Assembly (NCBI GenBank): GCA_013331935.1
Contig: DUFN01000017.1
Span: 32,099-77,569, forward strand
Reading direction: 5' to 3'
Length of the DNA: 45,471 nucleotides
Source of the DNA: Nanobdellota archaeon
GTDB lineage: Archaea; Nanobdellota; Nanobdellia; UBA10117
Part shown: positions 1-45,471 of the stretch, in pieces
Layout of the letters: every line of letters starts with the position of its first letter
How positions within the stretch are numbered: the stretch's first letter is position 1
Made by a program: the position numbers and the translations under genes
Notes under the pieces: model-generated
What the model was told of the DNA's origin: nothing
Database searches by the model: none
What the model saw: the letters and a program-made list of their open reading frames with translations, nothing else

Positions 1-503
1 TCCATTGCGGCGCGATAAGCCGCAGGATTACTACGATTGCTGCTAAAAATTAAGTGACCGTCATAACTTAGCCCACCATCATGTTTTTGTAGATCGGCGA
101 CATACGATTCGCAAAAAATATGTATAGTTTGATAAGGCAGGCTATTTCTGGAACTAATTGAAAATACCGTATCTTTTATGTACAAAGTATCGCCGATAGC
201 GTAGCCATCAATGCGCTCACAAGCCTCCGCGTCATTACCTTCATGATCGTGTTTGTGTTTAAGCGCGTAGTATTCTTTAAACGTCAAGTAGCGAGGTCCG
301 AATAAGTCTGGATTAATAGCGAATGTGATTCCCAATGCAGCAGCTATTGTACTGCCAATAGCCAGCCCGCCCATCAGCATAAACTGCCTTCGTGTAAACT
401 GCCTTGGCTGCGGTCGCGCAGTCTTTCTTTTCAAATCATCAAAATCTTCACTCGTTATGCGTTCCAAATCATCAAAATCCGCAACAGGCAGGGGAGATAC
501 CAT
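1..503 (-). CDS. Membrane-anchored exported protein with Tat-like N-terminus (C-terminus cut by window edge)
   Basis: At least 167 residues are visible and the frame stays open to the window edge, so the C-terminus is missing. An acidic N-terminal tail (about residues 8-25) is followed by RQFTRRQFMLMGG and a hydrophobic segment (about 39-62). The twin arginine followed by x-F-M resembles a Tat export signal, but could equally be a positive flank of a simple membrane anchor. The remainder (G-D-T-L-Y-I-K-D, then a T-I-H-I-F-C-E-S stretch) looks like a small beta-rich extracellular domain that I cannot name. A TATA-like TTTAAA at 524-529 lies about 24 nt upstream of the ATG, fitting leaderless expression and this start. 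It diverges from the pilin-like operon, so a surface role is plausible. The function is unknown. Confidence 0.7.
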   Translation of the reverse strand, partial: MVSPLPVADFDDLERITSEDFDDLKRKTARPQPRQFTRRQFMLMGGLAIGSTIAAALGITFAINPDLFGPRYLTFKEYYALKHKHDHEGNDAEACERIDGYAIGDTLYIKDTVFSISSRNSLPYQTIHIFCESYVADLQKHDGGLSYDGHLIFSSNRSNPAAYRAAM

Positions 504-523
504 GATTCTGCAACAATATTTGA

Positions 524-557
524 TTTAAACCTTACCATAGGCGCAACAAATATAAAC
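524..557. promoter_or_regulatory. Divergent leaderless promoters
   Basis: TTTAAA at 524-529 (serving the minus gene starting at 503) and AAATATAAAC at 548-557 (serving the plus gene starting at 578) each lie about 25 nt from their start codons. That is the spacing of an archaeal TATA box to a leaderless start. The two boxes are only about 20 bp apart, so pre-initiation complexes at the two sites would compete. The assignment rests on spacing and composition alone. Confidence 0.5.
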
Positions 558-577
558 GCACAAATCGATAGTAATTC

Positions 578-2173
578 ATGGGCCACTCGAAGAAAGGAAT
601 TGTTGTAAATACTATAATTGCCATGGTAATGGCGGCGATTTTCATACTTGTTGCGGCGAGCGTAATTGGTGATTTTTTCAGCCAGTTTCCTAAAACAGAA
701 CCAATTGGCGATGCAACAAAAGTAGTTTGTTTCGGTGGCAGCAATAATAAATTATATTGTGTGAATAAAGAATCTGGCGCAGTAATCGTACCGTGGACGA
801 ATCCAACATCAGGCCCGCAGAGCAATCAAAAAATAACTCAAACGCCAGCTCTTACTGATAAAGGCATTTACTTCGCCGCAGGGTCTTATTTTTGCGGTGT
901 AAATATTGCAGGCGCGCAAAAATTCGAATGCGAGAAGTTTGGCAGGTCCATAGCTACTGGCGTTGTTGCAGATGAAAGCAAAGGCATTGCCTGCTTCGGA
1001 GATGGTGTAGATTATGCAGAGCGCACCATACATTGCCAAGATATAAGTACGGGCGAACAAAAATTCGCAGTTAGTGGTGATGACGCTGGTGGCGAATGTT
1101 CTTGGTGGTCAAAAGGATTGAAAAGCGCTGGCGATGATGGTACTGCACATGGCAGAAACGGCAAATATTTCGGTAAATATTTAGAAGTACGCACCAGTGC
1201 AACTTACGAAGATGCAGAGAAAGCTGCGGATGATTATTTTGGATACCAATGCGGCGGCGGTATGCTACACTATTCTAGTGACTGGTTTCCTTGTATTTTA
1301 CCAAAAAGCGACGATATGACTCATAGTAATGTGCACACAAAAGCCACACGTGGCTGTTACACTGCATCAACGCCAGTCTTTCAGAGCGGGACTGACTCGC
1401 TTTACTTCGGATTGGGCAATTACTTATGCGATGTTGATGCTGTGAAGTCACTTGGCACTAAACCAAATATAAATTGGTGCGCGAAGTTTGACTGGTCGCT
1501 TCCAAAAGGAAGTGCAGAAGGTGCAGGCCTTGTCTGCATTGAGGGCGGCAAAGACCATCGCGTGCATTGCATGGACTCTACAAAGCATGCAAATCCGCCA
1601 GATCAAGTAATACAAATAAAGTCCAGTGGAGAGGTAATGAAATATGCCTTGGCAATAGCAAAAGATAATAATAATAACAATGCAGATTTATTTTACGGCA
1701 TCGGAACAAAAGTTTGTGGACATCACCCGCAGATAGTTGGCAATGATTTGAAAACAGGTGACAACGATTTGTGGTGCAAAGACATGGAGCGCGATATCCC
1801 AACAGGCTTTGTAGCTGATGCGAATTATGTTTGCTTTGGCGATGGTCCTGGCAATAAAATCCACTGCCTGAATAGAATGAATGGTGTGGAAGCATTTAGC
1901 ATTACTTCTGGCGCATGGACTTCCAGAGCAGCGCAATCCACGCCGTTAATTCAAAATGATGTGCTTTACGCTGCACTTGGCGATTACGTCTGCGCTTATA
2001 AATTCCCATTTACTGCTGCGTACGCAAATAAAAATCTTGACAATGTGGGCGCAGGTGCAGGCAAGTACGATGTAGATAATGACCCAGACATAGTCTGGAA
2101 AAATGCATATCGCGGATGTGTTGATACTGGTGCAAATGAAAATATACCCACAGATATTGTTGGAGTAGCATGA
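578..2173 (+). CDS. Pilin-like N-terminus fused to cysteine-rich beta-propeller-like domain
   Basis: 531 residues, first gene of a five-gene operon. Residues 4-7 (SKKG) precede a hydrophobic helix (8-30), the layout of an archaeal class III (prepilin-type) signal. The rest resembles PQQ-type propeller blades. CFG...HC units recur at 51/61, 139/153, 320/331 and 419/430 with 9-13 residues between the cysteines. They alternate with L/I-Y-F/A-G-x-G/Y-x-x-C strands ending at C106, C284, C380 and C472. About 20 cysteines in a secreted domain imply disulfides between blade strands. A run of five Asn (365-369) comes from AAT/AAC repeats. The stop overlaps the next ATG (ATGA), indicating translational coupling. 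It is likely a surface-exposed adhesin or tip subunit. The propeller call is pattern-based and no ligand site is recognised. Confidence 0.65.
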   Translation: MGHSKKGIVVNTIIAMVMAAIFILVAASVIGDFFSQFPKTEPIGDATKVVCFGGSNNKLYCVNKESGAVIVPWTNPTSGPQSNQKITQTPALTDKGIYFAAGSYFCGVNIAGAQKFECEKFGRSIATGVVADESKGIACFGDGVDYAERTIHCQDISTGEQKFAVSGDDAGGECSWWSKGLKSAGDDGTAHGRNGKYFGKYLEVRTSATYEDAEKAADDYFGYQCGGGMLHYSSDWFPCILPKSDDMTHSNVHTKATRGCYTASTPVFQSGTDSLYFGLGNYLCDVDAVKSLGTKPNINWCAKFDWSLPKGSAEGAGLVCIEGGKDHRVHCMDSTKHANPPDQVIQIKSSGEVMKYALAIAKDNNNNNADLFYGIGTKVCGHHPQIVGNDLKTGDNDLWCKDMERDIPTGFVADANYVCFGDGPGNKIHCLNRMNGVEAFSITSGAWTSRAAQSTPLIQNDVLYAALGDYVCAYKFPFTAAYANKNLDNVGAGAGKYDVDNDPDIVWKNAYRGCVDTGANENIPTDIVGVA

Positions 2174-2643
2174 AATCAAAACGTGCAGTAACAGAGCCAG
2201 TATTAATTATTGGAGTTTTAGTAATAGCTGCAACAATGTTATTGTTAGGCACAACACGCGTTTTGGTGCCTTTGATTAAGACACAGTCTGAATTTTTGGC
2301 AAATGATATAGGGCTTACTGTTCATGCCGTTTACGCTGCGCCTGAAAATCTTAAGTATAATTTTGTGGCGAGCACGCCAAAAGGTAAAGATATCATGTAT
2401 GTTTTTTTCACGGCGTCTGATTTAAGAGAAACTCAAGTATATGATGGCGGGCCCACTCCTAAAAAATATGCAATCGTCAAAGACACAAAAATTAAGCAGA
2501 CTTTTGCAGATGGCGGGCTTAATGCTGTTGGATGGGTGACATACTATCCAGACAATATTAAAGGATTGTTCAGTATAAAAGTAATTAAAAAATGGGATGA
2601 AATTAACCAAAAAAATAGTGTTAAGTTTTGCAATAAGTGCTGA
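2170..2643 (+). CDS. Small pilin-like membrane-anchored subunit
   Basis: 157 residues, second gene of the operon. The start overlaps the stop of the gene before by four bases. The N-terminus MKSKRAVTEP is followed by a hydrophobic helix (about 11-36). K-R-A followed by V-T-E places an acidic residue at +3 if cleavage follows the Ala, comparable to the conserved acidic or glutamine residue of prepilins. The exposed part is about 120 residues of likely beta structure and ends in C-N-K-C. I know no specific family. The call rests on the shared N-terminal layout of all five operon members and the tight packing. Confidence 0.65.
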   Translation: MKSKRAVTEPVLIIGVLVIAATMLLLGTTRVLVPLIKTQSEFLANDIGLTVHAVYAAPENLKYNFVASTPKGKDIMYVFFTASDLRETQVYDGGPTPKKYAIVKDTKIKQTFADGGLNAVGWVTYYPDNIKGLFSIKVIKKWDEINQKNSVKFCNKC

Positions 2644-2645
2644 AA

Positions 2646-3143
2646 ATGAAACTAAAATCGAAAAAAGCAACAATGGAATGGCCATCCTTTCTCATATCAA
2701 GCATATTTTCTATGCTTTTGTTTATTATCGGCGTTTTTATGATTTTAAATGTGGCTAATGCTGGTAAAATCGATATAGACCCAAAATTAGACGCGCTGAA
2801 TTACGGACTGTTAGCTAGCAGAGTTCTTAACTCGGCAGACTGCCTCGCATGGGAAGAGAAAACGCCGGATGGATATCTAGTGCATGCAGGAGTGATTGAT
2901 GCTAATAAGCTTAGCAATAATGAAAATGTTAGAAACTGTATATTCGGAAAAAAATATTATATTTATGTCAGCATTCCTGGAAAGCCAGGCATGAGCGTAT
3001 CTGATGGTCTGGGTTTTGCAAATAACTTGCCCAGAATAGGAAATACTGCGGTAGATAAAAAATATTATGATTGGTTTGCAGTTAAAGTATTGGATTATGA
3101 TAATAACCTCCGAGCTGGTGTTGCAATGGTGGCAATAGTATGA
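2646..3143 (+). CDS. Small pilin-like membrane-anchored subunit
   Basis: 165 residues from the ATG at 2646. An in-frame GTG at 2637 would overlap the previous stop, and the ATG two bases after that stop is preferred. The N-terminus MKLKSKKATMEW precedes a hydrophobic helix (about 13-37). The exposed part contains L-L-A-S-R-V-L-N-S-A-D-C-L and, further on, G-V-I-D-A-N-K-L before N-C-I. This pattern looks like a conserved two-cysteine core and may be shared with small archaeal surface proteins, but I cannot name the family. ATGA overlap with the next gene. Pilin-like classification is inferred from the N-terminus and the operon. Confidence 0.65.
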   Translation: MKLKSKKATMEWPSFLISSIFSMLLFIIGVFMILNVANAGKIDIDPKLDALNYGLLASRVLNSADCLAWEEKTPDGYLVHAGVIDANKLSNNENVRNCIFGKKYYIYVSIPGKPGMSVSDGLGFANNLPRIGNTAVDKKYYDWFAVKVLDYDNNLRAGVAMVAIV

Positions 3144-3616
3144 GAAACAAAAAGGCAGTAATAGATATGCTTGTGGAATTCGTCATAGCAGTTGTTATAC
3201 TTTTAGTAGTGTGGCTGGTAATCAACGTTGCGCTGGCGCTACACGTTGGCGTTGACCAGGGCACTGTAAAGGCGAGATTGGAATCGCCGGACCAGTCGTT
3301 TGCCTGCAATTATTGGCTCATGAACTTTCTGCGCGCAGAAAATGAAGATGGAATTGTTTATTCGGATATTTTATCATGGGCAAAAAATGATGGCACTATG
3401 AAAACGAGATTTGTAACAGATGCAACTGCTTATTTTGAAAATAATTATCGCCGCGGTTATAATCTGCTGCGCTGGCAATTAAGCGCAGAAACGTCTGCAT
3501 CACAGCCAGTATTGAGCGTCGGCTATTCTGACAAGAAGCTGCCTCGCCAGTGCTCGCAGAAGATAGTTGTAAAAGGAGAACCGCCAATAAAGGTAACTCT
3601 GGGGGTCGATTACTGA
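3140..3616 (+). CDS. Small pilin-like membrane-anchored subunit
   Basis: 158 residues, fourth gene of the operon, starting inside the stop of its predecessor. The N-terminus MRNKKAVIDML leads into a long hydrophobic helix (about 9-34). N-K-K-A-V-I-D again shows basic-basic-Ala followed by an acidic residue at +3. The exposed part contains an A-C-N-Y-W-L-M-N-F-L-R segment and a C-S-Q-K motif near the end, so one disulfide is possible. No named family is recognised. The TGATG overlap with the next gene suggests coupled translation and a fixed subunit ratio. Confidence 0.65.
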   Translation: MRNKKAVIDMLVEFVIAVVILLVVWLVINVALALHVGVDQGTVKARLESPDQSFACNYWLMNFLRAENEDGIVYSDILSWAKNDGTMKTRFVTDATAYFENNYRRGYNLLRWQLSAETSASQPVLSVGYSDKKLPRQCSQKIVVKGEPPIKVTLGVDY

Positions 3617-4284
3617 TGCACGGGAAAAAAGCAATCCAGCAGTTGATTATAGTATTATTCATAATAATTGCAATTGGTGCGCTTTTGGTTGCTGGTGAAA
3701 GCACTAAAAATACAATTATAAAAATAGGCGACAGGCAATTTTTAATTCTTAATTCTTATCTTGAAGCTGAAAAAACCCGCGATTACTATACTCAAATCGC
3801 TAGATTAGCTGTGCAGGATACTGCAAAAGAGCTTGGAATGAATCTGCAGGCATGCATAATGGCAGACGGCTTTTCGAATAAATTTCCGGAAAAAGTAAGT
3901 AACTACGATATTAATTATGATTTGTCTTCAAATCCGCAGCTCACAGTGATTTCGCCAAGAGTTGTATGGTCTTTTGTAAAATATCCGGATGCGGCCAGCA
4001 TTTATGGCACGCCAGAAGACGTGGACCCGCGCATTACAGTGAGCGGAGAAAACTTCCAATATGATGCTGGGCTGTACGTAAGTTATACTTTCTGTGTTTC
4101 AAAGTGCGGTGATGGGCTGAAGCAAGGCACAGAGGAATGCGATATTGGTGACTTTGGAGCGAATGGCAATCTGTGTCAACAAGGCATTGGCCAAGGAAGC
4201 GGCGGGCAACAAGGCAGTGGCAATCAGCAAGCTAGACCGTTAAAATGTACTGCAGACTGCAAAATAGATTATAGTGTTTGTTAA
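3616..4284 (+). CDS. Pilin-like subunit with C-terminal cysteine-rich repeat
   Basis: 222 residues from the ATG at 3616, which overlaps the previous stop. The open frame extends upstream to 3550, but that part lies wholly inside the preceding gene. MHGKKAIQQ precedes a hydrophobic helix (about 7-29); a Gln after the Ala is typical of several archaeal prepilins. A helical region (about 30-75) resembles a pilin spine. The C-terminus carries C-G-D-G-L...E-E-C-D, the start of a Myxococcus-type/DUF4215 cysteine repeat, then a Gly/Gln-rich linker and a last C-x3-C...C group. The same repeat type occurs in the large surface protein at 18524-21400. Last gene of the operon; a convergent gene begins 25 nt later. 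Confidence 0.65.
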   Translation: MHGKKAIQQLIIVLFIIIAIGALLVAGESTKNTIIKIGDRQFLILNSYLEAEKTRDYYTQIARLAVQDTAKELGMNLQACIMADGFSNKFPEKVSNYDINYDLSSNPQLTVISPRVVWSFVKYPDAASIYGTPEDVDPRITVSGENFQYDAGLYVSYTFCVSKCGDGLKQGTEECDIGDFGANGNLCQQGIGQGSGGQQGSGNQQARPLKCTADCKIDYSVC

Positions 4285-4308
4285 TTAATTTAGCCATTAA
4301 TATGTAGT

Positions 4309-5037
4309 TTATTTTTTCACAAAGCCGAAATCTTCTTTTTTTATTTGCTTTTTGTCAACGCCGAGTTTTATTAGCAATTCGACCATTGCCAAAATAAACT
4401 CGTGCGCGCCGCAGATGTAAAATGTTTTTTCAGATAAATTGCCAGCATGTTTTTTCAAAAATATTTCATCAATTCTTCCGTGCTCAAAGCCTGCTGCCAC
4501 TTCGCGCGTGATTGTAAAAATACATTTAATATTATTATTTTCATTTTGCAATCTCAAAAGTTCGTTGCGCATTGTTACTTCATTTGCAAATCTGCTGCTG
4601 TAAAGGAGTGTGAATTTGTTTTCAAGCCTTTTATCTGTTGCATATCTTAGCGTTGATATGAATGGAGTAATTCCAATTCCGCCAGCCAGCATTACAATAT
4701 CTTTGCCTGCTTCGTCAAAAGTAAATGCTCCGAAAGGCCCATTTACCCCTACTTTATCGCCTTTCTTAAGATTGGCAAGCCTGCCAGTGAAGACGCCGGC
4801 TACTTTGAATGCAACTTCAAGATACATCTTATTTGTCGGAGATGAAATGACTGAATAAGGGCGGGCAAGCTTGTAATCTGCAGGATTTTCTGAGTTTGAA
4901 TTATCTGATAAATATAGGTTGAAGAACTGCCCGGGCTTATAGTCATAGAATTTTTTATTCCGCATAGCAATGCTGATTATTTTTACAGTTGGCGTTTCAT
5001 CAACCAGTTCCAAAACTTCGCCGATTTCAAGAGCCAT
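4309..5037 (-). CDS. FAD/NAD(P)H-binding oxidoreductase (ferredoxin-NADP reductase family)
   Basis: 242 residues, the size of the two-domain FNR core. Residues 59-62 (R-P-Y-S) are the flavin-binding motif of the N-terminal barrel, 119-125 (G-G-I-G-I-T-P) the pyridine dinucleotide loop, and 209-214 (C-G-A-H-E-F) stands where most relatives have C-G-P-x-x-M. There are no cysteines for an attached [2Fe-2S] domain, so it probably passes electrons to or from a separate carrier. Family members oxidise NAD(P)H and reduce ferredoxin, rubredoxin or similar. The partner is not visible here. It is divergent from an HTH regulator with a shared palindrome in between, suggesting repression by that regulator. 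A TATA-like box at 5061-5069 lies about 27 nt upstream. Confidence 0.85.
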   Translation of the reverse strand: MALEIGEVLELVDETPTVKIISIAMRNKKFYDYKPGQFFNLYLSDNSNSENPADYKLARPYSVISSPTNKMYLEVAFKVAGVFTGRLANLKKGDKVGVNGPFGAFTFDEAGKDIVMLAGGIGITPFISTLRYATDKRLENKFTLLYSSRFANEVTMRNELLRLQNENNNIKCIFTITREVAAGFEHGRIDEIFLKKHAGNLSEKTFYICGAHEFILAMVELLIKLGVDKKQIKKEDFGFVKK

Positions 5038-5073
5038 GAATTAAACCAGGAAAAAAGGCTTAATAATTTTTGC

Positions 5074-5094
5074 TTGGTAGAAATTTTCTACCAA
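5074..5094. promoter_or_regulatory. Palindromic operator between oxidoreductase and HTH regulator
   Basis: The ten bases TTGGTAGAAA (5074-5083) are perfectly inverted at 5085-5094 around a single central base. The palindrome lies directly upstream of a TATA box on each side: TATAAAA at 5101-5107 for the plus-strand regulator, and a minus-strand A/T box at 5061-5069 for the oxidoreductase. A dimer bound here would cover the BRE of both promoters. The obvious candidate ligand is the regulator encoded next door. The symmetry is seen directly; the binding is inferred. Confidence 0.7.
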
Positions 5095-5137
5095 AATGCT
5101 TATAAAAGTAGCATTATTGTGTGTTATGGTGATAGAA

Positions 5138-5617
5138 ATGGAAAAAGAAACAATTGAAGCAATAATGAAACAGCCAAACATAACTGATGCAGAATTAGCA
5201 AAAGTGCTTGGCATATCGAGAAGTGGAGCGGCGAAAAGGCGCAAAAACCTAGTGGCCAAAAATGCATTGCAGTTTTTCGCTGCGCCGGATTTGGGCAGGC
5301 TTTCGCATGACCTGATGAGTGGGTTGTTTGGCTTTTCCGCAGCAATTGCGTATAAAACTGTGGAAAAATTAGCAAAAAAACTTTTGAAAGATAGGAATTT
5401 TTTAGTGCTGTGGATACGGCGGACTGGTGCGAATAATTGGGGTATAGAATTTTTGTATTGCGCTGCAACGGCGGGCAAAGAAGATTTTGATAGGACGACT
5501 GAAAATTGGCGCGGCGTGTTGGCAAAAGAAGTTGGGCCCGAACTTAGTAGAATCGATGTTGGCAGCAGGACATTTGTATTCAGAATGCTTGGGCGCGATA
5601 TAAATAGTAGCTTTTAG
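5138..5617 (+). CDS. HTH transcriptional regulator
   Basis: 159 residues from the ATG at 5138. Upstream in-frame ATGs exist at 5126 and 5096, but 5096 falls on the TATA box; 5138 is preceded by a GGTGAT Shine-Dalgarno-like stretch. Residues about 14-36 (I-T-D-A-E-L-A-K-V-L-G-I-S-R-S-G-A-A-K-R-R) form a helix-turn-helix of the AsnC/MarR winged type. The C-terminal 110 residues show no ligand domain I can name; W, C and D/E positions are scattered and no metal motif is clear. It most likely represses itself and the divergent oxidoreductase through the palindrome at 5074-5094. It ends four bases into a convergent gene. Confidence 0.7.
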   Translation: MEKETIEAIMKQPNITDAELAKVLGISRSGAAKRRKNLVAKNALQFFAAPDLGRLSHDLMSGLFGFSAAIAYKTVEKLAKKLLKDRNFLVLWIRRTGANNWGIEFLYCAATAGKEDFDRTTENWRGVLAKEVGPELSRIDVGSRTFVFRMLGRDINSSF

Positions 5618-5796
5618 CCGTAGCGCCACTGCCTTACTACTACCATCACTGAACTCATGCCAGCCAGAAGGGCAAGGTAAGATACCATTGCAACTGCCCT
5701 TGCACTTGGGTTGGTAAGCATCTGCGAGGCCACAAGGACTGCAGCTGCTATTCCGAAAAGAACCAGCGGAATTTCCTCGTGTGGCCTGTGTTTCAT
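5614..5796 (-). CDS. Small two-helix membrane protein
   Basis: 60 residues. A charged N-terminus (MKHRPHEEIP) precedes two hydrophobic segments (about 11-27 and 34-54) and a basic end (R-Q-W-R-Y-G). A TATA-like CTATATAG lies about 25 nt upstream of the ATG, which supports a real leaderless gene despite its size. The 3' end overlaps the convergent regulator gene by four bases. Function unknown. Confidence 0.55.
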   Translation of the reverse strand: MKHRPHEEIPLVLFGIAAAVLVASQMLTNPSARAVAMVSYLALLAGMSSVMVVVRQWRYG

Positions 5797-5954
5797 GATA
5801 ATTACTATATAGGGGAGTTTATATATTTATTGCTGTTTTTAGTAATTTGTTCTGTTATAGTTTTTGGTGTTTAGTCGCTAGTGTTTGGTTGTTAATTTAA
5901 ATAACTGAAAACAGCTTCAAAAACCTTTAAAAACCAGTTAAATAAGGTGTTCAC

Positions 5955-6500
5955 ATGGCAAAATTGCGAGCAGCAAAATCATACCGAAGGGTAAAGAGGG
6001 CTTATGTTCGAACCAGCAAGCTCAGGAATAAGGCGTATGTAAAGGGCGCGCCAAACATAAGATTAGCCCAATATGATACAGGCAATCCCAACCAGAATTA
6101 CACTCACGAAATCCAAGTTATATCTACAAGGACAATACAAGTCAGGGACAATGCACTTGAGGCTGGCAGGCAAACAGCTGTAAGATACCTCGAAGTCCAT
6201 CTGGCAAAGGAAGGCTATTGGATGAAAACCCGCGCAGTCCCGCATCACATCCTAAGGGAAAACCCATTGGCAACTGGCGCAGGTGCAGATAGATTTTCGC
6301 AGGGAATGGCCCACAGCTTCGGCTCGCCTTACGGGCATGCTGCCCAGGTAAAGCCTGGCAGAATAATCTACACTTTCAGGGTTTTCAAGCACCAAATTCC
6401 ATTTGCCAAAGAAGCTGCAAGGAAGGCCAGCACAAAGATGCCGATGCACTGTATGATAAAAGTTTTTGATATGTCTACTGGCAAAGAGATTGTAGCTTAA
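5955..6500 (+). CDS. rpl10e: Large ribosomal subunit protein uL16 (L10e)
   Basis: 181 residues, the usual length of archaeal and eukaryotic L10e. The N-terminus (about residues 3-35, with R-R-V-K-R-A-Y) and the G-A-D-R-F-S-Q-G-M stretch (about 109-117) are characteristic, followed by G-R-I-I-Y-T-F-R-V. The protein lies near the A-site and peptidyl transferase centre on 23S rRNA. A CTTTAAAAAC box at 5925-5934 lies about 26 nt upstream, so the message is probably leaderless. It stands alone rather than in a ribosomal operon. Confidence 0.95.
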   Translation: MAKLRAAKSYRRVKRAYVRTSKLRNKAYVKGAPNIRLAQYDTGNPNQNYTHEIQVISTRTIQVRDNALEAGRQTAVRYLEVHLAKEGYWMKTRAVPHHILRENPLATGAGADRFSQGMAHSFGSPYGHAAQVKPGRIIYTFRVFKHQIPFAKEAARKASTKMPMHCMIKVFDMSTGKEIVA

Positions 6501-6541
6501 GGTTTAGAAAATCTTTTAACTATTTATTTCAGCAGGCTTGT

Positions 6542-6769
6542 ATGCAGGCATACTTATTAATTCGCGCATATGCAGTTCGTGACGTATATTCAGAATTGGA
6601 AAAATCAAAGGGTGTGATAGAATGCCACACACTTACAGGTGCTTTTGATTTGATTGCGAGAATAGAAGCTGATGATATCGGTGGCTTGTCAGCCATCAAG
6701 CAAGCCATTGCTAAATTGCCCCGCATCAAACGCATAGATGTACTGACAGTAACAGATATAGCAAAATGA
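6542..6769 (+). CDS. Stand-alone Lrp/AsnC ligand-binding (RAM) domain protein
   Basis: 75 residues matching only the alpha/beta RAM domain of Lrp/AsnC regulators: beta-alpha-beta with G-x-x-x-E-C-H-T-L-T-G-A-F-D-L-I-A-R-I near residue 24-42 and an R-I-D-V-L-T-V end. There is no DNA-binding domain. Stand-alone RAM proteins are common in archaea and form oligomers that bind amino acids. They may modulate full-length Lrp proteins by mixed assembly. The CTTTTAAC box at 6513-6520 fits leaderless expression. No partner regulator is adjacent. Confidence 0.8.
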   Translation: MQAYLLIRAYAVRDVYSELEKSKGVIECHTLTGAFDLIARIEADDIGGLSAIKQAIAKLPRIKRIDVLTVTDIAK

Positions 6770-6797
6770 TTTTAAAGCACTAAACGCAAACTTTTTA

Positions 6798-7388
6798 ATG
6801 ATAAAAGCAATAATCTTCGATGCGGGGGGAGTTATTGTTAATTACTCAAGAAATGGTTTTGAACTGCAGGCTAATCGGCTCGGAATTTCCACTGAAAAAT
6901 TAGTAGAGTTTTACAAATTACATCACAAAGTGCTTGGCAAAAATGAATTGAAAACAAGTGACTATTGCAAACTTTTTGAAAAATCCTTTAGAATCAAGCC
7001 AAAATTATTCATAGATACGTGGAAAAAAGCATATTCTGAAGTTGCGGTTTATGATAAAGATATGATGAAACTTGTAGAAAAACTAAAAACAAAGTACAAA
7101 GTTGCAATGCTGTCAAACATAGTCAAAGTAAATGCAGGCATACACAAGAAAAGCGGATTTTACAAAAATTTCTGCTGTGCAGTTCTGTCATGCGATGTGG
7201 GTTTGGCAAAGCCAGACAAAAAAATATTCGAATTAATCATTAAAAAATTAAAATTAAATGCTGATGAGTGCGTATTTGTTGATAACTTGGAAGAAAATGT
7301 TTTAGCCGCAAAAGAAATGGGTTTCAGAACAATTCTTTTTGCAGATAAGGCAAAAGCAATGGCAGAATTGAATAAATTGCTTAACTAA
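6798..7388 (+). CDS. HAD-superfamily hydrolase (subfamily IA)
   Basis: 196 residues. Motif I is F-D-A-G-G-V (7-12): the nucleophile Asp is kept, while the second Asp of the DxD pair is Gly, as in the YihX-like group of HAD proteins. Motif II is L-S-N (about 104-106), motif III is K-P-D (about 134-136), and motif IV is F-V-D-N (about 155-158). It probably dephosphorylates a sugar phosphate or nucleotide; the substrate cannot be told from sequence. Its own TATA-like TTTTAAAG lies about 24 nt upstream. PEP synthase follows 33 nt later from a separate promoter. Confidence 0.8.
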   Translation: MIKAIIFDAGGVIVNYSRNGFELQANRLGISTEKLVEFYKLHHKVLGKNELKTSDYCKLFEKSFRIKPKLFIDTWKKAYSEVAVYDKDMMKLVEKLKTKYKVAMLSNIVKVNAGIHKKSGFYKNFCCAVLSCDVGLAKPDKKIFELIIKKLKLNADECVFVDNLEENVLAAKEMGFRTILFADKAKAMAELNKLLN

Positions 7389-7421
7389 AACTTTATAATA
7401 TTCCTTTACCAATCAAAACCA

Positions 7422-9785
7422 ATGGCAACATATACTAGCTGGTTTAAGCAGATACATAAGGATGATGTAGATATTGCCGGCGGAAAGGGGGCTAACCTCG
7501 GCGAGATGTGGAATAATGGCTTTCCTGTGCCAAATGGCTTTATTCTTCTTGCGCAGGCCTACAGGGATTTCCTCAAAGAAAATAACCTCGACAAAAAGAT
7601 TTATTCAAAACTCGAGGGAATAAATTACGAAGACACTGCGCATTTGGAAAAAACTGCGAAAGAAATACAAGGATGGATTTCCTCTGCAAAAATTTCCGAA
7701 GACATGAAAGAGGAAATCGAAGCAGCATATTCAATGTTTGATACTGTTCCTGAAATTCATAAAAATAAAATTGCGGAACGATTGCTTTTGGCAGGCAGGG
7801 ATCCGCCTTTTGTTGCTGTAAGAAGTTCTGCGACTGCCGAAGACCTGCCGCAGGCCAGTTTTGCAGGCCAGCAAGCCAGCTTCCTTAACATCAAAGGCAA
7901 GGCAAAGCTGATTCAGGCTGTGAAGGACTGCTGGGCATCACTTTACACTGGGCGCGCAATTTATTATAGGCAGAAAAACAATTTCCCCCACGAAAAAGTG
8001 GCGCTATGTGTTGTTGTGCAGAAACAAGTGAACTCCGAAAAATCTGGAATAATGTTTTCAATTAATCCGGCAACAAATAATGAAAAAGAAATTGTGATTG
8101 AAGCGATTTATGGCTTGGGCGAAGCAGTTGTTTCTGGCTCTGTAAGCCCCAACACATACATAATTGACAAGGATTTTGAAAAAATTATTGATACTGATAC
8201 TCCAAAGCAGGACTTTTTGATAACAAGAGATGCATATGGTAATAATATTCAGAAAAAACTCAATGACAAGCAGAATTCAACGCAGGTTTTGAATGAAAAA
8301 GAGATTTCTGTTTTGGTAAAGCTGGCAAAAAAATCAGAGAATCACTATAAATTCCCGCAGGATATGGAATGGGCAATCGAAGGTGGACGGGTTTACATGG
8401 TGCAGACAAGGCCAGTGACTACTCTGCATAAAACAGAGAGCCCAATAAAAGAAGAAGCGCAGGCAGGCGAGGCCATCCTTCACGGGCTTGGCGCTTCTGC
8501 AGGCATTGCCTCTGGAAAAGTAAAACTCGTGTACAATATTAGCGATTTGGATAAAGTCGAAAAGGGAGACATTCTTGTCGCGCAGATGACGAACCCAGAT
8601 TATGTTCCAGCAATGCAGAGAGCAGTTGCAATTGTTACGGATGCAGGCGGAATTACATCTCATGCAGCAATTGTCTCAAGAGAAATGGGCATTCCAGCTA
8701 TTGTCGGCACAAAAGAAGCAACAAAACTTCTAAAAGATGGGGATGTGATAACTGTTGATGGGCATGCTGGCAAGGTTTTCAGGGGCGAAATCCGCATTGA
8801 AGTGCCAAAAGAAGAAGATGTAGTTGTCAGTCATGCGGTTGTTAGTTCTTCGCCAAGTGAGGAAACAAAAGAGCAACCAACAACAAATAATCAAGAACGG
8901 GCAACACGTATGAGCATCAAAGTCAATGTCGAACTGCCGATGTCTGCAAAAAGGGCATCGGCAACAGGTGCAGATGGCATAGGATTATTAAGATTGGAAG
9001 GAATTATTGCATCCGGCAAGATCCATCCAGGAAAATACCTGAGAGACAGAAGGCTTGACGAGTATGAAAAACTTATTTATGATGGTGTAAAAGAAATTGT
9101 TTCAGAATTCGAAGGCAAGCCAGTGTGGGTTAGGACTTCTGACATAAGAACAGATGAGTTTACAGAGCTGGAAGGCGGAGGAGATGAACCTAAAGAGGCA
9201 AACCCAATGATTGGCTGGCATGGCATCCGCAGAAGCCTGGACTGCCCAGACTTATTGAAAGCAGAATTTTCAGCAATCAAAAAATTATATGACGAGGGAT
9301 TTACAAAAATCGGAATCATGCTACCATTTATTATTTCAGTTGATGAGGTGAGGCAGGCAAAGCAGATTTTATCAGAAGTCTGGTTTGGAGATGGAACTTC
9401 TGCTGCCCTGCCTATTGAATTCGGAGTGATGGTTGAAACACCAGCGGCTGTTTTGATAATAGAATACTTATGCAAGGAGGGAATTGATTTCATTTCTTTC
9501 GGGACAAATGACTTGACACAGACAATTCTCGGTGTTGACAGGGGGAATGAAAACATTGCAAAATTATATTCTGAGAAACACCCTGCGGTTTTAAGAGCCA
9601 TTGAGCATGTAATTAAAATCTGCAGGATGCAGAATGTCAAGACCTCTGTGTGCGGGCAGGCTGGCTCTGACCCTGAAATGGCAGAGATGCTGTTTAAGTT
9701 TGGGATAGATTCTATTTCTGCAAATATTGATGCAGTTGGCAAGATTCGCAAGAAGATTTTAGAATTAGAGGCAGGACAGCTTTAA
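7422..9785 (+). CDS. ppsA: Phosphoenolpyruvate synthase
   Basis: 787 residues, typical for pyruvate, water dikinase, which makes PEP, AMP and phosphate from pyruvate, ATP and water at the entry to gluconeogenesis. The ATP-grasp domain spans about 1-335 (G-G-K-G-A-N-L-G-E-M at 20-29; R-S-S-A-T-A-E-D at 134-141; E-W-A-I at 316-319). The swivelling phosphohistidine domain contains T-S-H-A-A with catalytic His414. The C-terminal TIM barrel has G-L-L-R-L-E near 521-526, the P-M-I-G-W-H-G-I-R-R stretch, and catalytic Cys744 in C-G-Q-A. A 37-residue Ser/Thr/Glu-rich linker (461-497) separates the His domain from the barrel. TATA-like CTTTATAATA at 7390-7400. Confidence 0.95.
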   Translation: MATYTSWFKQIHKDDVDIAGGKGANLGEMWNNGFPVPNGFILLAQAYRDFLKENNLDKKIYSKLEGINYEDTAHLEKTAKEIQGWISSAKISEDMKEEIEAAYSMFDTVPEIHKNKIAERLLLAGRDPPFVAVRSSATAEDLPQASFAGQQASFLNIKGKAKLIQAVKDCWASLYTGRAIYYRQKNNFPHEKVALCVVVQKQVNSEKSGIMFSINPATNNEKEIVIEAIYGLGEAVVSGSVSPNTYIIDKDFEKIIDTDTPKQDFLITRDAYGNNIQKKLNDKQNSTQVLNEKEISVLVKLAKKSENHYKFPQDMEWAIEGGRVYMVQTRPVTTLHKTESPIKEEAQAGEAILHGLGASAGIASGKVKLVYNISDLDKVEKGDILVAQMTNPDYVPAMQRAVAIVTDAGGITSHAAIVSREMGIPAIVGTKEATKLLKDGDVITVDGHAGKVFRGEIRIEVPKEEDVVVSHAVVSSSPSEETKEQPTTNNQERATRMSIKVNVELPMSAKRASATGADGIGLLRLEGIIASGKIHPGKYLRDRRLDEYEKLIYDGVKEIVSEFEGKPVWVRTSDIRTDEFTELEGGGDEPKEANPMIGWHGIRRSLDCPDLLKAEFSAIKKLYDEGFTKIGIMLPFIISVDEVRQAKQILSEVWFGDGTSAALPIEFGVMVETPAAVLIIEYLCKEGIDFISFGTNDLTQTILGVDRGNENIAKLYSEKHPAVLRAIEHVIKICRMQNVKTSVCGQAGSDPEMAEMLFKFGIDSISANIDAVGKIRKKILELEAGQL

Positions 9786-9877
9786 CTATTTATCAGTAAT
9801 TGTAACCTGCAAAATATAATTTACAAGAAACAAATGTATTTAAATAAAAAACATTTTTAATTTTTGAGGTGCTGATA

Positions 9878-10228
9878 GTGGATAAGCTATTTGACAAAGT
9901 ATGCGTAGTGTGCAATGAATCTGTTTATGCTACTATCTGCGCACTTTGCTTGACTGATCGGACAGAGACATGGCTCGAAGGGAAAAAATTATCCATGACA
10001 CGCGAATTCAGGCAACAGGTAAGATTATTTTTGGATTCATTGAGAAAAAAATCAACAATGAAGTGTTCTATGTGTAGGACAGAAACAATTGCAACCTGCC
10101 ATATGTGCTACCTTGAGCGAATTGGGGGCTGGCTTGCCAGCAAGGATAAGGGGATGGCCGTTGATTTCGTGAAGAATTTTAATGCGGATTTCTCGGAGAA
10201 GGCGTTTGGACGAGAGCTTTATGCTTAA
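9878..10228 (+). CDS. Small protein with duplicated zinc-knuckle/helix unit
   Basis: 116 residues from a GTG at 9878, chosen because GAGGTG sits six bases upstream. A GTG at 9869 is the alternative. The protein is two copies of one unit: C-V-V-C...C-A-L-C then a Trp-containing basic helix, and C-S-M-C...C-H-M-C then a similar W-L-A-S-K-D-K-G helix. Each unit has two CxxC pairs 9-12 residues apart, enough for one zinc ion. I recognise no named family. Nucleic-acid or protein binding is plausible. The 3' end overlaps the convergent GrpB-like gene by 50 bases. Confidence 0.65.
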   Translation: MDKLFDKVCVVCNESVYATICALCLTDRTETWLEGKKLSMTREFRQQVRLFLDSLRKKSTMKCSMCRTETIATCHMCYLERIGGWLASKDKGMAVDFVKNFNADFSEKAFGRELYA

Positions 10229-10748
10229 GATATACCCATAATGCTTTTTTAGTTAGCTTCTTTATATAATTAGTTTTGTATGCGCGGTATTTTTCCCCGC
10301 TGTCTTTTGCAAATCTGGATGCTTTTTTCTTTATTAGTGCATATTCTTCTGCATCTGCCGAATTTCTCCGTAAATACCAGACAAATGCAATGGTTTTTTT
10401 CCAATTCAGACTGTTGAGCCATGTTAAATGTAAATGAACTCTGCGGATTTTTCTGCGATATTTGTAATCGCGCCTAAGGAAAAATCGCTCTGCATCGCCA
10501 CTGCTTTCTTTATAGGTGTAGCCTGCTTTTTCAAGCTTATTTCTGGCATTAATTCTGTATTTTTTTGGCATGGCGATGCCAACATCAATAATTCCTTTTC
10601 CGCAGAGGCATGGCACAGCAGTACTGCCTATGTGTGCAATTAATGCGCGCGGAAGAATTTTTCGTATTCGTTCTCTTTCCAGTTGATATAATTTGGGAAA
10701 CTTTTTGGAATATTTTTTAAAACTATATTTGTTTTTTAGTTTGGTCAT
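10179..10748 (-). CDS. GrpB-family protein (nucleotidyltransferase fold)
   Basis: 189 residues. I-A-H-I-G-S-T-A-V-P (about 37-46) followed by K-G-I-I-D-V-G-I is the signature of the GrpB/UPF0157 family, which has a minimal nucleotidyltransferase fold. The later H-L-H-L-T motif (about 105-109) is also typical. Enzymatic roles in this family are poorly defined. The highly basic composition (many K/R) suggests an RNA or nucleotide substrate. The last 16 codons overlap the convergent zinc-knuckle gene, so one of the two ends may be read differently in the cell. Confidence 0.8.
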   Translation of the reverse strand: MTKLKNKYSFKKYSKKFPKLYQLERERIRKILPRALIAHIGSTAVPCLCGKGIIDVGIAMPKKYRINARNKLEKAGYTYKESSGDAERFFLRRDYKYRRKIRRVHLHLTWLNSLNWKKTIAFVWYLRRNSADAEEYALIKKKASRFAKDSGEKYRAYKTNYIKKLTKKALWVYLKHKALVQTPSPRNPH

Positions 10749-10782
10749 ATGTCATATTTGTAATTTGGCTTATAAATATTTC

Positions 10783-11601
10783 TCAAACAACTAAAATATC
10801 CAAACACGCATGATTAACGTGCGGTTTGTAACTTTTAATTACCTTGACTTGTAATAGTTTTACTTTATAATTTGAAAAATCCTTAAAAAGTTCAGCTTCT
10901 TTTCCTTCTTTGGCAAGCCCGTGGTAATGTACCACTGTTCCTTTCTGTGCGATACGCATGGCCGCGGGAATGTATTTCTTGCAGCTCGGAATTAATCCCA
11001 TCAAAATCCTGTTCGCTTTCGGAAAAGTTTTGTTCTGCAAAACTTTTTCGCAGTCCCCGAGAATTGGAAAAACATTTGATAAATAGTTTAGCCGAACATT
11101 TTCTTTCAAATATTTAAATGCATCTGGATTTATTTCAATTGAAATAATTTTGGCGCGCGGATGGGTTTTCGCAATCGGAATTGAAAAATATCCAATACCA
11201 GCGAACATATCAACAACAACTTCATTTTCTTTTACAAGCGAAATAATTCTTTTTTTCTCTGCGTGGTTTCCGTGCGAATACATTATTTCTTTCGGATTTA
11301 ATTTTAATTTGCAATTATTTTCAGTTACGATAACTTCTTTCGGCATTTTTCCCGCAATCACTTCAACATCCGGCTTCCTTTTCTGTTCGGTTATTCCTTT
11401 TTGCACGCAGACTGCCGTGAAGTACGGAAATAATTCCAAAATAGTTTTTCCAATCAGCGCCTTGTGTTTTTCAAGCGCTTTATTCAAATGAATCAGGCAA
11501 ACCTCGCCAAGTTTCTGGTAAGAGGCAGGCAATAAGTTTATTTCCTCGCCGGATAAATTTGATTCTAAGAGCCTCGCTGTCAGATGGGTTTTGAAACGCA
11601 T
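10783..11601 (-). CDS. taw2: Taw2/TYW2-like tRNA wybutosine-pathway aminocarboxypropyltransferase
   Basis: 272 residues of the Trm5/TYW2 (Met-10-like) class I SAM fold. S-H-G-N at 109-112, D-M-F-A-G-I-G-Y-F at 131-139 (SAM site) and M-G-L-I-P-S at 201-206 match the TYW2 branch, where the last motif replaces the N-L-P of Trm5. The C-terminus K-P-H-V-N-H-A-C-L-D is standard for the whole family. Taw2 moves the 3-amino-3-carboxypropyl group of SAM to the modified G37 of tRNA-Phe. Taw1 for the preceding step is encoded at 29353-30393. A Trm5 methyltransferase is the main alternative. Adjacent S-adenosylhomocysteinase lies upstream on the same strand. Confidence 0.75.
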   Translation of the reverse strand: MRFKTHLTARLLESNLSGEEINLLPASYQKLGEVCLIHLNKALEKHKALIGKTILELFPYFTAVCVQKGITEQKRKPDVEVIAGKMPKEVIVTENNCKLKLNPKEIMYSHGNHAEKKRIISLVKENEVVVDMFAGIGYFSIPIAKTHPRAKIISIEINPDAFKYLKENVRLNYLSNVFPILGDCEKVLQNKTFPKANRILMGLIPSCKKYIPAAMRIAQKGTVVHYHGLAKEGKEAELFKDFSNYKVKLLQVKVIKSYKPHVNHACLDILVV

Positions 11602-11632
11602 GAAAATGGAAATAACCGGGTGTTTTTAAATC

Positions 11633-11708
11633 TAAGTCCCTTCCAACCGCAAAATCGGTTGACGCTTTTGTCGTATTCGGCGAAGCCGAATACAACTTAA
11701 GTCCCTTC
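11633..11708. repeat. 11-bp direct repeat enclosing two hairpins after ahcY
   Basis: TAAGTCCCTTC occurs at 11633-11643 and 11698-11708. The second copy covers the last codons and stop of the S-adenosylhomocysteinase gene. Between the copies lie two inverted repeats: CAACCG...CGGTTG (11644-11661) and a nine-base-pair stem GTATTCGGC/GCCGAATAC with a three-base loop (11673-11693). On the minus strand this follows the ahcY stop, so the strong hairpin could act in 3'-end formation. The flanking repeat also resembles a target-site duplication of a tiny inserted element. Confidence 0.55.
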
Positions 11709-12947
11709 TTCAAACCCAGCCAGATATTTTTTCTGTTCATCTGTTAAACTATCTATGGTAATCCCCATTGTCGCCAGCTTAATGGAAGCAATTTCCTGGT
11801 CCTGTGCTTTTGGCAGGTTGTGGACGTCCGGTTTTATCTGGCCTTTGTTCTTTGCCAAGTGCAGGACTGCCATGAATTGGTTTGCGAAAGACATATCCAT
11901 TACTTCGGATGGATGGCCTTCTGCAGCTGCCAGATTTACAAGCCTGCCTTCTGCAAGCAAGTAGATTTTGTTTCCATTCGGCAGAATGTATTCAACATTA
12001 TTGTCGCGGATTTCTTTTTTTGATTTAGCTATTTTTTCCAGTGCAGCCGCATCAATTTCCAGATTAAAATGCCCTGAATTTGCTAAGATTGCGCCATTTT
12101 TCATTAATTCGAAATGTTTTTCTGTAATTATATTGTTGCAGCCAGTAGTTGTTACGAAAATGTCGCCGAGCTTTGCGGCTTCTGACATTGGCATTACTTT
12201 GAAGCCTTCCATTCTTGCGCGGAGAGCGTTTATGGAATCAATTTCTGTTACAATAATATCGCAGCCCATGCCTTTTGCGCGCATTGCCACGCCTTTCCCG
12301 CAGTGGCCATAGCCAGCCACAACCAAGGTCTTGCCAGCCAGCATTACATTAGTTGCCCTTTTTATTCCGTCCAAGGTTGATTCTCCTGTTCCGTAAACAT
12401 TGTCAAAGTCCCATTTTGTTTCTGCGTCAGACACTGCCATGATTGGATATTTCAGCTGGCCTGCGGCAGCCATTGCTCTTATGCGGTTTATCCCTGTCGT
12501 GGTCTCTTCGCACCCGCCAATTATGCCTTTCAAAACTTCAGGATATTTTTGGTGCGCGACAAAAACCAAGTCCGCGCCGTCATCAATTGTGATGTGCGGG
12601 CTTGCCTTGATGCACTGCTCAATGCACCAGTAATAATCTTCTTTTGATATTCCGCGCCATGCATAAACATCAATTCCTTCTTCTGCCAAAGCGGCGGCAA
12701 CATCATCTTGTGTTGAAAGAGGGTTGCATCCGCTCCAGACTGGATTTGCGCCCGCGGCTTTCAATGCGCGGATGAGGACTGCTGTTTCTTTTGTGACATG
12801 AAGGCAGCCGGCAATTGTGAGGCCTGCCAGAGGTTTTGATGTTTCATATCTTTTTTTCAGTTCCATGAGCACAGGCATTCTCGACTCAGCCCATTCAATT
12901 TTGAGCCTGCCCTGCGCTGCTAATTTCGGGTCTGCTATTTTTGCCAT
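11697..12947 (-). CDS. ahcY: S-adenosylhomocysteine hydrolase
   Basis: 416 residues, normal for archaeal adenosylhomocysteinase, which splits S-adenosylhomocysteine to adenosine and homocysteine and so relieves product inhibition of methyltransferases. Visible landmarks are C-L-H-V-T-K-E-T at 48-55, D-D-G-A-D near 122-126, E-E-T-T-T-G at 147-152, the S-D-A-E-T-K-W-D-F-D-N active-site stretch at 173-183 and the NAD-binding G-Y-G-H-C-G-K-G at 212-219. The gene stands just upstream of taw2 on the same strand, 96 nt apart with hairpins between. Several SAM-dependent enzymes are encoded in this window. Confidence 0.95.
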   Translation of the reverse strand: MAKIADPKLAAQGRLKIEWAESRMPVLMELKKRYETSKPLAGLTIAGCLHVTKETAVLIRALKAAGANPVWSGCNPLSTQDDVAAALAEEGIDVYAWRGISKEDYYWCIEQCIKASPHITIDDGADLVFVAHQKYPEVLKGIIGGCEETTTGINRIRAMAAAGQLKYPIMAVSDAETKWDFDNVYGTGESTLDGIKRATNVMLAGKTLVVAGYGHCGKGVAMRAKGMGCDIIVTEIDSINALRARMEGFKVMPMSEAAKLGDIFVTTTGCNNIITEKHFELMKNGAILANSGHFNLEIDAAALEKIAKSKKEIRDNNVEYILPNGNKIYLLAEGRLVNLAAAEGHPSEVMDMSFANQFMAVLHLAKNKGQIKPDVHNLPKAQDQEIASIKLATMGITIDSLTDEQKKYLAGFEEGT

Positions 12948-13037
12948 GTTTTTTGGTATTTGGGAAGGAATTTAAATTTAATCAAAGCGAAACATACAGA
13001 TAAGCCTTAAAAACACTGCCCTGAACGAGATACTAAA

Positions 13038-13631
13038 ATGTCAAAACGAATTTCCAAGGAAGCACAGCAGAAGATTTTGGAGGCCCATGGGCTAAAATTA
13101 TCACAGTCAGAAGCCGCAAAATATGCCGGTGTGAGTCAAACTAATGTGCATAATTATTGGAAAGCGGCAGGGCTAAATCCACATCGTAAAGCCGGATTAG
13201 CCAAAGAAACGCAGGATTTGATTTATGCCGCGTGGGAACGTGGGCTCAGTGCGTGCAAAACAAGCACATACCTGGGAATTAGTATTCCTTCTGTTTTAAG
13301 ATACTGGAACGCTGCGGGCCTGAAATCGCACCATGCTCAATGGCGTGATGGCAGTTTAGGATTAAAAGTTTCACTGGAAATACTTTTGGATGGCGTATTT
13401 GATACTGTGAAAAATCCAAATGAGGCATTAGGATTGGACCAAATAATAGAAAGATTAAAAGACAGGTTAGATATAAAAAAAGTAAATACAAAAGATTTGC
13501 AGGAAAAAATCAACCAGCTTGTTGGCTGGGGATGTTACAATGTTGTGCAAAAAGATGGGAAGGTATATTATTCCGCAGGCATGCCTGCCGCAATGGATGG
13601 CAATTTAAAAGCCAGCGTAGCGAGTAAATAA
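13038..13631 (+). CDS. Tandem helix-turn-helix DNA-binding protein
   Basis: 197 residues. Two similar helix-turn-helix units are visible: about residues 20-48 (L-S-Q-S-E-A-A-K-Y-A-G-V-S...N-Y-W-K-A-A-G-L) and about 70-97 (L-S-A-C-K-T-S-T-Y-L-G-I-S...R-Y-W-N-A-A-G-L). Both end in the same Y-W-x-A-A-G-L-x-x-H phrase, so they arose by internal duplication. The C-terminal part (about 108-185) looks like a winged-helix or dimerisation domain. A CTTAAAAAC box about 28 nt upstream suggests a leaderless message. The stop is followed after one base by the Dph2 N-terminal gene, so the two are co-transcribed. The target is unknown. Confidence 0.75.
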   Translation: MSKRISKEAQQKILEAHGLKLSQSEAAKYAGVSQTNVHNYWKAAGLNPHRKAGLAKETQDLIYAAWERGLSACKTSTYLGISIPSVLRYWNAAGLKSHHAQWRDGSLGLKVSLEILLDGVFDTVKNPNEALGLDQIIERLKDRLDIKKVNTKDLQEKINQLVGWGCYNVVQKDGKVYYSAGMPAAMDGNLKASVASK

Positions 13632-13632
13632 A

Positions 13633-13899
13633 ATGGATTACGATTTAGAATTAGACAAGGTGGTTGAAGAAGTCAAAAAGTTAGATAAAAACAGAGTTAA
13701 AGTTTGCCTGCAATTTCCGGATGGCCTGAAAGCCAATGCCACCGAAGCGGTAAAAGAACTAGAGAAAAAAACCGCAGGCAAGGCAATATTCTTCATCTGG
13801 GCCGGCTCGAATTTCGGAGGCTGTGACGTGCCAGTACATTTGGAAAAATCGGGTTTTGACCTCATTGTTGGTTTTGGGCACTGCGTGTTTAAGAAATGA
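13633..13899 (+). CDS. dph2: Split diphthamide synthase Dph2, N-terminal domain
   Basis: 88 residues equal to domain 1 of archaeal Dph2, a protein normally about 330-340 residues long. The order Y-D-L-E-L-x-K-V-V-E-E, L-Q-F-P-D-G-L-K-A, F-I-W-A-G-S-N-F-G-G-C-D-V-P and V-G-F-G-H-C matches the family. Cys64 in G-G-C-D corresponds to the first [4Fe-4S] ligand. The frame stops right after G-H-C-V-F-K-K, a domain boundary, and the next gene starts inside its stop (ATGA). The missing domains are encoded at 25036-25716. Dph2 uses its cluster and SAM to add the 3-amino-3-carboxypropyl group to a histidine of EF-2. A pseudogene remnant is the alternative, but no decay is seen. Confidence 0.85.
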   Translation: MDYDLELDKVVEEVKKLDKNRVKVCLQFPDGLKANATEAVKELEKKTAGKAIFFIWAGSNFGGCDVPVHLEKSGFDLIVGFGHCVFKK

Positions 13900-14504
13900 C
13901 TAAAACGATTATATTTGATTTTGATGGAACTATTGCCGATTCGTTTAAGCAAACTGTTAATATAATTAATAGTTTATCTGAAGAATTTGGTTTTCAAAAA
14001 GAATTAAATTACGAAAAAATCCGCAGCAAAAGCATTTCCCAGCTAATAAAAGATCTGCGTATTTCATTTTGGAATGTTCCAAGAGTTATCTCGCGCTGGC
14101 GCAAAGAGCTTTCAAAAATAATTTACACCATAAAACCAACACAAATCGTGCCGGCATTAAAGAAATTAAAGCAAAAAGGCTGTGTTTTAGGCATACTAAC
14201 GACAAATTCCGAAGAAAACGTACGCAAGTTTCTCAAAGCAAATGATTTGGAATTATTTGATTTTGTTTGCCATGGAAGCAGTCTATTCGGAAAAGATAAA
14301 ATATTAAAAAAGATTATCAAAAAATACAAAATAAATATAAGTAATGCTATTTACGTTGGCGATGAGCCAAGAGACATTGAAGCCGCAAAGAAATTAAATA
14401 TGAAAATTATTGCAGTTGATTGGGGCTTTAGTTCAAAAGAATTATTGGAAAAAAGCGAGCCAGATGCTATTGTTAGTTCTGAAAAAGAATTGGCAGACTT
14501 ATAA
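13896..14504 (+). CDS. HAD-superfamily phosphatase (phosphoglycolate phosphatase-like)
   Basis: 202 residues with a complete HAD set: F-D-F-D-G-T-I-A-D-S at 7-16 (nucleophile and acid/base Asp), T-T-N-S at about 108-111, the Lys region G-K-D-K, and V-G-D-E-P-R-D-I-E-A-A at about 151-161. The helical cap of about 70 residues fits subfamily IA. The substrate is a small phosphorylated metabolite, not determinable here. It overlaps the Dph2 N-terminal gene by four bases and is the last gene of that operon; the convergent methyltransferase gene ends four bases later. Confidence 0.85.
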   Translation: MTKTIIFDFDGTIADSFKQTVNIINSLSEEFGFQKELNYEKIRSKSISQLIKDLRISFWNVPRVISRWRKELSKIIYTIKPTQIVPALKKLKQKGCVLGILTTNSEENVRKFLKANDLELFDFVCHGSSLFGKDKILKKIIKKYKINISNAIYVGDEPRDIEAAKKLNMKIIAVDWGFSSKELLEKSEPDAIVSSEKELADL

Positions 14505-14507
14505 TGA

Positions 14508-15071
14508 TTAGTAAGGTTTTAACAGCCAGAGAACCCTATGCGATGTAAAAATTAATTTATGCACGTCAAACTTCTGTTCATAGCAGACTTTCAACCGCAG
14601 GCTATTGAATGTGTCCTGCCAGTCTTTGTAAGATTTGTGGTTGTACGGGCAGTTTATTAATTTATATTTATTTGAAATGAAATCATGCAGCAATTCAAAA
14701 AACTTGTTATATGTTGAAGTTATTAGGTTTTCATAAATAATTATGCCTTTCCTGGAAACTCTTGTAGCTTCACGCAGCACAGCGGGAATATCATCGCAAT
14801 GGTGCAGTACTGTGAATATCAGTGAATAATCGAAAGACTTGTCTTTATGTGGAAAATGCAGGCCATCATAGAGTTGCAGCTTGATGTCTGTCGTATTAGT
14901 ATTTACTATGTCCAAACCTTCCACAAGTAAGCCATAGGTTTCCTTCAACTGCTTAGCAAGCCAACCGCTTCCCAGGCCAACATCCAACAGGCTGCTGCCT
15001 GCTTCTTCTGATAAGATGTCTTTAAATATTGGCATATATCCTGTTGCGCGCTTTTTATCATGACTTAGCAT
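14508..15071 (-). CDS. Class I SAM-dependent methyltransferase
   Basis: 187 residues. L-L-D-V-G-L-G-S-G-W-L-A at 28-39 is the SAM-binding motif I, E-G-L-D-I at about 51-55 the acidic loop, and F-D-Y-S-L-I-F-T-V-L-H-H-C with D-D-I-P-A-V-L-R-E-A-T-R-V the Methyltransf_11 post-motif region. I-I-I-Y-E-N follows. This family includes ubiquinone/SAM-type methylases acting on small molecules and lipids. Methylation of a cell-surface glycolipid or glycan would suit the neighbouring pilin and glycosyltransferase, but that is only context. Confidence 0.8.
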   Translation of the reverse strand: MLSHDKKRATGYMPIFKDILSEEAGSSLLDVGLGSGWLAKQLKETYGLLVEGLDIVNTNTTDIKLQLYDGLHFPHKDKSFDYSLIFTVLHHCDDIPAVLREATRVSRKGIIIYENLITSTYNKFFELLHDFISNKYKLINCPYNHKSYKDWQDTFNSLRLKVCYEQKFDVHKLIFTSHRVLWLLKPY

Positions 15072-15133
15072 TTCGAAATTATCAGATAGATTTGATTTAA
15101 ATAAGTATTGGCTGTTACGATAAATTAATTGTT

Positions 15134-15658
15134 CTATTTGTTGAAGCTTCCTGATGCAGCAGTCTTGCCAGAGAAATCTATTGTAAATGAAATCCTTGAG
15201 CTGTTTGGCTGGCTTGAGATTGAACAGCTTGTGCCTGACAAGCTGAGGATAATCTGCCTTATCTGTCCAATTGAAATATCTGTTCCACAGCCAGACGCGC
15301 AGGTTGGATTAGTACTGCCGCCCCAGTTTGAGGAGCATATAGATTTCTGATTTGAATCGAAAACAATCCATTCTGTTGTCGGGTATGTTGTGCCTGCTGT
15401 TGTTGGAATCGGATTATTTCCTATATTTTGCGCATAAATAGTCAGGTTTTGAGCTGAATCGTTGTAGTTTGCTTTTAGAATCGCAATACTGGATGCTATG
15501 GTAGTTTGGAGCTTGCCTTGGTAGCTTTCGACCCCGCCCTGTTGCTGGCCCTGCACTCTTGTTATCCAATAAAACATCCCGCCTGCTGCGGCGACAACCA
15601 TCATTAGAATCAAAATAGTGGCAATTATTGGAGAGATTGCCCGCTTATTTGTGGCCAT
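15134..15658 (-). CDS. Archaeal type IV pilin
   Basis: 174 residues. M-A-T-N-K-R-A-I-S-P-I-I-A-T-I-L is the archaeal pilin N-terminal signature: a short basic leader, prepilin peptidase site around K-R-A, then a hydrophobic assembly helix (about 8-30). G-Q-Q-Q-G-G-V-E-S follows the helix. The head contains N-D-S and N-L-T N-glycosylation sequons and four cysteines (C-S-S-N-W, C-A-S-G-C, C-S-I-S). A paralogue lies at 17876-18421 with near-identical ends. It is divergent from a glycosyltransferase across 50 bases with a shared TATA box. Confidence 0.85.
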   Translation of the reverse strand: MATNKRAISPIIATILILMMVVAAAGGMFYWITRVQGQQQGGVESYQGKLQTTIASSIAILKANYNDSAQNLTIYAQNIGNNPIPTTAGTTYPTTEWIVFDSNQKSICSSNWGGSTNPTCASGCGTDISIGQIRQIILSLSGTSCSISSQPNSSRISFTIDFSGKTAASGSFNK

Positions 15659-15679
15659 GAGAGTTTTTGCAGAGTTACA

Positions 15680-15689
15680 TATATAAGAT
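15680..15689. promoter_or_regulatory. Shared symmetrical TATA box of pilin and glycosyltransferase
   Basis: CATATATAAG reads as CTTATATATG on the other strand, so the same box can seat TBP in either direction. It lies about 25 nt from both the pilin ATG (15658) and the glycosyltransferase ATG (15709). No second A/T box is visible in the 50-base gap. Expression of the two genes is therefore likely linked. Confidence 0.5.
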
Positions 15690-15708
15690 TTGCCATGGTG
15701 TTAAACTC

Positions 15709-16407
15709 ATGAGCCTAAGAGTACTTGTCGGCTGTCCAACCCATCGCTGTAAAGACTATTGCCTTGAAGCCTATGCAAAAGCGGTAAAATCGCTTAGTTA
15801 CAATGGTTTTGATGTTCTGCTTGTTGATAATTCGCCTACAGATGAATATTTTGAAAAAATCAAATCGCTTGGCTTGAATGTAATGCGAGGCCCGCAGTTT
15901 GATACGGCGATTCAAAGGATTATCAGTTCGAGAAACTTGTTAAGGAAGTATGCAATTGAAAACAAGTACGATTATCTGCTGAGTTTGGAGCAGGATGTGA
16001 TTCCGTCAGCAGATATTATTAAAAGGCTTCTTTCGCATCAGAAAAAAGTAATCTCTGGCGTTTATTTTAACCTCCAGAAGAATCTTTCAGGCAAGGTAGT
16101 TCCTTTGGCAATGCTTTGGAGCAAAGTCGAAGGTGAAATCGGAATACACCTGTCAGAAGACATGATTTTCGAAAAGCCAGGCTTGTATGAAGTGCAGGCC
16201 TGCGGGCTTGGCGCAGTGTTGATTGCAAGGGAAGTTTTAGAGAAGGTTGAATTCCGTGCAGGAACAAAGCTCGGGGAAGGATGGGATGATATGTTTTTCT
16301 GCAGGGATGCAAAAGCACTTGGATACAAAATTTTTGCAGATACTTCGGTAATGTGCCAGCATGCCACAACACCAGAAGGCAAGTGGCAGAATATTGTGAA
16401 GTTTTAA
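15709..16407 (+). CDS. Glycosyltransferase-like protein (GT-A fold)
   Basis: 232 residues from the ATG at 15709, which lies the standard distance after the TATA box; an in-frame TTG at 15667 would precede that box. R-V-L-V-G-C-P-T-H-R near the N-terminus, V-D-N-S-P-T, L-S-L-E-Q-D-V-I-P at about 102-110 (a DxD-like metal site) and the late G-W-D-D-M-F-F-C-R-D-A stretch, matching the catalytic E/D-D of GT2 enzymes, indicate a nucleotide-sugar-dependent transferase. No membrane helices. Its location back to back with a sequon-bearing pilin suggests a role in surface glycan assembly. The specific sugar cannot be predicted. Confidence 0.7.
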   Translation: MSLRVLVGCPTHRCKDYCLEAYAKAVKSLSYNGFDVLLVDNSPTDEYFEKIKSLGLNVMRGPQFDTAIQRIISSRNLLRKYAIENKYDYLLSLEQDVIPSADIIKRLLSHQKKVISGVYFNLQKNLSGKVVPLAMLWSKVEGEIGIHLSEDMIFEKPGLYEVQACGLGAVLIAREVLEKVEFRAGTKLGEGWDDMFFCRDAKALGYKIFADTSVMCQHATTPEGKWQNIVKF

Positions 16408-16408
16408 A

Positions 16409-16473
16409 CAATTGACGTGGTAAGAATAAGTAATGCCTATCGAGCTTGCGAAGATAGGCAAACATGTCAATTG
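16409..16473. repeat. Nested inverted repeats
   Basis: CAATTGAC (16409-16416) is inverted at 16466-16473, and inside it TGCCTATC (16434-16441) is inverted at 16453-16460. The result is an interrupted stem with an 11-base terminal loop. It begins two bases after the glycosyltransferase stop and ends before the TATA-like box of the next gene. A 3'-end or processing structure of the upstream message is the simplest reading. A small structured RNA is also possible. Confidence 0.5.
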
Positions 16474-16531
16474 GGTTACAGTTGTGGCAGAATACAGTTA
16501 AATTTTAATACTCATAATGCGCATTAATTAT

Positions 16532-16849
16532 ATGGACACGCGATTAGTTGGCAAGGTGATTTTAATCATTGCGTTAGTTGGCGTTTTCTTTTTAGTTTCT
16601 CAGCAGGCAGACAGGTTCGGCTCTTTGACAGGCAAGACTGCACAAGATGGCAACTGCGCAGATTCAGATGGAAATGATATTTTCGCAAGAGGAGTAACTT
16701 TTGCAATCGCAGATGGCAGTTCTAAGAGCCACACCGATTATTGTTCAACAAGAGATAGCGTGATGGAAGGCCTGTGTGCAAATGGCAAATTCAACAGCGA
16801 ACAGAAGGCATGCGCTAAGGGTTGTGCTAGCGGGGCCTGCCTGAAGTAA
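16532..16849 (+). CDS. Membrane-anchored cysteine-rich extracellular protein
   Basis: 105 residues from the ATG at 16532, about 28 nt after the box TTAAATTTTAATA (16498-16510); an in-frame ATG at 16517 is less well placed. One hydrophobic helix (about 7-26) is followed by R-F-G-S-L-T-G-K and a small domain with C-A-D-S-D-G, D-Y-C, L-C-A-N-G and C-A-K-G-C-A-S-G-A-C. Such D-S-D-G...D-Y-C...G-C-x-x-G-A-C modules may be common in DPANN surface proteins. Six cysteines imply three disulfides outside the cell. The L-T-G after the helix also occurs in the 958-residue protein at 18524. Confidence 0.65.
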   Translation: MDTRLVGKVILIIALVGVFFLVSQQADRFGSLTGKTAQDGNCADSDGNDIFARGVTFAIADGSSKSHTDYCSTRDSVMEGLCANGKFNSEQKACAKGCASGACLK

Positions 16850-17017
16850 TTAATCTGCTGGCTTTATTATTATATTCCCGACAAAATCAGTTTCAAGCTC
16901 AACTTTTTTTGATTTTTTGATTTCTCTGCATCTTTCTATTATTTCTATGGGCAGGGTTATTACGTAACTCGTGTACTTTTTATTATGCCCTGGCTGTCTT
17001 CTTAATTTAACTTTCAT
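16850..17017 (-). CDS. AbrB/SpoVT-like small DNA-binding protein
   Basis: 55 residues. The sequence M-K-V-K-L-R-R-Q-P-G followed by Y-V-I-T-L-P-I-E-I-I-E-R-C and K-K-V-E-L-E-T-D-F-V-G-N-I-I-I-K-P has the swapped-hairpin layout of AbrB: a basic strand, the T-L-P turn leading to a short helix, then a beta-strand pair ending I-I-I-K-P. Members are antitoxins or global regulators acting as dimers. No toxin gene lies beside it. The stop directly abuts the stop of the convergent gene before it. A palindrome 11 bases upstream of the ATG suggests autoregulation. Confidence 0.75.
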   Translation of the reverse strand: MKVKLRRQPGHNKKYTSYVITLPIEIIERCREIKKSKKVELETDFVGNIIIKPAD

Positions 17018-17027
17018 ATTTGCCCAT

Positions 17028-17048
17028 GACTATAGTAAGACTATAGTC
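17028..17048. promoter_or_regulatory. Palindromic operator upstream of AbrB-like gene
   Basis: GACTATAGT (17028-17036) is perfectly inverted as ACTATAGTC (17040-17048) around AAG, and each half contains the self-complementary CTATAG. It lies between a minus-strand TATA-like TTTATATTC (17053-17060) and the start codon of the AbrB-like gene at 17017. A dimeric regulator bound here would block initiation. The 95-residue membrane protein gene on the other strand starts about 100 bases away with its own TATA box. Confidence 0.65.
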
Positions 17049-17152
17049 TTCGAATATAAAACTTTTGTTTGCAATAGAAAGTTACCACTTTGGCGGAAAG
17101 TAAAACTTATTTATACCCCAGAATCCTACGCTATTCTAAAGGAGGGAACGTA

Positions 17153-17440
17153 ATGGCCTTTTTAGAAGGAACACTCGGAATAGGCGTTGGCTTGCTGTTA
17201 GGACTAGCATTGTTGAAATACAGCGGCTACGTAGACCAGTTGAAGAAAGAGCTAGGCTATATTGCAAGCGGTGCAGTATTCTTGTTGTTGACAGCAGTGC
17301 TGACAACTGTGGGAACATTGGTGCCGACAGTAACAACTGCAGTTAGCTGGATAAACATAATCTTCAGCGTAATTGCCTTTATTCTGGTGTTAATTGGTGC
17401 TATCGCAACAGCACTGCAAATCTTCAGCAAACTGAAATAG
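17153..17440 (+). CDS. Small three-helix membrane protein
   Basis: 95 residues from the ATG at 17153, chosen because AAAGGAGGG lies 6-14 bases upstream, one of the clearest Shine-Dalgarno sequences in the window. The frame extends to 17090 without such support. Hydrophobic segments span about 6-25, 36-60 and 66-90; K-K-E-L between the first two and a K-L-K end are the only charged parts. I see no family motif. It lies between an AbrB-like regulator and a TFS gene. The strong ribosome binding site suggests high expression. Confidence 0.65.
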   Translation: MAFLEGTLGIGVGLLLGLALLKYSGYVDQLKKELGYIASGAVFLLLTAVLTTVGTLVPTVTTAVSWINIIFSVIAFILVLIGAIATALQIFSKLK

Positions 17441-17470
17441 AAGCTTTGCAAATCAAGCACCTCAAACCTC

Positions 17471-17494
17471 TTTCTTTTTATTTTGTTATTTTAA
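17471..17494 (+). terminator. T-rich termination tract
   Basis: CTTTCTTTTTATTTTGTTATTTT-like pyrimidine-rich run about 30 bases after the stop of the small membrane protein gene. Archaeal RNA polymerase stops at such T runs without needing a hairpin. The next gene has its own TATA box at about 17541-17550. Confidence 0.45.
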
Positions 17495-17573
17495 GTAAAT
17501 AGGTGTGGAGTAGACATTTTTAGCCGCAAAATATAGCCAAAATAGTTTTAAAGCGGTTTTTGATCCAGAAGTT

Positions 17574-17873
17574 ATGTTTTGCCAAAAATGCAAAAATCTA
17601 CTGATAGTTGTAGAAAATAAAAAGTGTAAGAATTGTGGTGCGCAGGTAGAGCAAAAAATCGAATTTTTAAGCAAGAGAAAAGTGAAAAAAGAAATTAAAA
17701 CCGGCGATGCGCAAAGAGACACAGAGCCAATGATGGATGCAAAGTGTAAAAAATGCGGAAATGATAAAGTTTATTGCTGGAGCAAACAAATTAGTTATGC
17801 AGATGAGCCAGAAGTAGAATTCTATAGATGCACTAAGTGCAGTTACACGTGGAGAAGCGGATATACTCCTTAA
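17574..17873 (+). CDS. tfs: Transcription factor S (TFIIS-like), paralogue 1
   Basis: 99 residues. N-terminal zinc ribbon C-x2-C...C-x2-C (C3, C6, C18, C21) as in RpoM/TFS, a short charged linker, and C-terminal ribbon C-K-K-C-G-N (C58, C61) to C-T-K-C (C86, C89). The loop A-D-E-P-E-V-E-F-Y-R holds the acidic D-E pair that enters the polymerase funnel and stimulates transcript cleavage in backtracked complexes. The TTTTAAAG box about 28 nt upstream fits leaderless expression. The second copy at 28229-28540 has a long leader instead. Confidence 0.9.
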   Translation: MFCQKCKNLLIVVENKKCKNCGAQVEQKIEFLSKRKVKKEIKTGDAQRDTEPMMDAKCKKCGNDKVYCWSKQISYADEPEVEFYRCTKCSYTWRSGYTP

Positions 17874-17875
17874 TC

Positions 17876-18421
17876 TTATTTATCAAAACTTCCGCCGGCA
17901 GTTGTCAGGCCAGAGAAATCTATTGTAAATGAAATCCTTGAACTGTTTGGCTGGCTTCGTATTAGGCAAGTACTGCTATTTGTAAAATTTAATATTATTT
18001 GTTTTATCTGGCCGATTTCAATATTTGCACCACCACAGCCAGCGTTGCACTTCGGTCCAGTACTGGATGCGCCGTCATTTCCCCAATTGCTCGAGCAGAT
18101 TGAATTTTGGCTTGAATCTAAAACAATCCATTCGGTAGTAGGGTACGATGTTAAATTAGAGACTGGAATTGGGTTGTTGCCAGTATTTTGTACGAAAATA
18201 TTGAGTATTTGTGTTGAGTCATTATAGTTTGTTTTTAAAACACTTGCAGCGGTTGAAGCTGTCTTAAAGAACTTGCTTTGGAAGCTTTCGACCCCGCCCT
18301 GTTGCTGGCCTTGTATCCGCGAGGCCCAGAAGAACATTCCACCAGCTGCGGCAACAACCATCATCATGATTAAAATCGTGGCAATTATTGGAGAGATTGC
18401 TTTTCGCGATTTCGTGGTCAT
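17876..18421 (-). CDS. Archaeal type IV pilin, paralogue 2
   Basis: 181 residues. M-T-T-K-S-R-K-A-I-S-P-I-I-A-T-I-L shows the same leader and assembly helix as the pilin at 15134-15658; G-Q-Q-Q-G-G-V-E-S after the helix and the C-terminal R-I-S-F-T-I-D-F-S-G are identical, while the central head diverges. Sequons N-D-S, N-L-T, N-F-T, N-S-S are present, with C-S-S-N-W and C-N-A-G-C-G-G cysteines. It ends two bases from the convergent TFS gene and starts opposite the large surface protein. Two related pilins suggest a heteropolymer or alternate subunits. Confidence 0.85.
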   Translation of the reverse strand: MTTKSRKAISPIIATILIMMMVVAAAGGMFFWASRIQGQQQGGVESFQSKFFKTASTAASVLKTNYNDSTQILNIFVQNTGNNPIPVSNLTSYPTTEWIVLDSSQNSICSSNWGNDGASSTGPKCNAGCGGANIEIGQIKQIILNFTNSSTCLIRSQPNSSRISFTIDFSGLTTAGGSFDK

Positions 18422-18523
18422 TTAGTTATATTATATTTAGCAGTTTATAAATTTACTGATGGCGCGCTAGATAATTAATTATGGCAATATATTTATATAG
18501 TATCTAATAGAAAAATAAGCGCC

Positions 18524-21400
18524 ATGGCCCTGAGTAAGAAAGCATCATTTACTGTTGCAGTAATACTTTTCATTCTCATCAGCTCAGTTGGTTTTTTGGG
18601 TTATTCTTTGCAAGGGAAAGGTTTGGCAGGGCTGACTGGGGCCGCAGTCAATTTGCCAAATCATGTAACCTGTACGGCTGGCCAAGGTTATGGTTTTGAA
18701 GTGGCACCGCCTGCAACTACTGCGCACACAATAACAGCGAGCGATAATATTGTGTGCCAGTCAAATGCACTGGGTCTTAGGACTACTGCTCTATTAACAA
18801 ACAGCAAATTAGATCCAATGAATTGTTTTACTCAAACATATAATCCTTACGGCGTACAGCTTTCCCCAGGCAAATATTATTTTTGCGTAAAGATAATTGC
18901 ATCACAGCGTTATTTTTTAATGGAATATAATCTCGGCGATACTATTAGTTTTGATTGGGCAGAACAAATACCTATTCAAATACCAACTTGTACAGACGTA
19001 GATAGCGATGGCTATGGCGCCAGGGGGACTGATTTATCTGTGTGTGCTGGCAGTGCCACTGTTGCAGATTGCAATGATGCAGATACGAGTATTAGTCCAA
19101 GTGCGCAGGAATACTGCGATGGAAAAGATAATAATTGTGATAATTTAGCAGATGAAGGCGGAGTCTGTGATACGATTCAGAACTGCGGTGCTTATGGCAA
19201 TACGTGCCCAACAGATCCAAATGGTGCGCCGATGTGCACGAATGGTGTTTGCAGTTTGATTTGTAATTCAGGCTATAACTTACAAGATGGTGCGTGTGTT
19301 CCTGATATTCCAGCCTGCGTGCCTGCAGCAGAAATCTGCGGAGATGAGATAGATCAGGACTGCGATGGCGCTGACCTGGCCTGCGCAACATGCACAGATA
19401 AAGATGGCGATGGCTATGGTTCTGTAGGTACTGATTTATCTGTTTGCACTGGCTCAATAGCTATTGCTGACTGTGATGATAATTCAGCCAGTATGAATCC
19501 AGGCGTGCCAGAACTCTGTGATGGTTTAGATAACAATTGCGATGCCAATACAGATGAAGGTGGCGTCTGCAATGGTAATGATTTGAATAATTGCGGTTCT
19601 TTTGGCGCGGTGTGTGCTGGCGATGCCTGCATAAGCGGTGTTTGCATGACATCGCAGGCTTGCTATACAGGGCCAACTAGCACGGAAGGTGTTGGTTCGT
19701 GCAAGGCAGGCACTAAGTTATGCGCTTCAGATGGCACTTGCGGAGTTTGCGTTGGTGAAGTTTTGCCAGTAACTGCCGGATTTAGCTGCATTAATCAAGA
19801 AGCAGATGTAAATTGCAATAGCCAGAAAGATTATTTGGAAGACGCTTGCACACCCGCCTGTCCAGAAGGCACTATTTTCGATAACATACTAAAAGAATGT
19901 ATCGCGCCAATAGCGCCAATACAGTGCGGCAATAATATTATTGAAACAGGCGAGCAATGTGATGATGGCAACATAGCAAGCGGAGATGGATGTTCTGCAA
20001 CCTGCCAGACAGAAGCGCCAGCCTGCATACCTATGGCTGAAGTTTGTGATGGTATCGATAATGATTGTAATGATTTAACAGATGAAGGTGGAGTCTGTGA
20101 TACAATTCAGAATTGCGGAACTTATGGCAATGCCTGCCCCGCAAATCCAAATAGCTACGCTATATGCACAGAAGGTGTTTGTGGAAAGGCGTGCGGAGAT
20201 GGCTATGAATTAGTTGAAGGCGTTTGCAATTCCTTGTGCGGAAATGGCGTAATTAATGCAGATGAGCAATGCGACGGGACAAACCTAAATGAAAAAACCT
20301 GCGCAAATTATGTTGAAGGTAGTACAGGAACACTCATTTGTAATGCGGACTGCACAGTTGGCACTGCAAGTTGCAGTGTGAATTTCTGGGCGCAGGGTGC
20401 AGAAGTTTCAGGCGAAGCAAATAGCAGATTATTTACAGAATATAAATTTAAGGCAAAACAGCGAATCAATTCTCCGCAATTGTCATTTTCATCGCTTGAT
20501 GCAAAACCAGAAACTGCGCCTGCGCAGGATAATGTTTATAAATACGAAGCAGTGTTGCTGACAAATTTTGCAGATGCAGATTTAGAAAATGTCGCACTTA
20601 AGTTTGCAGTAGAAAAGAGCTGGCTAGCAAGCAATAACTTAGATGAGTCGAAAGTTAAGCTAAACCGTTTGGAAAATGAGGTGTGGGCGTCTTATGATGC
20701 GACTATAGTCAGCGAAGATGATACAAATATAATTTATTCCGCAAACCTGCCAGGGTTATCAACTTATTCTGTAACATCAGAACCCTTGCCAAGCCAGCCA
20801 TCCGCAGCTGATGAGGGCGGAGGTGCTTCGGCCAGTGACAGTTCATCTGGCGGAGGAGGCTCATCTAGCGGTAGTTCTGGAGGTGGAGGCGGAGGAAGCT
20901 ATAGTTCTGGCGGAATCATGCAGAATGTTTTATCATCCGCAGTGGCGGGAAATGGCATTTGCGAGAAGGGAGAATCTGCTGCAAACGTCTGCTCAGACTG
21001 CTCATGCGCATCAGGCTATGCCTGCACAGATGATGGCTGCGCATTAGCTTCTTTAAATAAGGTTTCATCACAAACAGACAACATGGTAAAAGACGCAAAA
21101 TTGCCAAATAAGCTGTTTGGCAGTAAAACCCATTTCAAAGTTCCAGGAATATTAGCAGGCTTGGGAGGATTAACTGTGCTAATTATTTTGGCAGGCTTTA
21201 TTAAATCACACAAAAGAAATGCTACGAAAACAACAACGCAAGAATCAGTGCAGCCAGAGCCAAAACACAAATCAAGTGGTTTAAAATCATACGTGGCTAA
21301 AGAATTAGCAGAGGGCTACTCCAAAGACAAAGTAAAAGAAAGATTGGCAGAGGCGGGCTGGCCTGAAGATAAAATTGACAGCGCTTTTAAGAGCAAGTAA
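18524..21400 (+). CDS. Large cysteine-rich surface protein with MopE-type repeats and cytoplasmic helical tail
   Basis: 958 residues. N-terminal helix (about 8-28) then L-A-G-L-T-G; a small beta domain (45-148); metal-binding MopE-type units with D-x-D-x-D-G-Y, D-C-x-D and E-x-C-D-G-x-D-N-x-C-D at 158-212, 290-346 and, in part, 506-521; DUF4215-like C-G-x-x-x-I...E-Q-C-D units at 468-494 and 572-586; a PGF-pre-PGF-like beta domain (about 668-752); a Gly/Ser linker (764-797); a last cysteine cluster (813-839); a membrane helix (874-894); and a cytoplasmic tail ending in one E-L-A-E-G-Y-S...A-G-W-P-E-D repeat (922-955). The D-rich loops should bind calcium. It is probably a cell-envelope protein anchored at both ends. 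TATA-like box at 18488-18500. Confidence 0.8.
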   Translation: MALSKKASFTVAVILFILISSVGFLGYSLQGKGLAGLTGAAVNLPNHVTCTAGQGYGFEVAPPATTAHTITASDNIVCQSNALGLRTTALLTNSKLDPMNCFTQTYNPYGVQLSPGKYYFCVKIIASQRYFLMEYNLGDTISFDWAEQIPIQIPTCTDVDSDGYGARGTDLSVCAGSATVADCNDADTSISPSAQEYCDGKDNNCDNLADEGGVCDTIQNCGAYGNTCPTDPNGAPMCTNGVCSLICNSGYNLQDGACVPDIPACVPAAEICGDEIDQDCDGADLACATCTDKDGDGYGSVGTDLSVCTGSIAIADCDDNSASMNPGVPELCDGLDNNCDANTDEGGVCNGNDLNNCGSFGAVCAGDACISGVCMTSQACYTGPTSTEGVGSCKAGTKLCASDGTCGVCVGEVLPVTAGFSCINQEADVNCNSQKDYLEDACTPACPEGTIFDNILKECIAPIAPIQCGNNIIETGEQCDDGNIASGDGCSATCQTEAPACIPMAEVCDGIDNDCNDLTDEGGVCDTIQNCGTYGNACPANPNSYAICTEGVCGKACGDGYELVEGVCNSLCGNGVINADEQCDGTNLNEKTCANYVEGSTGTLICNADCTVGTASCSVNFWAQGAEVSGEANSRLFTEYKFKAKQRINSPQLSFSSLDAKPETAPAQDNVYKYEAVLLTNFADADLENVALKFAVEKSWLASNNLDESKVKLNRLENEVWASYDATIVSEDDTNIIYSANLPGLSTYSVTSEPLPSQPSAADEGGGASASDSSSGGGGSSSGSSGGGGGGSYSSGGIMQNVLSSAVAGNGICEKGESAANVCSDCSCASGYACTDDGCALASLNKVSSQTDNMVKDAKLPNKLFGSKTHFKVPGILAGLGGLTVLIILAGFIKSHKRNATKTTTQESVQPEPKHKSSGLKSYVAKELAEGYSKDKVKERLAEAGWPEDKIDSAFKSK

Positions 21401-21443
21401 GTAAAGATTTATATATGCAAATATAGAAAATCTAGCGAGGATA

Positions 21444-24245
21444 ATGGCCACAAAAAAGACATCTTTGAAGTTAGACTTACCTATTGTTTTAACTATTGCA
21501 GTAGTGGCGGTTGCAGTTATTATTTTAGTAGCTACTGCGCCAAGTGCCAATACTGCTAAATTTTACGAAGCAGGGACTTGTAATTATCCAATACAGTCAG
21601 AATGCCAAGCAGTTGCAGGTTGCACGTGGACTCCGCAATGTGCTGGCTTTGCAACACCATGCGGTTTCATACGTGATGCCACTTCGTGCGGAAATCAATT
21701 TGGATGCACGTGGGATGCAACGAGTTCTGAATGCACTGGCACGGCCGCAACATGCCCGCAACTAACTAACAATGAATACTGCGCGTACCAAACAACAACA
21801 GAGTTAGATTTGAGTGCGGGATATTGCAAAGTAGCTGGTGATTGCAGTGGCACGCCTACAAAAATAGCAATAATCCGCACTAATGCCGAATTAATTTCAA
21901 TTCCTCTATTGCCTTTAGAGTATGTTAAACTTCTTTCAGCAGATATAACTTGGACTACATCTAAAAAAGCCACATCAAAAGTAGAATATGGATTTAGCAA
22001 AGATAATCTAAATCTGCAAAATAGTTTAAATCTGCAGGCCGATGGCAACAACGCAGTAGAACATAAAGTTCGCCTGCCAGAGCTCGGCAGAAATGCAATT
22101 TATTATTACAAAATAACTTCCTGCGCAGAGGCAGATAATTGCGCATCATCAGATGTTTTAAGTTTCCCCACGCCAAATCAAGCGTGCTTTGGTAAGGTTA
22201 ATTTAGAAATGCCGAATCCAATTGCAAGAAATGAACGCGTAACTGCAAAAATAAAAGAAGGGCCTGCAGATGGCGGGCTGAATTTTGCATGCGAAGGCAA
22301 GACTGCTTATTTGAAAGAAAACAATTGCAATGGAAATACGATAACTTCTGCGCAAATAACTGCATTTGGCAATGCGAGTTTGGTTTTCACCGCGCCAAGC
22401 ACTCCAAATACGTATCTTTATGGGGCTTGCGTGGACAAAGATGCAAATAATAATTTTAATGACGATGGCGAACAGTCCGCGGGGCAATCAGTCGTTGTGT
22501 CTGCCTGCATCCGCGCGCAATCGGAACTTACTGTAACGCCAATAACGATTGACGCTGGCAGGGGCGAGACTGCAAGGTACACAATTACTGTGAAAAACAA
22601 AAACACCTGCGCAGCTGAATTTGAACTTAGTCTGGTAGATTGCCCCGCACCAGCATGGAACTGCACATTCGAGCCAAAAACAATAGTAATTCCAAAAGCT
22701 TCTGAAGGAACAGCAGTCTTAAACGTTAAATCTGCATCAACTGCCGGTTTAGATACTGATAAGTCTTTCAGCATTACTGCAGTAGATTTGGCAAGTGATA
22801 ATGCAGATAGCATGACATCGAGCCCAGTCGTAGTGCATTACATACCTTCCATTTGTTCAAGGCAGGCTCCAGAAGTTATAGCACCTGATGCGCAGGCTGT
22901 CCTGCTTGGCGGTTCAGCAACTTATGAATTCACAATCAAAAATCAAGATAGCTGTATCTCCACTTATGCATTGTCAGCTAACTGTCCTTCTGGATTGGCA
23001 TGCAGTTTGAACTCGAACTCAACAACTCTTGAAAGCGGAGGGGAAAGCAAGGCAAGTATTGTTGTGGCTTCGCAGAATAACACGAGCCCGAATAGTTATG
23101 CAGTAATTCTTTCAGCCACAAGTTCCGCAGACAGCAAATTTGTTGGCAAGGGCACAGTAAACCACAAAATAAAGGCATGCGCAGACAAAGATTTTGATGG
23201 CTATTATGCGAATGGCGGGGCATGCGGAGAAGTGGACTGCGATGATTCCAGTGCAAGCGTAAACCCTGGCGTCATAACTGAAGAAATAAACGGCAAAGAT
23301 GATAATTGTGATGGACGCCTTGATACTTTAGAAGCAGATGAAGATGGGGATGGCATTACAGTTGCAGATGGCGACTGCGATGATATGAGTGAAAAAGTAA
23401 ATCCAACTGCTGCAGAAATCTGCACAGACAACATAGATAATAATTGCAAGCCAGAAGACGACACTGCTTGTGATGGTGCCGCAGATAATACTATTACAAA
23501 AGACATGCTAAACCCAGATAGCTCGCTCACGCCAGGCGATAATAATGGAATTTCAGATCAAGTATTTCAAGGAGAAGGGCCTGATGGCGGAACATTAGAA
23601 GCAGGTGCAGAAGTAAAAAAAAGCGGGTTTAGCGTTTACCTATCAATACCAATCGCATTGATTTTAGCAGTGATTGGATTGGTTTATAAATTTTACATTA
23701 AGCCGAGGAGAGAATTAGCAAACACAGCAGAGATGCAGGACCTCGGCCCAGAATCGAACCTGCAGGATGCGCAGAACTTCGTAAATGAAGGCCTCGCAGA
23801 AGGAGCAGGCCAGCCGGAAATACATCAGAGCCTTGCAGACGCAGGAGTTCCGCAGGCAAAAATCGAGAAGGCATTGAAATTCTCAGCAGACGACATGGCC
23901 GAGCTGGACAACAAGGCAAAGAAAAGAAAGCTGGATGAGACACAGGAATATTCTGCTGGCAAAAAATATGTAGCAGACATGGCAAATGAAGGCTACGCGC
24001 CAGTGCAGATAAAGACTGCCTTGACTAATGCAGGCTGGCCAGAAGACCTAATTGAGAAGCTGATAGGTTTAGAAGTAAAAGATGACATGGCAGACCTGGC
24101 AAAAAAGTACGGCGCAGATAAAGTCGGCAACAAGGCAGACCTAAAGAAATTCATAAGGGCTGCGATAAGGGCAGGCCATACAAAGAAGTCAATCAAGCAA
24201 TCATTAAAGAAGTTCGGCTGGGATTATGTTAGTGTGAATTTCTAA
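21444..24245 (+). CDS. Large surface protein with fibronectin-like, MopE-type and cytoplasmic repeat domains
   Basis: 933 residues. N-terminal helix (about 12-33); a cysteine-rich module (45-135, with repeated C-T-W); a fibronectin III-like domain (about 150-240, W-T-T-S-K-K-A-T-S-K-V-E-Y-G); an extracellular beta domain (248-355) and two conjugate-type domains (358-465 and 478-575); MopE-type units (579-623 and 630-670); a membrane helix (about 728-750); then about 180 cytoplasmic residues with three copies of a helical repeat (777-812, 840-876, 899-926), the middle one ending A-G-W-P-E-D. It has its own TATA-like ATTTATATAT about 32 nt upstream plus GCGAGG before the ATG. Clearly related in plan to the 958-residue neighbour. 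Confidence 0.8.
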   Translation: MATKKTSLKLDLPIVLTIAVVAVAVIILVATAPSANTAKFYEAGTCNYPIQSECQAVAGCTWTPQCAGFATPCGFIRDATSCGNQFGCTWDATSSECTGTAATCPQLTNNEYCAYQTTTELDLSAGYCKVAGDCSGTPTKIAIIRTNAELISIPLLPLEYVKLLSADITWTTSKKATSKVEYGFSKDNLNLQNSLNLQADGNNAVEHKVRLPELGRNAIYYYKITSCAEADNCASSDVLSFPTPNQACFGKVNLEMPNPIARNERVTAKIKEGPADGGLNFACEGKTAYLKENNCNGNTITSAQITAFGNASLVFTAPSTPNTYLYGACVDKDANNNFNDDGEQSAGQSVVVSACIRAQSELTVTPITIDAGRGETARYTITVKNKNTCAAEFELSLVDCPAPAWNCTFEPKTIVIPKASEGTAVLNVKSASTAGLDTDKSFSITAVDLASDNADSMTSSPVVVHYIPSICSRQAPEVIAPDAQAVLLGGSATYEFTIKNQDSCISTYALSANCPSGLACSLNSNSTTLESGGESKASIVVASQNNTSPNSYAVILSATSSADSKFVGKGTVNHKIKACADKDFDGYYANGGACGEVDCDDSSASVNPGVITEEINGKDDNCDGRLDTLEADEDGDGITVADGDCDDMSEKVNPTAAEICTDNIDNNCKPEDDTACDGAADNTITKDMLNPDSSLTPGDNNGISDQVFQGEGPDGGTLEAGAEVKKSGFSVYLSIPIALILAVIGLVYKFYIKPRRELANTAEMQDLGPESNLQDAQNFVNEGLAEGAGQPEIHQSLADAGVPQAKIEKALKFSADDMAELDNKAKKRKLDETQEYSAGKKYVADMANEGYAPVQIKTALTNAGWPEDLIEKLIGLEVKDDMADLAKKYGADKVGNKADLKKFIRAAIRAGHTKKSIKQSLKKFGWDYVSVNF

Positions 24246-24246
24246 A

Positions 24247-25005
24247 ATGGCATTTCCTCAGATGAAGGGCAAGCATAAAGGAAAAGCACTTTTTCTACCG
24301 CAGGATTTTATAAATCATGCACTGGAAACTGGCAAACACATTGCAAGCATACCTAAAAATATAATTATATGTTATAGTAAGAGTTTGGCGAGCAAAATTG
24401 CAAAAAGCAAATCCGCAAAGCCAATAATTTTTTTTGGAAGGAAAAATAATTTGTTTCGTATTAAAAATAATATTGCGATACTTGTTGGTTTTGGGATTGG
24501 TGCGCCGGCAATTGCAGCTTACGTTGAAGAATTGATTACTCTTGGCGCAAAGAATTTTATAAATATTGGTACTGCAGGCACACTTCAAGATTTGCAGGCA
24601 GGCGATTTTGTTGTATGCGATAGAGCAATTCGCGATGAAGGCTTATCGCACCACTATTTCAAAAGCGGAAAGTATTGTTATGCATCAAAAAAATTAACTA
24701 CAAAATTAGAAAAAGCAATGAAAACGCTAAATATAAAATATCGCAAAGGCACTACTTGGACAATTGATGCGCCTTATCGAGAAACAATAGAAGAAGTTAG
24801 ACAATATAAGAAAGAAGGTGTGCTGACTGTTGAAATGGAAGCCTCTGCAGTATTTTCAGTAGCAAAATATCGTGGCGCAAATGCCGCCGCCCTATTTGTA
24901 ATTAGCGATAGGCTGAGCAAATCAAAATGGACGCCTGAATTTCATAAAATAGCAAAGTCGAAATTAAAATTATTAAATATTGCAATAAAAACTTTGAGCG
25001 GTTAG
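24247..25005 (+). CDS. Nucleoside phosphorylase
   Basis: 252 residues of the PNP/UDP phosphorylase fold: V-G-F-G-I-G-A-P at 80-87 (phosphate site), I-N-I-G-T-A-G at 105-111, V-E-M-E-A-S at 195-200 (ribose binding) and I-S-D-R at 219-222 (base-side Asp). Members split purine or pyrimidine nucleosides with phosphate into base and ribose-1-phosphate; the uridine phosphorylase branch looks closest. It starts one base after the surface protein stop and is probably co-transcribed with it. A cytidine deaminase at 28545-28946 could supply uridine. Confidence 0.85.
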   Translation: MAFPQMKGKHKGKALFLPQDFINHALETGKHIASIPKNIIICYSKSLASKIAKSKSAKPIIFFGRKNNLFRIKNNIAILVGFGIGAPAIAAYVEELITLGAKNFINIGTAGTLQDLQAGDFVVCDRAIRDEGLSHHYFKSGKYCYASKKLTTKLEKAMKTLNIKYRKGTTWTIDAPYRETIEEVRQYKKEGVLTVEMEASAVFSVAKYRGANAAALFVISDRLSKSKWTPEFHKIAKSKLKLLNIAIKTLSG

Positions 25006-25035
25006 GTTTAAAAAACAATAAATCTAGTTAAAATT

Positions 25036-25716
25036 ATGAAACTCCTATTCATAAACGCAAAGGCAAAGCTTGACGATGTTGATATGGCTGAAACAATCAA
25101 AGCCATCGAGAATTATAAAACAATCAGCCTGATTTCAACAATACAGTTTTTACACCTTCTCGATAAATTAAAAATTAAATTGGAGAAGGCAGGTCACAAA
25201 GTCTTGGTCAAAAATCCATTAGTCCATGCCATTGCAAAAGGGCAGGTTTTGGGATGTGATGTTTCTGCAATTGACGAAAAGGCAGACTGTGTGCTTTACA
25301 TTGGAACTGGCAAGTTCCATCCACTTGGAATCGCGCCTTCAGGCGCGGCAGGCCTGCCAATAATCTGCGTCGAGCCTTTTTCTGGCAACGTAGAGCTGGT
25401 TTCTCAGCAGGAAATCAGGAAAATCCAGCTGAAACAGCAGGCAAGGATTGCCAAATTCAAGGAAGCCAAAAGAGTCGGCATTTTGGTTACTGTAAAACCA
25501 GGGCAGAGCGAGATGCAGGGCCTGGTTGAAAAAATCAAAGAAAAACTGGAAAAGGAAGGCAAGGATGTTTTTGTTTTCATCGGCGATACTTTAAATCCTG
25601 CCGAGCTGGAAAACTTCCCGCAGATAGATGCGTGGGTGAATACAGCTTGTCCTAGGATGGTAGACGACCAGGAATTATATAAGAAGCCTGTTGTAAATGC
25701 ACTGGAGCTTATCTAA
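25036..25716 (+). CDS. dph2: Split diphthamide synthase Dph2, domains 2 and 3
   Basis: 226 residues covering exactly the part of Dph2 missing from the gene at 13633-13899. The order Q-V-L-G-C-D-V-S, V-L-Y-I-G-T-G-K-F-H-P-L-G-I-A, G-I-L-V-T-V-K-P-G-Q and N-T-A-C-P-R-M matches the family. Cys74 and Cys205 correspond to the second and third [4Fe-4S] ligands. The first residues M-K-L-L-F-I-N-A-K-A read as the opening strand of domain 2, so nothing obvious is lost at the break. Its own GTTTAAAAAA box lies about 24 nt before the ATG. The two polypeptides would have to assemble to form one cluster site for the aminocarboxypropyl radical reaction on EF-2. Convergent overlap of four bases at the 3' end. 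Confidence 0.88.
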   Translation: MKLLFINAKAKLDDVDMAETIKAIENYKTISLISTIQFLHLLDKLKIKLEKAGHKVLVKNPLVHAIAKGQVLGCDVSAIDEKADCVLYIGTGKFHPLGIAPSGAAGLPIICVEPFSGNVELVSQQEIRKIQLKQQARIAKFKEAKRVGILVTVKPGQSEMQGLVEKIKEKLEKEGKDVFVFIGDTLNPAELENFPQIDAWVNTACPRMVDDQELYKKPVVNALELI

Positions 25717-26609
25717 TTGCCCCTTCCATCGTAAGACCACCAGTAATCATTCTTGCGCTTTGCTATTTTTGCAGCAGCCATCAGATTGCGGGCCAGCAGG
25801 CGCGCATCATCTTCATGGCATTTGTTGCGCAGTGCTTTTGTGTCGCTAGAAGTTGATTCACAAACTGTATTTATAGCATACATACTGCTGAATGGCGGAA
25901 AGAGCATGCCAAACTGATTTAGAGTCATAAATAGCGAGGATATTGTCAGGCTTGCCCCGACTTCGTGGCCAGAAACAATTATGCCTGCAATCTTGCCTGT
26001 AAATCTTCGCAAAAATCCTGAGCCGAATTCATTTGTTGCGGTAAGTTCAATAAATTTTGTATGCTTTTTATTTATTTCTTTGTTCTTAATGTTATGTATG
26101 TCTGCTGGCTTCAGACTTCCGTCCATGCTGATGAGTCTGTCTAAGAATAATCCCATCAGCGAAGAAATCTTGAAATTCTGGATTGGCGTTGCCCAAACTA
26201 TTACGTCAGCCCACATACACATACCGTACAATTTGTTTGTCATCTCGTCGCCGAATTTGCCTTCTGGATAGCAGGTGCATTTGTAATGGCATTGATTGTT
26301 TGTTGTAGAGTAGCACCCCTTGCATGGCTGTATATCGTAATCCTGTAGCCGCATTTTTTTTGTGTTTGCGCCAAGCTTACGTGCTTCATCGAGGCATTTA
26401 TCCAGCAGCCATTCTGTCGTAGAGCTTTCCTGAGCGCAGTCCTCGGGGTTTCGCTTGCTTCCGCTTATGCCAAGCACGCGTATTTCCTTTTTGAAAAAAT
26501 GCTTTTTGAATTCCTCTGCTTCATTTTTAGCATCCCTGCGCCTCTGCTTGAATAAGCCTAAAAGATGCTTATTTGCTCCTGTTAATTTCATTAATGTTGC
26601 ATCGTCCAT
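25713..26609 (-). CDS. Flavodoxin-like NAD(P)H/iron-sulfur flavoprotein
   Basis: 298 residues. After a charged 40-residue N-terminal extension, R-V-L-G-I-S-G-S-K-R-N (about 44-54) is the FMN phosphate loop of NADPH-dependent FMN reductases and iron-sulfur flavoproteins. C-K-G-C-Y...C-H-Y-K-C-T-C (about 95-112) is a cysteine cluster in the position used for [4Fe-4S] binding in the ISF group. A-D-V-I-V-W-A-T-P-I (about 134-143) and G-L-F-L-D-R-L are standard flavodoxin-fold elements. Likely a redox enzyme or electron carrier. The extra cysteines may bind the cluster. Confidence 0.75.
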   Translation of the reverse strand: MDDATLMKLTGANKHLLGLFKQRRRDAKNEAEEFKKHFFKKEIRVLGISGSKRNPEDCAQESSTTEWLLDKCLDEARKLGANTKKMRLQDYDIQPCKGCYSTTNNQCHYKCTCYPEGKFGDEMTNKLYGMCMWADVIVWATPIQNFKISSLMGLFLDRLISMDGSLKPADIHNIKNKEINKKHTKFIELTATNEFGSGFLRRFTGKIAGIIVSGHEVGASLTISSLFMTLNQFGMLFPPFSSMYAINTVCESTSSDTKALRNKCHEDDARLLARNLMAAAKIAKRKNDYWWSYDGRGN

Positions 26610-26690
26610 GGTACGTATTGTTAGGCTGTTTATATATTAAAACCTTGCGACGGTTAGATTTATAAATCCATAATCTGCTGATTAATTAAA

Positions 26691-26969
26691 ATGGAAGCTA
26701 ATATTCTAAAAACAGGCGATAAAAATGAATTAAAGGTAGAATTTTCAGAGAAAGACGAAGGCTTTTTGAACTTGATAAAGACAGCCCTTTGGGCGCAGTC
26801 TGAGACTGAGATGGCTGGCTTCAAGATGGACCACCCAACTGCAGGCAAGCCTATCTTCACGCTTAAAGTAAAGCCAGGCAAGGACGCAAAAAAGGTCTGG
26901 AATTCTGCTTTGGATTCTGTTTCTGAACAACTAGATTCTTTTGGAAAAGATGTTAAGAAATTAAAGTAA
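26691..26969 (+). CDS. rpoL: DNA-directed RNA polymerase subunit L (Rpo11)
   Basis: 92 residues, the normal size. E-K-D-E-G-F-L-N-L-I-K-T-A-L-W, the M-D-H-P...K-P-I-F-T-L-K-V centre and the amphipathic C-terminal helix match Rpb11/RpoL. It pairs with RpoD (33697-34461) in the alpha-like assembly platform of the polymerase. A TTTATAAAT box about 28 nt upstream suggests a leaderless, single-gene transcript. It is located apart from the ribosomal cluster, as is usual in archaea. Confidence 0.9.
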   Translation: MEANILKTGDKNELKVEFSEKDEGFLNLIKTALWAQSETEMAGFKMDHPTAGKPIFTLKVKPGKDAKKVWNSALDSVSEQLDSFGKDVKKLK

Positions 26970-26979
26970 TTATTTTTTA

Positions 26980-27456
26980 CTAAAACTCATATTTGTGCAT
27001 AATAATTGAATATGGTTTGAAGCCCGCTTTTTCTGAAGCTTTTAGTGATACGGTGTTATTTGCACAGATATTTGATTCAAACCACTCTACTCCTTGTTTT
27101 CTAAGCCAAGTCATTCTCGCTTCAATTAATTTGGTTGCGATTCCTTTGCCGCGATAATCCTCAGAAACGAATAATTTTTCTAATAAGCCTACTTTCCGCA
27201 GAGTAAATTTTGCTTTTGTTGGCTCAACTATTGTTGCGCAACCCGCGCCAACAATACTGCCATCAACTTCTGCCAAGAAATATTTGCTTTTTGAGCTAGC
27301 CAGCTTTTCAGCAACACCGTTTCTTACTTCTAATCGTCTGGCTTTTGAGTTTGAAAGTATTGGTGTTAATGTGGTTTCAAAATCATCTAATTTGTTTACA
27401 AACTTGCAGATAGTATTAAAATCTTTTTTAGTTGCCTTGCGTATCTTGATTTGCAT
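26980..27456 (-). CDS. GNAT-family N-acetyltransferase
   Basis: 158 residues. The core shows V-G-A-G-C-A, L-E-K-L-F-V-S-E-D-Y-R-G-K-G-I-A-T-K-L (about 92-110) with the R-x-G-K-G-x-A acetyl-CoA loop, and the N-N-T-V-S-L-K-A-S-E-K-A-G-F-K end. It may acetylate an amino acid, polyamine or protein N-terminus; the acceptor is not predictable. It ends close behind rpoL in convergent orientation and starts back to back with the signal peptidase region. Confidence 0.85.
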   Translation of the reverse strand: MQIKIRKATKKDFNTICKFVNKLDDFETTLTPILSNSKARRLEVRNGVAEKLASSKSKYFLAEVDGSIVGAGCATIVEPTKAKFTLRKVGLLEKLFVSEDYRGKGIATKLIEARMTWLRKQGVEWFESNICANNTVSLKASEKAGFKPYSIIMHKYEF

Positions 27457-27516
27457 GTATTTTTATTAAAATATGTCGTTAAAAATGTTTTTAAAAGGAA
27501 AAAACATCACAAGGCT

Positions 27517-28119
27517 ATGGAAAACCCAAAATGCTCTTATGAAACCCATAAGTCAAAGCCAGCCAAGCTCTGGCACTTCCTTGCACATGAAGATTCATGG
27601 CAATCCTTCCTTGTTGATGCTGTTTTTGTCATTCTTATTGGAAAGTTCTTAGTGATGCCTGGGTTAGGCCTGATTTTGCATACAGATTACCCGCTCGTTG
27701 CAGTTGTCTCGTCAAGTATGGACCACCACGGTAAGGACTTTTCACAGTGGTGGTTTGAAAATGGAAAATGGTATGAAGACCGCGGAATTACAATACAACA
27801 GTTCGAGGTATTTTATAAGCATAATGGCTTTTCCAAGGGCGATGCATTTGCAGTCATTGGTGTAAAACCAGGCAATGTAAAAATAGGGGATGTTTTGATT
27901 TATCAAGTTCAGGGCTATCCAGATCCGATAATCCACAGGGTAATTGCAATTAATCAGGATGGCACTTTTCAGACAAAAGGCGATGCAAATTACGGGCAGA
28001 TTTCATTTGAAACATCTGTGAGCCCCGCTCAGATACAGGGAAAAGCAGTCCTGTTTGGCCCATGGCTTGGCTGGGTGAAGGTTTTGGCAACAGACTTGAC
28101 GAAGTTCTTCCTTCAGTGA
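27517..28119 (+). CDS. Signal peptidase I (archaeal/ER type)
   Basis: 200 residues from the ATG at 27517. An upstream in-frame start at 27451 would add a basic stretch and overlap the divergent gene. One membrane helix (about 31-55), then V-V-S-S-S-M with the catalytic Ser at 67, I-I-H-R-V-I-A-I with His140 (instead of the bacterial Lys) and K-G-D-A-N with Asp156. This Ser-His-Asp set is typical of archaeal and eukaryotic signal peptidases, which remove signal peptides after Sec export. A second hydrophobic stretch near the C-terminus (about 176-199) may be membrane-associated. Its likely clients include the secreted proteins encoded in this window. Confidence 0.9.
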   Translation: MENPKCSYETHKSKPAKLWHFLAHEDSWQSFLVDAVFVILIGKFLVMPGLGLILHTDYPLVAVVSSSMDHHGKDFSQWWFENGKWYEDRGITIQQFEVFYKHNGFSKGDAFAVIGVKPGNVKIGDVLIYQVQGYPDPIIHRVIAINQDGTFQTKGDANYGQISFETSVSPAQIQGKAVLFGPWLGWVKVLATDLTKFFLQ

Positions 28120-28178
28120 GAGCAAAAACTATTTATATAGGATAAATGTTCCAAATTGACACGAGGTTTAGTAGGGAG

Positions 28179-28210
28179 TTTTGTGATAGTCGCAAAGCGA
28201 CTCCGCAAAA
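28179..28210 (+). promoter_or_regulatory. Hairpin in the leader of TFS paralogue 2
   Basis: AGTCGC-AAA-GCGACT is extended by TTTTGTG/CGCAAAA across a small internal loop, giving 13 base pairs (one G-T). A TATA-like TTTATATA at about 28131-28138 implies a transcript start near 28160 and thus a leader of roughly 70 nt, in contrast with the mostly leaderless genes here. AGAGG before the ATG would serve as ribosome binding site. It could control translation or RNA stability. Confidence 0.55.
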
Positions 28211-28228
28211 TTTCAAGCAGAGGATAAA

Positions 28229-28540
28229 ATGGAATTTTGCGATAAGTGCGGGGCTTTAATGCTTCCTGGGAAAAGTGGAACAACAGTTTTGTGCCCTACT
28301 TGTGGCAAGCGGGCAAAGTCCGGCGATATAATACTTACGGAAAAGCTGGAAAAGAGCAAGAAACTTAAGAAAGTCGGCAAGGAAGTAAGGGATACGATGC
28401 CTATTGGGGAAATGGAATGCCCGAAATGCGGAAACAAAGAGGCATATTTCTGGTCTGAGCAGACAAGAGGCTCTGATGAACCAGAAACCCAGTTTTATAG
28501 GTGTACAAAGTGCAGTAATACTTGGAGATTGTATTCCTAA
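28229..28540 (+). CDS. tfs: Transcription factor S (TFIIS-like), paralogue 2
   Basis: 103 residues. N-terminal ribbon C-D-K-C-G (C4, C7) and C-P-T-C-G-K (C22, C25); C-terminal ribbon C-P-K-C-G-N and C-T-K-C-S; the cleavage loop reads S-D-E-P-E-T-Q-F-Y-R with the D-E pair intact, so it should be catalytically competent. The linker is basic and longer than in the copy at 17574-17873. Several archaea keep TFS paralogues with distinct roles such as stress inhibition of polymerase. The different promoter architecture supports differing regulation. The next gene starts five bases after the stop. Confidence 0.9.
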   Translation: MEFCDKCGALMLPGKSGTTVLCPTCGKRAKSGDIILTEKLEKSKKLKKVGKEVRDTMPIGEMECPKCGNKEAYFWSEQTRGSDEPETQFYRCTKCSNTWRLYS

Positions 28541-28544
28541 TTAT

Positions 28545-28946
28545 ATGAAATTGTTAAAATTAACAGAAGAAGATAAAAAGTTAATTGATGCCGCAAGAAA
28601 TATCATTACACAAAATAAAATACAAAATAATAAAATTTCTTGTACTGTTGGCGCTGCATTGATTTCTGGAAATAAAACATACAAAGGAATCAACCTACAA
28701 ATAGAAACTTCCGCGCCAACTTCAATTTGCGCAGAGATGGCTGCTATTGCTCAAATGGTTTCTAGCGGTGCAAAAATGATAAGAATAATTGTTGCTGTCA
28801 GGGCAAATAGCAAAACCCGATGGGATGTTTTCCAGCCTTGCGGAGCCTGCAGGCACATAATCTCGCAGTTCGGAAACCCATGGGTAATAATTTCTAGAAC
28901 CGGCAAGGCAAGGCTCAGCGAATTGTATCCCATGCCAGTAAAATAA
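28545..28946 (+). CDS. cdd: Cytidine deaminase
   Basis: 133 residues from the ATG at 28545; the frame extends upstream only inside the TFS gene. S-I-C-A-E-M at 60-65 supplies the zinc Cys62 and catalytic Glu64, and P-C-G-A-C-R at 98-103 the other zinc cysteines (99, 102), as in homotetrameric cytidine deaminases with three Cys ligands. The enzyme turns cytidine or deoxycytidine into the uridine form in pyrimidine salvage, feeding the nucleoside phosphorylase at 24247. Probably co-transcribed with the TFS gene. Confidence 0.9.
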   Translation: MKLLKLTEEDKKLIDAARNIITQNKIQNNKISCTVGAALISGNKTYKGINLQIETSAPTSICAEMAAIAQMVSSGAKMIRIIVAVRANSKTRWDVFQPCGACRHIISQFGNPWVIISRTGKARLSELYPMPVK

Positions 28947-28998
28947 TTGTTTAATCGCGTTACAATAATTATTTAAACTTCTCAAGTTAGCTGATTTT

Positions 28999-29337
28999 AT
29001 GGAAGAGGATGTTGGCGAAAAGCAGAAGATGATACGGCGGGCGCCGGCAGTCTCGGTTCGCGTCAAAGATATTAAGGAAAATTTCGGAAGGGTTTCTTTT
29101 ACAGGAACAATCATAACAAAAAACCCAGAGATTAGTTCAATCATAGTTGATGATGAAGCTGCAAAAATCCTTGTGCTGATTAATGACGAGGCGAGCTTTT
29201 CTGCATTGAAAGAAGGCCAGTATGTCCGGACTTTCGGAAAGGTTATGGGAACTGGCGACGAAATCGAAATAATTGCAGATTTTGTACAAGACTTCAGCAA
29301 AATTGATAGGGAATTGTATAAAAAAGTGTTTTACTGA
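28999..29337 (+). CDS. Single OB-fold nucleic-acid-binding protein (RPA-like)
   Basis: 112 residues. A five-stranded OB pattern is visible: R-V-S-F-T-G-T-I-I (about 31-39), S-S-I-I-V-D-D-E-A-A-K-I-L-V-L-I (about 46-61), Q-Y-V-R-T-F-G-K-V (about 74-82) and E-I-E-I-I-A-D (about 88-94). Such single-OB proteins are found as RPA-associated subunits or small SSBs in archaea. G-x-V and V-x-G-K-V elements are typical. A TTATTTAAAC box about 25 nt upstream indicates leaderless expression. The exact partner is unknown. Confidence 0.7.
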   Translation: MEEDVGEKQKMIRRAPAVSVRVKDIKENFGRVSFTGTIITKNPEISSIIVDDEAAKILVLINDEASFSALKEGQYVRTFGKVMGTGDEIEIIADFVQDFSKIDRELYKKVFY

Positions 29338-29352
29338 TACTTTTGCAAATAA

Positions 29353-30393
29353 TTATTTGGCTCGCCCGCTAACCTCAGCAAAAATCCGGTCCTGCTCTTT
29401 GATTTTTTCTAAATTCCACTTCCATGTGCTTTCGTCTCTTACCATTACAATAACTCTGCTGACATGGTCGCGGGCTTTTACCGTGTAGCCGGTTACTTTT
29501 ACTATTTCCGCCGCGAATTCTTCCAATTCCAGCATTGTCGGTACCGCGTCTTGTTTTAATCTGTCGCGCGATTCACCGAGCCATGCATAACCTTTCAGCT
29601 CAACAAACATTGGTTTGGTTTTTGCAATAAGTTTTGCATACTCTTTTGGTTTCTGCATAGTCAAACCCTTAACGCAAGTCATCCTGAAAACTGTCCGGCA
29701 GCCCTTTTTGTTGAACTCTGGGAAAAGCGAAAGGCTTTCCATGGTTTTCTTCCAAAGACCCGGAGCAAACGCGTTCGTTCCCTTTGCATGTGTTTCTTCG
29801 TCTGGCCCGTAAACTGAAATGTATAAGTTTGTCGGCACAATATTTTTCTTAAGCATTTCTTTTAATCTGTGCGGTGTTGTTCCGTTAGTAACTAGAAACG
29901 CAGTCATGCCCCTGCCTTTGATTTCTTTAATTAATTCTACGATTTTTGGATATAGCGTAGGCTCGCCATCCAGGGAAATTGCAAAATGCGATGGGTCCAT
30001 TGCTTCTGCAAGGACTTTTTTTGTTGTCTTTTCATTACCGCCGAAGCCGTTCAGCAATTTTCTCTGTGATTCGATAGAAGCGTCAACAATTTCTTTTGGC
30101 GAGTCCCACTTGTTTTCTGATTTTGCGCGGTCCTTGCCAAATGTCCGCCAACACCACGAACACGAGAAGTTGCAGAAGTCCAAAGTCGGCGTCATCTGCA
30201 CACATCTGTGGCTTCTGATGCCATAAGTCGCTTTGTAGCAATTCCTTTCGCCCCGCATCCGCGATTTTGTCCACCTGCATATCTCGACGCCAGTGTGTTT
30301 GTTTGGGCCTGTGATGCGGTAGCCTGCTTTTTGGTACTTGGCTAGCCTGTCAGCGGGGAACTTGACGAATTGTGGGACTACTTCTTTATCCAT
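29353..30393 (-). CDS. taw1: tRNA 4-demethylwyosine synthase (Taw1/TYW1)
   Basis: 346 residues from the ATG at 30393; the longer open frame would overlap the next gene and its promoter. Cys39, Cys52 and Cys64 form the first [4Fe-4S] site and C-N-F-S-C-S-W-C (74-81) is the radical SAM C-x3-C-x2-C. H-F-A-I-S-L-D-G-E-P-T-L-Y-P is characteristic of the family. Taw1 condenses N-methylguanosine-37 of tRNA-Phe with pyruvate carbons to build the tricyclic base. The following step enzyme Taw2 is at 10783-11601. No flavodoxin domain is fused, as is normal for archaea. Confidence 0.93.
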   Translation of the reverse strand: MDKEVVPQFVKFPADRLAKYQKAGYRITGPNKHTGVEICRWTKSRMRGERNCYKATYGIRSHRCVQMTPTLDFCNFSCSWCWRTFGKDRAKSENKWDSPKEIVDASIESQRKLLNGFGGNEKTTKKVLAEAMDPSHFAISLDGEPTLYPKIVELIKEIKGRGMTAFLVTNGTTPHRLKEMLKKNIVPTNLYISVYGPDEETHAKGTNAFAPGLWKKTMESLSLFPEFNKKGCRTVFRMTCVKGLTMQKPKEYAKLIAKTKPMFVELKGYAWLGESRDRLKQDAVPTMLELEEFAAEIVKVTGYTVKARDHVSRVIVMVRDESTWKWNLEKIKEQDRIFAEVSGRAK

Positions 30394-30481
30394 GCCATAA
30401 TAAATTAAAATTGGTTTAAAACGTTTATTGCGGCGCGGAAAGTTATTTAAACTTTTGGAGCATTTATTTTGTGGTGAAATT

Positions 30482-30946
30482 ATGAAAGAATATGGGGAAG
30501 TTGTTCGCGATGGCAGCGCGGCAGTTATGCAACTGGAGGCGGGGCTTTTGGGGGCCATTAGTGACGCCCTAGCAAAATTAGGCGTTGATGCACCAACAAG
30601 AGTAACTATTGCACTTATGAAAGGTGCGGAATTGCGCGAAATTGTGGTGCATGCGCGCGGTGTCCGTGGCGAAAGGCCGCACCCAAGCGTGGCCTTGCTG
30701 GCAGATAGATATGTGTTAGGATTTGCGGTAGATGCAGCGCCGGCGTATTTCCAAGTGGAAAGGTGCGTTGTTGAAACGGGCAGAGATTACGAGCCAGAAC
30801 TTACTTTGCAAAGAGAAATACTAAATAGGGTGCAGGATGCAGCTATGGCTTGGTATAAAGATATTTACAAGCCGGGATTTGCTGCTAAGGCAAAGCAACC
30901 CGATGCAGTGTCAGCGTATGTGGGCGATGATCATGGCGGCGATTAA
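30482..30946 (+). CDS. Hypothetical protein
   Basis: 154 residues from the ATG at 30482, which follows a GGTGA ribosome-binding-like sequence; a TATA-like box lies at 30443-30451. The content is Ala/Val/Arg/Glu-rich with helix 12-32 and alternating beta segments (T-R-V-T-I-A-L-M, R-E-I-V-V-H-A-R, D-R-Y-V-L-G-F-A-V). The C-terminus ends in an acidic D-D-H-G-G-D. Base composition is somewhat more GC-rich than in neighbouring genes. I recognise no family. Convergent with the Trm-G10 gene with a four-base overlap. Confidence 0.55.
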   Translation: MKEYGEVVRDGSAAVMQLEAGLLGAISDALAKLGVDAPTRVTIALMKGAELREIVVHARGVRGERPHPSVALLADRYVLGFAVDAAPAYFQVERCVVETGRDYEPELTLQREILNRVQDAAMAWYKDIYKPGFAAKAKQPDAVSAYVGDDHGGD

Positions 30947-31734
30947 ATCTTTCTCAGCACAACAATCTTCCTCGTCAGCCCGCCATGCACATACAGCTCA
31001 GCCTTTGAAATGGTTTTCCAGAGTTTTTTGTTAGTTAATTTCGGCAGATTAATGTAGTGCGGATACATAATTGCGGCGAATTTTCTTTTTTTTAAAACAT
31101 TATTTGCAGAGATTAAAAACTTTTCATACAGATGCGCAAGATTTTTCAAACTTGCCCTGCTTGACCTGCCATAAGGCAAGTCAGTTGCAATCGCGCTAAT
31201 TGAATTTGGCTTTAAGGTTTTTTCCAATTGCGTTGCATCACTATTTGTTAATTTATAGTTTTTAACTTTGTAAAAATTTAAATTATTTTTTGAAAACGCA
31301 ATCATATTTGCATCAAAATCAACGCCGATTGTTTTAATTTTCAAAATTCCCGCTTCAATTAGAACAGAGCCAGCCCCGCAGAAAGGGTCAAGCAAAATTT
31401 CTTTTGGCTTTGCGCGGCTAAGATTAACTAATGCGCGGGCCAATTTAGGCTTCAGCGTTGTTGGGTGGAAGGCCGGCTTTTTCTGCGGCTCGCGTTCAAG
31501 AAACCGCCCCTTTGATACTGCCCAAATTTTTCCGTCCAGATAAGTTTTTTTTATAAACGCCGAACGTTCACACAGTTTTAATATTATTTTTTTGTTTGCA
31601 TTTGTTTTTATTTTGATTATATTTTTATCGTGTTCAATAATTTTAAATTTCAAATTAAAAATATCAAACAAGGCGCGCAGTTCTGCAACAGCTAGCCCGA
31701 AGGATTCACCTGACAATTTGAAAACATATTGCAT
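30943..31734 (-). CDS. tRNA (guanine-10-N2)-methyltransferase (Trm-G10/Trm11-like)
   Basis: 263 residues from the ATG at 31734. The N-terminal 80 residues are a shortened THUMP-like part; H-P-T-T-L-K-P-K-L-A-R (90-100) precedes the catalytic domain. D-P-F-C-G-A-G-S (116-123) is the SAM motif and T-D-L-P-Y-G-R (184-190) the N2-guanine-specific motif. Usual archaeal Trm-G10 is about 330 residues, so this one is compact. In Haloferax, Trm-G10 is activated by Trm112; a Trm112-like protein is encoded at 37761-37970. It starts two bases from the rpoN stop in the same direction. Confidence 0.85.
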   Translation of the reverse strand: MQYVFKLSGESFGLAVAELRALFDIFNLKFKIIEHDKNIIKIKTNANKKIILKLCERSAFIKKTYLDGKIWAVSKGRFLEREPQKKPAFHPTTLKPKLARALVNLSRAKPKEILLDPFCGAGSVLIEAGILKIKTIGVDFDANMIAFSKNNLNFYKVKNYKLTNSDATQLEKTLKPNSISAIATDLPYGRSSRASLKNLAHLYEKFLISANNVLKKRKFAAIMYPHYINLPKLTNKKLWKTISKAELYVHGGLTRKIVVLRKI

Positions 31735-31735
31735 G

Positions 31736-31933
31736 CTATGCTTTCTTGAACCTTGCAACTGTATCTATCAAGTCAATGTGCCCCATGAACAATACTCTGC
31801 AGCAGTATCTCTTTAAGCCAAGGTGGTCTAAAACTATCTTGGCAGGCTCGCCATTTGCCACTCTGTCTTTAAACTGCTCCCATAACTGAGCAACAGGTTT
31901 TCCACAACTCCAGCATCTTATTGGTATTATCAT
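31736..31933 (-). CDS. rpoN: DNA-directed RNA polymerase subunit N (Rpo10)
   Basis: 65 residues from the ATG at 31933. I-P-I-R-C-W-S-C-G at 4-12 and R-Y-C-C-R-V-L at about 47-53 provide the four zinc cysteines of the Rpb10 fold; L-D-H-L-G-L-K is typical. It docks on the RpoD/RpoL platform. Longer in-frame starts would overlap the preceding gene. Its position after uS9 is conserved in archaea, although here a small gene lies between them. Confidence 0.93.
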   Translation of the reverse strand: MIIPIRCWSCGKPVAQLWEQFKDRVANGEPAKIVLDHLGLKRYCCRVLFMGHIDLIDTVARFKKA

Positions 31934-31934
31934 T

Positions 31935-32291
31935 TTAACTTGCACCACCTTCTTTTATTTTTACTGCATCTGCACCGAATCGCATATAAACTGGTCGCTT
32001 AAAAAGCCAGCCTTCCGTTCTAACTTCTTCGAGTTTGAAATTAACCAATGCATCCGCACCTAAACTATGTGCTTTATGTGAAAGATCAGATTCCGGAAAG
32101 AATCGCTCATGAACTTCTTCTTTGCCAAGTTCTAAAGTGACATGGCATAGCATTTGCAGGTCTGCTGGTGTTATTCGCTGTCGCGGCGTTAGGCAAACCC
32201 CATCAGTTGCCTCTTGTCTGGCAAGTCTATTGTATTGTTCTACCAATTCTCTGGCATTGTTAAATACTGGTGGTGGGTTGTATGGTACCAT
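31935..32291 (-). CDS. Hypothetical protein with YbjQ-like C-terminal motif
   Basis: 118 residues. The N-terminus (about 1-50) is Pro/Arg-rich and unassigned. The C-terminal part, S-H-K-A-H-S-L-G-A-D-A-L-V-N-F-K-L followed by R-F-G-A-D-A-V-K-I, resembles the A-x-x-L-G-A-D-A-V-V-x-V pattern of YbjQ/UPF0145 proteins, which form small barrel oligomers. It is only a motif-level resemblance. The gene is inserted between uS9 and rpoN, which are adjacent in many archaea, with gaps of 5 and 1 bases, so it is translated with them. Confidence 0.6.
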   Translation of the reverse strand: MVPYNPPPVFNNARELVEQYNRLARQEATDGVCLTPRQRITPADLQMLCHVTLELGKEEVHERFFPESDLSHKAHSLGADALVNFKLEEVRTEGWLFKRPVYMRFGADAVKIKEGGAS

Positions 32292-32296
32292 TTTAA

Positions 32297-32713
32297 TTAC
32301 CTGTACGACTTCTGCCTCTTTGCTCTTGCTCTCGAATGTGTTCCGAACTTTCTTGCTTCTTTGAATCTTGTATCTGCAACTAACATGTGTCTGTCATAGT
32401 CTAAAAAGGTTTTCTTCATCTCTTCGCCGAAGTATTCTGCCAGCGCTTTTGCAATGGCCAGCCTTCCTGCTTCAACCTGCCCAGACCATCCGCCGCCGCA
32501 GACATTTACATCAATATCAACTTTCAATGCAGATTCGCCAGCCAGCATAACCGGTTCCTGAATTCTTAATCTCGCAACTTCTGGTTCCATAGTGTTTATG
32601 TGCATGGAATTAATCCGGATTACTCCTGTGCCAGGTCTTACTGTGGCTCTCGCTATTGCGCGCTTTCTTTTTCCTGATGCGTGCACGTGATCTTTCTTTT
32701 CTTTTTTTGCCAT
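32297..32713 (-). CDS. rps9: Small ribosomal subunit protein uS9
   Basis: 138 residues. G-K-R-K-R-A-I-A-R-A-T near the start, N-V-C-G-G-G-W-S-G-Q in the centre and the basic tail ending Q-K-S-Y-R that reaches the P-site are all present. The tail is the universal uS9 C-terminus. Order uL13-uS9 is the conserved archaeal arrangement; one base separates it from uL13. Confidence 0.95.
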   Translation of the reverse strand: MAKKEKKDHVHASGKRKRAIARATVRPGTGVIRINSMHINTMEPEVARLRIQEPVMLAGESALKVDIDVNVCGGGWSGQVEAGRLAIAKALAEYFGEEMKKTFLDYDRHMLVADTRFKEARKFGTHSRARAKRQKSYR

Positions 32714-32714
32714 T

Positions 32715-33140
32715 TTATCCGCCCTTTATTATTTCCGAAATCCTTTCAAGAGTCATAAATTTAACTGTGAGGTTGTCGGAGTTTGCGCCTGCAACTGATT
32801 CGAATTTCTGGTTTTTCAAGTTATCTGGAACTGATATGTAGCACATGATTCTCTCATAGGCCTGCATTCCCCGCGATTTTTCAGTCTGCCTCTTGTGCGG
32901 AAGCATACCGTAAATCATGCGCCTCAGCATTCTGTCTGGAGATAATGAAATAAATGGCCCGTGAAATGGGTGTGTTCTATTTTTCATGCGCTTCCATCTA
33001 TCTATTGTTGCATGCTGAGTACCTGAAACAACAGCCTTTTCGCAGTTGACTATGTTTATCGTTTCGCCCATCAGAGCCATCTTTGCTACTTTGGTGGCTA
33101 GCCTGCCTGCAATCAATCCAGTTGCGTCAATGACTTTCAT
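32715..33140 (-). CDS. rpl13: Large ribosomal subunit protein uL13
   Basis: 141 residues. D-A-T-G-L-I-A-G-R-L-A-T at 4-15 and G-P-F-I-S-L-S-P-D-R-M-L-R-R-M-I-Y-G-M-L-P-H-K in the middle are diagnostic of archaeal uL13. The start overlaps the eL18 stop by four bases, and the operon runs eL18-uL13-uS9-(small gene)-RpoN-Trm-G10. Confidence 0.95.
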   Translation of the reverse strand: MKVIDATGLIAGRLATKVAKMALMGETINIVNCEKAVVSGTQHATIDRWKRMKNRTHPFHGPFISLSPDRMLRRMIYGMLPHKRQTEKSRGMQAYERIMCYISVPDNLKNQKFESVAGANSDNLTVKFMTLERISEIIKGG

Positions 33141-33487
33141 CCTAGCACCTTTATTCCAGTTCCTTTTGGATTCTTTTTGATTAATTCTGAGATTGAGATT
33201 ATCGAGCTTCCAGATATCTTGACTGCTTCGTGCGCTTTTGCAGAGGAATTCCAGACTGCAATTGTGAGCTTGTTTTTAAGTATTCCTGTTGCAAGAAGTT
33301 TTCCTAACAGGAGGACTGTTTCTCCGCTCTTGGTGTGCCGCTGCAGGTCTGAGAAGTTTAAGACTCTCTTGTTCCTTCTGGCTTTTCCGAGCTCTGAGGC
33401 CAGCCTCTGCCAGACTAAAGCCTTATGGCTAGCCAGCTCTTCTATTTGCTTTCTTAACAATGGATTTGTTGGTCCTGTTATTTTCAT
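33137..33487 (-). CDS. rpl18e: Large ribosomal subunit protein eL18
   Basis: 116 residues from the ATG at 33487; a start at 33511 would add eight unsupported residues. T-N-P-L-L-R-K-Q-I near the N-terminus, R-R-N-K-R-V-L-N-F-S-D-L-Q-R-H and G-E-T-V-L-L-L-G-K-L-L match archaeal L18e. It heads the eL18-uL13-uS9 operon. The upstream region on the other strand holds the tRNA-Leu gene. Confidence 0.92.
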   Translation of the reverse strand: MKITGPTNPLLRKQIEELASHKALVWQRLASELGKARRNKRVLNFSDLQRHTKSGETVLLLGKLLATGILKNKLTIAVWNSSAKAHEAVKISGSSIISISELIKKNPKGTGIKVLG

Positions 33488-33574
33488 GAGTATTATAAAT
33501 GAAGTCCGCAAACCGAAGTTTGCGCTATTTCATTTCCGCAACCTTTTAAACGGGTTTTTGAGTATGAATATTGT

Positions 33575-33694
33575 GCGGAGGTAGTGAAGCGGTCAAACAC
33601 GCTACCTTGAGGTGCTGCGAAATGCTTGCGCGTTTCTCAGATGCGAAAGGGTAGTCCCTTAGTGGGTTCGGAGGTTCAAATCCTCTCCTCCGCA
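33575..33694 (+). tRNA. tRNA-Leu(GAG) with anticodon-loop intron
   Basis: Acceptor GCGGAGG/CCTCCGC (33575-33581/33687-33693) with discriminator A, D-stem GTG/CAC, anticodon stem CTACC (33602-33606) paired with GGTAG (33650-33654), a variable arm CCC-TTAGT-GGG and T-stem GGAGG/CCTCT around TTCAAAT. The long variable arm, A73 and loop TTGAGG give Leu with anticodon GAG. About 36 nt (33613-33648) interrupt the loop after position 37. A CTTTTAAACG box lies about 28 nt upstream. No CCA is encoded. Confidence 0.85.
33613..33648 (+). other. tRNA-Leu intron (position 37/38)
   Basis: The 36-nt insert forms an 11-pair stem with one mismatch (33615-33625 with 33630-33640, loop TTGC). Three-base bulges GGT (33611-33613) and AAG (33647-33649) flank a weak central helix TTG/CGA plus an A-G mismatch, so this is a relaxed bulge-helix-bulge. 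Cutting between the second and third bulge base gives a seven-base anticodon loop, which supports the exact ends. Confidence 0.65.
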
Positions 33695-33696
33695 TA

Positions 33697-34461
33697 TCAT
33701 ATTTTCGCTTCTTTTACCTTTGATTGCAAAATACCAACAGCCTGCGTTAGTATTTCTGCTGGCTTTAACTGGCCCCAGCTTTCCAAATAAAGTATGAATC
33801 TTGTTTCGCTGTTTTTGACTTCAACTCCAGCGCCCCGCAGCATTTGCTCGTAAGCATCTGTCCACTTTCCGAAGTCTTTTACTTCTATGCTTCTGCCATC
33901 CTTCCTTACAACATCGCCAGGTATTTTGTCTAGGACTGCTTTTGCATCAGCTTCTTTTGTGAATGTGAATTCTGGCCCGCCTCTGTGCCATGCATGGCAT
34001 GGGCTCCATTTAGCGTGGACTTTTCCTTTCCCAAGGATTGCAATAGCTTCCAGTTCTATTTCCTGCCCTTCGAGCAATTTTACTATCGGTATCTGCGCGT
34101 GGACTGCTTTTATTGCAGGGTCCTTGAATTTCATGTCGCCGGAATATACTGTGGCAGGCCCTTTTGCTTTCAGGATTATTTTTACAGAACATTTCGCACA
34201 TAATTTTCCCTTGCAAGTGCAGTCCTCTGGTAAGTTGTATGATTTTGGGTCTGTCTTCAATGGCACCAATCCCAATCTGTGTGCAATTATTTCATCATAA
34301 AGCGCAGATGAATTTTTTGTAAAGTAAACGTCTTCGATTGCGAGAACAGGCACGTCGAATACTGCGGTCCTTCGCACTGCATTTACAAATGCAGGAGTAG
34401 TTTTATCTATTGCAATAGTTATTTCATTCTCAGATTGATTTAGTATTTCAAAGCCAGCCAT
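33697..34461 (-). CDS. rpoD: DNA-directed RNA polymerase subunit D (Rpo3)
   Basis: 254 residues from the ATG at 34461, one base into the uS11 stop. N-A-V-R-R-T-A-V-F-D-V-P near the start and H-R-L-G-L-V-P-L are the alpha-like signature. D-C-T-C-K-G-K-L-C-A-K-C holds four cysteines in the C-x-C-x4-C-x2-C spacing of the Rpb3-type zinc loop; the additional ferredoxin-like cysteine set seen in Sulfolobus is absent. It dimerises with RpoL. A longer start at 34500 lies within uS11. Confidence 0.95.
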   Translation of the reverse strand: MAGFEILNQSENEITIAIDKTTPAFVNAVRRTAVFDVPVLAIEDVYFTKNSSALYDEIIAHRLGLVPLKTDPKSYNLPEDCTCKGKLCAKCSVKIILKAKGPATVYSGDMKFKDPAIKAVHAQIPIVKLLEGQEIELEAIAILGKGKVHAKWSPCHAWHRGGPEFTFTKEADAKAVLDKIPGDVVRKDGRSIEVKDFGKWTDAYEQMLRGAGVEVKNSETRFILYLESWGQLKPAEILTQAVGILQSKVKEAKI

Positions 34462-34850
34462 TATACCCTTCTTCCCCTCTTTCCGCCTTTCTTTCTGCAT
34501 CCGCCATGCGGAATAGGAGTGACATCTTCAATACCCATTACTTTCATTCCAGACCTTGTTAATGCCCGGATGGCTGGCTGTGCGCCGGGACCAGGATATC
34601 TTGCGCCGTTCTGCCCGCCCTGTGCTCTTACCTTGACATAGATTTTTGTTACGCCTTTTTCCATTGCTTCTGCAGCAGCTTTCTTTGCAGCCATCATTGC
34701 AGCTGTTGGTGATGCCTCTAATCTATCTGCCTTTACCATCTGCCCGCCAGAGCTGAAGCCTACTGTTTCAGTTCCAGTAAGGTCTGTGATGTGTATGATT
34801 GTGTTGTTATAAGATGCATATATGTGAACTATTCCTATTTTGTCTGCCAT
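34461..34850 (-). CDS. rps11: Small ribosomal subunit protein uS11
   Basis: 129 residues, standard size. [15 protein letters not shown] at 5-19, the [13 protein letters not shown] stretch and the end [16 protein letters not shown] are diagnostic. It binds the platform of 16S rRNA. Operon uS13-uS4-uS11-RpoD; one base separates it from uS4. Confidence 0.96.
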
Positions 34851-34851
34851 T

Positions 34852-35427
34852 TTATCCAGCCACCTCAGCTACTTCTGCTTTTTCTTTTATTTCAGCTTTA
34901 ATCTTTTTTGCTTCTGCCAGCTCTGCCTTTAGCTCCAGCGCTTTTGCAGGCGATATTAAATTGGGCTTGAAGCCTTGGATGAATGCAATTTTGTCGCTTG
35001 ATTTTACTAAGTATGCTGGCGAGCTGATTTTTTCTCCGTTGACTGTAACCTTATTATGCGTTATAAACTGTCTTGCCTGCTTTGGAGTCAGAGCCATGCT
35101 GTTTTTGTAAACCAATGTCTGCAGTCTTTTTTCAAGTATGTTTTTTATATTTAATGCTAGAACATCATCAATGTCAGCCTCTGCCGCAACAATTCCGTAT
35201 TTTTGAAGTTTTGCAAGAAGGATTTTTGATTCCTGTTCTTGCTTTTCGCCGGCGAGGCTGACTGTCTGCTTGGCCAGCTCTCTCCAGTTCTTGAGAAGTT
35301 CAGCAGCGCGCCAGAGTTCTTTCTTGTTTCTCAATCCGTATTCCTTGGCAAGCTGGTTCTCTTCCTTGATTCTTGAAAGCTGCCATGGTTTCTTTGGCCT
35401 GCTGAATTGCTTTTTTCGCTTGAGCAT
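34852..35427 (-). CDS. rps4: Small ribosomal subunit protein uS4
   Basis: 191 residues. [13 protein letters not shown] near the N-terminus is typical of the archaeal/eukaryotic form. The S4 RNA-binding domain lies at about 103-160 (R-L-Q-T-L-V-Y-K...[14 protein letters not shown]). An Ala/Glu/Lys tail follows. TAATG overlap with uS13. In bacteria uS4 represses the matching operon, which makes the leader described upstream of uS13 of interest. Confidence 0.95.
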
Positions 35428-36005
35428 TACTTCTTGCCTCCTTCTTTTGCAGCTGCTAATTTCTTGGCAGCGCCTTCAGGTGCGCCCTTCTTCTTTCTCT
35501 GGACTCCGAGTGTGCTTCCGCGCCTGCCAGTCGAACGTGTGTGCTGGCCTCTGACTTTCTTAGAGCCCTTGGTGTGCCTTATTCCTCTGTAAACTCTGAT
35601 TTTCTTGACAAATCTAATATCCATTTCAGTCTGCAATTTCAAATCAGAAGCAACTACGTGCTTGTCTGCGCCTGTTTCAAGGTCTTTTCTGTGGTTGAAA
35701 AGCCATGAAGGAATGCCATATTTGTCTGGATGCTTCATTGCATCTTCTATTTTTTCAATTTGTTCGTGAGTGAAATTTCCGCATTTTTCTGTCCTATTTA
35801 CATTTAGAACATTGCAGATGGCATTTGCCATCATGAAATCTATTCCCTTGACTTTTGTCATTGCCATGAAAATTGCAGTGTTGCCTGGGATATCCCTATC
35901 TATGATTCGAATAAGCTCACGGAATTCCGTAGCAGCTTCGGCGCGAGGCGCAGCTGGAACTTTTATTTCCGATTGCGCGGGAGTTGGTTTTTTTTCTTCA
36001 CTCAT
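35427..36005 (-). CDS. rps13: Small ribosomal subunit protein uS13
   Basis: 192 residues from the ATG at 36005, longer than the usual 150 or so because of a Pro/Ala/Glu-rich N-terminal extension (1-25) and an Ala/Lys-rich tail. The core has R-I-I-D-R-D-I-P-G-N, I-D-F-M-M-A-N-A-I-C, R-V-Y-R-G-I-R-H-T-K-G and V-R-G-Q-H-T-R-S-T-G-R-R-G, all diagnostic of archaeal uS13. It heads the alpha-type operon. Confidence 0.95.
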   Translation of the reverse strand: MSEEKKPTPAQSEIKVPAAPRAEAATEFRELIRIIDRDIPGNTAIFMAMTKVKGIDFMMANAICNVLNVNRTEKCGNFTHEQIEKIEDAMKHPDKYGIPSWLFNHRKDLETGADKHVVASDLKLQTEMDIRFVKKIRVYRGIRHTKGSKKVRGQHTRSTGRRGSTLGVQRKKKGAPEGAAKKLAAAKEGGKK

Positions 36006-36040
36006 ATTAAAGCAATGCCAATAGAACACAATTAGTTTTG

Positions 36041-36100
36041 TGCCTTAAAGGCAACCTGCTGATGCAGGAGTAGGTTTGGCTTAGTTTGGGGCTTTTTAAA
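36041..36100 (-). promoter_or_regulatory. Promoter and structured leader of the uS13 operon
   Basis: A minus-strand TTTAAAAAG box (about 36092-36100) would start transcription near 36070, leaving a leader of about 65 nt before the uS13 ATG. This leader contains two small hairpins: CCTGC-TGAT-GCAGG (36055-36068) and TGCCTT-A-AAGGCA (36041-36053), given in plus-strand orientation. The second also contains a CTTTAAG that might itself serve as a weaker TATA box. Autoregulation by a ribosomal protein is possible. Confidence 0.45.
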
Positions 36101-36120
36101 GGTATTGCAAAGGGTGAAAA

Positions 36121-36597
36121 TCACTTGATTTTGACGTTAAACCGCAACTTTGCACAATTATTGCCTTCCCGGCTTTCCTGCGCTTGATTTAAGACATCTG
36201 CGCAGACAACAAGTGTATTTATGCCTGCCATTTTTGAGCTTATTGCGAGCGTCATTGCTAGTGGCGGCGGATTATTAACGCGCCACAGTTCTGACTGGAA
36301 TAGCGCGAGTGCTTTTGTGCCAAAAACACCATGGCCTTGCACACTGCCGTCCGGCAAAACCAATTTTACTTCTGCATCGGATTTTGGCGCCACGGTTGCG
36401 CCAAGATTTGTAACTATAAATGTAAATCCAATTTTCACAAAGGTGCCGTCCGCAGGAGCATAAATTATGTTCGCAGCAGTTGGGTAAACTATAACTTTGC
36501 GCACTACTAAGTCAGGCGCATTTATGCCTGCGCTTGCCACACCGCTAAATAATGCTAACAAAATCAGCATGAGAGGTATTAAGCATAATTTTTTCAT
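36121..36597 (-). CDS. Secreted CARDB-like domain protein
   Basis: 158 residues. A clear signal peptide (M-K-K-L-C-L-I-P-L-M... to A-S-A-G at about 24) would be removed by signal peptidase. The mature part begins N-A-P-D-L-V-V-R-K-V-I-V-Y-P and continues as a single beta-sandwich of the CARDB/conjugate type (F-I-V-T-N-L-G-A-T-V-A-P; N-N-C-A-K-L-R-F-N-V). Two cysteines near the end may form a disulfide. These domains are common adhesion or stalk modules. The gene stands alone between the uS13 promoter and the VKOR gene. Confidence 0.7.
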   Translation of the reverse strand: MKKLCLIPLMLILLALFSGVASAGINAPDLVVRKVIVYPTAANIIYAPADGTFVKIGFTFIVTNLGATVAPKSDAEVKLVLPDGSVQGHGVFGTKALALFQSELWRVNNPPPLAMTLAISSKMAGINTLVVCADVLNQAQESREGNNCAKLRFNVKIK

Positions 36598-36679
36598 AAA
36601 AAAAGTATTCTTGGATGATTTTTAAACCTTATCTGTGCGCTACGCGAAGTTTTTAAATACAGCATTATACCTCTAAACC

Positions 36680-36992
36680 ATGAAAAAACCGATGCTCGCG
36701 GTGATTGCGCTGGCCAGCATGGGTTTGGCGTTGGCTGCTTATCAGGCAAGCCACAAGCCAGCAGATGGCACTTCTTGTTTAGCTAGCAACTCATGCGATG
36801 TAGTTATGAATTCAGCTTATTCATCGCTTTTTGGAATTCCAGTTGTGTTAATTGGCCTGGCTGGCTTTTGTTGCGTATTTGGTTTATGTCGAATTAATTG
36901 AACTGCATGCAATCTGCTCGCTTTGCACTGCATCGCATGTTATTGGAATTGTTATCTGGATGATTGTTTTGTTTAGCTTGTTAAAATATTAA
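36680..36992 (+). pseudogene. VKOR-family disulfide-forming membrane protein, frameshifted
   Basis: The first frame (36680-36901) gives one membrane helix, T-S-C-L-A-S-N-S-C-D-V-V with the outer cysteine pair (C33, C39) and G-I-P-V-V-L-I-G-L-A-G, then meaningless sequence and a stop. From about 36859 the +1 frame continues as F-V-A-Y-L-V-Y-V-E-L-I-E-L-H-A-I-C-S-L-C-T-A-S, the VKOR C-x-x-C helix, and stops at 36992. Rejoined length is about 103 residues with three helices, whereas VKOR has four, so about 25-30 residues seem deleted at the junction (C-T-G-G repeats there). VKOR makes quinone-linked disulfides. Leaderless promoter TTTTTAAATA at about 36650-36659. Sequencing error or collapse cannot be excluded. 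Confidence 0.75.
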
Positions 36993-36993
36993 A

Positions 36994-37180
36994 CGCCGAG
37001 ACAGAGATTTGAACTCTGACACCCTTTCGGGAACAAGCTTTCCAGGCTTGCGCAATTTCCTGCTAGCTTTTGGACATCTGAGCGGACGCGAAGATGTCCT
37101 CGCGTCTTTCTTTGGATGCCCAGGAGCCTTTCTTTCCGCAAAGAAAGAAAGGCTGCTGTACCAGGTTATGCGACCTCGGC
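36994..37180 (-). tRNA. tRNA-Ser(GGA) with D-loop intron
   Basis: Acceptor GCCGAGG (37180-37174) pairs with TCTCGGC (37001-36995), discriminator G. Anticodon stem CAAGC/GCTTG encloses CTGGAAA, anticodon GGA. Variable arm CCC-GAAA-GGG and T-stem CAGAG/CTCTG around TTCAAAT follow. The 5' half (acceptor, GCA of the D-stem, AACCTGGT) is separated from the D-stem partner TTGC by 103 nt. Removing the insert gives an 84-nt class II tRNA with G18-G19 in place. A TTTTAAAC box (37203-37212) lies about 27 nt upstream. The 3' end is one base from the VKOR stop. Confidence 0.8.
37057..37159 (-). other. 103-nt intron in the D-loop of tRNA-Ser (position 20/21)
   Basis: A bulge-helix-bulge is visible: exon CCTG (37165-37162) pairs with intron CAGG (37062-37059), with three-base bulges GTA on one side and AAA on the other; cutting between bulge bases two and three defines the ends. 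Inside, 37125-37136 pairs with 37143-37154 as a 12-pair hairpin. GGACATCT (37072-37079), its complement 37092-37099, and the arms GACGCGA/TCGCGTC (37085-37091/37100-37106) can form two mutually exclusive hairpins or a partial pseudoknot. Confidence 0.65.
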
Positions 37181-37225
37181 ATAAGTAGTGATTTAATATT
37201 TCTGTTTAAAAGCCTTACAGGCACT

Positions 37226-37774
37226 TCATAGCATTTCTGCACTGAGGATTTTGACTTCCTGGATTGGCCTGTCATTGCTGTCTGTCTGGACTGCCGCGAT
37301 TTTATCAACAACATCCATGCCTTCTATTACCTTGCCAAATGCGGGGTGCTTGCTATCCAAGAAATTATTATCCACTATGTTTATGAAAAATTGGCTTCCG
37401 CCTGTGTTCGGGCCGGCGTTTGCCATTGAGATTGTGCCGCGTTCGTTTTTATTTCCGCCTTTGTGTGTAAATTCGTCCTTGATTTCGTAGCCAGGCCCGC
37501 CCATGCCCGTTCCAGTCGGATCGCCGCCCTGAATCATGAAGCCGCCGATTACGCGATGAAAAATAATGCCATCGTAGAAGCCTTGTTTAACGAGTTTTTC
37601 AAAATTGCCAGTAGTTATTGGCATATCAGAGTGCAGCTGAATTTTTATGTCGCCAAGATTTGTTTGCAGCAAAACAGTTTTACTTTCCACCGATAATTTT
37701 TTCCCCATCATAATACCACCAACTATTATTAGTATTAAAAATAAAATTATTAGTATTGTTTTAAAGCTTGCCAT
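37226..37774 (-). CDS. Membrane-anchored cyclophilin-type peptidyl-prolyl isomerase
   Basis: 182 residues from the ATG at 37774. N-terminal membrane helix (about 6-24), then the cyclophilin barrel: F-H-R-V-I-G-G-F-M-I-Q-G-G-D at 72-85 (catalytic Arg, Phe, Met, Gln), G-S-Q-F-F-I at 126-131 and L-D-S-K-H-P-A-F-G-K at 139-148. It is compact like bacterial single-domain cyclophilins. The anchor places the catalytic domain outside the membrane, suited to folding of Pro-containing secreted proteins. The start overlaps the Trm112-like gene by 14 bases. Confidence 0.9.
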   Translation of the reverse strand: MASFKTILIILFLILIIVGGIMMGKKLSVESKTVLLQTNLGDIKIQLHSDMPITTGNFEKLVKQGFYDGIIFHRVIGGFMIQGGDPTGTGMGGPGYEIKDEFTHKGGNKNERGTISMANAGPNTGGSQFFINIVDNNFLDSKHPAFGKVIEGMDVVDKIAAVQTDSNDRPIQEVKILSAEML

Positions 37775-37970
37775 TTCTTTTTTCAGCCTCAATCATTTCT
37801 GGCGGTAAAAGTATTGGAATTCCTTCTTTGATGGGATATATATACTTGCATTTAGCACAAGTTAAGGTTTGCTTTTTCTTATTATAAGCCAAGTCAGCCT
37901 TGTCTACTGGACAGCAGATTATTTCCAAGAGTTCTGCTGAGAGTTCTTCATTCGCATTGGATTGTTCCAT
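37761..37970 (-). CDS. Trm112-like zinc-binding protein
   Basis: 69 residues. L-L-E-I-I-C-C-P-V-D-K and L-T-C-A-K-C-K-Y-I-Y-P-I-K-E-G-I-P-I-L-L-P-P-E match the Trm112/UPF0434 family: a zinc ribbon that activates several SAM methyltransferases acting on tRNA, rRNA and release factor. The Trm-G10 enzyme encoded at 30943-31734 is a known type of partner in archaea. It is translationally linked to the cyclophilin gene downstream. Confidence 0.88.
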   Translation of the reverse strand: MEQSNANEELSAELLEIICCPVDKADLAYNKKKQTLTCAKCKYIYPIKEGIPILLPPEMIEAEKRNGKL

Positions 37971-38000
37971 GTTTTAATTAAAAAAGAAAGGATTATAAAT

Positions 38001-38738
38001 TTATTCCATCAGTTGCCTTGCAAGCTCGCCTTTGCTGAATTTTCTGCAAGCCTCAAGGCATTGTTCTAAGCATTTTTTCCTGCTTCCATCGCTATCGTCC
38101 AAGGCAAAAGGCGCAAGCAACGCATGGAATCTGCTTATTTGTTTGGCATACTGCATTCCGATTGCAACTGCTTTTCCGACTTTATCTCTTGGCTTGCCAA
38201 AAGCTTGTGCTAAATCCGCTACAATTGCATCTATGTCTGCATTGTACAGCATATTTGAAATTTCCAGAACTTCTGGATGATATTTACTTATCCATGTCTC
38301 AAGAAAACTCTCTGCAACAACATGAGACCATTCATATGCCTTGGGGTGCTGTAATAATCCTGGAAATCTTTTTGCTATCCAGCCGAATGAATGGCTGTCC
38401 TGAAGACCTGCTGTCTGGCCTGCGCGCAGCGTAGCATAACCCTGTGCGGTTGAAAACCCATGGCTTATTGGATCAAGAACGATGGCATGTGTTGCAAACC
38501 CAAGAGCAAACTTTTTATCTTTTAATTTTAATAAAACAGATTCATTTGGCGTAGCAGGATTCAGATTATTAATATCGTGAGTCTCTCCGAAAGAAAATAC
38601 TTTCGGCGCAAGCACGTACAAGTCTGGCGCAATGCATCCCGCAACAAAGCTTGCTCTGATTTCAAATCCAGGGCGATATCTTTGCAGTGCAAGTGCCGCA
38701 GATGCATGAAATATCGGCAACATCCATTTCCGCAACAA
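38001..38738 (-). CDS. Zinc-dependent phospholipase C-like protein
   Basis: 245 residues, no signal peptide. The spacing of putative metal ligands fits the Zn-dependent PLC/S1-P1 helical fold: H11, D39 (in F-V-A-G-C-I-A-P-D), H54-D55, H84, D89, H93 (G-F-A-T-H-A-I-V-L-D-P-I-S-H), H116 and H139/E143. Family enzymes hydrolyse phosphodiester bonds in lipids or nucleic acids. Without export signals this one is probably cytoplasmic or membrane-proximal, and its substrate is unknown. Seven bases separate it from cbf5 upstream, so it is co-transcribed. Confidence 0.6.
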   Translation of the reverse strand: MLRKWMLPIFHASAALALQRYRPGFEIRASFVAGCIAPDLYVLAPKVFSFGETHDINNLNPATPNESVLLKLKDKKFALGFATHAIVLDPISHGFSTAQGYATLRAGQTAGLQDSHSFGWIAKRFPGLLQHPKAYEWSHVVAESFLETWISKYHPEVLEISNMLYNADIDAIVADLAQAFGKPRDKVGKAVAIGMQYAKQISRFHALLAPFALDDSDGSRKKCLEQCLEACRKFSKGELARQLME

Positions 38739-38745
38739 AATAGCT

Positions 38746-39702
38746 TTATAAAATATTCTGAATTAAAACAACATCTGTTTTTATAACCAATCCTTTTTCA
38801 GCTGTTTTTATTTCATCGGCAGGCATGTCAGCTATTCCGAGGCCAAGCAGGTTATTGTTATTATCGAAAATCGCTGTATTTGAGCCTTTTTTTATATCCG
38901 AAGTGAATGCAAGTATGCCTGGCGCGAAAACAGGCGAGCCATGTAGTAGGTATTCCAAAACTCCGTCATCAATCCAGACGCTTGGGAGATGTTTCATCGC
39001 TTCTTCTGGCGATGTTACAAAATTTTGCACATATTTATTTGATTTTGTTTTCAAATACATTTTGTAATTCTTTTTTATGAATTCAAAAGCCACAGAATCT
39101 TTTATCTTCATAGGGCCTGCTTGGATTCTCCTCAGCAAAGTCATGTGCGCAGGGATTCCAATGTACTCTCCGATTTGGATGCAGAGCGTTCGTATGTAAG
39201 TTCCGTGCTGGACTCCTGTTTCAAATTCAACGTCCTTGCCTTTAATTGAAATCAAGTTCAGCCAATAGACTTCGCGCTCTCTTTCTCTTTTTGCTACTGC
39301 CGATTTTGACGGCGGGGTTTGTTTTATTATGCCCGTGAATTTTTTAAATCCTTCAAGAACTTTTTCTTTTGTGATTTCTTTGTGAAAGTGCATTGTTCCT
39401 GTGTAAACTTTTCCAGCCAATGATAGAATTGGAAGAATTTTGGTTGCTCTACCTAGCCCGACTGGAAGAACTCCTGTGACAGCAGGGTCTAATGTGCCGG
39501 CATGGCCTGCCTTTGCAATCTCTATAATTTCGCGAACCATATTGACGCAGTGTATTGATTTCGGCCCTTTCGGCTTGTCCAAATTGATAATTCCGCATTG
39601 AATTAATTCTTCGGCAGTCCTTTTCGGAAGAGTTTTGGCTATCTTTGCTCTCTGCTTGAAGATGATTTCTCTTTTGATTTGCTCGAAGGGGAGGGTGTTC
39701 AT
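38746..39702 (-). CDS. cbf5: tRNA/rRNA pseudouridine synthase Cbf5
   Basis: 318 residues. G-H-A-G-T-L-D-P at 66-73 carries the catalytic Asp72; N-L-D-K-P-K-G-P near 40-47 and the R-T-L-C-I-Q-I-G-E-Y motif are typical of the TruB/Cbf5 family. A C-terminal PUA domain (about 240-318) contains S-P-V-F-A-P-G-I and G-L-V-I-K-T-D-V. Cbf5 is the catalytic subunit of box H/ACA RNPs and can also act alone on U55 of tRNA. Close linkage with eL14 is common in archaea, but here two metabolic genes lie between them. Confidence 0.95.
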   Translation of the reverse strand: MNTLPFEQIKREIIFKQRAKIAKTLPKRTAEELIQCGIINLDKPKGPKSIHCVNMVREIIEIAKAGHAGTLDPAVTGVLPVGLGRATKILPILSLAGKVYTGTMHFHKEITKEKVLEGFKKFTGIIKQTPPSKSAVAKREREREVYWLNLISIKGKDVEFETGVQHGTYIRTLCIQIGEYIGIPAHMTLLRRIQAGPMKIKDSVAFEFIKKNYKMYLKTKSNKYVQNFVTSPEEAMKHLPSVWIDDGVLEYLLHGSPVFAPGILAFTSDIKKGSNTAIFDNNNNLLGLGIADMPADEIKTAEKGLVIKTDVVLIQNIL

Positions 39703-39733
39703 GTTAATTTATTTAGAAATTGGATTAAAAGGC

Positions 39734-40498
39734 TTACTTAATCAATTCCAACAAAACCCTTGCGGCTAATCTCGAAGTTATATTATTTACATCTTTTGGC
39801 GGCGAGACTTCGACGATGTCAAGCCCCCTCACCTTCAGCGTTGCCTTCAGGAATTCAAGAAGCGTAACTAATTGCTGAGGAAAGATGCCAAGCGGCTCTG
39901 GCCAGCCAGTCCCGGGGGCAAAGGCAGGATCAATCGCGTCAATATCAAGCGAAACGTAAATATTTTCACATTTTTCGCATAAAGACATGATTTTTTTGTA
40001 ATCTATCTCCTTACCAAATTGAATTTTATTTTTATCTGCGAAATTTTTTTCCTTTTCGGTAAAATTTCTCGCACCAATAATAATTATTTCAGAAAAAAGC
40101 TTTTCCTTCACAACTGCCCGCAAAATATCTTCATGTGTTGGCGGTAGGAAATCGTCTTGGCAGTCAAGATGTGCGTCAAGGTAAATCAAGCCGCAGCTTT
40201 TATGAGTTTTGGCAAATGCTTTCATTAATCCGTAAGAAACGGAGTGGTCGCCACCCAAACCCACGACGAGATTTCCTTTTTTGTATTCGCCTGCTGCAGT
40301 TGTTTCAACTTCTTTGTGCATCTTTTCAAAATCACTTAATTCTTTTACAGTATGAAACTTAACATTTTTTTTCAGCTTTTCAAATTGGAAGAAATTATTT
40401 AATTCGTTTTGTATTGCATCGGGCGCGAGTGCGGCGCCCCGCCTGTCTTTTTCTACGATGCACTTATCGAATGGTATTTTTATTATTGAGATTGTCAT
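39734..40498 (-). CDS. speB: Agmatinase/arginase family ureohydrolase
   Basis: 254 residues. Manganese ligands are visible: G-G-D-H-S at 82-86, D-A-H-L-D at 108-112 and S-L-D-I-D-A-I-D-P-A-F-A-P-G at 183-196. The family splits agmatine, arginine or similar guanidino compounds into amine and urea. Agmatinase, giving putrescine, is the most usual archaeal activity, but the sequence does not exclude others. It is located in an otherwise translation-related gene row; one base separates it from the pyrophosphohydrolase gene. Confidence 0.85.
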   Translation of the reverse strand: MTISIIKIPFDKCIVEKDRRGAALAPDAIQNELNNFFQFEKLKKNVKFHTVKELSDFEKMHKEVETTAAGEYKKGNLVVGLGGDHSVSYGLMKAFAKTHKSCGLIYLDAHLDCQDDFLPPTHEDILRAVVKEKLFSEIIIIGARNFTEKEKNFADKNKIQFGKEIDYKKIMSLCEKCENIYVSLDIDAIDPAFAPGTGWPEPLGIFPQQLVTLLEFLKATLKVRGLDIVEVSPPKDVNNITSRLAARVLLELIK

Positions 40499-40499
40499 T

Positions 40500-40799
40500 T
40501 TATTTTACCTCGTCTAAAATTATTTTGTTACCGAAGCCGCCGCGTTCATCGGCTTTCTTTTTTTGTATTGTTTCTATTTCTTTTAAATCAAATTTCTTAA
40601 ACTCGCAAATTGCGTGCAAAACTTCCAGTATGTCTGCCATTTCTTCTTTATTTTCTGCCTGCAAGAATTCTTCAACTTCTTCGGAAAGTTTTTCTTTGAG
40701 TGATTGCCAATATTCCTGCTCAGAAGCTATGTGAGTGATAGGGGTTTTTCCAGAGTTAGTTATGATTTCTGGTATTTTGTCCCGGACAAGTTTTTTCAT
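40500..40799 (-). CDS. MazG/HisE-like nucleotide pyrophosphohydrolase
   Basis: 99 residues from the ATG at 40799. M-K-K-L-V-R-D-K-I-P-E-I at 1-12 is the hallmark of the small all-alpha NTP pyrophosphatase group. K-L-S-E-E-V-E-E-F with E-E-M-A-D-I-L-E-V about 12 residues later supplies the E-x-x-E...E-x-x-D magnesium site. Such enzymes clear aberrant nucleotides or act on phosphoribosyl-ATP. No histidine genes are near, so a house-cleaning role is more likely. Confidence 0.8.
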   Translation of the reverse strand: MKKLVRDKIPEIITNSGKTPITHIASEQEYWQSLKEKLSEEVEEFLQAENKEEMADILEVLHAICEFKKFDLKEIETIQKKKADERGGFGNKIILDEVK

Positions 40800-40811
40800 A
40801 ACGTGCAATAA

Positions 40812-41162
40812 TTATTTCTTTGCTGGCGCTTTCTTTGCTTTTGTTTTTTCCGGCGCAGTTTCTTTTGCTGACTTGTTTTCCTGTTTTGCCGTTGCAGTTT
40901 CTTTCTTTGCCTTAGCAGGAGCTTTCTTTTCAGCTGCCACGCCCAAGCCCTCCAAAGCTTTGATAACTTCCTCGTGGCTAGCCCCATGTTTTATATCTGC
41001 TCTTTGAGATAATAATTCGAGATGATCTATGTTGACTCTTTTCCTTCTTGTGTTTCCGTCAACGACAACAAAATTCTTGTCCATCAGCTCGACAATCAGG
41101 CCCGCCCTACCAGCGTCCCTGCCAGCCAGTTTTACGCATAATCTTCCTATTTCCACGCCCAT
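40812..41162 (-). CDS. rpl14e: Large ribosomal subunit protein eL14
   Basis: 116 residues. G-R-L-C-V-K-L-A-G-R-D-A-G-R, V-V-V-D-G-N-T-R-R-K-R-V-N and H-L-E-L-L match archaeal L14e (KOW-type barrel). An Ala/Lys-rich tail (about 80-116) makes it longer than usual. One base separates it from eL34. Confidence 0.93.
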   Translation of the reverse strand: MGVEIGRLCVKLAGRDAGRAGLIVELMDKNFVVVDGNTRRKRVNIDHLELLSQRADIKHGASHEEVIKALEGLGVAAEKKAPAKAKKETATAKQENKSAKETAPEKTKAKKAPAKK

Positions 41163-41163
41163 T

Positions 41164-41499
41164 TTACAAGTAACCTCTCAGAGATAATGGAACATCTTCT
41201 TTTTTCATTTCGCCGTGCCTGACTTTTGCGCGGTAAGATATAATCATTCTTGTATCCTTTGAGCAGAGCATGCCACCGAAAGGCCTTACTGGGTTTCTTT
41301 CGCACTTGGACAGCTTCCTGATTTCGATTGGCCTGCCCCTTGGCTTGCCGGCCAGCTCTTTTTTACATAGGGCGCAGGTGTGTTTTGAGTGGGTTTTGTA
41401 TCCAAAATGTTCGACAAGCCTTCCGCCAGGAGTTCTAACTATGACTCGCTTCATGCTGAACGTTGAATGCATTGGCCTGCCTGATGTTTTTATTTCCAT
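41164..41499 (-). CDS. rpl34e: Large ribosomal subunit protein eL34
   Basis: 111 residues. R-P-M-H-S-T-F-S-M-K-R-V-I-V-R-T-P-G-G (8-26) corresponds to the usual R-P-x-x-R-S-x-S...R-T-P-G-G of L34e, which supports this start rather than the inner Met. C-A-L-C-K-K (42-47) and C-E-R-N-P-V-R-P-F-G-G-M-L-C follow. It binds 23S rRNA and is archaeal/eukaryotic only. Confidence 0.93.
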   Translation of the reverse strand: MEIKTSGRPMHSTFSMKRVIVRTPGGRLVEHFGYKTHSKHTCALCKKELAGKPRGRPIEIRKLSKCERNPVRPFGGMLCSKDTRMIISYRAKVRHGEMKKEDVPLSLRGYL

Positions 41500-41514
41500 G
41501 TTAATATTAGCCCA

Positions 41515-41943
41515 TTAAACGACTTTTAAAGCTTTCCTGAATATGGTTGTAAATATCATTGAAACGATTACATAAACCCCTATCCAGCCAAGATGGCCTG
41601 GCCAGAAGGATAGCGGAATAACTATTAGTGTTGTATAAACATCGCCCAACAGCTTGAAAATTATAATAAATGGGATTATAGTTATTAACATAGGCTTGAA
41701 GGACTGCATCATCATTTTTGACTGCAGAGGCATCATCTGATTCTGGATTTCGAGCATTTTCTGCGGGTCGCCCTTGTGGGTTTTCAGCTGTTCCTGGTAT
41801 TTTTTTGTATCTTCGCGGATTTGTTTTAACATGCTCTGGTCTGTGGCGTATTTATAAATCAGGGTTGTTGCGAGGGCAAGGATGATAGATATCAAAGAAA
41901 TAGATAATAGTGGATTTTGAAGCATCAAAGAAGTTATTGCCAT
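41515..41943 (-). CDS. DUF106/Oxa1-superfamily membrane insertase (EMC3/TMCO1-like)
   Basis: 142 residues. Three membrane segments (about 10-30, 84-103 and 118-137) with a charged helical hairpin between the first two (D-Q-S-M-L-K-Q-I-R-E-D-T-K-K-Y-Q-E-Q-L-K), and M-M-M-Q-S-F-K-P-M-L before the second. This is the archaeal DUF106 (Ylp1) layout, homologous to YidC, Get1, EMC3 and TMCO1. These assist membrane-protein insertion beside SecY. One-base overlap with the coiled-coil gene upstream suggests joint assembly. Confidence 0.9.
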   Translation of the reverse strand: MAITSLMLQNPLLSISLISIILALATTLIYKYATDQSMLKQIREDTKKYQEQLKTHKGDPQKMLEIQNQMMPLQSKMMMQSFKPMLITIIPFIIIFKLLGDVYTTLIVIPLSFWPGHLGWIGVYVIVSMIFTTIFRKALKVV

Positions 41944-42326
41944 TATTGCGGTGCTCCTTGGGCTTGCCTTTGGTATTTTCTAAAGTCTAAGAAGTTAACT
42001 AATGTGCCATAGCCACACATCATGGTAATTCCCCCGCTGAGAGTTGCAAATATTGCGGCTAATGCTTTGTCTGAGAAGTTTGTTGCTATGCTGCTGGCGT
42101 ATAGCAGCGATATAGTAACTGCTGCAGCAGGCAGGCCACCATAAAAAAATAAATTTATTTCGCTTAAGCTGCGTTTGATTTTTTCTTCGAGTGGTGTTGC
42201 CTCTTGCATCGCAAACTTTAGTTCGGAAATTTCGCCCCATTTTTTTTTTAGCTGCGCTTCGAGAGTTTCCACGTCCGTTTTCGTTTGCTTCAGTTGTTGT
42301 TCCAATCTTTCGTATTCTGTTGCCAT
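41943..42326 (-). CDS. Coiled-coil membrane protein between SecY and DUF106
   Basis: 127 residues. Residues 1-60 form a predicted coiled coil (heptads around E-Q-Q-L-K-Q-T-K-T-D-V-E-T-L-E-A-Q-L-K-K), followed by two membrane helices (about 62-80 and 89-113) and a polar tail. I recognise no named family. It lies between secY (20 bases upstream) and the Oxa1-like gene (one-base overlap), a position often held by adenylate kinase in archaea. A partner subunit of the insertase, comparable in plan with coiled-coil co-factors of Get1 or TMCO1, is a reasonable inference. Confidence 0.6.
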   Translation of the reverse strand: MATEYERLEQQLKQTKTDVETLEAQLKKKWGEISELKFAMQEATPLEEKIKRSLSEINLFFYGGLPAAAVTISLLYASSIATNFSDKALAAIFATLSGGITMMCGYGTLVNFLDFRKYQRQAQGAPQ

Positions 42327-42346
42327 TTTATCTTCTCCTCAGTTTT

Positions 42347-43735
42347 TTAATCCGGTGCAACTACTTTCCTCAAAGCAGGATGCATCTCAAAGGCATGCTG
42401 CCTCGCAATATCTTCATACATCTTGTAAACTATCATGACTGCCAGAAGGATGCCTGTTCCCCTGCTAAGCGCATCGCCAAGGTCTGCAAGGGATGCCAGC
42501 AGGCCAACTGCAATCGCCCCAAGCACTGTAAGCGCAGGAATATATCTGTTCAGGATTGATTCTAATACTCTTGGATCTCTTCTGAAGCCCGGAATCTGCA
42601 TGCCACTCGCAAGAATTTGCTTTGCCTGTGCCGCAGCATCCATGTTAGCTGTCTTTACCCACATTACTGAGAATATAATTGAGCCGAATACCATCATACT
42701 CATATATCCGAGAGCCTGCAAAGCCATTGATGAAGTGGCAGAGCCGTTTATAACTGCATTAAGTACGTTTGGCGGATTAATCCAATAAATAAGCCCCGAT
42801 GCAGGCGAATTGCCAGAGAAGGTCCCAAGCCATGGATGGCCTGCATTCTGCAATAATCTTGCCCAGAGCTGTATGTTTGCCATCAAAGCTGCAATTAAGA
42901 TAACTGGAATATTTGAAGTGTATATAAATTTCAAAGGCCAGCGCATTCCAAATCCCCTGACTCTGCCAAATGACAGCGGAATTTCAACCTTCATGGCCTG
43001 CGCATAAACTGCAACTACAAATACTGCTATTGTTGTGATTATTGCAGCTGCAGATATCATCGCGCCAGTTACATCTCCGCCACCAAGTGCTTTTATAAGG
43101 AATGGAATTGCGCCGATTGGTACATCTGGGTTTGTTGGAGCTGCTAGGGGATTGAAAGCTCTTATGAATATCTGGCTTGCCACGCCTGCTGCGATAAAGA
43201 GCGAGACACCAGAGCCAAATCCCCATTTTGTTGTAACCTCATCCATCAGAACTATAAGGTATCCGCCAAGGATTAGCTGGCCTATCAGGGCCAATTGCAT
43301 TATCAAATACTGCGAAGTGCCTGCTAGATCTGCATTAGGCGCAAGGCCTCCCGCAAATACATATGCTGCTGCTTCAAAGATTATGAAAAATATTGTAGCG
43401 ATTTTCTGCAAGGCTGAGAATTTCTGCCTGCCAGCAGGCGTTGTTGTGTCTATTCCAAGTATGCCAGAGCCGACAACTAACTGCAGAACGATAGATGCTG
43501 TTACGATTGGGCCGATACCAAGCGAGATTAACGAGCCGAAACTCGCGCCGAGAATTATTGACAGCTGTTCAAACTGCTGCAGGGAATTCTGCCCGAGGCC
43601 CAGCAATGGTATGTAAGACAGTATGAAAAATATAACCAATATCAACCCTGTCCAGATGAGTTTTGTTTTAAATGAAAGTTTCTCTTTTGGTTTCTCTACT
43701 TCCGGAAAAAATCTTAATATTTGCGTGTAGTCCAT
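42347..43735 (-). CDS. secY: Protein translocase subunit SecY
   Basis: 462 residues with ten membrane helices. The N-terminal F-F-P-E-V-E-K-P, the plug region, Y-I-P-L-L-G-L at about 44-50, G-I-G-P-I-V-T-A-S-I-V-L-Q-L near 86-99 and R-G-T-G-I-L in the last helices are typical of archaeal SecY/Sec61alpha. It forms the channel for Sec-dependent export. It follows uL15 by three bases, the canonical end of the archaeal spc operon. Confidence 0.96.
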   Translation of the reverse strand: MDYTQILRFFPEVEKPKEKLSFKTKLIWTGLILVIFFILSYIPLLGLGQNSLQQFEQLSIILGASFGSLISLGIGPIVTASIVLQLVVGSGILGIDTTTPAGRQKFSALQKIATIFFIIFEAAAYVFAGGLAPNADLAGTSQYLIMQLALIGQLILGGYLIVLMDEVTTKWGFGSGVSLFIAAGVASQIFIRAFNPLAAPTNPDVPIGAIPFLIKALGGGDVTGAMISAAAIITTIAVFVVAVYAQAMKVEIPLSFGRVRGFGMRWPLKFIYTSNIPVILIAALMANIQLWARLLQNAGHPWLGTFSGNSPASGLIYWINPPNVLNAVINGSATSSMALQALGYMSMMVFGSIIFSVMWVKTANMDAAAQAKQILASGMQIPGFRRDPRVLESILNRYIPALTVLGAIAVGLLASLADLGDALSRGTGILLAVMIVYKMYEDIARQHAFEMHPALRKVVAPD

Positions 43736-43738
43736 GGC

Positions 43739-44182
43739 TCACTGCGCGACAGAACCGCCAGCGGCTTCTATTTTTTTCTTTGCCTCTGCTGAAACTGCCC
43801 CGATTATTTTGACCTTGTGATTTAATTTTCCAGATGAAACAACTTTATCATAGCTGAGAGCTTCCAAGTCAATGATGAAAATGTCTTTTTCTTTTTTTAC
43901 TAAGTTCCTCGAAGCCCAGCCTTCCACACGCAAGTCAATATCGCGCAGGGTGATTGCTTCTTCGTGTGTCCTTCCGCGCCTTTCGACCATCGCGCCGATT
44001 CTGCCGAGGTGTTTTATGTGTTTTGAATATAATAGTGTGGCGCGTTGCTGTCCTCTCTTGCCAAGACCCGCATTTCCTTTTCCGCCTCGGTGCCCTTTTC
44101 CCTGGTGTTGCTTGCTGAAGCCATAGCCGTGCCTTCTTGTTCCGTGGAACTTTTTTGATTTTTTCGCTCTTTTGACTACCAT
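43739..44182 (-). CDS. rpl15: Large ribosomal subunit protein uL15
   Basis: 147 residues. F-H-G-T-R-R-H-G-Y-G and H-R-G-G-K-G-N-A-G-L-G-K-R-G near the N-terminus, V-D-L-R-V-E-G-type strand D-I-D-L-R-V, and the C-terminal V-K-I-I-G-A-V-S-A-E-A-K-K-K-I-E-A-A-G-G match archaeal uL15. One base separates it from uL30. Confidence 0.95.
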   Translation of the reverse strand: MVVKRAKKSKKFHGTRRHGYGFSKQHQGKGHRGGKGNAGLGKRGQQRATLLYSKHIKHLGRIGAMVERRGRTHEEAITLRDIDLRVEGWASRNLVKKEKDIFIIDLEALSYDKVVSSGKLNHKVKIIGAVSAEAKKKIEAAGGSVAQ

Positions 44183-44183
44183 T

Positions 44184-44699
44184 TTAATTAATCATCCTTA
44201 AGATTAGCCTATTTATTTCCTTGCCTCTGTAATCGAGTGCTCCGCCTTCAGCAAAGCCCTTCTTTATTCCACCACGCTCAAATCCGCCAATCGGAGGGTG
44301 GAGCCTAAAAAATGTTTTCATGCCTGGAACATCTTTCAATTCTGTTTTGAATGAGAAAAACCCATCAGTGAACTGCTTGAAATCCATTTTTGTTTTTTGT
44401 TTTAAGTATTCTTCAGTTAGCTGTTCATCCCCTGGCAGTCTTGCTTTTTTCTCCAGCAGTTTGAGGAATGTGTCTTTGTCTAATTCTCCGAATGTGACAT
44501 GGTCTTTTATTGTTTTCAGCGTGCCTATGAGGCTTGGAGAATTATTAATTATGATGCAGTAATTTTTCTTGTAGAGTTTGAGTATTCTGAAAGCAGTCCT
44601 TACGCGTGGGTGCAGGCCTACGTCGCCTCTTACTCTAATTACAGCTATCTTTGCAGTCTTTGGTTCTGCATTTTGATTATTGTTAGTTTTTGTTTCCAT
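44184..44699 (-). CDS. rpl30: Large ribosomal subunit protein uL30
   Basis: 171 residues from the ATG at 44699; a start at 44723 would lie within uS5. A 14-residue polar Asn-rich extension precedes K-I-A-V-I-R-V-R-G-D-V-G-L-H-P-R-V-R. H-P-P-I-G-G-F-E-R-G-G-I-K and G-G-A-L-D-Y-R-G-K-E-I-N complete the archaeal (L7-like) form. It begins one base after uS5. Confidence 0.94.
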   Translation of the reverse strand: METKTNNNQNAEPKTAKIAVIRVRGDVGLHPRVRTAFRILKLYKKNYCIIINNSPSLIGTLKTIKDHVTFGELDKDTFLKLLEKKARLPGDEQLTEEYLKQKTKMDFKQFTDGFFSFKTELKDVPGMKTFFRLHPPIGGFERGGIKKGFAEGGALDYRGKEINRLILRMIN

Positions 44700-44700
44700 G

Positions 44701-45432
44701 TTACTTCTTTGTCTGCGCGGCATGCTTTAATGCTAGCATGCATGCAGATATGAAATTGACTTTCCTTCTTGTCTGCCCCCATGTCTTGCTCCATAGGTCT
44801 TTGTAGCCTGCTGCCTTCATCAGCTTTTTTACTTCGTCCTCGACAACAAGGCCAGCTCCTTTCGGGGCAGGCATCAGCTTTACTTCAACTGAGCCTGTTT
44901 TTCCATATGCTGTGAATGGTATTGAATGCGGTTCTCCGCAGTTGCATTTCCATGAGCCGCAACCCATTGGAACTTTGATTATGTGTAGTTTTGCATCTCT
45001 GAGAGCTTTTTCTTTTGCAGGCAATGATTCCAATGCCCTGCCAGCGCCCACACCGACAATTCCATGCTCATTTCCTACGATGCAGAGTGCTGAGAAATGA
45101 GGCTTGTTTCCTTCGGCTGTTTTTTTCTGGGTTTGCCTCATGATCCTTCTTTTTCCGCCGCCGAACTTTCCATGGGCCTGCCCTATCATGACATACTCAA
45201 CGTATAAATTCGGAATTAGCAGGTCAACTATTTCAGCTTCCCTGATGCTCTGCCCGCTGTCGAGAATTTGATTTATATCTGTGATTTCTTTTGCCCTTAC
45301 TTTCAATCCCAGATCTGTCTTTGGTTTCCATTGCTCTAAATGTGAAAGTTTCTGAGCCTTCCTTGCTTCTTCCCTGCTGAGCCTTCTCGGCTCTGAGAGA
45401 TTTCTGTCCGATCTGTTCATTTGTCTTACCAT
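44701..45432 (-). CDS. rps5: Small ribosomal subunit protein uS5
   Basis: 243 residues. V-G-V-G-A-G-R-A-L-E-S-L-P-A-K-E-K-A-L-R-D-A and P-M-G-C-G-S-W-K-C-N-C are diagnostic for archaeal/eukaryotic S5 (S2e), with the N-terminal S5 dsRBD-like fold before them (about 66-130). It starts one base after the stop of the truncated gene at the window edge. Confidence 0.96.
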   Translation of the reverse strand: MVRQMNRSDRNLSEPRRLSREEARKAQKLSHLEQWKPKTDLGLKVRAKEITDINQILDSGQSIREAEIVDLLIPNLYVEYVMIGQAHGKFGGGKRRIMRQTQKKTAEGNKPHFSALCIVGNEHGIVGVGAGRALESLPAKEKALRDAKLHIIKVPMGCGSWKCNCGEPHSIPFTAYGKTGSVEVKLMPAPKGAGLVVEDEVKKLMKAAGYKDLWSKTWGQTRRKVNFISACMLALKHAAQTKK

Positions 45433-45433
45433 T

Positions 45434-45471
45434 TTATTTCAGTTTTTGCCTAACTTGTTCAAAGTTGTGCG
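45434..45471 (-). CDS. rpl18: C-terminal end of probable uL18 (cut by window edge)
   Basis: Only the last 11 codons are inside the window: H-N-F-E-Q-V-R-Q-K-L-K then TAA. The sequence agrees with the tail of archaeal uL18, and uL18 immediately precedes uS5 in the archaeal spc operon, so the identity comes mainly from gene order. The start is outside the window. Confidence 0.5.
   Translation of the reverse strand, partial: HNFEQVRQKLK

Follow-up and report, generated by a model that had tools for sequence, protein, structure and literature searches.

A conserved cassette of minor prepilins with a propeller-bearing pilin in a Woesearchaeota-like archaeon, probably the tip set of a divergent type IV pilus-like filament

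The type IV pili of archaea, as arranged in clades 1-4 by the 2016 census (PMC4858521), and the archaellum have in common class III prepilins, an ATPase of the FlaI/TadA type, a TadC-like platform protein and an A24 peptidase. The census itself makes no mention of Woesearchaeota (PMC4858521). In DPANN archaea, Makarova, Wolf and Koonin (2019) described type IV pilus islands whose pilins could not be classified (PMC6393860, Fig. 2A), where genes of the FlaI/TadC type lie by many unclassified signal-peptide genes predicted to encode diverse pilins. The article offers examples and a general prediction, and its text defines neither the gene order, nor the propeller pilin, nor the class-wide reach of the ATPase reported below; some of the islands may overlap with the present locus. 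In bacteria, minor pilins of the HIJK type are located at the tip, where they are capped by PilY1 (PMC10191384), and PilX2 of the Saccharibacteria TM7x is a propeller-bearing minor pilin whose deletion lowers host binding (PMC12206443).

Host recognition and attachment in DPANN archaea are still an open question, for which the locus described here offers a specific candidate adhesin together with four minor pilins linked to it. The locus comes from a tiny, Woesearchaeota-like (DPANN) archaeon, probably dependent on a host, with a 769-kb draft genome that is 88% complete. The whole stretch analysed, hereafter the window, is 45,471 nucleotides long (contig C10, positions 32099-77569). A sequence-only reading of it had suggested that five genes near its start encode pilin-like subunits of a possibly undescribed surface structure. 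The five-gene cassette is real and conserved, and the type IV pilus system to which it belongs is divergent but recognisable. The term 'undescribed' was too strong in view of the DPANN islands (PMC6393860); for the cassette of four small prepilins and for the propeller pilin, no earlier description was found in open-access PMC text.

Five consecutive prepilin genes

The five genes, P1 to P5, occupy one strand of the window (positions from its first letter; the slash marks the predicted cleavage point):

578..2173, plus strand: P1, propeller-bearing class III prepilin, 531 aa, SKKG/IVVNTIIA..., candidate tip adhesin
2170..2643, plus strand: P2, small minor prepilin, 157 aa, SKRA/VTEPVLII..., 4-base overlap with P1
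2646..3143, plus strand: P3, small minor prepilin, 165 aa, SKKA/TMEWPSFL..., conserved cysteine pair
3140..3616, plus strand: P4, small minor prepilin, 158 aa, NKKA/VIDMLVEF..., conserved cysteine pair, 4-base overlap with P3
3616..4284, plus strand: P5, minor prepilin, 222 aa, GKKA/IQQLIIVL..., cysteine-rich, DUF4215-like C-terminal tail

Re-derivation of the coordinates gave the junctions as originally claimed (in order, a 4-base overlap, a 2-base gap, a 4-base overlap and a 1-base overlap), and this spacing suggests that P1-P5 form one translationally linked operon. An alternative GTG start at 2637 is possible for P3; for P5, a GTG at 3550 would lengthen the protein but is an unlikely start.

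Every one of the five N-termini is followed by an uncharged hydrophobic helix. Class III-like N-termini were called with one fixed, simple pattern rather than a trained predictor, on the 60 non-overlapping ORFs of at least 80 aa in the window. Eight ORFs were positive: P1-P5, consecutively, and three elsewhere (3/55), namely two pilins at 15134 and 17876 and a large surface protein at 18524. The basic-Ala/Gly site is retained in nearly all P1-P5 orthologues, the exceptions being P3 in two genomes of one genus, P3 of locus L018 and P2 of locus L015 (NKSG); this retention, a sign of selection, also supports the motif as real. A chance run of signal-like N-termini is ruled out by their density in the window together with their conservation in orthologues, and the earlier description of all five proteins as starting with a basic-basic-Ala/Gly motif ahead of a hydrophobic helix was thus borne out by the same simple pattern, in the window and in nearly all orthologues. 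The exceptional P3 proteins of the one genus are leaderless: they start directly at MEWP, with a stop just before. A frameshift artefact was considered for them and rejected, as the upstream frames encode no leader in either genome. In HIJK sets, one capping subunit is without the acidic residue near the mature N-terminus. Here, with a crude site caller, an acidic residue (D/E) was placed within +1 to +8 of the mature N-terminus in 11 of 12 P4 sequences and 3 of 13 P5 sequences, the other families being mixed.

Assembly genes upstream and a second pilus system

An assembly ATPase and a platform protein are indeed missing from the window, but the impression of a stand-alone operon was misleading: both genes are found 12-15 kb upstream, on the contig and strand of the operon, and the window edge cuts through a larger locus. 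The upstream genes are as follows (coordinates of contig C10):

14957-17191, same strand as the operon: assembly ATPase, 744 aa, FlaI/TadA type, PF00437 over cut-off
between the ATPase and platform genes, same strand as the operon: MNT/HEPN pair
18632-20695, same strand as the operon: platform protein, 687 aa
23169-24506, same strand as the operon: three small KKAQGLP/KRAQGLP pilins, part of a longer series of class III-type ORFs
upstream of the operon, same strand: two large ORFs of the same class III-type series, 650 and 495 aa
between this series and the operon, minus strand: metallophosphatase-like gene
between this series and the operon, minus strand: gene with a twin-arginine-like start

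A search of the draft genome for a prepilin peptidase, the enzyme on which the interpretation of the leaders depends, returned a single PF01478 match over cut-off, on contig C17, in which both aspartate motifs are present, FDIKDR (xxD) and GGGD (GxGD). Prepilin N-termini, a genome-encoded peptidase, a linked ATPase and a platform of the T2SSF/TadB-TadC type, the components expected of an archaeal type IV pilus-like system, are therefore all found.

The closest solved structures to the 744-aa ATPase are ATPases of the GspE/FlaI and CpaF types. ATPases of the present type measure about 750 aa and have long extra N- and C-terminal parts; this size, the added termini and a FlaI score far below cut-off (117 bits against 550) set the protein apart from those of the census systems and the archaellum. 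At the thresholds tested, the archaellum itself was rejected as an identity for the locus on the same score, on the lack of an archaellin match for P1-P5, and on there being no archaellin seen at the locus. For the platform protein of this genome, a Pfam search gave no match; orthologues in two relatives match T2SSF weakly, and the N-terminal half aligns with the TadB-like platform of a second system on contig C6 (probability 91%, 215 columns), the match of the C-terminal half being below significance.

This second system is the more canonical of the two, with a 596-aa ATPase (27% identity to the 744-aa ATPase over 323 residues), two T2SSF proteins and pilins. It bears on the two pilins at 15134 and 17876, which had been put forward as possible major subunits for the five-gene set. 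They are poor candidates: as they are 51% and 45% identical to C6 pilins and have no meaningful similarity to a KKAQGLP pilin of the operon's own locus, they are most likely components of the C6 system. The best candidates for major subunits would instead be the small KKAQGLP pilins upstream of the operon, the second and third of which are 63% identical.

These small pilins also enter into the choice between a filament and a secretion device. P1-P5 might be pseudopilins of a T2SS-like apparatus, whose tip complex would push or select an exported protein while the filament stays short. A locus with several unrelated pilins, each a single gene, would suit such a device, and in bacteria the HIJK complex serves secretion as well as pili (PMC10191384). 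The small one-family pilins upstream, however, fit the part of major subunits, a large propeller carried on a helix resembles a module for binding, and reading of the loci revealed no obvious conserved cargo gene; we consider a secretion device unlikely.

Polymerisation may also be dispensed with altogether, P1-P5 being peptidase-cleaved, membrane-anchored surface proteins that the ATPase helps to insert and that gather in a patch, either bindosome-like or associated with the S-layer. Class III leaders do occur on non-pilin surface proteins of archaea, as is established for the sugar-binding proteins of Sulfolobus, and NCBIfam bindosome models weakly match both the ordinary pilins of the window and the locus ATPase. 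These matches are far below cut-off, however (49 bits against 1000 for the ATPase), and P1-P5 have no match to BasA or BasE, on which grounds the bindosome (Bas) was itself rejected at the thresholds tested. Moreover, P2-P5 are small, no binding-protein fold was found in them, and their genes are linked to those for a platform protein and the small candidate major pilins. Such a patch seems to us slightly less probable than a secretion device, and a pilus-like filament remains our preferred reading.

The propeller pilin and its four small neighbours

The first gene had been read as encoding a propeller of some 500 residues, a reading that profile and fold searches support. The PQQ_2 match is below cut-off in P1 of the window and significant in P1 orthologues of the same family, and a CFG...HC-like motif occurs four times in the sequence. 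An AlphaFold2 model (mean pLDDT 57, pTM 0.60), built from two sequences only and thus informative on the propeller class but not on blade count or sites, has a helix at the N-terminus and a repeating series of beta strands, and the PDB entries that it matches best are BamB propellers (E about 4e-12; TM-score, normalised by target length, 0.67). Together these results support, with a model of low confidence, a BamB/PQQ-type propeller fused to a class III pilin helix. Among 188 genomes of the class, the sample used for all profile counts, strong P1 matches were obtained in seven: the genome of the window, five more members of the same family and a single genome from a sister family. The P1 orthologue adjoins P2 on its upstream side in relatives G001, G003, G004 and G006, and stands one ORF upstream in G010. 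By analogy, the propeller pilin is a candidate adhesin, with a range confined to these two families.

The closest functional precedent for P1 is PilX2, a minor pilin from an ultrasmall episymbiont that likewise ends in a beta-propeller at its C-terminus. PilX2 differs in being bacterial, in having a seven-bladed propeller of the RCC1 type and in lacking a predicted PilD site, whereas the P1 propeller is of the BamB/PQQ type and follows a canonical class III site. The arrangement as a whole also recalls the HIJK minor pilins and PilC/PilY1 of type IVa pili and type II secretion systems: there too, four small minor pilins, as here in conserved order, accompany one large propeller-bearing partner. 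PilY1 is not a pilin, however, whereas in P1 the propeller and a class III pilin helix form a single protein, and sequence similarity between HIJK and P2-P5 is not detectable, so the likeness would be one of function rather than established homology.

The four smaller proteins gave no significant family match in Pfam and NCBIfam searches, and P3, P4 and P5 gave no sequence match in the PDB. A structure model of P3 was of low confidence and returned no significant match in a fold search. When the profiles of P2, P3, P4 and P5 were compared with one another, at most about 35 columns aligned, essentially the N-terminal segment. For the pairs tested, then, the families appear unrelated beyond the N-terminus, in keeping with the first impression of mutually unrelated exposed domains. 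P3 and P4 each have a cysteine pair that is present in nearly all members. The cysteine-rich tail noticed at once in P5 is real, with a weak DUF4215 match, and yet it is absent from the aligned orthologues.

P2 varies in size. Where P1 is present it has 133-161 aa; in other families, and in relative G002 of the window genome's own family, it can reach 253-674 aa through an unrelated insertion. The idea that the long P2 harbours a relocated propeller was rejected, the insertion having no similarity to the propeller.

Conservation across the class and proposed function

The ATPase family is found in 187 of the 188 genomes. P3 is matched in 87, with one listed place per genome, P5 in 40, and P4 in 49, several of the P4 matches being weak. 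Since the P2-P5 profiles derive from few and diverged sequences, failure to match is weak evidence of absence, and in part of the ATPase-bearing genomes their lack of matches may reflect divergence or a real absence. Draft genomes also break loci, and many P3 and ATPase matches fall on different contigs.

Where positions can be compared, the order is regular. Of 24 genomes in which P3 and P5 were both matched by separate searches, 23 have P5 after P3 on the same strand, at 0.4-1.5 kb, and in the remaining one they are on different contigs. P3 lies 5-27 kb downstream of the best ATPase match, on the same strand, in 28 of the 30 genomes with both on one contig. In the loci read, P4 sits between P3 and P5, and a P2-type gene stands ahead. 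The search for a shared order in relatives, proposed by the original reading, was thus positive: P2-P3-P4-P5 is conserved in several families, whereas the propeller gene has the narrower range given above. From these comparisons we conclude that P2-P5 form a fixed module of a class-wide machine, of which the large first subunit varies. Further pilin-like genes are seen after P5 in relatives G002, G003 and G004.

Such extra genes would be expected if P2-P5 were minor pilins distributed over the length of the filament, or subunits exchanged for one another according to condition, and archaeal genomes do often hold many alternative pilins (PMC4858521). The strict order and the single copy per genome, as far as the profiles detect it, better fit a defined complex, and we regard scattered or interchangeable subunits as very unlikely.

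The original proposal of a minor-pilin or pseudopilin tip set thus remains the best reading, strengthened by the genome checks and stripped of its stand-alone character and of its major pilins at 15134 and 17876. We think it probable that P1-P5 are the minor-pilin set, for initiation and for the tip, of a dedicated and divergent type IV pilus-like filament, with the propeller pilin as adhesin. The precursors would enter the membrane, where the prepilin peptidase would cut the basic leader after Ala/Gly. P2-P5, packed laterally by contacts between their N-terminal helices, would then form a priming complex above the 687-aa platform, and P1 would join or cap this complex with its BamB-like propeller exposed. 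Powered by the 744-aa ATPase, the addition of major pilins beneath, for which the upstream KKAQGLP pilins are the best candidates, would push the propeller outward. The propeller, along with extras such as the P5 tail, may finally bind a surface, plausibly that of a host cell. The passage from tip complex to adhesin and host binding is drawn by analogy. If it holds, what were 'many unclassified pilins' would become a defined tip complex amenable to expression and testing, and P1 an archaeal parallel to the propeller minor pilin of Saccharibacteria, two unrelated ultrasmall groups having come to the same solution.

The ATPase block often also holds two similar small membrane proteins and, beside the ATPase, two divergently transcribed coiled-coil genes. 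A broader proposal, which we put forward tentatively and hold to be possible rather than probable, is that the ATPase, the fused platform, the paired small membrane proteins, the paired coiled-coil proteins and P2-P5 make up a separate, class-wide type IV filament lineage of Woesearchaeota-type DPANN archaea. This lineage would possess a tip complex of its own, with four members, along with a large first subunit that is exchangeable, the propeller pilin here and an enlarged P2 in other families, and would serve host-cell recognition. The locus ATPase is near-universal in the sampled class; a scan with the ATPase alignment returned records that are mostly 'Candidatus Woesearchaeota'.

Altered subunits among relatives

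Two of the five pilin-like genes, P2 and P3, take unusual forms in related genomes. Where P1, the propeller pilin, was not detected, P2 is found with an unrelated insert of several hundred residues, its N- and C-terminal parts being retained on either side. Orthologues of P3 that lack the class III leader were also found (L-numbers denote loci read from this genome or its relatives).

L017:9517-11538, enlarged P2
L049:12597-14621, enlarged P2
L053:16059-17882, enlarged P2
L058:535-2280 (-), enlarged P2
L014:3010-3483 (-), P3 without leader
L015:1346-1876 (-), P3 without leader
L018:3796-4302 (+), P3 without leader

In one genus, P3 begins directly with MEWP, a stop codon lies a short way ahead of it, and the protein looks as though it were synthesised pre-trimmed.

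The ATPase and its neighbours

In-frame inteins with LAGLIDADG endonuclease domains split the FlaI/TadA-type ATPase of the locus in three relatives.

L142 (G118), intein near Walker A
L143 (G086), intein at about alignment position 550
L144 (G032), inteins apparently at both sites

In the genome studied here, the gene for the ATPase is separated from that for the platform protein by a pair encoding an MNT nucleotidyltransferase and a HEPN protein (contig C10:17271-18397 = L045:9272-10398), which resembles a type VII toxin-antitoxin; none was seen at this position among the relatives' loci read. In many relatives, the ATPase and a divergent pair of coiled-coil genes have as neighbours two small membrane proteins that resemble each other, each about 190 aa long (L046:1899-3290, L050:3570-4737, L147:1-812); these two proteins are candidates for additional machine components.

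Locus boundary and accompanying genes

The uL16/L10e ribosomal protein gene downstream of P5 marks a conserved boundary of the pilin locus: it also lies 3' of P5 in several relatives (L012, L013, L016, L053), where a PEP synthase-like gene often comes next.

Window 5955-6500 (+), uL16/L10e
Window 3-503 (-), twin-arginine-like signal sequence, first copy
C10 ~21930-22437 (-), second copy, containing unknown bases
C10:29000-31903 = L020:9001-11904 (-), calcineurin-like phosphoesterase, 967 aa
Window 18524-24245 (+), a pair of large surface-type proteins rich in Cys

The twin-arginine-like genes, which look alike on visual comparison, stand on either side of the upstream pilin genes. The phosphoesterase gene lies inside the locus on the opposite strand, a place taken by different minus-strand genes in some relatives. 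The first Cys-rich protein (starting at 18524) has a KKA-type N-terminus and repeats similar to the Cys-rich tail of P5.
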